A model generated the notes under the pieces. The model saw only the letters and a program-made list of their open reading frames with translations. It did not search any database and was not told the DNA's origin. Both the position numbers and the translations under genes were made by a program. From assembly GCF_008369065.1 (NCBI RefSeq), contig NZ_VDFC01000046.1:839939-878104 (forward strand): a DNA stretch of 38,166 nucleotides, in the 5' to 3' direction. Positions 1 through 38,166 of the stretch are shown here, in pieces. Within the stretch, counting starts at the first letter, position 1; each line of letters starts with the position of its first letter. This DNA is from Streptomyces apricus. Its GTDB lineage: Bacteria; Actinomycetota; Actinomycetes; Streptomycetales; Streptomycetaceae.

Positions 1-1
1 G

Positions 2-931
2 CCCGGCCCGCCCCAGCTGCTGTACGCGGGCGTGGTCGACCAGAGCCGGGTCGTGCTGCTGTACGACGGCCTGCGCATCGCCCGGTACGCCGAGGCGAAG
101 GAGGGCACGCGGGGCGCCGCGCTCGACTTCGCGCGGGTCGACGGCGCCACGGCGGCGGACGCGGACGCGGTGGTCCTGGGCCGCTCGGACGGCAACGTCC
201 GCTATCTGACGGCGCCGTGGGTGCGTACCGTCGCCGTGCGCGACCTGCTGAAGGCCTCCGGCGCGGCCGGTACGACCGAGCTGACCCGCTCGGCGGACGG
301 GGTGACCGAGCCGTTCGCGAGCCCGGCCCTGCAGAGCGGCGCGTGCCGTTCCTGGAACGTGCTGGAGCTGATGGACCGCACCGGCACCCGGCTGGCGACC
401 GACCTCGGGGAGCTGACGCCCGCCCGGCTCACCGCGGGCCGTCCCGGAGCGGTGCGCGACGCCTCGGCGGCGGACTGGTCCCCGCTCGCCTGCTCCCTCG
501 CGGACGCCCGCGGCCAAGGCGTGCGCTCGGTCAACTCCTGGCGCTACGCCCGCCAGTCGCTGCCCGGAGCGAGCGGCACCGCGGACTGGCTGTGCACGCG
601 TGCGGAGACCTGGCGCGGCGGCGGCCCGCGGGTGCTCGCCCAGTTCCACGCGCCGGGGCAGCGGTTCGGCTCGGTGGTGGCGAAGGCGGAGAACGCGTCC
701 GCCTGCGGTGCGAAGGACCCGCACGTCCTGGCGGGCGCGCTGTGGAAGTCCGCCGGGGGCGACTGGTACCTCCTCGCGGCCGGCGCCCGGGACACCGCGT
801 CGATCCGGGCGACCGGCGGCGTCAGCGGGTCCGCCCAGGGCAGCCTGCTCGCCGTGCGCGCCGAACAGGGCGCGCAGGCGGGCCTGGAGGGGACGCTGGA
901 GGGCGGACGGGAGATCACGGGCCTGCGCTGA
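2..931 (+). CDS. Unrecognised protein, C-terminal part (5' end outside window)
   Basis: The frame is open from the first bases, so the gene begins upstream of the window; the GTG at 32 is probably internal. At least 309 residues remain. I do not recognise a family. The visible part has no membrane segment and contains four cysteines (in SGAC, LAC, WLC and ASAC contexts), a pattern that would fit two disulfides in an exported domain whose signal or anchor lies upstream; that is inference. The sequence is rich in Ala, Gly and Arg, with normal high-GC Streptomyces codon use. It ends 42 bp before the TetR gene on the same strand. Confidence 0.7.
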   Translation, partial: PGPPQLLYAGVVDQSRVVLLYDGLRIARYAEAKEGTRGAALDFARVDGATAADADAVVLGRSDGNVRYLTAPWVRTVAVRDLLKASGAAGTTELTRSADGVTEPFASPALQSGACRSWNVLELMDRTGTRLATDLGELTPARLTAGRPGAVRDASAADWSPLACSLADARGQGVRSVNSWRYARQSLPGASGTADWLCTRAETWRGGGPRVLAQFHAPGQRFGSVVAKAENASACGAKDPHVLAGALWKSAGGDWYLLAAGARDTASIRATGGVSGSAQGSLLAVRAEQGAQAGLEGTLEGGREITGLR

Positions 932-960
932 GAGGGGCGTTCGACGCCGGGACCGGTCGG

Positions 961-972
961 TAGGGTGGTCGT
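961..972 (+). promoter_or_regulatory. Candidate leaderless promoter of the TetR gene
   Basis: TAGGGT at 961-966 fits the TAnnnT -10 pattern and lies only 6 bp before the ATG at 973. No Shine-Dalgarno sequence fits in that space. Transcription would start at or next to the A of ATG, giving a leaderless mRNA. A weak TTCGAC at 940-945 is the best -35, at a short 15 bp spacing. Confidence 0.4.
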
Positions 973-1665
973 ATGACTACCGGGGTGCGCCGCAGGATGG
1001 GTGTCGAGGAACGACGGCAGCAGCTGATCGGTGTCGCCCTCGACCTGTTCAGCCGGCGCTCGCCGGACGACGTGTCCATCGACGAGATAGCCTCGGCCGC
1101 GGGCATCTCACGACCGCTGGTCTACCACTACTTCCCCGGCAAACTCAGCCTGTACGAGGCGGCCCTGAGGCGTGCCTCGGACGATCTGGCGGAACGTTTC
1201 GTTGAACCGCCGGAAGGGCCGCTGGGGGCGCGGCTGCTGCGGGTGATGCGGCGCTTCTTCGACTTCGTCGACGAGCACGGGCCCGGTTTCTCGGCGCTGA
1301 TGCGCGGCGGCCCGGCGGCCGGCTCCACGACCGCGAACGCCCTGATCGACGGGGTGCGGCAGGCCGCGTACCAGCAGATCCTGTCCCATCTGCGGATCGA
1401 ACGGCCGCCGGCCCGGCTGGAACTGGTGGTCCGCTCGTGGATTGCGCTGGCCGAGGCGACCGCCCTGCTCTGGCTGGACGGCCGCCGCATCCCGCGCGCC
1501 GAGCTGGAGGTCCAGCTGGTGCACGACTTCGCGGCCCTGGCGGCGGTGAGCGCGGCGGCGGACCCGGAGACGGCGGCGGTCCTGCGCGCCGCCCTGGCCG
1601 GGGAGGACCCGGCGGACAGCCCGTTCGCCAACCTGGTGGCCGGCCTGGTGAACCTGGCCGGCTAG
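973..1665 (+). CDS. TetR/AcrR family transcriptional regulator
   Basis: A 230-residue one-component repressor-type protein. Residues about 14-60 form the TetR DNA-binding domain; the helix-turn-helix reads SIDEIASAAGISRPLVYHYF, followed by the usual F-x-G-K and L-Y-x-A-x-x-R. The C-terminal ligand-binding part (about 75-230) is helical and contains a segment, WIALAEATALLWLDG, typical of the actinobacterial group with a TetR_C domain. The ligand and target are unknown. The start is the ATG at 973, directly after a -10-like box, so translation is probably leaderless. It converges on the tautomerase gene, with a terminator hairpin between them. Confidence 0.9.
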   Translation: MTTGVRRRMGVEERRQQLIGVALDLFSRRSPDDVSIDEIASAAGISRPLVYHYFPGKLSLYEAALRRASDDLAERFVEPPEGPLGARLLRVMRRFFDFVDEHGPGFSALMRGGPAAGSTTANALIDGVRQAAYQQILSHLRIERPPARLELVVRSWIALAEATALLWLDGRRIPRAELEVQLVHDFAALAAVSAAADPETAAVLRAALAGEDPADSPFANLVAGLVNLAG

Positions 1666-1670
1666 GACCT

Positions 1671-1692
1671 GTCCGCATCCGGCGGTGCGGAC
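1671..1692. terminator. Bidirectional terminator between tetR and tautomerase
   Basis: Perfect 7-bp stem GTCCGCA (1671-1677) / TGCGGAC (1686-1692) with an 8-nt loop. It lies in the 29-bp gap between two convergent stop codons, so it can serve both genes. Confidence 0.6.
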
Positions 1693-1694
1693 GG

Positions 1695-2051
1695 TCAGTC
1701 CACGAACTTCTGGTACGACGGCTCCAGGTCACGCACCTCCGCGGACGCGTGCAGCGCCACCCCGTCCACCGGCTTCACGTACGCCCGCACCAGCTCCAGC
1801 GTCCGTGAGGTCAGCGCGGACTTCACCTCGTCGGAGCGTCCCGGCAGCAGCGCCAGCGAGACGTGCACGAGCGCGTGCCCGGCCGTCTGCGCCCCGACCA
1901 CGACGTCGTCGACGGCCCGGAAGCGCGACTTGCACGCCTCGCTCTTCGCGGCGGCCGTCTCCACCACCACGGCGTGCAGGGCGACGGCGAACCCCTGCCG
2001 GTCGAAGCCCTCGGCGAGCGGGGCGGAGTAGTCGACGGTGATCTGCGGCAT
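1695..2051 (-). CDS. Tautomerase, 5-carboxymethyl-2-hydroxymuconate isomerase-like
   Basis: A 118-residue protein of the CHMI (HpcD-like) branch of the tautomerase superfamily. Members use Pro at position 2, exposed after Met removal, as the catalytic base. The protein begins MPQITVDYSA, so Pro2 is present with the ATG at 2051, preceded by GGGAG at 5-nt spacing. A GTG at 2057 would displace the proline and overlap the ribosome site, so I reject it. The C-terminal half has the family-like pattern VHVSLALLPGRS. The physiological substrate is unknown; there are no aromatic-degradation genes nearby. It follows the SpoIIE-type gene by 31 bp on the same strand, suggesting co-transcription. Confidence 0.85.
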   Translation of the reverse strand: MPQITVDYSAPLAEGFDRQGFAVALHAVVVETAAAKSEACKSRFRAVDDVVVGAQTAGHALVHVSLALLPGRSDEVKSALTSRTLELVRAYVKPVDGVALHASAEVRDLEPSYQKFVD

Positions 2052-2082
2052 GGGCACTCCCTGCTAGGCGACGGGGCTCACC

Positions 2083-3726
2083 CTAACCTCGGCCGGACGG
2101 CGCCCGGGGCGCCGGTTGCAGCGCGAGCATCGCGATGTCGTCCTCCCGTTCGTGCCCGAAGCAGTCGAGCAGCGTGTCGCACAGGGCCTCCAGACCGGGC
2201 GGCGCTCCCGCGCAGGCCGCCCGGAGGTGCTCCATGGAGACCGCGAGGTCGGTGCCGCGGGTCTCGATCAGCCCGTCGGTGACCATGAGGAGCCGGTCCC
2301 CCGCTTCGAGGAACAGCTCGGTGGGCGCCGGGTGCGGCAGCCCCACGCCGAGCAGCGGCCCGGACGCCTTGACGTAGTCGGCCGTGCCGTTGCCCCGCAT
2401 GACGAGCGGCGGGATGTGACCGGCGTTGGCGATGCGGGTGCGCCCGGTGGCGGGGTCGACGAGGACCAGGCAGACGGTGGCGGTCAGCGCGGGGTGGTAG
2501 TGCTGGAGCATCCGGTCCAGGCGCTCGGCGAGCGCCGCCGGGTCGCTCTCGTCGACGCAGTAGGCGCGCAGCGCGTGCCGGATCTCGACCATGACGGTGG
2601 CGGCGTCCAGCGAGTGCCCGACGACGTCGCCGACCGCGGCGAGCGCGCCCTCGCCGGTGCGCAGCACGGCGTAGAAGTCGCCCCCGATCTCGGTCTGCTG
2701 GGAGGCGGGCACGTAGCGGACCACGGTGTCGAGGCCGTGCAGTTCGGGCAGCCGGTGCGGCTGGGGCAGGAAGCTGTGCTGGAGGGTGAGGGCGACGTGC
2801 CGCTCGACCTGGTACATGAGCAGCGGTTCGGCGGCGAGCGCGGTGGCCTGGGCGAGCCGGGCCACCAGGGTCTCCTCCTCCGGGGCGAGCGCGCGCACCC
2901 CGCGGGTGGGCGTGGCCAGGCACACCGCGGCCTTGCCGTCCTGGGTGAGGTTGAGGACCAGCCGGGCGTCGTGCTGCACGCCGGGCCGGAAGAACCCGGC
3001 GGGCCACAGCGGCGCGGGCACCGTGGTGATCTGCACCCCGGACTGCCCGCGGGTGAGCCGCCTGAGCAGGCCGGCCACGGCCCGGTGGGCGCCCTCGTCG
3101 GGCGGCGCGAGCGAGCTGCGGTCCTTCGAGGTGCCGCGGTAGAGCTCGTCGTCCGCGCCGAGGAAGAAGACGGCGGCGGGTCCGCCGGTGAGGCGCGCGG
3201 TGCCGTTGGCGGCGGCGTCGGCGAGTTCCTGCAGGGAGCGGGCCGCCTGGATGGTGACGATCGTCTCCGACAGCAGGGTCAGCCGCCTGGCCAGCGCCTG
3301 GTCGTCGGCCCGCAGCCGGGCGCTGCGGACGGCGGCCCGGACCACCGCGTCGATCTCCTCGGGTTCGGTCGGCACCGTCAGGTACGCGTCGCCGCCCGCC
3401 TCAAGCCCCCGGCAGCGGTCTCCCGGGGAGACGGAGGAGGCGGAGAAGTGCACGACGGGCAGGTGGGCCATGTGCGGGCGGGCCTTGATGCGGCGGCACA
3501 GTTCGAAGCCGTCCATGTCCGCCAGGTCCACGTCGACGAGGGCCACGTCGGGCAGGATCCCCCTGCGCAGCCGTGCGTCGAGCTCGACGAGGGCCTCGTG
3601 GCCGGTGGCGACCGCGACGACCTGGTGGCCGGCCCGGCGCAGCAGCGCGCCGATGGCGTACCGACCCGCCGCCGTGTCGTCCACGAGCAGGACGGTCGCG
3701 TCTGTCCGTTTGCCGTTGACGTCCAT
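2083..3726 (-). CDS. Response-regulator receiver / GAF / SpoIIE-type PP2C phosphatase
   Basis: A 547-residue cytoplasmic signalling protein. Residues 10-130 are a CheY-like receiver with acidic pair D16-D17 and phosphoacceptor D65 (LVDVDLADMDG). The residue where receivers carry the conserved Lys is Val118 (YLTVP), so phospho-switching may be altered. A GAF-like segment follows at about 140-310. The C-terminal 215 residues are a PP2C/SpoIIE Ser/Thr phosphatase with metal-binding motifs GGDFYA, GDVVGHS, VTDGLIE and EDDIA. Such proteins usually dephosphorylate anti-anti-sigma factors, but no STAS or anti-sigma gene is visible here. I chose the ATG at 3726, with AGAGG upstream, over the GTG at 3744, which lacks a ribosome site. 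A tautomerase gene follows. Confidence 0.88.
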   Translation of the reverse strand: MDVNGKRTDATVLLVDDTAAGRYAIGALLRRAGHQVVAVATGHEALVELDARLRRGILPDVALVDVDLADMDGFELCRRIKARPHMAHLPVVHFSASSVSPGDRCRGLEAGGDAYLTVPTEPEEIDAVVRAAVRSARLRADDQALARRLTLLSETIVTIQAARSLQELADAAANGTARLTGGPAAVFFLGADDELYRGTSKDRSSLAPPDEGAHRAVAGLLRRLTRGQSGVQITTVPAPLWPAGFFRPGVQHDARLVLNLTQDGKAAVCLATPTRGVRALAPEEETLVARLAQATALAAEPLLMYQVERHVALTLQHSFLPQPHRLPELHGLDTVVRYVPASQQTEIGGDFYAVLRTGEGALAAVGDVVGHSLDAATVMVEIRHALRAYCVDESDPAALAERLDRMLQHYHPALTATVCLVLVDPATGRTRIANAGHIPPLVMRGNGTADYVKASGPLLGVGLPHPAPTELFLEAGDRLLMVTDGLIETRGTDLAVSMEHLRAACAGAPPGLEALCDTLLDCFGHEREDDIAMLALQPAPRAPSGRG

Positions 3727-3747
3727 CTGCCAGCCTCTGGACACACT

Positions 3748-3782
3748 GGTGGGGCGGTCCGGGGTCCCGGGGCCGCCCCACC
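3748..3782 (-). terminator. Terminator after the amylase-pullulanase gene
   Basis: GGTGGGGCGG (3748-3757) pairs perfectly with CCGCCCCACC (3773-3782), with further G-C pairing inside. It lies 14 bp beyond the pullulanase stop codon and upstream of the phosphatase gene, so it should isolate the two transcripts. Confidence 0.6.
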
Positions 3783-3796
3783 AAGGTAGTGCCCCG

Positions 3797-9199
<5,403 letters not shown>

Positions 9200-9209
9200 G
9201 AGGATGCCT

Positions 9210-9230
9210 TTCAGCAAGAAGGATGCAAAG
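9210..9230 (-). promoter_or_regulatory. Possible MalR operator of the pullulanase gene
   Basis: On the minus strand the sequence reads CTTTGCAT, CCTT, then CTTGCTGAA. Two TTGC half-sites match those in the amylase and malE operators but are in a weaker, direct arrangement. The site overlaps the presumed transcription and translation start region. Confidence 0.35.
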
Positions 9231-9283
9231 AGCGGAAAGTTTTTACAGTGCTTGTCCGGGGTCGGTACCGGTCAAAAATTGCG

Positions 9284-9325
9284 CAGTTCCCCGCGCCCCT
9301 AGGTGCCTAGGGGCGCGGGGAACTG
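9284..9325 (-). terminator. Strong terminator after the alpha-amylase gene
   Basis: A perfect 20-bp inverted repeat: 9284-9303 pairs with 9306-9325, with core CCCCGCGCCCCTAGG. It lies 31 bp past the amylase stop codon. One arm belongs to a dispersed family (GGGGCGCGGGGAACTG) that recurs at 12620 and 37856. Confidence 0.75.
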
Positions 9326-9356
9326 AGCGACCGGCCCCCACCGGCCCGCAGACGAA

Positions 9357-10739
9357 TCAGCAGCTGGACTTGCCGGCGTACACAGCCAAGGCGGTGTTGG
9401 CGCCCAAGGTGGCGGTCAGCTGCCCCGACCCGTTCACCGTCACCGTCGTGCCGGCCTGCACGTTGCAGTACGTGCCGGCCGCGAGCGAGGTCTGGTAGGT
9501 GCGGGTCAGCGAGGACGACTCGTGGTTGACGGCCACGAAGCCCTTGCTGCCGCGGCCGAACGCGATCGCGTCGTTGCCGTTGTCCCACCAGTTGGTGACG
9601 GACTGCCCGCGCACGGCGTTGCGGAAGGCGACCATCGACTGGATCTCCGGCCAGGCGTGCTGGCACTTCCAGCCGTCCTGCCAGCAGGCGTTGACGGTGC
9701 CGCCGTTGGGCGGGCCCGCGTCCGTGGAGGAGAACTCGTAGCCGGAGTTGATGTCGGGCGCGCCGTAGGGGTAGGCCAGCATGAAGACGTTGGCCAGGGT
9801 GTAGGTGGCGTTGTCCTTGTAGCTGAGCGTGGAGCCGTTGCGCTCGGTGTCGTGGTTGTCGACGAAGACGCCCGAGACGCCGCTGTTCATGTAGCCCCAG
9901 CCCTCGCCGTAGTTCTTCAGGTAGGCGAGGTTCTCGTTGTTGAAGACCCGCTTGAGGTCGAAGGCGTAGCGGAACTCCTGGACGTCGCCGGTGCCCGTGT
10001 ACTCGGTGGGCTGGACGGCCTCGCCGGCGCCGTAGATGACCTCCTGCTTCCAGTACGCGGACGGGTTGCTCAGCCGGCCCTTGATGTTGGCGAGGTCGGC
10101 GGCCGGGATGTGCTTGGCCCCGTCGACGCGGAAGCCGTCGACGCCCAGGGAGAGCAGGTCGTTGAGGTACTTGGCGAGGGCGGAGCGGACGTACTCCTCG
10201 CCGGTGTCCAGGTCGGCGAGCCCGACGAGCTCGCAGTTCTGGACGTTGGCGCGGTCCTGGTAGTTGCTGATCTGGGAGGTGCAGTTGTCGAAGTCGGGCG
10301 CGGAGTACAGGCCCGGGTAGTTGTACTTGGTGTAGGACGAGCCGCCGGTGCCGGTGCCGCTGCCCGCCGACATGTGGTTGACCACGGCGTCGGCGACGAC
10401 CTTGACGCCGGCCGCGTGACACGTGTTCACCATGTTCTGGAAGGCGGTGCGGTCCCCGAGGCGGCCCGCGATCTTGTAGCTGACGGGCTGGTACGAGGTC
10501 CACCACTGCGCGCCCTGTATGTGCTCGGCGGGCGGGGAGACCTGGACGTACCCGTAGCCGGCCGGGCCCAGCCGGTTGGTGCACTCCTTGGCCACGGAGG
10601 CGAAGTTCCACTCGAAGAGGACGGCGGTGACGTCCTTGGTGCCGGGCGGGGCGGCGTGGGCGGTGCCGGCGATGCCGGTGGGGACGGCGAACGCGGCGGC
10701 CGCCAGGGCGAGCGCGCAGGAGAGAGCTCTCTTGGCCAT
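9357..10739 (-). CDS. Secreted alpha-amylase (GH13, Streptomyces type)
   Basis: A 460-residue extracellular endo-amylase. The signal peptide (MAKRALS, hydrophobic core, TAHA-APP cleavage) is followed by [14 protein letters not shown], typical of the animal-like Streptomyces group. The catalytic residues are visible: Asp in GFRVDGAKH, Glu in YGAGEAV and Asp in [19 protein letters not shown] supplies the conserved region I His. The protein stops after the all-beta domain C (ending YAGKSSC). It therefore lacks the C-terminal CBM20 starch-binding domain found in longer (about 566-residue) relatives. The ATG has GAGAAGGGA upstream. A palindromic CTTGC/GCAAG operator is 28 bp before the start, placing it in the MalR-type regulon. 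Confidence 0.93.
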
Positions 10740-10766
10740 GTGGGGGTCCCTTCTCCGTTGAAGGTT

Positions 10767-10777
10767 CTTGCTGCAAG
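10767..10777 (-). promoter_or_regulatory. MalR-type operator of the alpha-amylase gene
   Basis: A perfect palindrome, CTTGC-A-GCAAG on the minus strand, itself framed by TTGAA (10758-10762 on the plus strand) and TTCAA (10779-10783). Streptomyces amylase promoters are known for CTTGCA/TGCAAG repeats bound by the MalR/Reg1 repressor. The same half-sites recur before malE and malR. Confidence 0.65.
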
Positions 10778-10808
10778 ATTCAACAGCGGTGCGGTGCCGC
10801 AGATCGTA

Positions 10809-10841
10809 GAAGCCCGCCTCCCAAAGGGGAAGACGGGCTTC
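10809..10841 (-). terminator. Terminator after the alpha-glucosidase gene
   Basis: On the minus strand GAAGCCCG pairs with CGGGCTTC, and the stem continues inward with TCTTCC/GGGAGG including G-T pairs, about 14 bp in total. A second small inverted repeat, TTTCCTG/CAGGAAA, lies between it and the stop codon (about 10847-10869). Confidence 0.7.
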
Positions 10842-10872
10842 TGAAATTTCCTGAAACTCCTTACAGGAAAAG

Positions 10873-12558
10873 TCAGACGGCGATCCACCACACGGTGGTG
10901 TCGGCGGACAGCTCCGCCGTGCCGTCGTCCGCCACGGCCACCTCGCCGCTCGCGAGCAGCACGCGCCCGTACGCGGGCACGGTCACCGTCTCGCCCAGGG
11001 TGTTGGTGGTGCAGGTGAACGCCCCGCGGCCGAAGGCCAGGACGCCCTCGGGTGCCGTCAGCCACTCCACCCGGTCCCCCGCGCCGAGCTCGGTCCGCTC
11101 ACGGCGCACGGCGAGCGCGGTCCTGTACAGCTCCAGGGTCGAGCCCGCGACGCCGGTCTGCGCCTCCACGCTCAGCTCGCCCCAGCCGGCCGGCTGCGGG
11201 AGCCAGCTGCCGCCGCTGCCGAAGCCGTACGACGAACCGCCGCGGGTCCACGGGATCGGCACCCGGCAGCCGTCGCGGAACCCGTCCTGGCCCGCGCCGC
11301 GGAAGTACGCCGGGTCCTGGCGCACCTCGTCCGGCAGGTCGACGACGTCCGGCAGGCCCAGCTCCTCGCCCTGGTACAGGTACGCCGACCCGGGCAGCGC
11401 GAGCATCAGCAGCGTCGCGGCGCGCGCCCGGCGCAGGCCCAGTTCCCGGTCCCCGGCGAGACGGATCTGGGTGCCGAGCCCGGCCGGGTTGGCGAACCGC
11501 GTGGCGTGCCGGGTCACGTCGTGGTTGGAGAGCACCCAGGTGGCGGGGGCGCCCACGGGCCGCATCGCGTCCAGGGTGCGGTCGATGCAGGCGCGCAGGT
11601 CCCCGGCGTCCCAGTGGGTGCTCAGGTACTGGAAGTTGAAGGCCTGGTGCAGTTCGTCGGGGCGCACGTAGTTGGCGGTGCGCTCGACGGTCGGCGTCCA
11701 TGCCTCGGCGACGAAGATGCGGTCGCCCGCGTACTCGTCGAGCACCAGGCGCCACTGGCGGTAGATCTCGTGCACCCCGTCCTGGTCGAAGAACGGCATG
11801 ACATCGTTGCCCAGCAGCTTCAGCTGCTCGTGGGATCCGAGGTCGGGCAGCCCTTCCGCCTTCACCAGGCCGTGCGCCACGTCGATGCGGAAGCCGTCGA
11901 CGCCCATGTCGAGCCAGAACCGCAGCACCGAGCGGAACTCGTCGCCGACCGCCGGGTGGTTCCAGTCGAAGTCGGGCTGCTCGGGCGCGAAGAGGTGGAG
12001 GTACCACTCGCCGGGGGTGCCGTCGGGCTCGGTGACCCGGGTCCAGGCGGGGCCGCCGAAGATGGACTCCCAGTCGTTGGGCGGCAGTTCGCCGTCCTCG
12101 CCCTTGCCCGGGCGGAAGTGGTAGCGCTCGCGGGCCGGTGAGCCCGGGCCCTCCGCGAGGGCCCGCTTGAACCACTCGTGCTGGTCGGAGGAGTGGTTGG
12201 GGACGAGGTCGACGATGATCCTGAGGCCCAGTCCGTGCGCGTCGCGGATCAGCGCGTCCGCGTCGAGCAGGTTGCCGAACATGGGATCGACGGCCCGGTA
12301 GTCCGCCACGTCGTAGCCGGCGTCGGCCTGCGGCGAGGCGTAGAAGGGGCTGAGCCACACGGCGTCCACGCCGAGGTCGCGCAGGTACGGGAGTCGGGCA
12401 CGTACGCCCTCCAGGTCCCCCATGCCGTCGCCGTTGCTGTCGGCGAAGCTGCGGGGGTAGACCTGGTAGATCACCGCGTCCCGCCACCAGTCGCGGCGGT
12501 CGGCGACGGTGGCGAGGGCGGAGTTCGGCGCCGGGTCGGCGGAGTGCTGCTGGCTCAT
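10873..12558 (-). CDS. aglA: Intracellular alpha-glucosidase (GH13, oligo-1,6-glucosidase/maltase type)
   Basis: A 561-residue cytoplasmic enzyme with no signal peptide. It has the N-terminal GH13 motif [20 protein letters not shown], then region [12 protein letters not shown], nucleophile Asp in [10 protein letters not shown], acid/base Glu in FVAEAWTP and Asp in LSNHDVTRH. It should hydrolyse imported maltose and maltodextrins from the non-reducing end to glucose. The ATG at 12558 follows AAGGA at 4-nt spacing; an ATG 27 bp upstream (12585) lacks a ribosome site. It sits downstream of malG but beyond a double hairpin, so expression depends on read-through or its own promoter. The symbol follows the equivalent position in S. 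coelicolor from memory. Confidence 0.9.
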
Positions 12559-12608
12559 GGCTTCCTTGATACGTAACGGAGTCATTCGGTCAGTTTCGAC
12601 GCGACGGG

Positions 12609-12675
12609 GCGCCCCGTCAGGGGCGCGGGGAACTGCGCGACCAGCCACGACGGGCCGTCGGCCGGGCGACGGCCC
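12609..12675 (-). terminator. Double terminator after malG
   Basis: Two hairpins follow the malG stop (12691). The first is a perfect 9-bp stem, GGGCCGTCG (12652-12660) / CGACGGCCC (12667-12675). The second is a perfect 7-bp stem, GCGCCCC (12609-12615) / GGGGCGC (12620-12626). Together they mark the end of the malEFG operon. Confidence 0.6.
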
Positions 12676-12690
12676 GGGGCCACCGGACGG

Positions 12691-13611
12691 TCACCCCTTC
12701 GTGCCGCCCGCGGTCAGCCCGGTGACCAGGTTCTTCTGCACCAGATAGAAGAACGCCGACACCGGAATGGCCACCAGCACAGCCGTGGCAGCCATCAGGT
12801 TGCGCTGCGCGTCGTGCTCGCTGACGAAGCTTTGCAGCCCCACCGCGAACGTGTACTTCGTGTCGGACAGCAGGAACGTCGAGGCGAACGCGACCTCGCC
12901 GAACGCGGTGATGAAGCTGTAGAACGCGGCGACGGCGAGCCCCGGCTTGGCGAGCGGCAGGATCAGCCGGAAGAACGTGCCGAAGGGCGACAGCCCGTCG
13001 ACGCGTCCCGCCTCGTCGATCTCGAAGGGGATGGTGTCGAAGTACCCCTTGAGCAGCCACGCGCAGTACGGCACGGCGGTCGAGCAGTAGACGAGGACCA
13101 GGCCGAGGTAGCTGTCGATGAGCTGGAGTTCGCCGAGGATCTCGTACATCGGGACCATCAGGACGGCGACCGGGAACATCTGGGTCACCAGCAGCACCCA
13201 CATGAACTTGCGGTAGCCGGGGAAGCGCATGCGCGAGACCGCGTAGCCGGTGGTCGCGGCCACCATGACGCCGATGACGGTCGTGCCCAGCGACACGACG
13301 AGCGTGCTCTTCAGCCAGTCGAAGAACGGCGTGTGCTGCAGTACGAACGCGTAGTTGTCGAGCGTCATCTTGCCCCAGATGTCCTCCGGGTGCAGGTAGT
13401 CGTCCTTGTCCGGGCCGAGCGACAGGTAGACGAGCCAGACGATCGGGAAGAGCGCGATCAGGCTCGCGACGGTCAGGACGCCGTGCGAGGTGAGGGTGGT
13501 GGCGAGGCTGTTCTCGCCGCGCCGCCGGGGCCTGCGCGCCGGGGCGGTGCCCGCAGGGTCCTGGTCGGCCGGGGCGGGGTTCGTGACGGTCGTGGTGCTC
13601 GTGGTGCTCAT
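12691..13611 (-). CDS. malG: Maltose/maltodextrin ABC transporter permease MalG
   Basis: A 306-residue inner-membrane permease with six predicted hydrophobic segments. The first follows a Pro/Arg-rich N-terminus of about 45 residues. The cytoplasmic EAA loop that docks the ATPase is visible near residues 200-225 (EIDEAGRVDGLSPFGTFFRL). With MalF it forms the channel that takes maltodextrins from MalE. The ATG has GGAG at 5-nt spacing. It starts 13 bp after the malF stop, consistent with coupled expression. No ATPase gene is present; Streptomyces sugar importers usually share the remote ATPase MsiK, so that is the likely partner. Confidence 0.93.
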   Translation of the reverse strand: MSTTSTTTVTNPAPADQDPAGTAPARRPRRRGENSLATTLTSHGVLTVASLIALFPIVWLVYLSLGPDKDDYLHPEDIWGKMTLDNYAFVLQHTPFFDWLKSTLVVSLGTTVIGVMVAATTGYAVSRMRFPGYRKFMWVLLVTQMFPVAVLMVPMYEILGELQLIDSYLGLVLVYCSTAVPYCAWLLKGYFDTIPFEIDEAGRVDGLSPFGTFFRLILPLAKPGLAVAAFYSFITAFGEVAFASTFLLSDTKYTFAVGLQSFVSEHDAQRNLMAATAVLVAIPVSAFFYLVQKNLVTGLTAGGTKG

Positions 13612-13624
13612 GGGGACTCCTGCC

Positions 13625-14629
13625 TCAGCTCGCGAGCTGCTGCTCGTTGCGGGCCAGCCAGCGCCGGTAGACGGAGGTGAAGACGATCAGGATGGACAGC
13701 AGCAGGACGCCGTACGCGGCGGACTGCGCGTAGTCGCGCGGCTGCTGGCCGAAGCCCAGCTGGTAGGCCCAGGTGACGAGGATCTGCGCGTCCGGCGCGG
13801 TGTTGCCGAACAGCAGGAAGATGATCGCGAACTGGTTGAACGTCCAGATGATGCCGAGCAGCACGACGGTGGAGCTGACGGACCGCAGGCCCGGCAGGGT
13901 CACGTGCCGGAAGCGCTGCCAGGCGTTGGCGCCGTCCATCTCGGCCGCCTCGTACAGGACGGCGTCGATGGACTGCAGTCCGCCGAGCAGCGAGACCATC
14001 ATGAACGGCACGCCGCACCAGGTGTTGACCATGATCGCGGCGAACCGCTGCCAGAAGGTGTCCTCCAGCCAGAGCGGCGACGGCAGGTGCACCGCGTCCA
14101 GCAGGGAGTTGATGATGCCGGCGTCGGCGAGCATGAAGCGCCAGCCGAAGACGGTGACGAAGGTCGGCACGGCCCACGGCAGGACGAGTATCAGCCGGTA
14201 GAGGGTGCGGCCGCGCAGCTTCTGGTTGAGCAGCAGCGCGAGCCCGAGCCCGATGGCGTAGTGGAGCAGCACGCACAGCGCCGTCCACACGATCGTCCAG
14301 ACGAAGTGCGACCAGAAGCGGTCGTAGGCGGTGGGGCCCCAGAGGATGTCGGCGTAGTTGTCCAGGCCGATGAACTCGTAGGTGGCGTCGATGTGGTTGA
14401 CGCCGATCGTGCGGGCCGAGTTGAGGCTGGTGGCGTCGGTGAACGTCAGGTAGATGCCGCGCACCAGCGGATAGAGCACCAGCACACCGAGCACGACGAC
14501 CACCGGGGCGGTCATCGCGTACGCGTACCAGTACTTCTGGTACGCGTGCTTCAGGCGCTGCAGCGGACCGGGGCGCGGGGCCCGGTCACCGCGGCGCTTG
14601 CCGGTCGCGCGGTCGACGACGACTGTCAT
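13625..14629 (-). CDS. malF: Maltose/maltodextrin ABC transporter permease MalF
   Basis: A 334-residue inner-membrane permease. A basic N-terminus (KRRGDRAPRPG) precedes the first hydrophobic segment (TAPVVVVLGVLVLYPLVRG); five more follow. The EAA loop is YEAAEMDGANAWQRFRHV. It has the short first periplasmic loop of Gram-positive sugar permeases, not the large loop of enterobacterial MalF. The ATG at 14629 has AAGG upstream. It is separated from malE by 108 bp containing a 19-bp perfect hairpin, so malF and malG are probably expressed below malE. Confidence 0.93.
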   Translation of the reverse strand: MTVVVDRATGKRRGDRAPRPGPLQRLKHAYQKYWYAYAMTAPVVVVLGVLVLYPLVRGIYLTFTDATSLNSARTIGVNHIDATYEFIGLDNYADILWGPTAYDRFWSHFVWTIVWTALCVLLHYAIGLGLALLLNQKLRGRTLYRLILVLPWAVPTFVTVFGWRFMLADAGIINSLLDAVHLPSPLWLEDTFWQRFAAIMVNTWCGVPFMMVSLLGGLQSIDAVLYEAAEMDGANAWQRFRHVTLPGLRSVSSTVVLLGIIWTFNQFAIIFLLFGNTAPDAQILVTWAYQLGFGQQPRDYAQSAAYGVLLLSILIVFTSVYRRWLARNEQQLAS

Positions 14630-14689
14630 GGTTCGACACCTTCTGGGGAATTCAGGGACTGGTCGGCAGGCCTGTCACGGGTACGGCCG

Positions 14690-14731
14690 GTGGCCGCCGG
14701 ACCGTCCCGCCGGGGACGGTCCGGCGGCCAC
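14690..14731 (-). terminator. Intra-operon 19-bp hairpin between malE and malF
   Basis: 14690-14708 is perfectly complementary to 14713-14731, with a 4-nt loop. The hairpin begins 6 bp after the malE stop codon and has no T-run. A structure like this can act as a partial terminator or as a 3' end stabiliser of malE mRNA, giving more binding protein than permease. Confidence 0.7.
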
Positions 14732-14737
14732 CCGGGC

Positions 14738-16012
14738 TCACTTGCTGAAGTCCGGGACCAGCTTGGCGATCGCGGTCTCCGCGTTGCCCAGGCCCTTGTC
14801 GAGGGACACCTTGCCGCCGGCGATCTTCGGCAGCTCGTCGTCGAGCGGACCCCACAGGGAGCTGTACTCGGGCAGCGCCGGGCGCGGCTGGGCGGCGGAG
14901 AGCACGCCCTGGTAGCCGGCGATCCCCGGGTCGGACTTGACCTCGGTGGTGTAGGCGTCCTCGCGCGTCGGCAGCGTGGAGTTCTTCAGGGCGACGGTCT
15001 CCTGGGACTTCGCCGAGGTCATGAACTTCAGGAACTTCAGCGAGGCCTCCTGGTGGGCCTTGTCCGAGCCCGCGTACACCGAGAGGTTGTGGCCGCCGGT
15101 CGGGGCGCCCGCCTCACCGGTGGAGCCGGCCGGGACGGTGGCGATGCCGAGGTTGCCCTTGTCCTTGAAGGCCGAGCCCTTGTAGAAGTTCGTGATCTCC
15201 CACGGGCCCTGGATGATCGAGGCGACCTTGCCGTTGACGAAGGCGTCCTGGATGTGGGCGTACGCGTCGGCGGTGGTGTCGGCCTTGTGCAGGCCCTTGC
15301 CGTCGAACAGGCCCTGCCAGGTCTTGTAGCCCTTGACCGCCTCGGGCGACTTGACGGTGATCTTCTTGGCCTCGGCGTCGACGGTGTCGGTGCCCTCGCC
15401 GTGCAGGAAGGACTGCGCGTAGTAGGCCTGGGTGGAGCCCCAGTAGCCGTCGACGCCCGTCTTGCCCTTGATGGTCGCGGCGTCCGCCTTGAGGTCGTCC
15501 CAGGTGGTGGGCGCCCCGTCGAGGCCGGCCTTCTCGAAGAGGGCCTTGTTGTAGACCAGCGCGAGGGTGTCGGTGACCAGCGGCACACCGTACGTCTTGC
15601 CCTCGTACTTGGCCTGCTCGATCAGGCTGGGCTGGAACTTGTCCTGCTCCGCGAGGGCCTCGGTGCCGTCGAGCGGCAGGAAGAAGCCCTTCTTGGCGAA
15701 GGCGGGGGTCCAGCCGACCTCGGACCGCAGGATGTCCGGGGCGCCCTTGGAGCCGGCGGCGGTGTCGAACTTGTTCTGCGCCTGGTCGAAGGGCACGTTG
15801 ACGTACTTGACCTTGATGTCCGGGTTGGCCTTCTCGAATTCCTTCACGAGGGCCTTGTACGTCGGCGCCTCGTTGGTGGCGTTGGACGTGTCCCACCACG
15901 TGAGGGTGACCGGGCCGCCCGCCTTGCCGCTGTCGTCGCCGTCTCCGCCGCAGGCCGTCGCCGCGAGGGCGAGGGACGCCACCAGTGCGGTGGTCGCTAT
16001 GCCACGCCGCAT
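14738..16012 (-). CDS. malE: Maltose/maltodextrin-binding lipoprotein MalE
   Basis: A 424-residue extracellular solute-binding lipoprotein. MRRG, a hydrophobic core and the lipobox ATAC place the lipidated Cys at about residue 24. The mature protein starts with a Gly/Asp-rich linker and then VTLTWWDTSN. The family 1 pattern continues with LVKEFEKANPDIKVKYVNVP, and YNKALFEKAGLDGAPTTWDD is typical of maltose-type binding proteins. It delivers maltose and maltodextrins to MalFG. The start is fixed by AAGGAG 5 nt before the ATG at 16012; the frame stays open upstream but has no ribosome site there. It is transcribed away from malR, across several CTTGCA/TGCAAG motifs. Confidence 0.94.
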   Translation of the reverse strand: MRRGIATTALVASLALAATACGGDGDDSGKAGGPVTLTWWDTSNATNEAPTYKALVKEFEKANPDIKVKYVNVPFDQAQNKFDTAAGSKGAPDILRSEVGWTPAFAKKGFFLPLDGTEALAEQDKFQPSLIEQAKYEGKTYGVPLVTDTLALVYNKALFEKAGLDGAPTTWDDLKADAATIKGKTGVDGYWGSTQAYYAQSFLHGEGTDTVDAEAKKITVKSPEAVKGYKTWQGLFDGKGLHKADTTADAYAHIQDAFVNGKVASIIQGPWEITNFYKGSAFKDKGNLGIATVPAGSTGEAGAPTGGHNLSVYAGSDKAHQEASLKFLKFMTSAKSQETVALKNSTLPTREDAYTTEVKSDPGIAGYQGVLSAAQPRPALPEYSSLWGPLDDELPKIAGGKVSLDKGLGNAETAIAKLVPDFSK

Positions 16013-16145
16013 GAGTTCTCCTTGAGGGTGAAAGCCCGTGTCCTGGGGGAACGGCCCCGTCCGCCGTCCCCGCCGATTCGCCGGCCGCACCGTTGCCGCC
16101 GCCGGGCGACGTGAACGTAACAGCGATGTAAGCGGCGCGAAAGAC

Positions 16146-16166
16146 CTTGCAGCAAAAAAATGCAAG
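16146..16166. promoter_or_regulatory. MalR operator O1, malE side
   Basis: Inverted half-sites CTTGCA (16146-16151) and TGCAAG (16161-16166), separated by a 9-bp A-rich spacer that itself begins GCAA. It lies about 135 bp upstream of the malE start codon, where it could block the malE promoter. Confidence 0.65.
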
Positions 16167-16251
16167 ACCGGCAGACAGTTACCCCGCCGTAACCTCCGCT
16201 CGACCGCCCCGAGGCCGTGTCCCAGGCGGTTCAGCGGGGGTGGGGGCCCTG

Positions 16252-16320
16252 TGCAAGACTCTGCAAGCTCTTGCCATACCGGTCGGTCCCGAGGATCATC
16301 GACCCCTCGGTGCCTTGCAG
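16252..16320. promoter_or_regulatory. Further MalR half-sites near malR
   Basis: TGCAAG at 16252-16257, CTGCAAG at 16261-16267, CTTGC at 16270-16274 and CTTGCAG at 16314-16320. The first three form a direct plus inverted cluster within 23 bp. The density suggests cooperative binding, looping to the site at 16146, and autoregulation of malR. Confidence 0.5.
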
Positions 16321-16472
16321 GACCCACCCCGTCCGCGCGGGCGCCGGCGGCCGACCACGACCACCCCGCCGACCAGAATCACGAGGGACCGCGATGACGC
16401 AGCAGCCCGGAGCGGGCCGTCCAACTGCCCGTACACGGCGTTCGGTCGGTGGGCAACGCGATTCCCGGCCGG

Positions 16473-16486
16473 TACAGTCCAATCCC
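16473..16486 (+). promoter_or_regulatory. Candidate leaderless promoter of malR
   Basis: TACAGT at 16473-16478 is a good -10 match, 8 bp before the GTG at 16487. No ribosome site precedes that GTG. The 16013-16486 interval contains only these operators and the malE promoter region. Confidence 0.35.
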
Positions 16487-17536
16487 GTGACCACACGGCT
16501 TGCCGACATCGCAGCGCAGGCGGGGGTGAGCGAAGCGACCGTCAGCCGCGTCCTGAACGGGAAGCCGGGCGTCGCCGCCACCACGCGCCAGTCCGTCCTC
16601 GCCGCCCTCGACGTGCTGGGCTACGAACGGCCCGTGCGGCTGCGGCAGCGCAGCGAAGGCCTCGTCGGGCTGATAACCCCGGAGCTGGAGAACCCCATAT
16701 TCCCGGCCCTGGCCCAGGTCATCGGCCAGGCACTGACCCGGCAGGGCTACACCCCGGTCCTCGCCACCCAGACCCCGGGCGGCTCCACCGAGGACGAGCT
16801 GACCGAGATGCTGGTCGACCGGGGGGTCGCCGGCATCATCTTCGTCTCGGGCCTGCACGCGGACACCTCCGCGGACATGCAGCGCTACGAGCAACTGCGC
16901 GGGCAGGGAGTGCCGTTCGTCCTCGTCGACGGTTTCTCGCCCAAGGTGCAGGCCCCCTTCATCTCGCCCGACGACCGCGCGGCGATGGCCCTCGCGGTCA
17001 CCCACCTCGTCTCGCTCGGCCACACCGGGATCGGCCTCGCGCTCGGGCCCAAGCGGTTCGTCCCGGTGCAGCGCAAGATCGAGGGCTTCGTCCGCACCAT
17101 GCAGGACCTGCTGGGTCTGGCCACGGACGACATCGAGCAGCGCCTGGTCCAGCACTCGCTGTACACGCTGGAGGGCGGGCAGGCGGCCACGGCGGCGCTC
17201 ATCGACCGCGGCTGCACGGCGATCGTCTGCGCGAGCGACATGATGGCGCTGGGTGCGATACGCACGGCGCGCCAGCGCGGTCTCGAAGTGCCCGACGACA
17301 TCTCCGTCGTCGGGTTCGACGACTCCCCGCTGATCGCCTTCACCGACCCGCCCCTGACCACGGTCCGCAAGCCGGTCCCGGCCATGGGCCAGGCCGCGGT
17401 GCGCACGCTGCTGGAGGAGATCGGCGGGACGCCCGCGCCCCACAGCGAGTTCGTGTTCATGCCGGAGCTGGTGGTGCGCGGATCGACGGCTTCGGCCCCC
17501 GGGGACCGCAACCGCGCCCAGGACCGCGTCCAGTAG
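16487..17536 (+). CDS. malR: LacI-family maltose operon repressor MalR
   Basis: A 349-residue LacI/GalR repressor. Residues 1-50 contain the HTH RLADIAAQAGVSEATVSRVL and the hinge helix region. The rest is a periplasmic-binding-like effector domain with GLITPELENPIFPALAQVIG, GVAGIIFVSGLH, CASDMMALGAI and VVGFDDSPL. It should bind CTTGCA/TGCAAG sites at malE and the amylase genes and release them when maltodextrin accumulates. The GTG at 16487 puts the HTH at the normal N-terminal distance. An ATG at 16394 in the same frame (GAGGG upstream) would add 31 Arg/Gln-rich residues and is possible. It is divergent from malE. Confidence 0.9.
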   Translation: MTTRLADIAAQAGVSEATVSRVLNGKPGVAATTRQSVLAALDVLGYERPVRLRQRSEGLVGLITPELENPIFPALAQVIGQALTRQGYTPVLATQTPGGSTEDELTEMLVDRGVAGIIFVSGLHADTSADMQRYEQLRGQGVPFVLVDGFSPKVQAPFISPDDRAAMALAVTHLVSLGHTGIGLALGPKRFVPVQRKIEGFVRTMQDLLGLATDDIEQRLVQHSLYTLEGGQAATAALIDRGCTAIVCASDMMALGAIRTARQRGLEVPDDISVVGFDDSPLIAFTDPPLTTVRKPVPAMGQAAVRTLLEEIGGTPAPHSEFVFMPELVVRGSTASAPGDRNRAQDRVQ

Positions 17537-17653
17537 GTGACGCCCTCGTGCGCAGGGAGTAGTGCTTCACCTACCTCAGGTGTAGGACGTGCGGCCCGGA
17601 CCCACCCAAGGGATGATCGGTGGGGAAAGGCTCATCTGGCAGACTCTGTCCCT

Positions 17654-18508
17654 ATGGGTGAGAGCACCGTGACGACACTGGAAGGCCAGGAGCAGGCCCC
17701 TCCACAGCCCGTCGCGGACGAGGCGCACGGCAGCGCGGGACACCGTCTCCTGCGGCGGATGCGTACGCCCCGCCGCCCCCGGCTCTGGTTCGAGGTCCTG
17801 CTCGTCGCAGTCAGTTACTGGACCTATTCACTGATCCGCAACGCGGTCCCGGAGCAGCGCACCCAGGCGCTGGAGAACGCCGACTGGCTCTGGGAGCTGG
17901 AGCACCACCTCGGCATCGCCGTCGAGGAGTCGGTCAACCATGCCGTGAACTCGGTGACTTGGCTGATCGTGGGCATGAACTACTACTACGCGACGCTGCA
18001 CTTCGTGGTGACCATCGGCGTCCTGGCGTGGCTCTACCGCAGCCATCCGGGCCGGTACGCGGCGACGCGCACGGTCCTGTTCGCCACCACCGGTGTGGCC
18101 CTGGTCGGTTACTACCTGTATCCGCTCGCTCCCCCGCGCCTGATGAACGGCAACGACTTCATCGACACGGTCGTGGTCCACCAGACCTGGGGCTCGATGG
18201 CGTCCGGCGACCTGAAGAGCATGTCGAACCAGTACGCCGCGATGCCGTCCATGCACATCGGCTGGTCGCTGTGGTGCGGCCTCACGATCTTCGCGCTGGC
18301 CTCGGTCCCCTGGGTGCGGGTCCTCGGCCTGCTCTACCCCACCGCGACCCTGGTGGTCATCGTCGCCACCGCCAACCACTTCTGGCTGGACGCGGTGGGC
18401 GGCATGGCCTGCCTGGCGTTCGGCTACGGGGTCACGCGGGTCTGGTACGGGGCGCTCCCCCACGCGCTGCCGCGCTCGGTGCCGGCCGGCACGGTACGCC
18501 TCAGGTGA
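17654..18508 (+). CDS. PAP2-superfamily membrane phosphatase/phosphotransferase
   Basis: A 284-residue integral membrane protein with about five to six hydrophobic segments (e.g. SVTWLIVGMNYYYATLHFVV and RVLGLLYPTATLVVIVATA). The PAP2 signature is split as usual: PSMHIGWSLW carries the catalytic-site His, and NHFWLDAVGGM carries the second His and Asp. This spacing is that of the Aur1/Ipt1-like PAP2 group, so a lipid phosphate or phosphatidylinositol-type head-group reaction at the membrane is likely; the substrate is unknown. The start is uncertain. The ATG at 17654 has a -10-like CAGACT 8 bp upstream; a GTG at 17668 has GTGAGAG upstream. It converges on the GntR gene. Confidence 0.82.
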   Translation: MGESTVTTLEGQEQAPPQPVADEAHGSAGHRLLRRMRTPRRPRLWFEVLLVAVSYWTYSLIRNAVPEQRTQALENADWLWELEHHLGIAVEESVNHAVNSVTWLIVGMNYYYATLHFVVTIGVLAWLYRSHPGRYAATRTVLFATTGVALVGYYLYPLAPPRLMNGNDFIDTVVVHQTWGSMASGDLKSMSNQYAAMPSMHIGWSLWCGLTIFALASVPWVRVLGLLYPTATLVVIVATANHFWLDAVGGMACLAFGYGVTRVWYGALPHALPRSVPAGTVRLR

Positions 18509-18514
18509 CCTGAG
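18500..18514. repeat. Perfect palindrome at convergent gene ends
   Basis: CTCAGGT-G-ACCTGAG includes the stop codon of the PAP2 gene and ends 9 bp before the stop of the convergent GntR gene. The loop is too short for a classic terminator stem, though inner pairs could open. Confidence 0.4.
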
Positions 18515-18523
18515 CGGCGGGGA

Positions 18524-19216
18524 TCAGGCGTCCGGGTCCGGCTCGCCGGCCAGCGCCGCGGCGGTCAGGGTGAGGTGCCGGACCAGGACCGCGGCCGCGG
18601 TGTCGGCGTCGCGGGCCAGCGCCGCCTCCTCCAGCATGCGGTGCTCCTTCGCGGCGTCCCGGCCGGGGGCGCGCAGCGCCGACCAGCGGCGGGCCAGCTC
18701 GCTCGCGGTCCACAGCCGGTCGAAGGTCTCCAGCAGCACGGGGTTGCCGCACCCCTCCAGCAGCGTGCGGTGGAACACCCGGTGCGCCTCGGACCAGGCC
18801 TCGGTGTAGTACTCGCCCTCCTCCGGCAGATAGGCCGGGGTGCGGACCAGGCGGTGGTGGGCGGCGCGCACCCGGGCCTCCCAGTCGACGTCGCCGCGCT
18901 CGACGGACATCCGCAGCACGGCCGGTTCGACGGTCCGGCGGGCCTCCGCGATCTCCTGCCACCGGCGGTCGGAGAAGGACGGGACCGCGAACCCGCGGTT
19001 GGGCAGCCGGTCGGCGAGCCCCTCCCCGACCAGCCGCACGAGCGCCTCGCGCGCGACCGCCAGGCTCACGCCCTGCTCCTTGGCGAGGTCCTGCGGTTTC
19101 AGGGCGGCGCCGGGGGCGTGCTCCCCGCGCATGATCGCGTCCCGCAGGTGTGCGTGGACCTGCTCGGAGAGCATCTGCTTCCCGGCGGGAGCCGGACCGT
19201 GAGACGTGGCAGTCAT
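18524..19216 (-). CDS. GntR-family regulator, FadR/FCD type
   Basis: A 230-residue regulator. Residues about 15-80 form the winged helix (LSEQVHAHLRDAIMRGEHAP, then KPQDLAKEQGVSLAVAREAL and the wing GLADRLPNRGFAV). The C-terminal FCD domain (about 95-220) is helical, with the metal-site pattern FHRTLLEGCGNPVL, and LVRHLTLTA near the end. FCD regulators usually sense organic acids or sugar acids; the ligand is not evident. The start at 19216 has GAGG upstream. A palindrome 26 bp before the start codon is a good autoregulatory operator. The divergent PEBP-family gene may share it. Confidence 0.9.
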   Translation of the reverse strand: MTATSHGPAPAGKQMLSEQVHAHLRDAIMRGEHAPGAALKPQDLAKEQGVSLAVAREALVRLVGEGLADRLPNRGFAVPSFSDRRWQEIAEARRTVEPAVLRMSVERGDVDWEARVRAAHHRLVRTPAYLPEEGEYYTEAWSEAHRVFHRTLLEGCGNPVLLETFDRLWTASELARRWSALRAPGRDAAKEHRMLEEAALARDADTAAAVLVRHLTLTAAALAGEPDPDA

Positions 19217-19241
19217 GGCCTCAGCATAGACGATCCTGTAG

Positions 19242-19253
19242 ATAATCGATTAT
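19242..19253. promoter_or_regulatory. Candidate GntR operator
   Basis: ATAATCGATTAT is a perfect 12-bp palindrome and an A/T island in very GC-rich DNA. It is framed by TGTAG on the left and TACTG on the right, between the divergent GntR and PEBP genes. Confidence 0.5.
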
Positions 19254-19369
19254 TACTGCTACTGTCGATTCTGTACGGCCGACTGACCGACGCCTGAGCG
19301 CCGGCTGACCGCCGACCGACCGGCGCGGCGTCTTCGCGCTGCCCGGCACCCGTCCTGAGAGGAACATCC

Positions 19370-19918
19370 GTGCACGCCAACGACCCCTTCGCCCGCCTCC
19401 CCGAGGCCGCGTCCTTCACCGTCACCAGCACCGCCGTCGCCGACGGGGCCCCCTGGCCGCCCGAGCAGCGCGCCTCGGGCCTGCCCGGCGGCAAGGACCT
19501 CTCCCCGCAGCTGTCCTGGAGCGGCGCCCCGGACGGCACCAGGAGCTACGCCGTGACCGTCTACGACCCCGACGCCCCCACCGGGTCCGGGTTCTGGCAC
19601 TGGGCGGTCGCCGACATCCCCGCCACCGTCACCGAGCTGCCCGAGGGCGCCGGCGACGACATGGGCACGGGCCTGCCCGAGGGCGCGTACCAGCTGCCCA
19701 ACGACGCCCGGCTGGCCCGCTACCTGGGCGCCGCCCCGCCGGCCGGGCACGGCCCGCACCGCTACTTCGTCGTGGTGCACGCCCTCGACACCGCGTCCGT
19801 CGGCGTCCCGGCCGACGCCACCCCGGCCTTCCTCGGCTTCACCATGGCCGGTCACACCCTCGGCCGCGCGGTGCTGACCGCGACCGCCGAGACCACCGCC
19901 GACGGGACCGCCGCCTGA
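19370..19918 (+). CDS. YbhB/YbcL family Raf kinase inhibitor-like protein (PEBP)
   Basis: A 182-residue cytoplasmic protein of the phosphatidylethanolamine-binding superfamily. It has the conserved core [20 protein letters not shown], then [20 protein letters not shown]. Further on are [13 protein letters not shown] and [19 protein letters not shown], all in the usual order. Bacterial members bind small anionic ligands, and their roles are mostly undefined. The GTG at 19370 has GAGAGGA 6 nt upstream. It is divergent from the GntR regulator and is followed after 31 bp by an SCO6745-like gene, suggesting a two-gene operon under that regulator. Confidence 0.9.
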
Positions 19919-19949
19919 CGGCGGGGTCCGACTCCCGGGAGAACCCACC

Positions 19950-20837
19950 GTGACCCACCTCGACGACCGTCCCGGCGCCGTCCGCGTCGGCGGCGGTCCG
20001 ACGGACCTGAGCGCCGTCCGCGAAATCGGCGACGCCGTGAGCGCGGCGCACCTGTTCACCTACCTCGTGCCCGAGACCGCCGAGGCGGCCGCCGGGCTCG
20101 GGGTGACCGGCCGGGGACCGGCGTACCTGGCGTTCCGGTCGGCCGCGCTGGGCGCGGTCCCCTGGCAGGTCGTGCTCGCGGCCTTCTACAACTTCAGCCC
20201 CCGGGCGGTACGGGCCATGGAGGGCGTGTGGGACGCCGCGCCGCCCGGGCGGTGGCAGGCCGCCCGCTTCTCGGCCGCCGGGCGGGCGATGCGGCGGGTC
20301 GGCGTGCGCCTCACGGCCGGGCACCTGGCCGAGGCGCGCTCGCTGATCGACCCGGTCGTGGCCGGCGCCGACTTCGCCGGCAAGGTGCTGGCCGCCGCGA
20401 ACGCGTCGGTCGCGCTGCCGGCCGATCCGCTCGTCGCGCTGTGGCAGCAGATCACGGTGGCGCGCGAGTGGCGCGGCGACGCGCATCTCGTCGTGCTCGC
20501 CGACCACGGCCTCGGGCCGTGCGACTGCCTCGTCCTGCACACCGCGGCGGGCGGCCTCCCGGTGCCCGTCGCCCGGGCCACCCGCCGGTGGGACGACCGG
20601 GAGTGGGCCGCGGCGACGGCCCGCCTCGCCGCGCGCGGCTGGCTCGACCGCGACGGCGTCCTGACCGGCTCCGGCCGTGCGGCGCGCGAGCGGATCGAGG
20701 CGGAGACGGACGAGCACTGCGCCGCGCTCTGGGCGCCGATCGGCACCGCGGGCGCCCGCCGCCTCGCCGAGCTCCTCGCGCCGATCACCGAGGCGTTCAC
20801 GGCGGCGGGGACGTTCCGGGGCATCCGCCCGGCCTAG
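19950..20837 (+). CDS. SCO6745-like family protein (function unknown)
   Basis: A 295-residue Ala-rich protein without signal or membrane segments. It resembles, from memory, the actinobacterial SCO6745/SalK-like family: an N-terminal helical part containing YLVPETAEAAAGLGVTGRG and YLAFRSAALGAVPWQVVLAA, and a central HLVVLADHGLGPCDCLVLH. A C-terminal winged-helix-like segment (WAAATARLAARGWLDRDGVL, then GRAARERIEAETD) reads like a MarR-type helix and wing. Whether it binds DNA is unknown. The GTG start has GGGAG 8 nt upstream. It is downstream of the PEBP gene and convergent with glnE. Confidence 0.7.
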   Translation: MTHLDDRPGAVRVGGGPTDLSAVREIGDAVSAAHLFTYLVPETAEAAAGLGVTGRGPAYLAFRSAALGAVPWQVVLAAFYNFSPRAVRAMEGVWDAAPPGRWQAARFSAAGRAMRRVGVRLTAGHLAEARSLIDPVVAGADFAGKVLAAANASVALPADPLVALWQQITVAREWRGDAHLVVLADHGLGPCDCLVLHTAAGGLPVPVARATRRWDDREWAAATARLAARGWLDRDGVLTGSGRAARERIEAETDEHCAALWAPIGTAGARRLAELLAPITEAFTAAGTFRGIRPA

Positions 20838-20879
20838 GCGTACGACTGCGGGCCGGGGTGTCCGTCCAGCCTGAGTCTG

Positions 20880-20905
20880 CCGTTGCGGGGCCGGTCCCGG
20901 AACGG
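20880..20905. terminator. Bidirectional terminator between SCO6745-like gene and glnE
   Basis: CCGTT/AACGG outer arms and CGGG/CCCG inner arms around a 6-8 nt loop, in the 79-bp gap between convergent genes. Confidence 0.5.
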
Positions 20906-20916
20906 CGGGTCCGGCG

Positions 20917-23913
20917 TCAGCCCGAGTAGAACAGTTCGTCCACGACCGCCCGCGCCCGCCGCGTCGTACGGCGGTAGTCGTCGAGCATGTCTCCCACGTG
21001 CCCGGGACCGTAGCCCAGGTAGCGGCCCACGGCCGCCAGCTCCCGGCCGTCGGACGGGAACGTGTCCCCGGCCCGCCCGCGCACGAGCATCACGGCGTTG
21101 CGCACCCGGGTCGCCAGGACCCACGCCTCGTCCAGGACGGACGCGTCCTCCTCGGAGACCAGCCCGGCCGCCAGCGCCGCCGCGAGCGCCTCGCGCGTAC
21201 GGGTGGTGCGCAGCCCCGGCTGCGCGGCCCCGTGCCGCAGCTGCATCAGCTGCACGGTCCACTCCACGTCGGACAGCCCGCCCCGGCCCAGCTTGGTGTG
21301 CAGCGTCGGGTCGGCGCCGCGGGGCATCCGCTCGGCCTCCATCCGCGCCTTCAGCCGCCGGATCTCCCGCACGGCATCGTCCCCGAGGCCATCCTCCGGG
21401 TACCGCAGCGGATCGGCGAGTTCGAGGAACATCGCCCCCAGCTCGGCGTCCCCCGCGACGACCTCGGCCCGCAGCAGCGCCTGCGACTCCCAGCCCAGCG
21501 ACCACCGGCGGTAGTAGGCCTCGTACGACTTCAGCGTCCGTACGAGCGGGCCGGACTTGCCCTCGGGCCGCAGGTCGGCGTCGATCAGCAGCGGCGGGTC
21601 GGCGCTGGGGATCTGCAGCAGCCGCCGCATCTCGGAGACGACGGTGTTGGCGGCGCGGGCGGCCTCCTCCTCGGCCACGCCCGCCCGGGGCTGGTGGACG
21701 AAGAGCACGTCGGCGTCGGAGCCGTAACCCATCTCGTGGCCGCCGAACCGGCCCATGCCGATGACGGTGAAGCGGGTGGGCAGTTCGTCGCCCCAGCCGT
21801 CCCGGACGACGGCCCGCAGGGTGCCGGCGAGCGTCGCCGCGGTGAGGTCCGAGATGGCGCCGCCGACGAGGTCCACCAGCGCGCCCGGGTCCGCGCCGGC
21901 GGGCGTCTCCTCGGTGCCGTACGAACCGAGAATGTCGATGGCGGCCGTGCGGAACAGCTCCCGCCGCCGTACGCCGCGCGCGGCGGTGACCGCGGCCTCG
22001 CCCGTGCCGGCCCGGCCCACCGCGGAGAGGATCTCCTGCTCCAGGTGGGCGCGGGTGCGGGAGACGAGCCCGCCGCCGCTGCCGTTGCCGAGCAGGGCCA
22101 CGGCCTCCGGCGCCCGCATCAGCAGGTCGGGCGCGAGCCGTCCGGCGGACAGCACCCGGGCGAGGTTCTCGGCGGCGGCCCCCTCGTCCCGCAGCAGCCG
22201 CAGGTACCAGGGGGTCTTGCCCAGCGCGTCGGAGACCTTGCGGAAGTTGAGCAGCCCGGCGTCGGGGTCGGCGGAGTCGGCGAACCAGCCCAGCAGGACG
22301 GGCAGCAGGGTCCGCTGGATGGCGGCCTTGCGGGAGACGCCGGAGGCCAGCGCCTCCAGGTGGCGCAGCGCGGCGGCGGGGTCCGCGTACCCGAGCGCGA
22401 CCAGCCGCTCGCGCGCGGCACCGGGGCTCAGCCGGGTCTCGCCGGGCGCGAGCTGGGCGACGGCGTCGAGCAGCGGCCGGTAGAAGAGCTTCTCGTGCAG
22501 CCGCCGTACGACGCCCGCGTGGCGCTTCCACTCGCGGTGCAGCGAGGCGACGGGGTCGTTGCGCAGGCCCAGCGAGCGCCCCAGCCGCCGCAGGTCCGCC
22601 TCGTCCTCGGGCACCAGGTGGGTGCGCCGCAGCCGGAAGAGCTGGATGCGGTGCTCCATGGACCGCAGGAACCGGTAGGCCTCGTCGAACTGCCCGGCGT
22701 CGACGCGGCCCACGTACCCGCCCGCGGCCAGCGCCTCCAGGGCGTCCAGCGTGGTGCGGCTGCGCAACGACGTGTCGACGCGGCCGTGCACCAGCTGCAG
22801 CAGCTGTACGGCGAACTCGACGTCCCGCAACCCGCCCGGCCCGAGCTTCAGTTCGCGCTCGACCTCGGCGGGCGGGATGTTCTCGACGACGCGCCGCCGC
22901 ATCTTCTGCACGTCGGCGACGAAGTTGTCGCGCTCGGCGACCTGCCACACGAGCGGGGACAGCGCGTCGACGTAGCTCTGGCCCAGCGCGACATCGCCCG
23001 CGACCGGCCGGGCCTTCAGCAGGGCCTGGAACTCCCAGGTCTTGGCCCACCGCTGGTAGTAGGCGAGGTGGCTGCTGAGCGTGCGCACGAGCGGGCCGTT
23101 GCGGCCCTCGGGGCGCAGGTTGGCGTCGACGGGCCAGATGGACCCCTCGACGGTGGTCTCGGAGCAGATGCGCATGAGGTGGGCGGCGAGCCGGGTGGCG
23201 GCCCGCACGGCCTTGTCCTCGTCGACCCCCTCGGCGGCCTCCCCGACGAAGATGACGTCGACGTCGGAGACGTAGTTCAGCTCGTGGCCGCCGCACTTGC
23301 CCATCGCGATCACCGCGAGCCGGCACATCGCGGCGTCCTCGGGGGCGGCGGCCCGCGCGATGGCGAGCGCCGCCCGCAGCGTGGCGGTCGCGAGGTCGGC
23401 CAGCTCCGCGGCGACCTGCGTGACATCGGTGGTCCCGCACACGTCACGGGCGGAGATGGACAGCAGGCACCGGCGGTAGGCGATCCGCAGCGACACCGGG
23501 TCGGCGGCCTCGGCGAGCCCGCGCTCGAACTCCTCGACCCCGGGGTGCAGGTCCCGCGGTTCGTACGTCACCAGGGACTGCCAGTCGAGCGGGTGGCGCG
23601 CGAGGTGGTCGCCGAACGCCGCGGAGGCGCCGAGCACCCCGAGCAGCCGGTCGCGCAGCGGCTTCGACGCGATCAGCGTGTCGAGCAGCTCGCGCCGCCC
23701 CGCGTCGTCCTGCTGCGCCTCGACGAGCCGGACGAGCCCGAGCAGCGCCAGGTCCGGGTCGGCGGTGGCACCGAGCGCGTCGAGCAGCACCGGGTCGTTC
23801 GTCACCGCCGCGAGCTCCGGGCTGTCGAGCAGCCGCTCGGCGGCCGACGGATCGGTGAACCCGTGCCGCAGCAGCCGCGAGAAGGTACTGCTCCTGCGCC
23901 CCGGCACCGTCAT
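20917..23913 (-). CDS. glnE: Bifunctional glutamine synthetase adenylyltransferase / deadenylase
   Basis: A 998-residue cytoplasmic regulator of nitrogen assimilation. It has two nucleotidyltransferase halves. The N-terminal deadenylylase domain carries MGKCGGHELNYVSDVDVIFV, and the C-terminal adenylyltransferase domain carries MGRFGGHEMGYGSDADVLFV. Each is followed by a helical domain with the family motif GGLRDVEFAVQLLQL or GGLSDVEWTVQLMQL. It adds AMP to, or removes AMP from, a tyrosine of the main glutamine synthetase GlnA, which is not in this window. Length is normal for actinobacteria. The ATG at 23913 has GGAGG at 5-nt spacing; a TTG at 23940 is rejected. It is divergent from the VOC gene. 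Confidence 0.95.
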   Translation of the reverse strand: MTVPGRRSSTFSRLLRHGFTDPSAAERLLDSPELAAVTNDPVLLDALGATADPDLALLGLVRLVEAQQDDAGRRELLDTLIASKPLRDRLLGVLGASAAFGDHLARHPLDWQSLVTYEPRDLHPGVEEFERGLAEAADPVSLRIAYRRCLLSISARDVCGTTDVTQVAAELADLATATLRAALAIARAAAPEDAAMCRLAVIAMGKCGGHELNYVSDVDVIFVGEAAEGVDEDKAVRAATRLAAHLMRICSETTVEGSIWPVDANLRPEGRNGPLVRTLSSHLAYYQRWAKTWEFQALLKARPVAGDVALGQSYVDALSPLVWQVAERDNFVADVQKMRRRVVENIPPAEVERELKLGPGGLRDVEFAVQLLQLVHGRVDTSLRSRTTLDALEALAAGGYVGRVDAGQFDEAYRFLRSMEHRIQLFRLRRTHLVPEDEADLRRLGRSLGLRNDPVASLHREWKRHAGVVRRLHEKLFYRPLLDAVAQLAPGETRLSPGAARERLVALGYADPAAALRHLEALASGVSRKAAIQRTLLPVLLGWFADSADPDAGLLNFRKVSDALGKTPWYLRLLRDEGAAAENLARVLSAGRLAPDLLMRAPEAVALLGNGSGGGLVSRTRAHLEQEILSAVGRAGTGEAAVTAARGVRRRELFRTAAIDILGSYGTEETPAGADPGALVDLVGGAISDLTAATLAGTLRAVVRDGWGDELPTRFTVIGMGRFGGHEMGYGSDADVLFVHQPRAGVAEEEAARAANTVVSEMRRLLQIPSADPPLLIDADLRPEGKSGPLVRTLKSYEAYYRRWSLGWESQALLRAEVVAGDAELGAMFLELADPLRYPEDGLGDDAVREIRRLKARMEAERMPRGADPTLHTKLGRGGLSDVEWTVQLMQLRHGAAQPGLRTTRTREALAAALAAGLVSEEDASVLDEAWVLATRVRNAVMLVRGRAGDTFPSDGRELAAVGRYLGYGPGHVGDMLDDYRRTTRRARAVVDELFYSG

Positions 23914-24077
23914 CGCGGCCTCCGCCTTCCCAGCGATCAAGGTCGTACGGCCTTGAGCCTAACCGGAGTACCGGGAGAAGCGCCCGGAGAGTCTTCGCCG
24001 ACTCGGTGGCGCCGGGGGACGTTTTCCGTTTCGGTGGGAGGGAGCCGTTCGCTTCCGTACGACGAAGGAGTCGTTCC

Positions 24078-24515
24078 ATGGACATGGCCCTCGAAGTGAT
24101 CATGCTGCCGGTCACCGACATCGACCGGGCGAAGGCCTTCTACCAGGACAAGCTGGGGTTCCACGTCGACCTCGACACGGAGGTGATGCCGGGTTCGCGC
24201 GTGGTGCAGCTGACGCCGCCCGGCTCGGGGTGTTCGATCGCGCTCGCCCAGGGCGTGCCGAGCCCGACGGGGACACCGCAGCCGGGCACGTACCACGGGC
24301 TGCAGCTGGTGGTCGCGGACGCCAAGACGGCGTACGAGGAACTGCGGGCGCGGGGCCTGGACGTCACCGAGCCCGTCCAGTACGCGCCGCAGGACGGCGG
24401 TACGTTCATGCACTTCACGGACCCGGACGGCAACGGCTGGGCCATCCAGGAGTACCGCGAACGCGCCGCGAAGCCGCTGCACCGGCTGATGGCGGAGCAG
24501 GCGGCGCAGCAGTAG
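24078..24515 (+). CDS. VOC (glyoxalase/dioxygenase fold) family protein
   Basis: A 145-residue cytoplasmic protein covering one vicinal-oxygen-chelate module pair. The N-terminal beta-alpha motif reads MLPVTDIDRAKAFYQDKLGF, the second module has GTYHGLQLVVADAKTAYEEL, and the C-terminal strand is FTDPDGNGWAIQEY, supplying a metal-ligand type Glu. Family members include glyoxalases, dioxygenases and antibiotic-binding proteins; nothing here fixes the substrate. The start is fixed by GAAGGAG 7 nt before the ATG. It is divergent from glnE across a 164-bp gap and ends at a terminator shared with the convergent gene at 24587-25552. Confidence 0.88.
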   Translation: MDMALEVIMLPVTDIDRAKAFYQDKLGFHVDLDTEVMPGSRVVQLTPPGSGCSIALAQGVPSPTGTPQPGTYHGLQLVVADAKTAYEELRARGLDVTEPVQYAPQDGGTFMHFTDPDGNGWAIQEYRERAAKPLHRLMAEQAAQQ

Positions 24516-24525
24516 CGGAGCGGTA

Positions 24526-24563
24526 CGGTCCTGCCCGATCCTGCGCCGGACCGGGCAGGACCG
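24526..24563. terminator. Bidirectional terminator
   Basis: CGGTCCTGCCCG (24526-24537) pairs perfectly with CGGGCAGGACCG (24552-24563), a 12-bp stem with a 14-nt loop in the 71-bp gap between convergent genes. Confidence 0.7.
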
Positions 24564-24586
24564 GCGGGTCTGGTCGGCGAGCCGGG

Positions 24587-25552
24587 TCAGGACGCCGTTC
24601 CGGCGGAGCGGCCGGGCCAGCGGGTGAAGCGGCGCATCCCGCGCCGCGCGGGCCTGAGCGGCTGGTCCTCGGGGGCGAGCGCCCCCGGACCGGCCGCCGG
24701 TGTCCGCCCCGCGCCCTGTGCCTGGCCGGGGGGCAGCGCCGGTGCCCCGGACGGCGCCTGCACGGACCGTCCGCCCTGTGCGAGCCGGCTCTGCACGGCC
24801 CGCGCCATGGCCTGGTGGGACGGTTCCAGCAGCAGTCCCCCGGCCGACAGCTGTTCCCACATCCGCAGCAGTTCCTGCCCGCGGGTGGCGATCTGCGCCT
24901 CGTCCTCCAGCCGCTGCCAGGCCGCCGTGGCGCGGGCCACGTCGGGCGCCGCCCGGTTCAGGTCGACGCGGCAGCGGATGCGGGCGACGGTCAGCGCGAG
25001 GGTGATGGAGAGCGTGTAGTCGCCGCGCAGGTACGCGAGGTACGCCTCGATCGCCCGGGCCTCCAGGGAGAGTTCGTCCTCGGCGCCCCTGCGCAGCGTG
25101 AGGTGCTCCCGCAGTGCGCTGGCGAGGACGAACGCCGCGTGCAGCTCCTCGCGCTGCGCGTGCTGGATGACCCGCTCGACCCGGGCGAGCGGCGGGAACG
25201 CGGCCTCCTCGGCGGCGGTGCGCTCGTGCCCGGGCGGCAGGTCGTCCTCGTCGGCGATGGTGCGGCTCGACCCGTCGGGGTAGACCCGCACGCGGGCCAC
25301 CTGCATCACGGTCCGGTCGATGACGGTGGCCGCCACCGGTGCGCCCAGGGTCCGGGCGAACATGGCGACGGCGTCGAGGATCGCCTCGTTCGGCGGCCGT
25401 TTCCCGCCCATCTGCAACAGGTGCCCGTTGACCACCGTCGACCCGTCCTCGGCCACGTAGGCGTCGAGGCGGACCAGCGGCGGCGCGCTGAGCACGGGCA
25501 GGTTCCCCTGCCCGCGGGGGACCGGCGAGTGGGACGACGACGAGTGCTGCAT
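24587..25552 (-). CDS. Unrecognised actinobacterial protein coupled to NlpC/P60 gene
   Basis: A 321-residue protein I cannot assign to a family. There is no signal peptide or membrane segment. The N-terminal 120 residues have mixed alpha/beta character (LVRLDAYVAEDGSTVVNGHL, AVMQ-type helices, VARVRVYPDGSSRTI). Residues about 130-240 are strongly helical, and the C-terminal 75 are Pro/Gly/Ala-rich and basic, probably disordered. The ATG at 25552 lies 4 nt after the stop of the NlpC/P60 gene, with only a weak GGAG upstream, so translation is probably coupled. An in-frame GTG at 25579 inside the upstream gene is possible. The pairing hints at a role linked to the cell wall; that is inference. 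Confidence 0.7.
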   Translation of the reverse strand: MQHSSSSHSPVPRGQGNLPVLSAPPLVRLDAYVAEDGSTVVNGHLLQMGGKRPPNEAILDAVAMFARTLGAPVAATVIDRTVMQVARVRVYPDGSSRTIADEDDLPPGHERTAAEEAAFPPLARVERVIQHAQREELHAAFVLASALREHLTLRRGAEDELSLEARAIEAYLAYLRGDYTLSITLALTVARIRCRVDLNRAAPDVARATAAWQRLEDEAQIATRGQELLRMWEQLSAGGLLLEPSHQAMARAVQSRLAQGGRSVQAPSGAPALPPGQAQGAGRTPAAGPGALAPEDQPLRPARRGMRRFTRWPGRSAGTAS

Positions 25553-25556
25553 CCGC

Positions 25557-26693
25557 TCAGGCTCCAGGTCGGACGACACCGAGGATGGACATGGAGGCGG
25601 CCGGTGCGACCGTGATCGTGCGTCCGGGCCGCGGGGCGTGGACGATCTTCCCGTTCCCGATGTACATGCCCACGTGGGTGGCGTCGTTGAAGTAGATGAT
25701 CAGGTCGCCGGGCTTCGCGGAGGACAGGCTCACCCGGGTCAGCCCCGCCCACTGCGCCTGCGAGGTACGGGGGATGGGGTGGCCGGCGCGCGCCCAGGCC
25801 ACGGAGGTGAGTCCCGAGCAGTCGTACGCCGACGGGCCGACGGCGCCCCAGCCGTACGGCTTGCCGATCTGCGCCATGGCGAAGTCGACCGCCTTGGCGG
25901 CCGCGCCGGTCGCCGGCGACCCGCCGCCGAGCGAGCCGCCGTTCCCGGCGCCACCGCCGCCTCCGCCCCCGCTGCCGCCGGAGCCGCCCGAACCGCCGCC
26001 GGTGGAGGTGCCGCCGCCGGAGGAGGCCCACTGGGCCTCGGCCTCCTTGGCCTTGTCCCTCTCCAACTGGGCGAGCCTGCGGGCCTCGTCCGCCTTCAGC
26101 CCGGCCTCGACCTGCTCGGCCTCGGCGATCTTGCCCTCGATCTTCTTCTTCGCCTCGGCCTTGTCCGCGCGGCTGTCGCGGAGCTTGCGCAGCTCCTTCT
26201 CGGCGCTGTCGGTCTGCCGGTCCAGTTTCGCGCGGGCCGCCTTCTGGGTCTCGGCGACGTTGACCAGGCTGCGCAGTGCCTGCCGGGCCTGGGACGCCTC
26301 GTTCAGCGCCTGGTCGGGGTGCTCGCCGAGCAGCAACTGGACGCCGGTGGCGGCGAGGTCGCCGCCGCGGTACTGGGTACGGGCGGCGGCGCCCGACAGC
26401 TTCTGGAGCTCGTCCACCTTGGTCTCGGACCGGGCCAGGTCCTTGCGGAGGCTCTTGAGCCGCTTCTCCTGCTTGGTGGCCTTCTCGTTGGCGGCGTTGT
26501 ACGCCTCGGTGGCCACCTCCGCGGTGCGGTAGAGGCCTTCCAGTTGGGCGTGGATCTCCTCGATGGACCCGCCCCGTGGGTCGGGTTCGCCCGGAGCCGC
26601 GTAACTCGGCGCCGACATCAGGGAGATGGCGAGGACAAGGGTCGTTATGGTGGCGGGGCTCCGCAGCCGTCTGCCGCCGGTCGACACGTTCAT
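25557..26693 (-). CDS. Secreted NlpC/P60 peptidoglycan endopeptidase with coiled coil
   Basis: A 378-residue exported cell-wall hydrolase. The signal peptide (GGRRLRSP, hydrophobic core, PSYA-APG) is followed by a long coiled coil of about residues 40-205 (Ala/Lys/Glu/Arg heptads). A Gly/Ser linker of about 35 residues leads to the C-terminal NlpC/P60 domain. The catalytic Cys is in SAYDCSGLTSVAW and the His in ATHVGMYIGNGKIVH. Such enzymes cut stem-peptide bonds; the coiled coil is the typical self-regulating or partner-binding module of RipA/PcsB-like hydrolases. The ATG at 26693 has only a weak GAG/GAAG site, so the exact start is less certain. The downstream gene is coupled. Confidence 0.9.
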   Translation of the reverse strand: MNVSTGGRRLRSPATITTLVLAISLMSAPSYAAPGEPDPRGGSIEEIHAQLEGLYRTAEVATEAYNAANEKATKQEKRLKSLRKDLARSETKVDELQKLSGAAARTQYRGGDLAATGVQLLLGEHPDQALNEASQARQALRSLVNVAETQKAARAKLDRQTDSAEKELRKLRDSRADKAEAKKKIEGKIAEAEQVEAGLKADEARRLAQLERDKAKEAEAQWASSGGGTSTGGGSGGSGGSGGGGGGGAGNGGSLGGGSPATGAAAKAVDFAMAQIGKPYGWGAVGPSAYDCSGLTSVAWARAGHPIPRTSQAQWAGLTRVSLSSAKPGDLIIYFNDATHVGMYIGNGKIVHAPRPGRTITVAPAASMSILGVVRPGA

Positions 26694-27058
26694 CAGCTTC
26701 ACTCTCAGAGGTCGCGTGCAGGCGGCTCGGGCGGGACGTGGTGCCCGCCGCGGTGGCCACCACGGTTCATCCGGTGGGCCGTTCAAGCCTCGAACACACT
26801 ACCTTCCCCCGTACCCCTGCCCCCTATGTCGCCCCACCCGCACCGTCCGCCATCCCGACCCCTCCGTCGACCCACACCCACCAACTCCGCCACGCCACCC
26901 ATGGTCACGGAGGGTTATCGGTACGGTCCATGGGGTGAACCCGTACGCCGGGTCCGCGTACGGGTGGACGACAGCGCGCGCCGTACAGCCTGCGTCCACG
27001 ACCGCCCGAGCGCCCTCAGGGTGCAGGCCACCCGCCACCAAAAGATGCAAAGAAAACC
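26694..27058. other. Intergenic region between NlpC/P60 and ArsR genes
   Basis: A 365-bp gene-free divergent spacer. On the minus strand TAGTGT (26806-26811) is a plausible -10 for the hydrolase, giving a leader of about 105 nt that contains GTGGTG/CACCAC pairing. Positions 26810-26910 are strikingly C-rich on the plus strand. At 26939-26965 there is a perfect 10-bp inverted repeat, ACCCGTACGC / GCGTACGGGT, with a 7-nt loop. I see no convincing ydaO-type riboswitch core. Confidence 0.5.
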
Positions 27059-27087
27059 TTGCAACGCATCCTTTGCAAGCTTACCTT
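27059..27087 (+). promoter_or_regulatory. Leaderless promoter of the ArsR gene with overlapping operator repeats
   Basis: TTGCAA (27059-27064), a 17-bp spacer and TACCTT (27082-27087), then 7 bp to the ATG at 27095. This is a well-spaced promoter for a leaderless transcript. GCAAAG (27047-27052) and CTTTGC (27071-27076) form an inverted pair around the -35 box, a good autoregulatory operator. Confidence 0.6.
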
Positions 27088-27094
27088 TGTACGC

Positions 27095-27679
27095 ATGCCC
27101 GAGCCTCAGGATCCAGAAGTCCGCAATCTCGACGCCCGTTCCCTGCGCGGGCTCGCGCACCCCCTGCGCATGCAGTTGCTGGACGCCCTGCGCTTCGGCG
27201 GTCCGGCCACCGCTTCCCAACTCGCCGGGCAGCTCGGCGAGTCGAGCGGGGCCACCAGCTACCACCTGCGCCAGCTCGCGGCCCACGGCTTCATCGAGGA
27301 CGCCCCCGAGCGGGGCAAGGGGCGGGAGCGGTGGTGGAAGGCGGTCCACAAGGGCCTGCGCTTCGACGACGCGCTGTTCACGGACGCCGCTCCCGACGTA
27401 CGCGGGGCCGCCGACACGTACCTCCACGAGGTCGCTACCGCCCAGACCCGGGACCTGTCGACCTGGCTCGGCAACCGCCAGTCGTGGCCGGAGGAGTGGA
27501 ACCGCACCTGGGACATGAGCAGCGCGACCCTGCGGCTGACGCCGGAACTGACCCGGGAGCTCGTCGAGAAGATGCACGCCCTCGTCGACACCTACCGCGA
27601 CCGGGCCGCCGGCGAGGACGAGGCCGACACCGCCCAAGTACGCATCCAGACCCGCGCGTTCCCTCTCACCACGGAATGA
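27095..27679 (+). CDS. ArsR-type winged-helix regulator
   Basis: A 194-residue regulator. Residues about 15-95 are the winged helix: LRGLAHPLRMQLLDALRFGG, then TASQLAGQLGESSGATSYHL as the HTH and ERGKGRERWWKAV as the wing. The helical C-terminal half has no recognisable metal-binding Cys pair, so arsenic sensing is unlikely; this HTH_20-type group usually controls a neighbouring transporter or stress gene. The ATG at 27095 lies 7 bp after a -10 box and has no ribosome site, so it is probably leaderless. The stop overlaps the start of the next small ORF (ATGA). Confidence 0.88.
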   Translation: MPEPQDPEVRNLDARSLRGLAHPLRMQLLDALRFGGPATASQLAGQLGESSGATSYHLRQLAAHGFIEDAPERGKGRERWWKAVHKGLRFDDALFTDAAPDVRGAADTYLHEVATAQTRDLSTWLGNRQSWPEEWNRTWDMSSATLRLTPELTRELVEKMHALVDTYRDRAAGEDEADTAQVRIQTRAFPLTTE

Positions 27680-27882
27680 AAGGCCGCAGCCCGATGCACC
27701 CTGAGACCTCCCTCGCCCTGCACCACGCCCGCGCCGCCGAACTCCGCGCCGAGGCCGACGCGTACCGGCTCGCCGCCTCGGCCCGGCCCCGCCGGGACCT
27801 CCGCACCCGCCTGGGCTGGACCCTCGTGGAGATAGGCCTGCGACTGACGACGACACCCGGCCCGGCGACCGCCGTTTGCTGA
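27676..27882 (+). CDS. Small hypothetical protein coupled to ArsR gene
   Basis: A 68-residue ORF whose ATG at 27676 overlaps the TGA of the ArsR gene. An alternative ATG at 27694 has AAAGG upstream and would give 62 residues. The product is helical and Ala/Arg-rich (LALHHARAAELRAEADAYRL), with the tail GWTLVEIGLRL. I do not recognise it beyond a feeling that similar short proteins follow such regulators in other Streptomyces. The overlap argues that it is translated. Confidence 0.6.
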   Translation: MKGRSPMHPETSLALHHARAAELRAEADAYRLAASARPRRDLRTRLGWTLVEIGLRLTTTPGPATAVC

Positions 27883-27894
27883 CGCCGGGCTGGC

Positions 27895-27907
27895 TAGGGT
27901 GGCGGCC
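27895..27907 (+). promoter_or_regulatory. Candidate leaderless promoter of the aph-like gene
   Basis: TAGGGT at 27895-27900 is a -10-like box, 7 bp before the ATG at 27908. No ribosome site is present and the best -35 (TTGCTG at 27876) is too close. The same TAGGGT box occurs before the TetR gene. Confidence 0.35.
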
Positions 27908-28729
27908 ATGAGTGAGCGCCCCGGAACCCGGACCCTGTCGCCGGTGCTGTGCGGCGTGGACGACGGCGGCTGGGCGCCCGTCACCGCGGGCGAGTCGGGA
28001 GCGGCTGTCTTCCGCAGCGCGGACGCCACCCGGTACGCCAAGTGCGTGCCCGCCGCGGACGCGGCCGGCCTGGCGGCCGAGCGCGACCGGAGCGCCTGGC
28101 TGAGCGATCAGGGTGTGCCCGGTCCCCGGGTGCTCGACTGGCGGTCCGGGGACGCCGGCGCCTGTCTGGTGACGAGTGCCGTCTCCGGCGTACCGGCCGA
28201 TCAGGTGTCCGCCGAAGACCTGCGGGCCGCCTGGGAACGCATCGCGGACGCGGTCCGCCGCCTGCACGGGACGTCCGTGGCCCGGTGCCCCTTCCGCCGG
28301 GGCCTGGACGCCATGGTCGCCACGGCACGCGACGTCGTGGCGCGCGACGCCGTCAACCCGGAGTTCCTCCCCGTCGACCAACAGCACATCCCCGCCGCGG
28401 AGTTGCTGGACCGCCTCACCCCGCAGCTCCCACGGCGACGGGAGCAGGAAGTCGCCGACACGGTCGTCTGCCACGGGGACCTGTGTCTGCCCAACATCGT
28501 GCTCGATCCGCACACCCTGGACGTGTCGGGCTTCATCGACCTGGGCCGCCTGGGACCGGCCGACCGCTACGCCGACCTGGCGCTGCTGCTCACCAACGCA
28601 CGGGAGACGTGGCGGGACGAGGAGCAGGCTGAGGAGGCGGACAGGTCCTTCGCCGAGCGGTACGGCATCACCCTCGACCACGACCGCCTGCGCTTCTACC
28701 TCCACCTGGACCCGCTCACCTGGGGCTGA
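27908..28729 (+). CDS. Aminoglycoside phosphotransferase, APH(3'')-like
   Basis: A 273-residue cytoplasmic kinase-fold protein. The N-lobe has GAAVFRSADATRYAKCV, where the Lys is the ATP-binding candidate. The catalytic loop is VVCHGDLCLPNIVLD (HGD, catalytic Asp) and the metal-binding motif is GFIDLGRLGPADRYADLALL. The C-terminus LRFYLHLDPLTWG and the overall length closely resemble, from memory, the streptomycin 3''-kinase of S. griseus. It could therefore phosphorylate streptomycin-type aminoglycosides, or be a housekeeping paralogue. No streptomycin pathway genes are present here. The ATG at 27908 is probably leaderless; a GTG at 27899 is unlikely. Confidence 0.85.
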   Translation: MSERPGTRTLSPVLCGVDDGGWAPVTAGESGAAVFRSADATRYAKCVPAADAAGLAAERDRSAWLSDQGVPGPRVLDWRSGDAGACLVTSAVSGVPADQVSAEDLRAAWERIADAVRRLHGTSVARCPFRRGLDAMVATARDVVARDAVNPEFLPVDQQHIPAAELLDRLTPQLPRRREQEVADTVVCHGDLCLPNIVLDPHTLDVSGFIDLGRLGPADRYADLALLLTNARETWRDEEQAEEADRSFAERYGITLDHDRLRFYLHLDPLTWG

Positions 28730-28834
28730 CCGACTCCCGGGGACCAGGGGCCCGCCCGGCTCCGGCCCGGCGACACGAACGCCTGCCGGTACCCGGGTGC
28801 CCGGCGCCGCCCACCCGCCGCGAGGCGCCCCCGC

Positions 28835-29629
28835 TCAGGCCAGCAGAACGTCCTCGCCCGCCGTCACCGGAACGACCCGTTCGGCCGGCGGGGCCTCCGC
28901 CTTCACCGGTACACCGAAGTCCGACAGGGTCATAGTCGTCACCGCTTTCATGCCGCCGAAGTAGGACAGCCGGACCCGCACGGCGCGGCCCTTCCCGTCG
29001 ACCCACGCATCCGCGTAGACGGGCACGTCCTCACCCAGCTTCTCGCGCACCTCGGCCAGCCCCCGCTTCGTCTCCGCCGTCATCCGGAGCGTCGCGGTGG
29101 CGTGGTCGACCGTGCCCCGGTAGTGCACCGCGGAGACGCCGTCCACCTGCTCCTCGCCCTCCTTCGTGACCTGCCGCATCGCCTTCACCTGGCGGAGCAG
29201 GTGCTCGGGGTCGTTCAGCGGCGCGCGCAGGAAGTAGCGGGTCAGGGCCTCGTCGCGGGCGGCCGAGGCCCACTTGCCCTCGTCCACGGCCCGCGAGCCC
29301 CGTACATAGACGGTGTCGCCGACGAAGACCTCTTCGACGGGCTCCATACCGCTGTCGTCGAGCCCCACCGTGAGCCGGCCCCGGTCGCCCGCCAGATCGA
29401 AGGCGCCACCGATCGAGAACACGTACGTCGTGGAACTGTCCCTGGCCCGCATCTCAACCGTCTCGTCCAGCCGGGCGCTGTCGGCACTCGCCCTATCGAC
29501 CGCGGCACGCACGACAGCCCCATGATCCGCGCCCTCCTTCGCCCTCTCCTCCGAGTCACCGTCCCCACCGCCGGAACAGGCGGTGCAGAGCAGAAGGAGG
29601 GCAACGGAGAGGAGGGGTACGCGGCGCAT
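28835..29629 (-). CDS. Lipoprotein of unknown function (LppX/LprG-like fold candidate)
   Basis: A 264-residue exported lipoprotein. MRRVP, a hydrophobic core and CTAC give a slightly unusual lipobox with Cys at -3; the lipidated Cys is near residue 18, followed by SGGGDGDSEE. The mature part alternates strands and helices (YVFSIGGAFDLAGDRGRLTV, VDGVSAVHYRGTVDHATATL, YADAWVDGKGRAVRVRLSYF). This is the pattern of actinobacterial lipoproteins with the LolA-like LppX/LprAFG fold, which carry lipids or hydrophobic ligands; the assignment is tentative. The ATG at 29629 has GGAGAA upstream. It converges on the aph-like gene. Confidence 0.78.
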   Translation of the reverse strand: MRRVPLLSVALLLLCTACSGGGDGDSEERAKEGADHGAVVRAAVDRASADSARLDETVEMRARDSSTTYVFSIGGAFDLAGDRGRLTVGLDDSGMEPVEEVFVGDTVYVRGSRAVDEGKWASAARDEALTRYFLRAPLNDPEHLLRQVKAMRQVTKEGEEQVDGVSAVHYRGTVDHATATLRMTAETKRGLAEVREKLGEDVPVYADAWVDGKGRAVRVRLSYFGGMKAVTTMTLSDFGVPVKAEAPPAERVVPVTAGEDVLLA

Positions 29630-29743
29630 GGGTTCTCCGAGATTCTCCGAGGAATCGTCACTGCGGTGGGACGGGGCCCGAAAGGGCCTGACGATCTTCG
29701 CACGGAACCGGCGGAGGGCCGAAGGCACTATGACGTCCCTGCG

Positions 29744-30121
29744 TCAGGAGGCGGTGATCACCGTCTCCTGATCGCACATACCTTCTTCGAGCTCCTGGAT
29801 GTCGCGGTCGCCGGAGGCCACGCAGATCCAGCGGGTCGGTTCCTCCGTGTACGTCCAGCTGCCGGGGTCCGCGAGCAGTTCGTCCAGCTCCTGCCCGCAG
29901 ACCTCCTCACCGGTGTGGTCAGCCGGCCATGCGTCCGACCGGAACACCTTGATGAAGCCGAGCGGCTGCCAGCAGCGGATCAGCCGGGAGAAGCGCGGAA
30001 TGTGCCGCGGCCACTCCCGTTCGTCCTCGCTGCCGGACCAGTCCGCCAGCAGACTCCAGAGGTCCGAGCCTTCTCCTCCGTTGACATAGAGGCAGTACTC
30101 GTCGTCCTCCCAGTCCTTCAC
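29744..30121 (-). CDS. Small acidic hypothetical protein, probably once in operon with glnA2
   Basis: A 125-residue, Trp- and acid-rich cytoplasmic protein (WEDDEYCLYVNGGEGSDLW, IPRFSRLIRCWQPLGFIKVF, TYTEEPTRWICVASGD). I do not recognise the family; small acidic proteins of this look are common among immunity proteins, but nothing proves that. The GTG at 30121 has AGGAG 7 nt upstream. That ribosome site overlaps the TAG stop of the truncated glnA2 3' copy (30132-30218). This implies the gene used to follow glnA2 directly, with a 10-bp gap. Confidence 0.65.
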   Translation of the reverse strand: MKDWEDDEYCLYVNGGEGSDLWSLLADWSGSEDEREWPRHIPRFSRLIRCWQPLGFIKVFRSDAWPADHTGEEVCGQELDELLADPGSWTYTEEPTRWICVASGDRDIQELEEGMCDQETVITAS

Positions 30122-30131
30122 CGAAGGTCTC

Positions 30132-30218
30132 CTACAACACCGGCAGGTTCTTCCGCAGTTCGAAGGCCGTCACCTCGGAGCGGTACTCCTCCCACTCCTG
30201 GCGCTTGTTGCGCAGAAA
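30132..30218 (-). repeat. Partial glnA2 3' end, candidate attachment-site copy 1
   Basis: A second copy of the last 28 codons plus stop of glnA2, same strand as the intact gene. It encodes the identical peptide (FLRNKRQEWEE through KNLPVL) with 81 of 87 bases identical to 34916-35002. The six differences affect five codons (F, L, S, V, L) and are all synonymous. Homology stops at 30219, where the reading changes to unrelated sequence. Confidence 0.9.
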
Positions 30219-30477
30219 GTGACGTTGGCCCGGAGCGACCTCGCGCGATCGACATTGGTGCAGCGCCGACCTGTGGTCAAGCGGTCGTCATTGGTCACTG
30301 TTGGTCGCTGTGGGCCGCCCCTTGACGACCCACAGACGGCCCGGGGCCGGTCCAGAAGACTAACGGACGAGGGCCAGCATGCATGACCGCACTCTCAGGA
30401 GATTCGACCTCGCCCTGGGTACATCTGTGGCAGCCTATTGCTACTGCCAGCCAGGTCACTCGCACCGGGGAGATGCA
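30219..30477. other. Island left flank, no gene
   Basis: About 260 bp with no convincing coding sequence. At 30291-30310 there are two tandem 10-mers, TTGGTCACTG and TTGGTCGCTG, with another ATTGGT at 30254. Clustered short direct repeats next to an att copy resemble recombinase arm sites. The promoter of the PIN-like gene must lie in the right half. Confidence 0.4.
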
Positions 30478-31767
30478 ATGAACTCGGACAACTCTTTCTT
30501 GACTGAATTTTCCAGCTATAGACGCCTCACAAAAAAAGAGGAAGAAGACGCCTTTAATTCATCAACCATAGTGCTTGACGCTAATGTTCTACTTGACCTC
30601 TATCGAGTCACACCTGTCGCCCGTCAGGAAATCCTTGGAGTTCTCGCTTCCGTGGCGGAAAGGACGCACATCCCCCATCAAGTGGCATCGGAATTTCACA
30701 AAAATCGCATCAAGGCCGCAAAGGATCAAATCGACTTCTATGAAGCAATTAGTAAATCCCTCGGAACATTGCGAAGTCAAACTTTGCAAAAACTTAGCGA
30801 GTTCGCCAATCGATGCGCCCTGACCGACGAAGAGAAAGAGGCATTGCAGCTCCCTCTCGGCAAGGCATTCGAATCGGCAGCAAAGGAGATCCGGGACTTT
30901 GAAGAACGGTTCGACCTCGACTTAAAGCGAGTCCTTAACGATGACCCGATCTTGCATCACCTCTCGGAGATCTACAGCGGTAGAGTAGGAAAGCCATTCA
31001 CTGTTGAACAAAAGAAGACGGCCCTTAAGGAGGCGGAGGATCGCCGAAACCAGAAGAAGCCTCCAGGCTACAAGGACGGGAACAAAGCTACAAACCCTCA
31101 CGGAGACTACTTCGTCTGGGAGCAGATTCTAACCGTAGCGGAAAACAGCAAGACTCCGATCCTATTCGTCTCCAACGACGACAAAGAAGATTGGGTCACC
31201 AAGGTGCTAGACTTCACAATTGGACCACGAGAGGAGCTGGTAGAGGAGATCCAAAAGCGAGCAGGTGTCGCATTCCACATAATGAAGTTTCCCACTTTTC
31301 TTAAAACCGCTAGGCATAGATCTAGCGAATCGATTAGCGATCAGACGTTGGTGCAAGCACAAATGGTCGAAAGCAACGTCTATCAATTTCCCTGGAAAAC
31401 GGCAACCAAAGTAATTCCGCTAGAGATTATCCAGCCATTCGCTGAATCAATCACGCGAGACCTCGAGTCGGCGAAAATTAAGTACCAGGCAGCCCTCGCA
31501 AAGAAATCCGAGAGCGATGGGACCGACTTGGCCCCTTGGGATCTAGACCTGATCGACCAAGAGGTCGAGTTCGCCGAAACCATGCTGGAATCCAAGCAGG
31601 AGGATTACGACCTATTCGAGCGAGCTATATCCAGCGCAGAAGAGACAGATGACGGTATTTCCATCACGCTACCTGAATACTTGCACAAAAGATTCCCTTT
31701 CATCATGAAAAATGTATATGGAAGTCGGGTGACGAGAACCGATCACATTCCTCCAGGGAACGAGTAG
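30478..31767 (+). CDS. PIN-like domain protein, probable RNase, horizontally acquired
   Basis: A 429-residue cytoplasmic protein. The N-terminal half is a PIN-like nuclease domain (PIN_8 type, from memory). The acidic residues are D34 in VLDANVLLDLY and E72 in PHQVASEFHKNR, then Asp in NPHGDYFVWEQ (about 214) and NDDKEDW (about 238). A helical insert with many charged residues separates E72 from the third Asp. The C-terminal 150 residues are Glu/Lys-rich and unassigned. The ATG at 30478 has GGGGAGAT upstream; an upstream in-frame ATG at 30379 lacks one. The gene is far more A/T-rich than its neighbours and has a TTA leucine codon (30922-30924), so translation may depend on the bldA tRNA. Confidence 0.8.
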   Translation: MNSDNSFLTEFSSYRRLTKKEEEDAFNSSTIVLDANVLLDLYRVTPVARQEILGVLASVAERTHIPHQVASEFHKNRIKAAKDQIDFYEAISKSLGTLRSQTLQKLSEFANRCALTDEEKEALQLPLGKAFESAAKEIRDFEERFDLDLKRVLNDDPILHHLSEIYSGRVGKPFTVEQKKTALKEAEDRRNQKKPPGYKDGNKATNPHGDYFVWEQILTVAENSKTPILFVSNDDKEDWVTKVLDFTIGPREELVEEIQKRAGVAFHIMKFPTFLKTARHRSSESISDQTLVQAQMVESNVYQFPWKTATKVIPLEIIQPFAESITRDLESAKIKYQAALAKKSESDGTDLAPWDLDLIDQEVEFAETMLESKQEDYDLFERAISSAEETDDGISITLPEYLHKRFPFIMKNVYGSRVTRTDHIPPGNE

Positions 31768-31917
31768 ACCTCTCTGGGTTCGGAAATTAATCTCGCCCAC
31801 TTCTTAGCGCTTCACTTCGAACCCCTAACACTCGTAATTAGAGCCGCGGCCTACCCGCTCTATCGACTCGTCAATACTGCGAAGTGGGCCCTTTACGACC
31901 GCGGGAGGCAGCTCGGA

Positions 31918-32557
31918 ATGCGTGGAATTGGAGATCACCTCAGCATTGGTGAACGCATCGCGTTCTACCGGAAGCGACGCGGCTATACACAAGAGGTGCT
32001 CGCCGGACTGGTCGGGCGTAGCACTGACTGGTTGGCGAAGATCGATACGGGGCGCCGGAAGCCTCCCCGTATCGACATGCTCGCGGAGCTGTCGCACATC
32101 ATGCGCGTGCCCCTCAGTGATCTGCTCGGTCAAAGCGTGCTTATGGAGGACGAGAGGCAGCAGGACGACGTTCCGGCCGTGTGCGACGCGCTCATGAGCC
32201 CGCGCCGGCTGTCTCGTTTGCTCTTCGGTCTTGGGGCTGAGGTGCAGCTTCCTACACCCGTACCCACAGCCGTACGTGTGGAGCACGCGTGGAACGACTA
32301 CCAGGGTGGGCGGCTCGGCAGCGTCATCGCCGCACTCCGCACTCCTCCAAACTGCGCAGGAGCTGGAGGAGCGAGCGGCACGACGCGGCAAGGACCGTAG
32401 CAACTGATGGGCCGTCTCGGCTCGTACTCACCACCTCGCCGCGACGACGCTCGCGAAGATCGGCGAATCGGACGACCCGCTCATACCAGCATCAGCCGCA
32501 CGATCCGGCGCACACGCCCTCCTAGCAAACGGCCGGTATGACGACGCGCTGGGCTAG
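31918..32557 (+). pseudogene. Decayed XRE-family regulator with TPR-like C-terminus
   Basis: The first 110 or so residues are an intact XRE helix-turn-helix (GERIAFYRKRRGYTQEVLAG, LVGRSTDWLAKIDTGRRKPP) plus a linker typical of the large Streptomyces HTH-TPR family. After YQGGRLGSVIAAL the frame breaks near 32340. The family sequence resumes in another frame as AQELEERAARRGKDRSN, hits TGA at about 32407, and resumes as WAVSARTHHLAATTLAKIGES. A stretch is then missing between two ESD-like positions before SAARSGAHALLANGRYDDAL. The remainder is cut off at the IS insertion point (CTAG at 32554). The intact frame would give a truncated 160-residue protein ending at 32400. Confidence 0.75.
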
Positions 32558-33491
32558 GGCCTGCATCTGGTCGTGATCAAGGGTTGATTCGCATAAGGCG
32601 TTGATCCAGATCATGGAGGCGCGCAGGTGTAGGTCGGCGAGGTAGCTCTGAGGGGTCTTGTCGTAGCGGGTGGCGATGCCGCGCCAGACTTTCAGCTTGT
32701 TAATCAGGCGCTCGACAGTGTTCCTCTCCTTGTGGAGAGCGGTGTTGTGACCGACGGGTCAACCGCCCCTGCGGCCCTTCTCCTCCGGGATGACTGCCTT
32801 GATCTGGCGTCGCTGCAGGCAGGAACGGCTGCCGCGGGACGAGTACGCCTTATCACCGGCGACCGCGTCCGGCCGGATGCGGGGACGGCCGACCGGTCCG
32901 GGGACGCGCACTTTCTTCAGCACGGGGATGAACTGCGGGTTGTCGGCGACCTGTCCGGCGGTCAGGATAAGCGCGAGCGGACAGCACTTGCGGTCGGCGG
33001 CGATGTGGATCTTGCTGGTCTGGCCGCTGCGCCAGTGCCCGAGCAGGGCCGCTTTCAGTCGGAGTCGGTGTCGCCTTCGCCGGTGGCGTTGTTTTTGCCG
33101 ACCCGGATCGCTGCCGCCGGATCGTCCGTCTTGTCCTTGCTCATCGCCCCCTTTGACAGGTCCTTACCCTCCTTCGCGGCGGCCTTCTCCAGGGCACTGA
33201 GCACCTCCTCACCGAGCTGCATCCCGGCGGCGTCGTGATGGGCGCGGGCGGTGGTCGAATCCACGCTGACCAGCGACAAATCCACCTCACCACGCCTCGC
33301 AGCCTCAGCTGTCAGACCCTCCAGCAGGGCCTCGAAGACGCGGCGTCCCGCCACTACCCACCTGTCTTGAAGCGCCAGATCACGCCCTCGAACTGCTGCC
33401 GCAGCCGCTCGGGATACGGGCCGTACGCGCCGTACGGCAGGTACGGCTCGATGAACTCCCATGCCCTGCCCGTCAGTTGCACCCACGTCAT
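32558..33491 (-). pseudogene. IS5-family transposase, multiply disrupted
   Basis: Reading on the minus strand from ATG 33491, frame one gives TGRAWEFIEPYLPYGAYGPY and GVIWRFKTGG, then a TAG near 33355. A second frame gives VFEALLEGLTAEAARRGEVD, the first catalytic Asp in SVDSTTARAHHDAAG, and stops at 33055. A third gives SGQTSKIHIAADRKC, the second Asp in AGDKAYSS and an in-frame TGA near 32760. It then gives ERNTVERLINKLKVWRGIAT with the catalytic Glu. At least three lesions make it inactive. Confidence 0.8.
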
Positions 33492-33543
33492 GCATAACGA
33501 TCTGCCAGATCACTCACGAGACGTGGGCAAGTCCCACGATTCA

Positions 33544-33843
33544 TCACGACCGCTGCAGTAGCGCCGTGAACCGCTTCTCCACGTCCTCGGCCGGGCCGAT
33601 CGGACGCAGGTCCGGGTCAAGGAGGCCGAGAAGGTCCCGGGCTTCCGTCCAGGGGATCCCGAGAGCCTTGTCAAGGGCCAGCAGCAGACGCAGCGGGGTG
33701 AGAGTGAAGCCCTCGTCACCTCTGAGCGCCTCGATCATCGCAAGCAGACCGGCACCATCGGCCGCCAGCTCACGAATGTCTTCCGTTACCTCGTCCACTG
33801 CTGTTCCCGCCTTTTGTTCCGGAGAGTTTCCCCTCCAGGCCAT
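33544..33843 (-). CDS. Small hypothetical protein, IS passenger (immunity-like size)
   Basis: About 99 residues from the ATG at 33843. A GTG at 33798 (GCGGGA upstream) would give 84 residues beginning VDEVTEDIREL, and an open frame extends up to a GTG at 33900 inside the IS end. The product is acidic and helical (LAADGAGLLAMIEALRGDEG, LRLLLALDKALGIPWTEARD, GPAEDVEKRFTALLQRS). I do not recognise it. Comparison with the transposase leader shows that the ATG at 33843 and the next two codons (M-A-W against M-T-W) correspond to the transposase start, so a passenger appears to have been joined right after the start codon of a second IS copy. Confidence 0.55.
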   Translation of the reverse strand: MAWRGNSPEQKAGTAVDEVTEDIRELAADGAGLLAMIEALRGDEGFTLTPLRLLLALDKALGIPWTEARDLLGLLDPDLRPIGPAEDVEKRFTALLQRS

Positions 33844-33915
33844 ACACAGATGATCTACCAGATCGTGCCACGAGACGGGGCGCTCCCACAGATTGATCAC
33901 GACCAGATAAAGGCC
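33843..33915 (-). repeat. Diverged second copy of the IS5-like 5' end
   Basis: This segment aligns with about 33491-33560 (transposase leader): shared blocks include GGTCGTGAT, GTGGGA, CCCGTCTCGTG-like, GATCTGG and AGATC before an ATG. The two copies lie in the same orientation on either side of the small passenger gene. Confidence 0.6.
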
Positions 33916-34020
33916 CTAGTGCCGTGACCGGAAGGTGCCCGGAATCGGGATCGGTGAGGGACTGGATGAGTAGTTCGAAGGATCGGGCAGCCTGTGCACT
34001 GGACCTGAGAGGATCGCGCC

Positions 34021-34338
34021 GTGACCATCAACCTGCATGACTTCGACGGCGAACACTCGCTGACGCTGGATGCCGGTGGCCTGGCTGCCGATGCCGCAGT
34101 AACTGCCACCGGGCACGAGCCGAACGGGTACTTCTGGGAAGGTCTCGTGCGGTTTGCCTGGCCGGACATTGCAGAGCGCCTCGGTTTCGACAGCGAGGCT
34201 GGCATGTTCTACGCGATCGGGAGTTCTAGCGACCTTGCGCGGCTCAAGACCGCCGTTGAATCCGTCATCACGAGCCCCGAGGCAGTCCGGGACATCATTG
34301 CCCGTGCGGAGAATTCGGGCTTCGAGTTCGATGACTAA
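34021..34338 (+). CDS. Imm51-family-like immunity protein
   Basis: A 105-residue acidic cytoplasmic protein (LHDFDGEHSLTLDAGGLAAD, GHEPNGYFWEGLVRFAWPDI, FDSEAGMFYAIGSSSDLARL, AENSGFEFDD at the end). The GYFWEG core and the FDSEAGMFYAIGS segment match what I recall of Imm51, an immunity family of polymorphic toxin systems. Its role would be to bind and neutralise a cognate toxin. No toxin gene is in the window, so it is an orphan. The GTG at 34021 has GAGAGGA 8 nt upstream. Its start is 90 bp inside the inverted repeat at 33916, so it looks like cargo of the IS630-like unit. Confidence 0.7.
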   Translation: MTINLHDFDGEHSLTLDAGGLAADAAVTATGHEPNGYFWEGLVRFAWPDIAERLGFDSEAGMFYAIGSSSDLARLKTAVESVITSPEAVRDIIARAENSGFEFDD

Positions 34339-34372
34339 GGGCTGTCCCGTGACTTCCCCGAACTGGGCGAAG

Positions 34373-34760
34373 TCAGGCTGCAGCCAGCAGTGGTCTGCCG
34401 CTCCAGCCGAGACCTCGTTCGCTGCGGATGCGTGCGGGCTCGCGTCGTTGGGCGACCAGGGCGTCAGGGTTACGGGCGTCGTCGTTCCGGCAGCATAGGC
34501 AGGCATGCAGGACCCGGGGCTGGACGGCGTGGTTCGGATGGTTGGAGTTGGCCGGGGTGAACTGCCGCAGCAGGCCGAAGTGAGCCTCGATGGGATTGGC
34601 CCAGGACGCGTAGGTGGGTGCGAAGCACGGCTCGATCTCGTTCTCTGTCGCCACCTGCGGATCTTCCAGTTCAGGTGGGCGGAGAGGTTGTCGAGGATCA
34701 CACAGATCGGGGCGCCGTCCGGACGAGCAACCCGGTGAACCCATGCGGTCACAGCACTAG
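34373..34760 (-). pseudogene. IS630-family transposase C-terminal fragment, frameshifted
   Basis: One frame gives ARPDGAPICVILDNLSAHLN with the second catalytic Asp, then breaks near 34650. The other gives PTYASWANPIEAHFGLLRQF with the catalytic Glu, then SNHPNHAVQPRVLHACLCCR and an Arg-rich tail ending GRPLLAAA at 34373. The N-terminal half is missing. Confidence 0.75.
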
Positions 34761-34849
34761 GCACCGGCAACGATGGAGGCGTGGACAGTCTCTACGGCGG
34801 CACCACTCCGGACGGCCCGGAGACGGCGCAGGCCAGCGAGGAGCCGAAA

Positions 34850-34874
34850 GGCCGACGGTCCGTGACCGTCGGCC
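34850..34874 (-). terminator. Rho-independent terminator after glnA2
   Basis: On the minus strand GGCCGACGGTC, 3-nt loop, GACCGTCGGCC, then TTT: a perfect 11-bp stem with a short T run. It is 41 bp past the glnA2 stop and on the island side of the duplicated end, so glnA2 now ends on an island-borne terminator. Confidence 0.75.
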
Positions 34875-34915
34875 CCCACGCCTCAATGCGGTGAAGAACG
34901 TACCGTGACCTGCAA

Positions 34916-35002
34916 CTACAGCACCGGCAGGTTCTTCCGCAGTTCGAAGGCCGTGACCTCGCTGCGGTACTCCTCCCACTCCTGGCGCTTGTTGCGGAGG
35001 AA
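34916..35002 (-). repeat. glnA2 3' end, candidate attachment-site copy 2
   Basis: The last 28 codons and stop of intact glnA2, duplicated at 30132-30218 in direct orientation with 81 of 87 identical bases and only synonymous changes. The 3'-proximal or 5'-proximal portion could derive from the element, depending on the crossover point. Confidence 0.9.
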
Positions 35003-36277
35003 GAAGTCGAAGACGTGCTCGCCGAGTGTCTCGGCGACCAGCTCGCTGCGCTCCATCAGCGTCAGCGACTCGCCCAGGTTCTGGGGCAGCGGCTCGATGC
35101 CCAGCGCGCGGCGCTCCGCGTCGCGCAGGGCCCAGACGTCGTCGTCGGCGCCCGGCGGCAGCTCGTAGCCCTCCTCGATGCCCTTGAGGCCCGCCGCCAG
35201 CAGGACCGCGTACGACAGGTACGGGTTCGCGCCCGAGTCGAGCGAGCGGACCTCCACCCGCGCCGAACCCGTCTTGCCCGGCTTGTACATCGGGACGCGG
35301 ACCAGGGCCGAGCGGTTGTTGTGGCCCCAGCAGATGTACGAGGGGGCCTCGCCGCCGGCGCCCGCGGTGCGCTCGGAGCCGCCCCAGATGCGCTTGTACG
35401 AGTTGACCCACTGGTTGGTGATCGCGGCGATCTCCGCCGAGTGCTTCAGCAGGCCCGCGATGAAGGAGCGGCCGACCTTGGAGAGCTGGTACTCGGCGCC
35501 CGACTCGTAGAACGCGTTGCGGTCGCCCTCGAAGAGCGAGAGGTGCGTGTGCATCCCCGAACCGGGGTGCTCGCTGAACGGCTTGGGCATGAACGTCGCC
35601 TGGACGCCCTGCTCCAGCGCCACCTGCTTCATGACCAGCCGGAACGTCATGATGTTGTCGGCCGTGGAGAGCGCGTCCGCGTACCGCAGGTCGATCTCCT
35701 GCTGGCCCGGCGCGCCCTCGTGGTGGGAGAACTCGACCGAGATGCCCATCGACTCCAGCATGGTGATCGCCTGGCGGCGGAAGTCCATGCCGACGTTGTG
35801 CGGGGTGTGGTCGAAGTAGCCGGAGTTGTCGGCCGGGGTCGGCCGTGAGCCGTCCGTCGGCTTGTCCTTCAGCAGGAAGAACTCGATCTCCGGGTGCGTG
35901 TAGAAGGTGAAGCCCAGGTCGGAGGCCTTGGCCAGGGACCGCTTCAACACGTACCGCGGGTCCGCGAAGGACGGCGAGCCGTCCGGCATCAGGATGTCGC
36001 AGAACATCCGGGCGGTGCCGGGGGCCTCGGCGCGCCACGGCAGGACCTGGAAGGTCGACGGGTCCGGCTTGGCGATCATGTCGGACTCGTAGACGCGGGC
36101 GAAGCCCTCGATGGCCGATCCGTCGAAGCCGATGCCCTCGTCGAAGGCCTGTTCCAGCTCCGCCGGGGCCACGGCCACGGATTTGAGGAAGCCCAGCACG
36201 TCCGTGAACCACAAGCGTACGAAACGGATGTCGCGCTCCTCCAACGTACGGAGCACGAACTCCTGCTGCTTGTCCAT
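34916..36277 (-). CDS. glnA2: Glutamine synthetase-like protein GlnA2
   Basis: A 453-residue cytoplasmic GS-I fold ligase. Visible motifs include GFDGSAIEGFARVYESDMIA, the ATP/metal region HPEIEFFLLKD, and HHEGAPGQQEIDLRY. Further on are FMPKPFSEHPGSGMHTHLSL, NSYKRIWGG and VEVRSLDSGANPYL. The C-terminal adenylylation loop of classical GlnA (NLYDLP-like, with Tyr) is replaced by a segment without Tyr (ADDDVWALRDAERRALGIEP), so GlnE should not modify it. Published work on Streptomyces GlnA2/GlnA3 gives them a gamma-glutamylpolyamine synthetase role in polyamine use. The ATG at 36277 has GGAAG close upstream; the frame runs open to 36433 without a better start. Its 3' end is the island integration site. 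Confidence 0.93.
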   Translation of the reverse strand: MDKQQEFVLRTLEERDIRFVRLWFTDVLGFLKSVAVAPAELEQAFDEGIGFDGSAIEGFARVYESDMIAKPDPSTFQVLPWRAEAPGTARMFCDILMPDGSPSFADPRYVLKRSLAKASDLGFTFYTHPEIEFFLLKDKPTDGSRPTPADNSGYFDHTPHNVGMDFRRQAITMLESMGISVEFSHHEGAPGQQEIDLRYADALSTADNIMTFRLVMKQVALEQGVQATFMPKPFSEHPGSGMHTHLSLFEGDRNAFYESGAEYQLSKVGRSFIAGLLKHSAEIAAITNQWVNSYKRIWGGSERTAGAGGEAPSYICWGHNNRSALVRVPMYKPGKTGSARVEVRSLDSGANPYLSYAVLLAAGLKGIEEGYELPPGADDDVWALRDAERRALGIEPLPQNLGESLTLMERSELVAETLGEHVFDFFLRNKRQEWEEYRSEVTAFELRKNLPVL

Positions 36278-36596
36278 CTTCCGCTTCCACCCAATCTTGC
36301 TGGTCAGGCCGCCTGCTCCCGTCCCAGGGAGGCGGTCGGGCACCTGCGCATCACACCACAACAGCATTTCATGCGCGTTGCGGGCCCCGTCCGTCCGGCC
36401 GACCTCCGCCCGAACGCCGCACGTACGGCACATGTACTGCCACGACTGCTGCCATGACTACTGCCACGACGCCCATCTTGCCCGCTGGGCGCCGCGCAGG
36501 AAACGGCCGACCGCCGCCGTCTCCCCCTCCGTGTCCCCTACCGGATGCCAGCCGTCTCCCTCGCCGGATCCCTCTCACCCTTCCCGCACTCCCTAT
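36278..36596. other. Divergent intergenic region glnA2-hmp
   Basis: No gene is visible. It contains a tandem triplicate of a 12-mer at 36436-36471 (ACTGCCACGACT, GCTGCCATGACT, ACTGCCACGACG) and must hold the glnA2 promoter on the minus strand. The rest is ordinary C-rich spacer. Confidence 0.5.
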
Positions 36597-36619
36597 AAGT
36601 TGCATCTCAGATGCAAGTT
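36597..36619. promoter_or_regulatory. NsrR operator of hmp
   Basis: A 23-bp near-perfect palindrome: arms AAGTTGCATCT and AGATGCAAGTT around a central C, one mismatched pair. It contains the GCATCT/AGATGC core with AA and TT at the ends described for S. coelicolor NsrR. It overlaps the -35 region, which fits repression. Confidence 0.8.
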
Positions 36620-36620
36620 T

Positions 36621-36626
36621 TAATAC
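36621..36626 (+). promoter_or_regulatory. hmp -10 box
   Basis: TAATAC directly after the NsrR operator; a -35-like AGTTGC lies 17 bp upstream inside the operator. The start codon follows at 36656, with GAGGAG in between. Confidence 0.6.
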
Positions 36627-36655
36627 GGTGCCGTCAGCCGAGCCGAGGAGCCCCG

Positions 36656-37855
36656 ATGCTGTCCGAGCAGTCCGCTGCCGTCGTCCGCGCCACCCTTCCC
36701 GCCGTCGGCGGGGCCCTGCCGGAGATAAGCGACCGCTTCTACGCGGGCCTCTTCGCGGCCCGTCCCGAGTTGCTGCGCGACCTCTTCAACCGGGGCAACC
36801 AGTCCTCCGGCACCCAGCGCCAGGCCCTGGCCGGCGCCTTCGCCGCCTTCGCGGCCCAGCTCGTCGAGCGGCCGGACGTACGCCCCGACGCGATGCTCCA
36901 TCGCATCGCGCACAAGCACGCCTCCCTGGGCATCGCCCCCGAGCAGTACCCGGTCGTCCACGAGCACCTCTTCGCGGCCCTCGCCGACGTGCTCGGCGAG
37001 GCGGTCACCCCGCAGGTGGCCGCCGCCTGGACGGAGGTCTACTGGCTGATGGCGAACGCGCTCGTCGCCGTCGAGAAGCGGCTGTACGCGGCGACGGAGG
37101 CGAGCGGTACGGGCGGCTGGCGCACCTGGGAGGTCGTCGAGCGCGTCGCGGAGACCGCCGACGTGGCGACCTTCCTCCTCCGCCCCGCCGACGGCGCCCC
37201 CGCGCCCGCCTTCCGGGCCGGCCAGTACGTCTCCGTACGCGTCGAACTGCCGGACGGCGCACGCCAGGCGCGCCAGTACAGCATCGTCGGCGCCCCCGAT
37301 CCGTCCGTACGCCGGATCGGGGTGAAGCGGGTGCACGGCGGCGGGACCCCCGACGGGGAGGTCTCCAACCACCTCCACGCGCGCGTGCAGGTCGGCAGCA
37401 CGCTCGAACTGTCCGCCCCGTACGGCGATCTCGTGCTCGACGCCGGGGACCGGACCCCGCTGCTGCTCGCCTCCGCGGGCATCGGCGTGACGCCGATGAT
37501 CGCCATGCTGGAGCAGCTCGTGGCGAGCGGGCACGGCGCCCCGGTGACCGTGGTGCACGCCGACCGCTCCCCCGCGGAGCACGCACTGCGGGCGGAGCAC
37601 GAGGCGTACGCGGCCAAGCTGGAGGACGCGGTGGCGCACTTCTGGTACGAGCGGCCGCAGCCGGGCCACCCGGCCGACCGCACCGGCCTGGTCGACCTCT
37701 CCGGAGTGCCGCTGGCGCCGGGCACGCGCGCGTACCTGTGCGGACCCCTCCCCTTCATGCGGGCGGTCCGCGCCCAGCTCCTGGAGAAGGGCCTCGCCCC
37801 CGCCGACATCCACTACGAGGTCTTCGGCCCCGACCTCTGGCTCGCCGCCCCGTAA
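36656..37855 (+). CDS. hmp: Flavohaemoglobin (nitric oxide dioxygenase)
   Basis: A 399-residue cytoplasmic enzyme converting NO and O2 to nitrate with NAD(P)H. The globin domain (1-135) has the distal Tyr29 (RFYAGLF), Gln54 and the proximal His88 (HKHASL). The reductase part has the FAD motif RQYSIV, and the NAD(P) motifs GIGVTPM and CGPLPFM; the C-terminus YEVFGPD is typical. Length matches the family. The ATG has GAGGAG at 5-nt spacing; an upstream in-frame start at 36611 falls inside the operator and is rejected. The NsrR operator overlaps its promoter and nsrR is the convergent neighbour, so expression should rise under nitrosative stress. Confidence 0.95.
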   Translation: MLSEQSAAVVRATLPAVGGALPEISDRFYAGLFAARPELLRDLFNRGNQSSGTQRQALAGAFAAFAAQLVERPDVRPDAMLHRIAHKHASLGIAPEQYPVVHEHLFAALADVLGEAVTPQVAAAWTEVYWLMANALVAVEKRLYAATEASGTGGWRTWEVVERVAETADVATFLLRPADGAPAPAFRAGQYVSVRVELPDGARQARQYSIVGAPDPSVRRIGVKRVHGGGTPDGEVSNHLHARVQVGSTLELSAPYGDLVLDAGDRTPLLLASAGIGVTPMIAMLEQLVASGHGAPVTVVHADRSPAEHALRAEHEAYAAKLEDAVAHFWYERPQPGHPADRTGLVDLSGVPLAPGTRAYLCGPLPFMRAVRAQLLEKGLAPADIHYEVFGPDLWLAAP

Positions 37856-37861
37856 GGGGCG
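37846..37861. terminator. Terminator hairpin at the hmp stop
   Basis: CGCCCC-gtaa-GGGGCG spans the hmp stop codon. The following GGGGCGCGGGGAGCTG is another member of the dispersed repeat found at 9311 and 12620. It lies between convergent hmp and nsrR. Confidence 0.5.
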
Positions 37862-37923
37862 CGGGGAGCTGCGCGGCCCGCCCCCACCCCGGCTCGCAGA
37901 CGGAACACAGCCCCGGCGGAGCC

Positions 37924-38166
37924 CTACCTCATCGTGATGCCCAGCAGCAGCGCCCCCGTCGGGGCGGCGACCATGTCCTCCCCCGTCAGCGGACCCAGCG
38001 AGGCGTAGAACGCCTCCTGGGCCCGCCGCAAGGCGCCCCGCAGCCGGCACCCCGAGCTCAGCGGGCAGGGCGCGGCCCCGTCGCAGTCGACGACGTCACC
38101 CTCCCCCTCGAAGGACCGCACGACCGCGCCGACCGAGGCCGTCCGCCCCGCCTCGGTGAGCGTGAG
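37924..38166 (-). CDS. nsrR: Rrf2-family NO-sensing repressor NsrR (C-terminal part)
   Basis: The last 80 residues of a gene that continues beyond the window. The frame is open to the right edge (LTLTEAGRTASVGAVVRSFE). The three cysteines in DCDGAAPCPLSSGCR have the C-x5-C-x5-C spacing that ligates the [4Fe-4S] cluster in Streptomyces NsrR; NO destroys the cluster and releases DNA. The Rrf2 winged helix must lie outside. The C-terminal tail LLLGITMR ends at TAG 37924. The consensus operator before hmp and the convergent position support the assignment. I am confident of the family and fairly confident of NsrR. Confidence 0.92.
   Translation of the reverse strand, partial: LTLTEAGRTASVGAVVRSFEGEGDVVDCDGAAPCPLSSGCRLRGALRRAQEAFYASLGPLTGEDMVAAPTGALLLGITMR

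Follow-up and report, generated by a model that had tools for sequence, protein, structure and literature searches.

A probable AICE remnant at the 3′ end of the glutamine synthetase-like gene glnA2 in Streptomyces apricus

In Streptomyces apricus, the last codons of the glutamine synthetase-like gene glnA2 occur a second time at a short distance from the gene. The question is how this copy came to lie there and what the DNA between the two copies represents. The window discussed here is the whole analysed stretch of 38,166 nucleotides (contig NZ_VDFC01000046.1, positions 839,939 to 878,104). The original prediction, made from its sequence alone, described an integrative element that uses the 3′ end of glnA2 as its integration site and carries a replacement end. 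The island at 30132-35003 is best explained as the decayed remnant of an actinomycete integrative and conjugative element (AICE), whose insertion at the 3′ end of glnA2 would have been the work of its tyrosine integrase; the probability of this reading is put at about 0.93. The predicted element with its replacement end is supported by a clade of integrases found at this gene end, by the fixed codon at which the second copy begins and by attachment arms on both sides. What needed correction is the state of the copy in the window, which is a remnant and has no working integrase gene.

The duplicated gene end and the island

The two copies form a direct repeat (D1) of 88 nt, with a spacing of 4784 and 93% identity (Table 1), consisting of the last 28 codons of glnA2, the stop codon and one further matching base. 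They differ at six repeat positions (3, 6, 40, 41, 48 and 82), spread over five codons. All six differences are synonymous, an outcome with a chance of approximately 1e-4 under random single-base changes. From base composition alone, about 8e-28 such repeat pairs are expected in the window, and a search of the 8.85 Mb genome with the 88-mer (E ≤ 0.001) returned the two window copies and no others. The repeat had been described as 87 bp, about 4.8 kb apart, with six mismatches in five codons, all synonymous; its coordinates were right to within one base and a recount gave the same mismatches. Judged from the sequence, one of the copies is likely to have evolved in another host.

The product of glnA2 is type I glutamine synthetase-like (Gln-synt_C, TIGR00653). 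The open reading frame is given in Table 1 as listed; the homologue in genome G189 aligns from position 36286 of the window. The gene name was taken from the original prediction and presumably fits the nearby glnE, as in other actinobacteria. A review assigns GlnA2, GlnA3 and GlnA4 to amine metabolism (PMC11755657).

Table 1. Features of the island and its surroundings, with positions in the window.
Feature	Position	Strand	Evidence
glnE	20917..23940	-	NF010707, 1390 bits
Accessory gene immediately beyond the distal copy	29744..30121	-	in 8 of 246 genomes
Distal repeat copy; presumed displaced original glnA2 end	30132..30219	-	
Distal (attR) arm with the first 15 repeat bases	30204..30342	-	91.5 bits (E 1.3e-27) with profile R2, built without the window
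GGGCCGTC-type octamer pair (one is GGGTCGTC) in the distal arm	30324..30342	-	near-invariant in alignment A3
PIN_8-domain protein, cargo	30379..31767	+	192 bits, cut-off 26.1
HTH regulator, probably truncated, cargo	31918..32400	+	HTH_31
IS-like stretch, 1.37 kb, between 27-nt inverted repeats I1	32554..33919		I1 93% complementary
Imm51-family immunity protein	34021..34338	+	48.1 bits, cut-off 29.8
Possible IS transposase fragment, DDE_3	34373..34744	-	16.9 bits, below curated cut-off 28.6
Integrase C-terminus remnant VDSLYGGTTPDGPETAQ, overlaps arm site	34781..34831	+	tblastn E 2.65e-4
Gene-side (attL) arm	34806..34930	-	61.7 bits (E 2.4e-18) with profile R1, built without the window
GGGCCGTC-type octamer pair (one is GCGCCGTC), candidate integrase arm site	34811..34829	-	nearly invariant in alignment A2
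Terminator-like hairpin of the attL arm, separating glnA2 from the former integrase gene	34846..34886		34840-34895 folds at -32.7 kcal/mol
Repeat copy joined to glnA2 (last 28 codons and stop); presumed element-supplied replacement end	34916..35003	-	
glnA2, glutamine synthetase-like gene (ORF as listed)	34916..36433	-	Gln-synt_C E 2e-122; TIGR00653 436 bits, cut-off 429

Accessory genes and IS remnants had been noted between the copies and are indeed present, in the form of a PIN_8-domain protein, an HTH regulator, an Imm51-family protein, an IS-like stretch and a weak DDE_3 match. Two open reading frames in the IS-like stretch (33055-33513 and 33544-33900) have no Pfam match. PADLOC gave no match for the PIN_8 protein and only weak HTH matches in the window. 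The HTH cargo piece is common to the islands of two other genomes, G189 (88% nucleotide identity, 565 bp) and G180 (75%, 579 bp).

A working integrase gene is absent from the island. About 17 codons of its end are left, which match residues 388-420 of the 422 of the G211 integrase (tblastn). Their distance to the last glnA2 codon is 88 bp, measured in the same way as the 82-94 bp of the clade described below. This remnant is short and overlaps the conserved arm, and it is therefore not independent of the match to the arm profile R1. When backbone proteins of relatives were compared with the window by tblastn (E ≤ 0.05), replication and TraB transfer genes were not found; the search returned the integrase end and one match of 27 aa to another integrase (E 0.012).

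The profiles R1 and R2, built without the window, place both of its arms exactly where expected. The conserved arm at both element ends contains GGGCCGTC-N3-GGGCCGTC, and the hairpin stretch matches R1 on the opposite strand too. R1 matches in 137 of 246 Streptomyces genomes (E ≤ 0.001). At 33.9 bits or more, the match starts at the glnA2-end part of the model in 98 genomes and extends past the octamer pair in 66. The latter count is the safer one, because the glnA2 end and the terminator supply part of the score; as it includes 18 training genomes, 48 genomes are new. Matches of R2 occur in 177 of the 246 genomes, many without a glnA2 start, and these are arms of related elements at other sites.

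On sequence features, the island combines putative att direct repeats at a gene 3′ end and arm sites, as expected of an AICE, with the layout of a cis-mobilizable element (CIME), i.e., two apparent att ends without int or transfer genes of its own. It would then be an AICE remnant that is possibly cis-mobilizable. Since both arms are kept, it could in principle be moved in trans by a related integrase, or in cis after a new element has landed alongside.

The same gene end in other genomes

The 88-mer is present in 240 of the 246 sampled Streptomyces genomes, 40 of which have two or more matches (32 were re-searched with every match listed, the other eight are taken from the first search). In 26 genomes, that of the window included, both copies share a contig and a strand and are 1.4-26 kb apart, and all these pairs were aligned. 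The remaining multi-match genomes comprise contig-split cases (G188, G211, G202 and G237), an inverted one (G207) and nine with short second matches. Larger elements with an integrase at this site, which the original prediction had proposed to look for, were found, and the second copy begins at the codon seen in the window in 20 of the 26 pairs. Of these 20 second copies, 19 have a match to the distal-arm profile directly beside them, namely 15 on which the profile was trained and four on which it was not (G000, G127, G061 and G075). For the exception, G046, no distal arm was listed, which counts against an integrated element.

Among the differences in the 20 canonical Streptomyces pairs, 33 of 37 are synonymous, and the four non-synonymous ones count against an element as well. 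This sum excludes G144, G051, G141 and G231, which have a different boundary or strong decay (the glnA2 body of G231 is cut by a contig end); G191 and G234, being out of register, were left unscored. Over all 24 scored rows, 43 of 70 differences are synonymous. Two copies of the glnA2 end are additionally present in Nonomuraea (20.8 kb apart) and Acrocarpospora (20.5 kb), where the C-terminus shares only 64-68% with the Streptomyces end. The copies differ by six and five changes, respectively, and 11 of 11 changes in these two Streptosporangiaceae pairs are synonymous. The ends carried by the elements are of the host type in both genera, which was counted in favour of an element.

An empty site in which glnA2 is directly followed by the gene at 29744-30121 had also been predicted. 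It was not found in any of the seven other genomes with a homologue of this gene, as the glnA2 end is absent at all eight loci concerned (flanks of at most 1.5 kb). Given the rarity of this gene (Table 1) and the missing glnA2 end within these flanks, the empty site in the predicted form was rejected. Members of the family of the lipoprotein gene at 28835-29728 occur in 241 of 246 genomes, and the six most similar ones (74-80% identity) are located either at a great distance from glnA2 or on a different contig. Since the right-flank genes are rare, or elsewhere in other genomes, the right flank of the window looks accessory; that no empty site with this flank was found counts against an element.

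Where they can be told, the native neighbours of the glnA2 end are a VOC-family gene and glnE. In the window, 5.6 kb of further genes precede glnE and the gene at 24006-24515, which we take to be of the VOC family; in G201, which has a single copy, glnA2 is directly followed by VOC and glnE. Beyond the distal copy, glnE or the VOC gene is found in 13 aligned pairs out of 26 (G189, G015, G214, G199, G231, G130, G064, G144, G051, G191, G091, G141 and G059), an observation in favour of an element, and also in the contig-split G188; the distance is within approximately 150 bp in G214, G064, G191, G091, G141 and G188. The other 13 pairs, including the 10 kb piece of the window, have no glnE or VOC gene in the stretch examined, which counts against an element.

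In many genomes with a second copy, one type of tyrosine integrase is encoded past the stop codon of glnA2 and convergent with it. A profile of eight such integrases ranked 13 clearly at the top across the 246 genomes. The glnA2 end is in the fetched flank of 12 of these and 1.9 kb away from the thirteenth (G059), and it is in none of the next 17 integrase loci fetched. In a named collection of 80 integrase loci, the integrase is convergent with glnA2 in 44; the distance between the integrase match and the last glnA2 codon is 82-94 bp in these and 1.1-4.5 kb in four more. A tree separates a clade of 51 (support 100/95) from all 29 other rows, with the glnA2 end in the fetched locus of 48 of the 51 clade members versus none of the 29. 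Within the clade, the contig of L150 stops at the glnA2 stop codon with the arm visible, and L142 has a distal copy about 16 kb off on the same contig and the glnA2 body on another one. L127, from Streptosporangium, has an arm-like match at another gene and a single glnA2 end elsewhere in its genome, a location that counts against the AICE-remnant reading. Relatives of the element that have an integrase gene occupy the same gene end in many other actinomycetes. Eight loci at what we take for the AICE06 glycosyltransferase end form a sister integrase group to the glnA2 clade.

A search for integrase pieces in 16 islands gave partial ones in G189, G122, G199, G180, G144, G234, G075 and G046, marginal ones in the window and G141, and none at E ≤ 0.01 in G007, G061, G191, G051, G231 and G127. 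With so many islands having partial, marginal or no integrase, decay is common at the glnA2 site.

The fuller relatives carry more genes. In G069, the tyrosine integrase (PF00589) beside att is accompanied by an HTH_17 gene (PF12728), which probably acts as Xis, the replicase Prim-Pol (PF09250) and DUF6284. G071 has Prim-Pol (PF09250), an FtsK/TraB-type translocase (NF041214, 873 bits), GntR, NUDIX and methylase genes, and G214 has GntR/UTRA. The proteins at the place of TraB in G069 and G214 have no NCBIfam match. The gene clusters of these elements are also present in G042 and others. Spread across the relatives, Xis, Prim-Pol, TraB, GntR and NUDIX thus make up an AICE set. In S. harenosi, the integrase on contig L138 is followed by the right arm, the 28 codons and the left arm, and a glnA2 body is missing there; the body is found on a second contig, with its end joined to the right arm, where that contig stops. 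An excised circle or a tandem array would produce such an order. The L138 junction is attP-like and was counted in favour of an element.

Separately, a second element with a related integrase lies at the glnA1 3′ end of the same S. apricus genome, 3.6 kb outside the window. The glnA1 end is approximately 200 bp away in two of the five other genomes with the closest integrases.

Formation of the island and other explanations

In the proposed mechanism, the attP of the circular element would consist of the left arm, the last 28 glnA2 codons with the stop, and the right arm, followed by the integrase gene. The GGGCCGTC pairs of the two arms would serve as its binding sites for the integrase, and crossover would occur in the near-invariant stretch at the repeat start, TTCCTSCGCAACAAG. 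Repeat positions 7-14, CGCAACAA, show no differences in any canonical pair, and the columns are invariant in alignment A3. Because the same stretch encodes conserved protein, confidence in this crossover location is modest. By this exchange glnA2 would keep its own 5′ part and receive the end of the element, and its original end would come to lie beyond the insert. The copy in the window would later have lost all but about 17 codons of the integrase gene, along with the genes for replication and transfer, probably with the help of IS insertions, and the cargo and both att arms would have been retained.

A partial tandem duplication of glnA2, later filled by IS and decaying, is a very improbable origin for the island. 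The second copies of G051 and G141 reach deeper into the gene and may have arisen in this way, but the copy starts at one fixed codon in the window and 19 other pairs, a conserved non-gene arm precedes it in all but G046, and integrases of a single clade adjoin it in many loci. Hardly any weight is given to a prophage or phage satellite instead of an AICE. Tyrosine integrases of the same broad family do occur in actinophages, and 523 phage records match; however, none of them reaches 60% against the integrase, the 88-mer has no match among phage records, and the relatives have, between them, Prim-Pol, TraB, GntR and NUDIX genes. Among the 30 of 37 plasmid matches listed for the integrase, two records reach 60% or more, both from Streptomyces. 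The pSLS subfamily was considered as well, and no S. laurentii record is among those listed; pSLS itself sits at two chromosomal sites, given by locus tags (PMC4891635). The free plasmid H2/L081, with an integrase that is 64% identical, was rejected as a carrier of the glnA2 end, having none at E ≤ 1e-3.

A variant of the AICE-remnant reading, compatible with its origin part, holds that the att copies derive from an element but that most of what now lies between them was brought in by IS once the element was largely gone, which would make the island a scar and not a mobilizable unit. The IS-like stretch and the DDE_3 piece inside the island, together with the reduction of the integrase to its end, point in this direction, whereas the preservation of both arms and the cargo piece common to G189 and G180 argue against it. 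This variant is considered plausible, though rather doubtful.

Comparison with known systems

The vast majority of tyrosine-integrase AICEs target tRNA 3′ ends, with the pSLS subfamily as an exception (Ghinet et al., 2011, PMC3218068). AICE06 inserts in the gene of a phospholipid carrier-dependent glycosyltransferase, and its sites are found empty, intact or decayed; decayed sites retain cargo, direct repeats and a truncated integrase (Choufa et al., 2022, PMC9513070). The same paper counts 14 insertions in protein-coding genes; the word "glutamine" is absent from its main text. Phage sites inside protein-coding genes, other than glnA2, are described for phiBT1 (PMC11755657, PMC3765725) and phiC31 (PMC3765725). 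In the main-text literature covered, including PMC3733707, no description of glnA2 as an attachment site was found, in agreement with the remark of the original prediction that this gene end is not known to have been described as such. AICEs in other protein-coding genes are already published.

In Streptomyces and two Streptosporangiaceae hosts, the glnA2 end thus represents an attachment site inside a protein-coding gene, to which belong an integrase clade, candidate arm sites and a carried replacement end of 28 codons. The system lends itself to a clean test of the way in which elements preserve the function of a coding sequence in different hosts, it explains small islands beside glnA2 that int/rep/tra-based searches would miss, and the site could serve strain engineering as an integration site. 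A speculative and rather improbable extension is that an AICE integrase lineage has specialised on core protein-coding 3′ ends, including those of glnA1 and glnA2, and that the host-adapted C-terminus ties the integration state to the expression or activity of a nitrogen/polyamine enzyme.

As far as the published descriptions consulted go, the relatives of the island are like AICEs in the tyrosine integrase, Xis-like HTH, Prim-Pol, TraB, regulators and NUDIX that they have between them, and in their location at a gene 3′ end with direct repeats (PMC3218068). Unlike tRNA-targeting AICEs, they have glnA2 as their target and bring 28 codons of it along; the copy in the window moreover differs from AICEs in being without the defining genes (PMC3218068). 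It resembles decayed AICE06, although the target gene differs (PMC9513070). With its two apparent att ends and its cargo, and with no recombination or transfer genes found, it is like a CIME in its sequence. As in gene-restoring genomic islands (PMC12884075), the insert rebuilds the gene entered; unlike in those islands, the replaced coding end varies between host families, and in the two cases seen the carried copy is of the host-family type.

Flanks of the island and the occupied glnA1 end

The distal copy of the glnA2 repeat, i.e., the copy away from the body of the gene, is separated from the VOC-family gene and glnE that follow it in other genomes. The intervening stretch had no match among the ORFs called in the other loci compared. 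Outside the window, on its left, the 3′ end of glnA1 is occupied by a second element of the same genome (locus L206). The integrase there is a related one (61% identity), and the GGGCCGTC arm pairs of the glnA2 elements are also present in it. The exact repeat at this element is just 14 bp long (CTACGACGTGTGAT), and 1.6 kb lie between the glnA1 stop and the integrase. In two of the five other genomes with a match (loci L209 and L210), the glnA1 end is located approximately 200 bp from integrases close to that of L206.

Coordinates of the two regions
Region	Position	Content
Flank of distal copy	window 24515-30121	genes spanning the 5.6 kb from distal copy to VOC gene and glnE
glnA1 element (L206)	G000:C251:817000-836900	second element of same genome

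Variant arms, junctions and targets

The distal arms of L202, L204 and L205 keep the 15-base start of the repeat, followed by a decayed or unrelated continuation, which in L204 resembles, by eye, a tRNA 3′ end. In Streptomyces harenosi, one contig (L138) has a junction of the attP-like type; a second (L198) has glnA2 and ends inside the attL arm. The Streptosporangium locus L127 encodes an integrase of the glnA2 clade at a different gene, perhaps reflecting a retargeting event.

Sister integrases at other gene ends

Sister integrases adjoin a conserved gene end, presumably that of nusG, in L163, L169, L173 and L182. Another sister group adjoins one gene end in L157, L172, L174, L177, L180, L183, L185 and L189, which we take to be that of a phospholipid carrier-dependent glycosyltransferase. 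According to PMC9513070, a phospholipid carrier-dependent glycosyltransferase is the site of AICE06.
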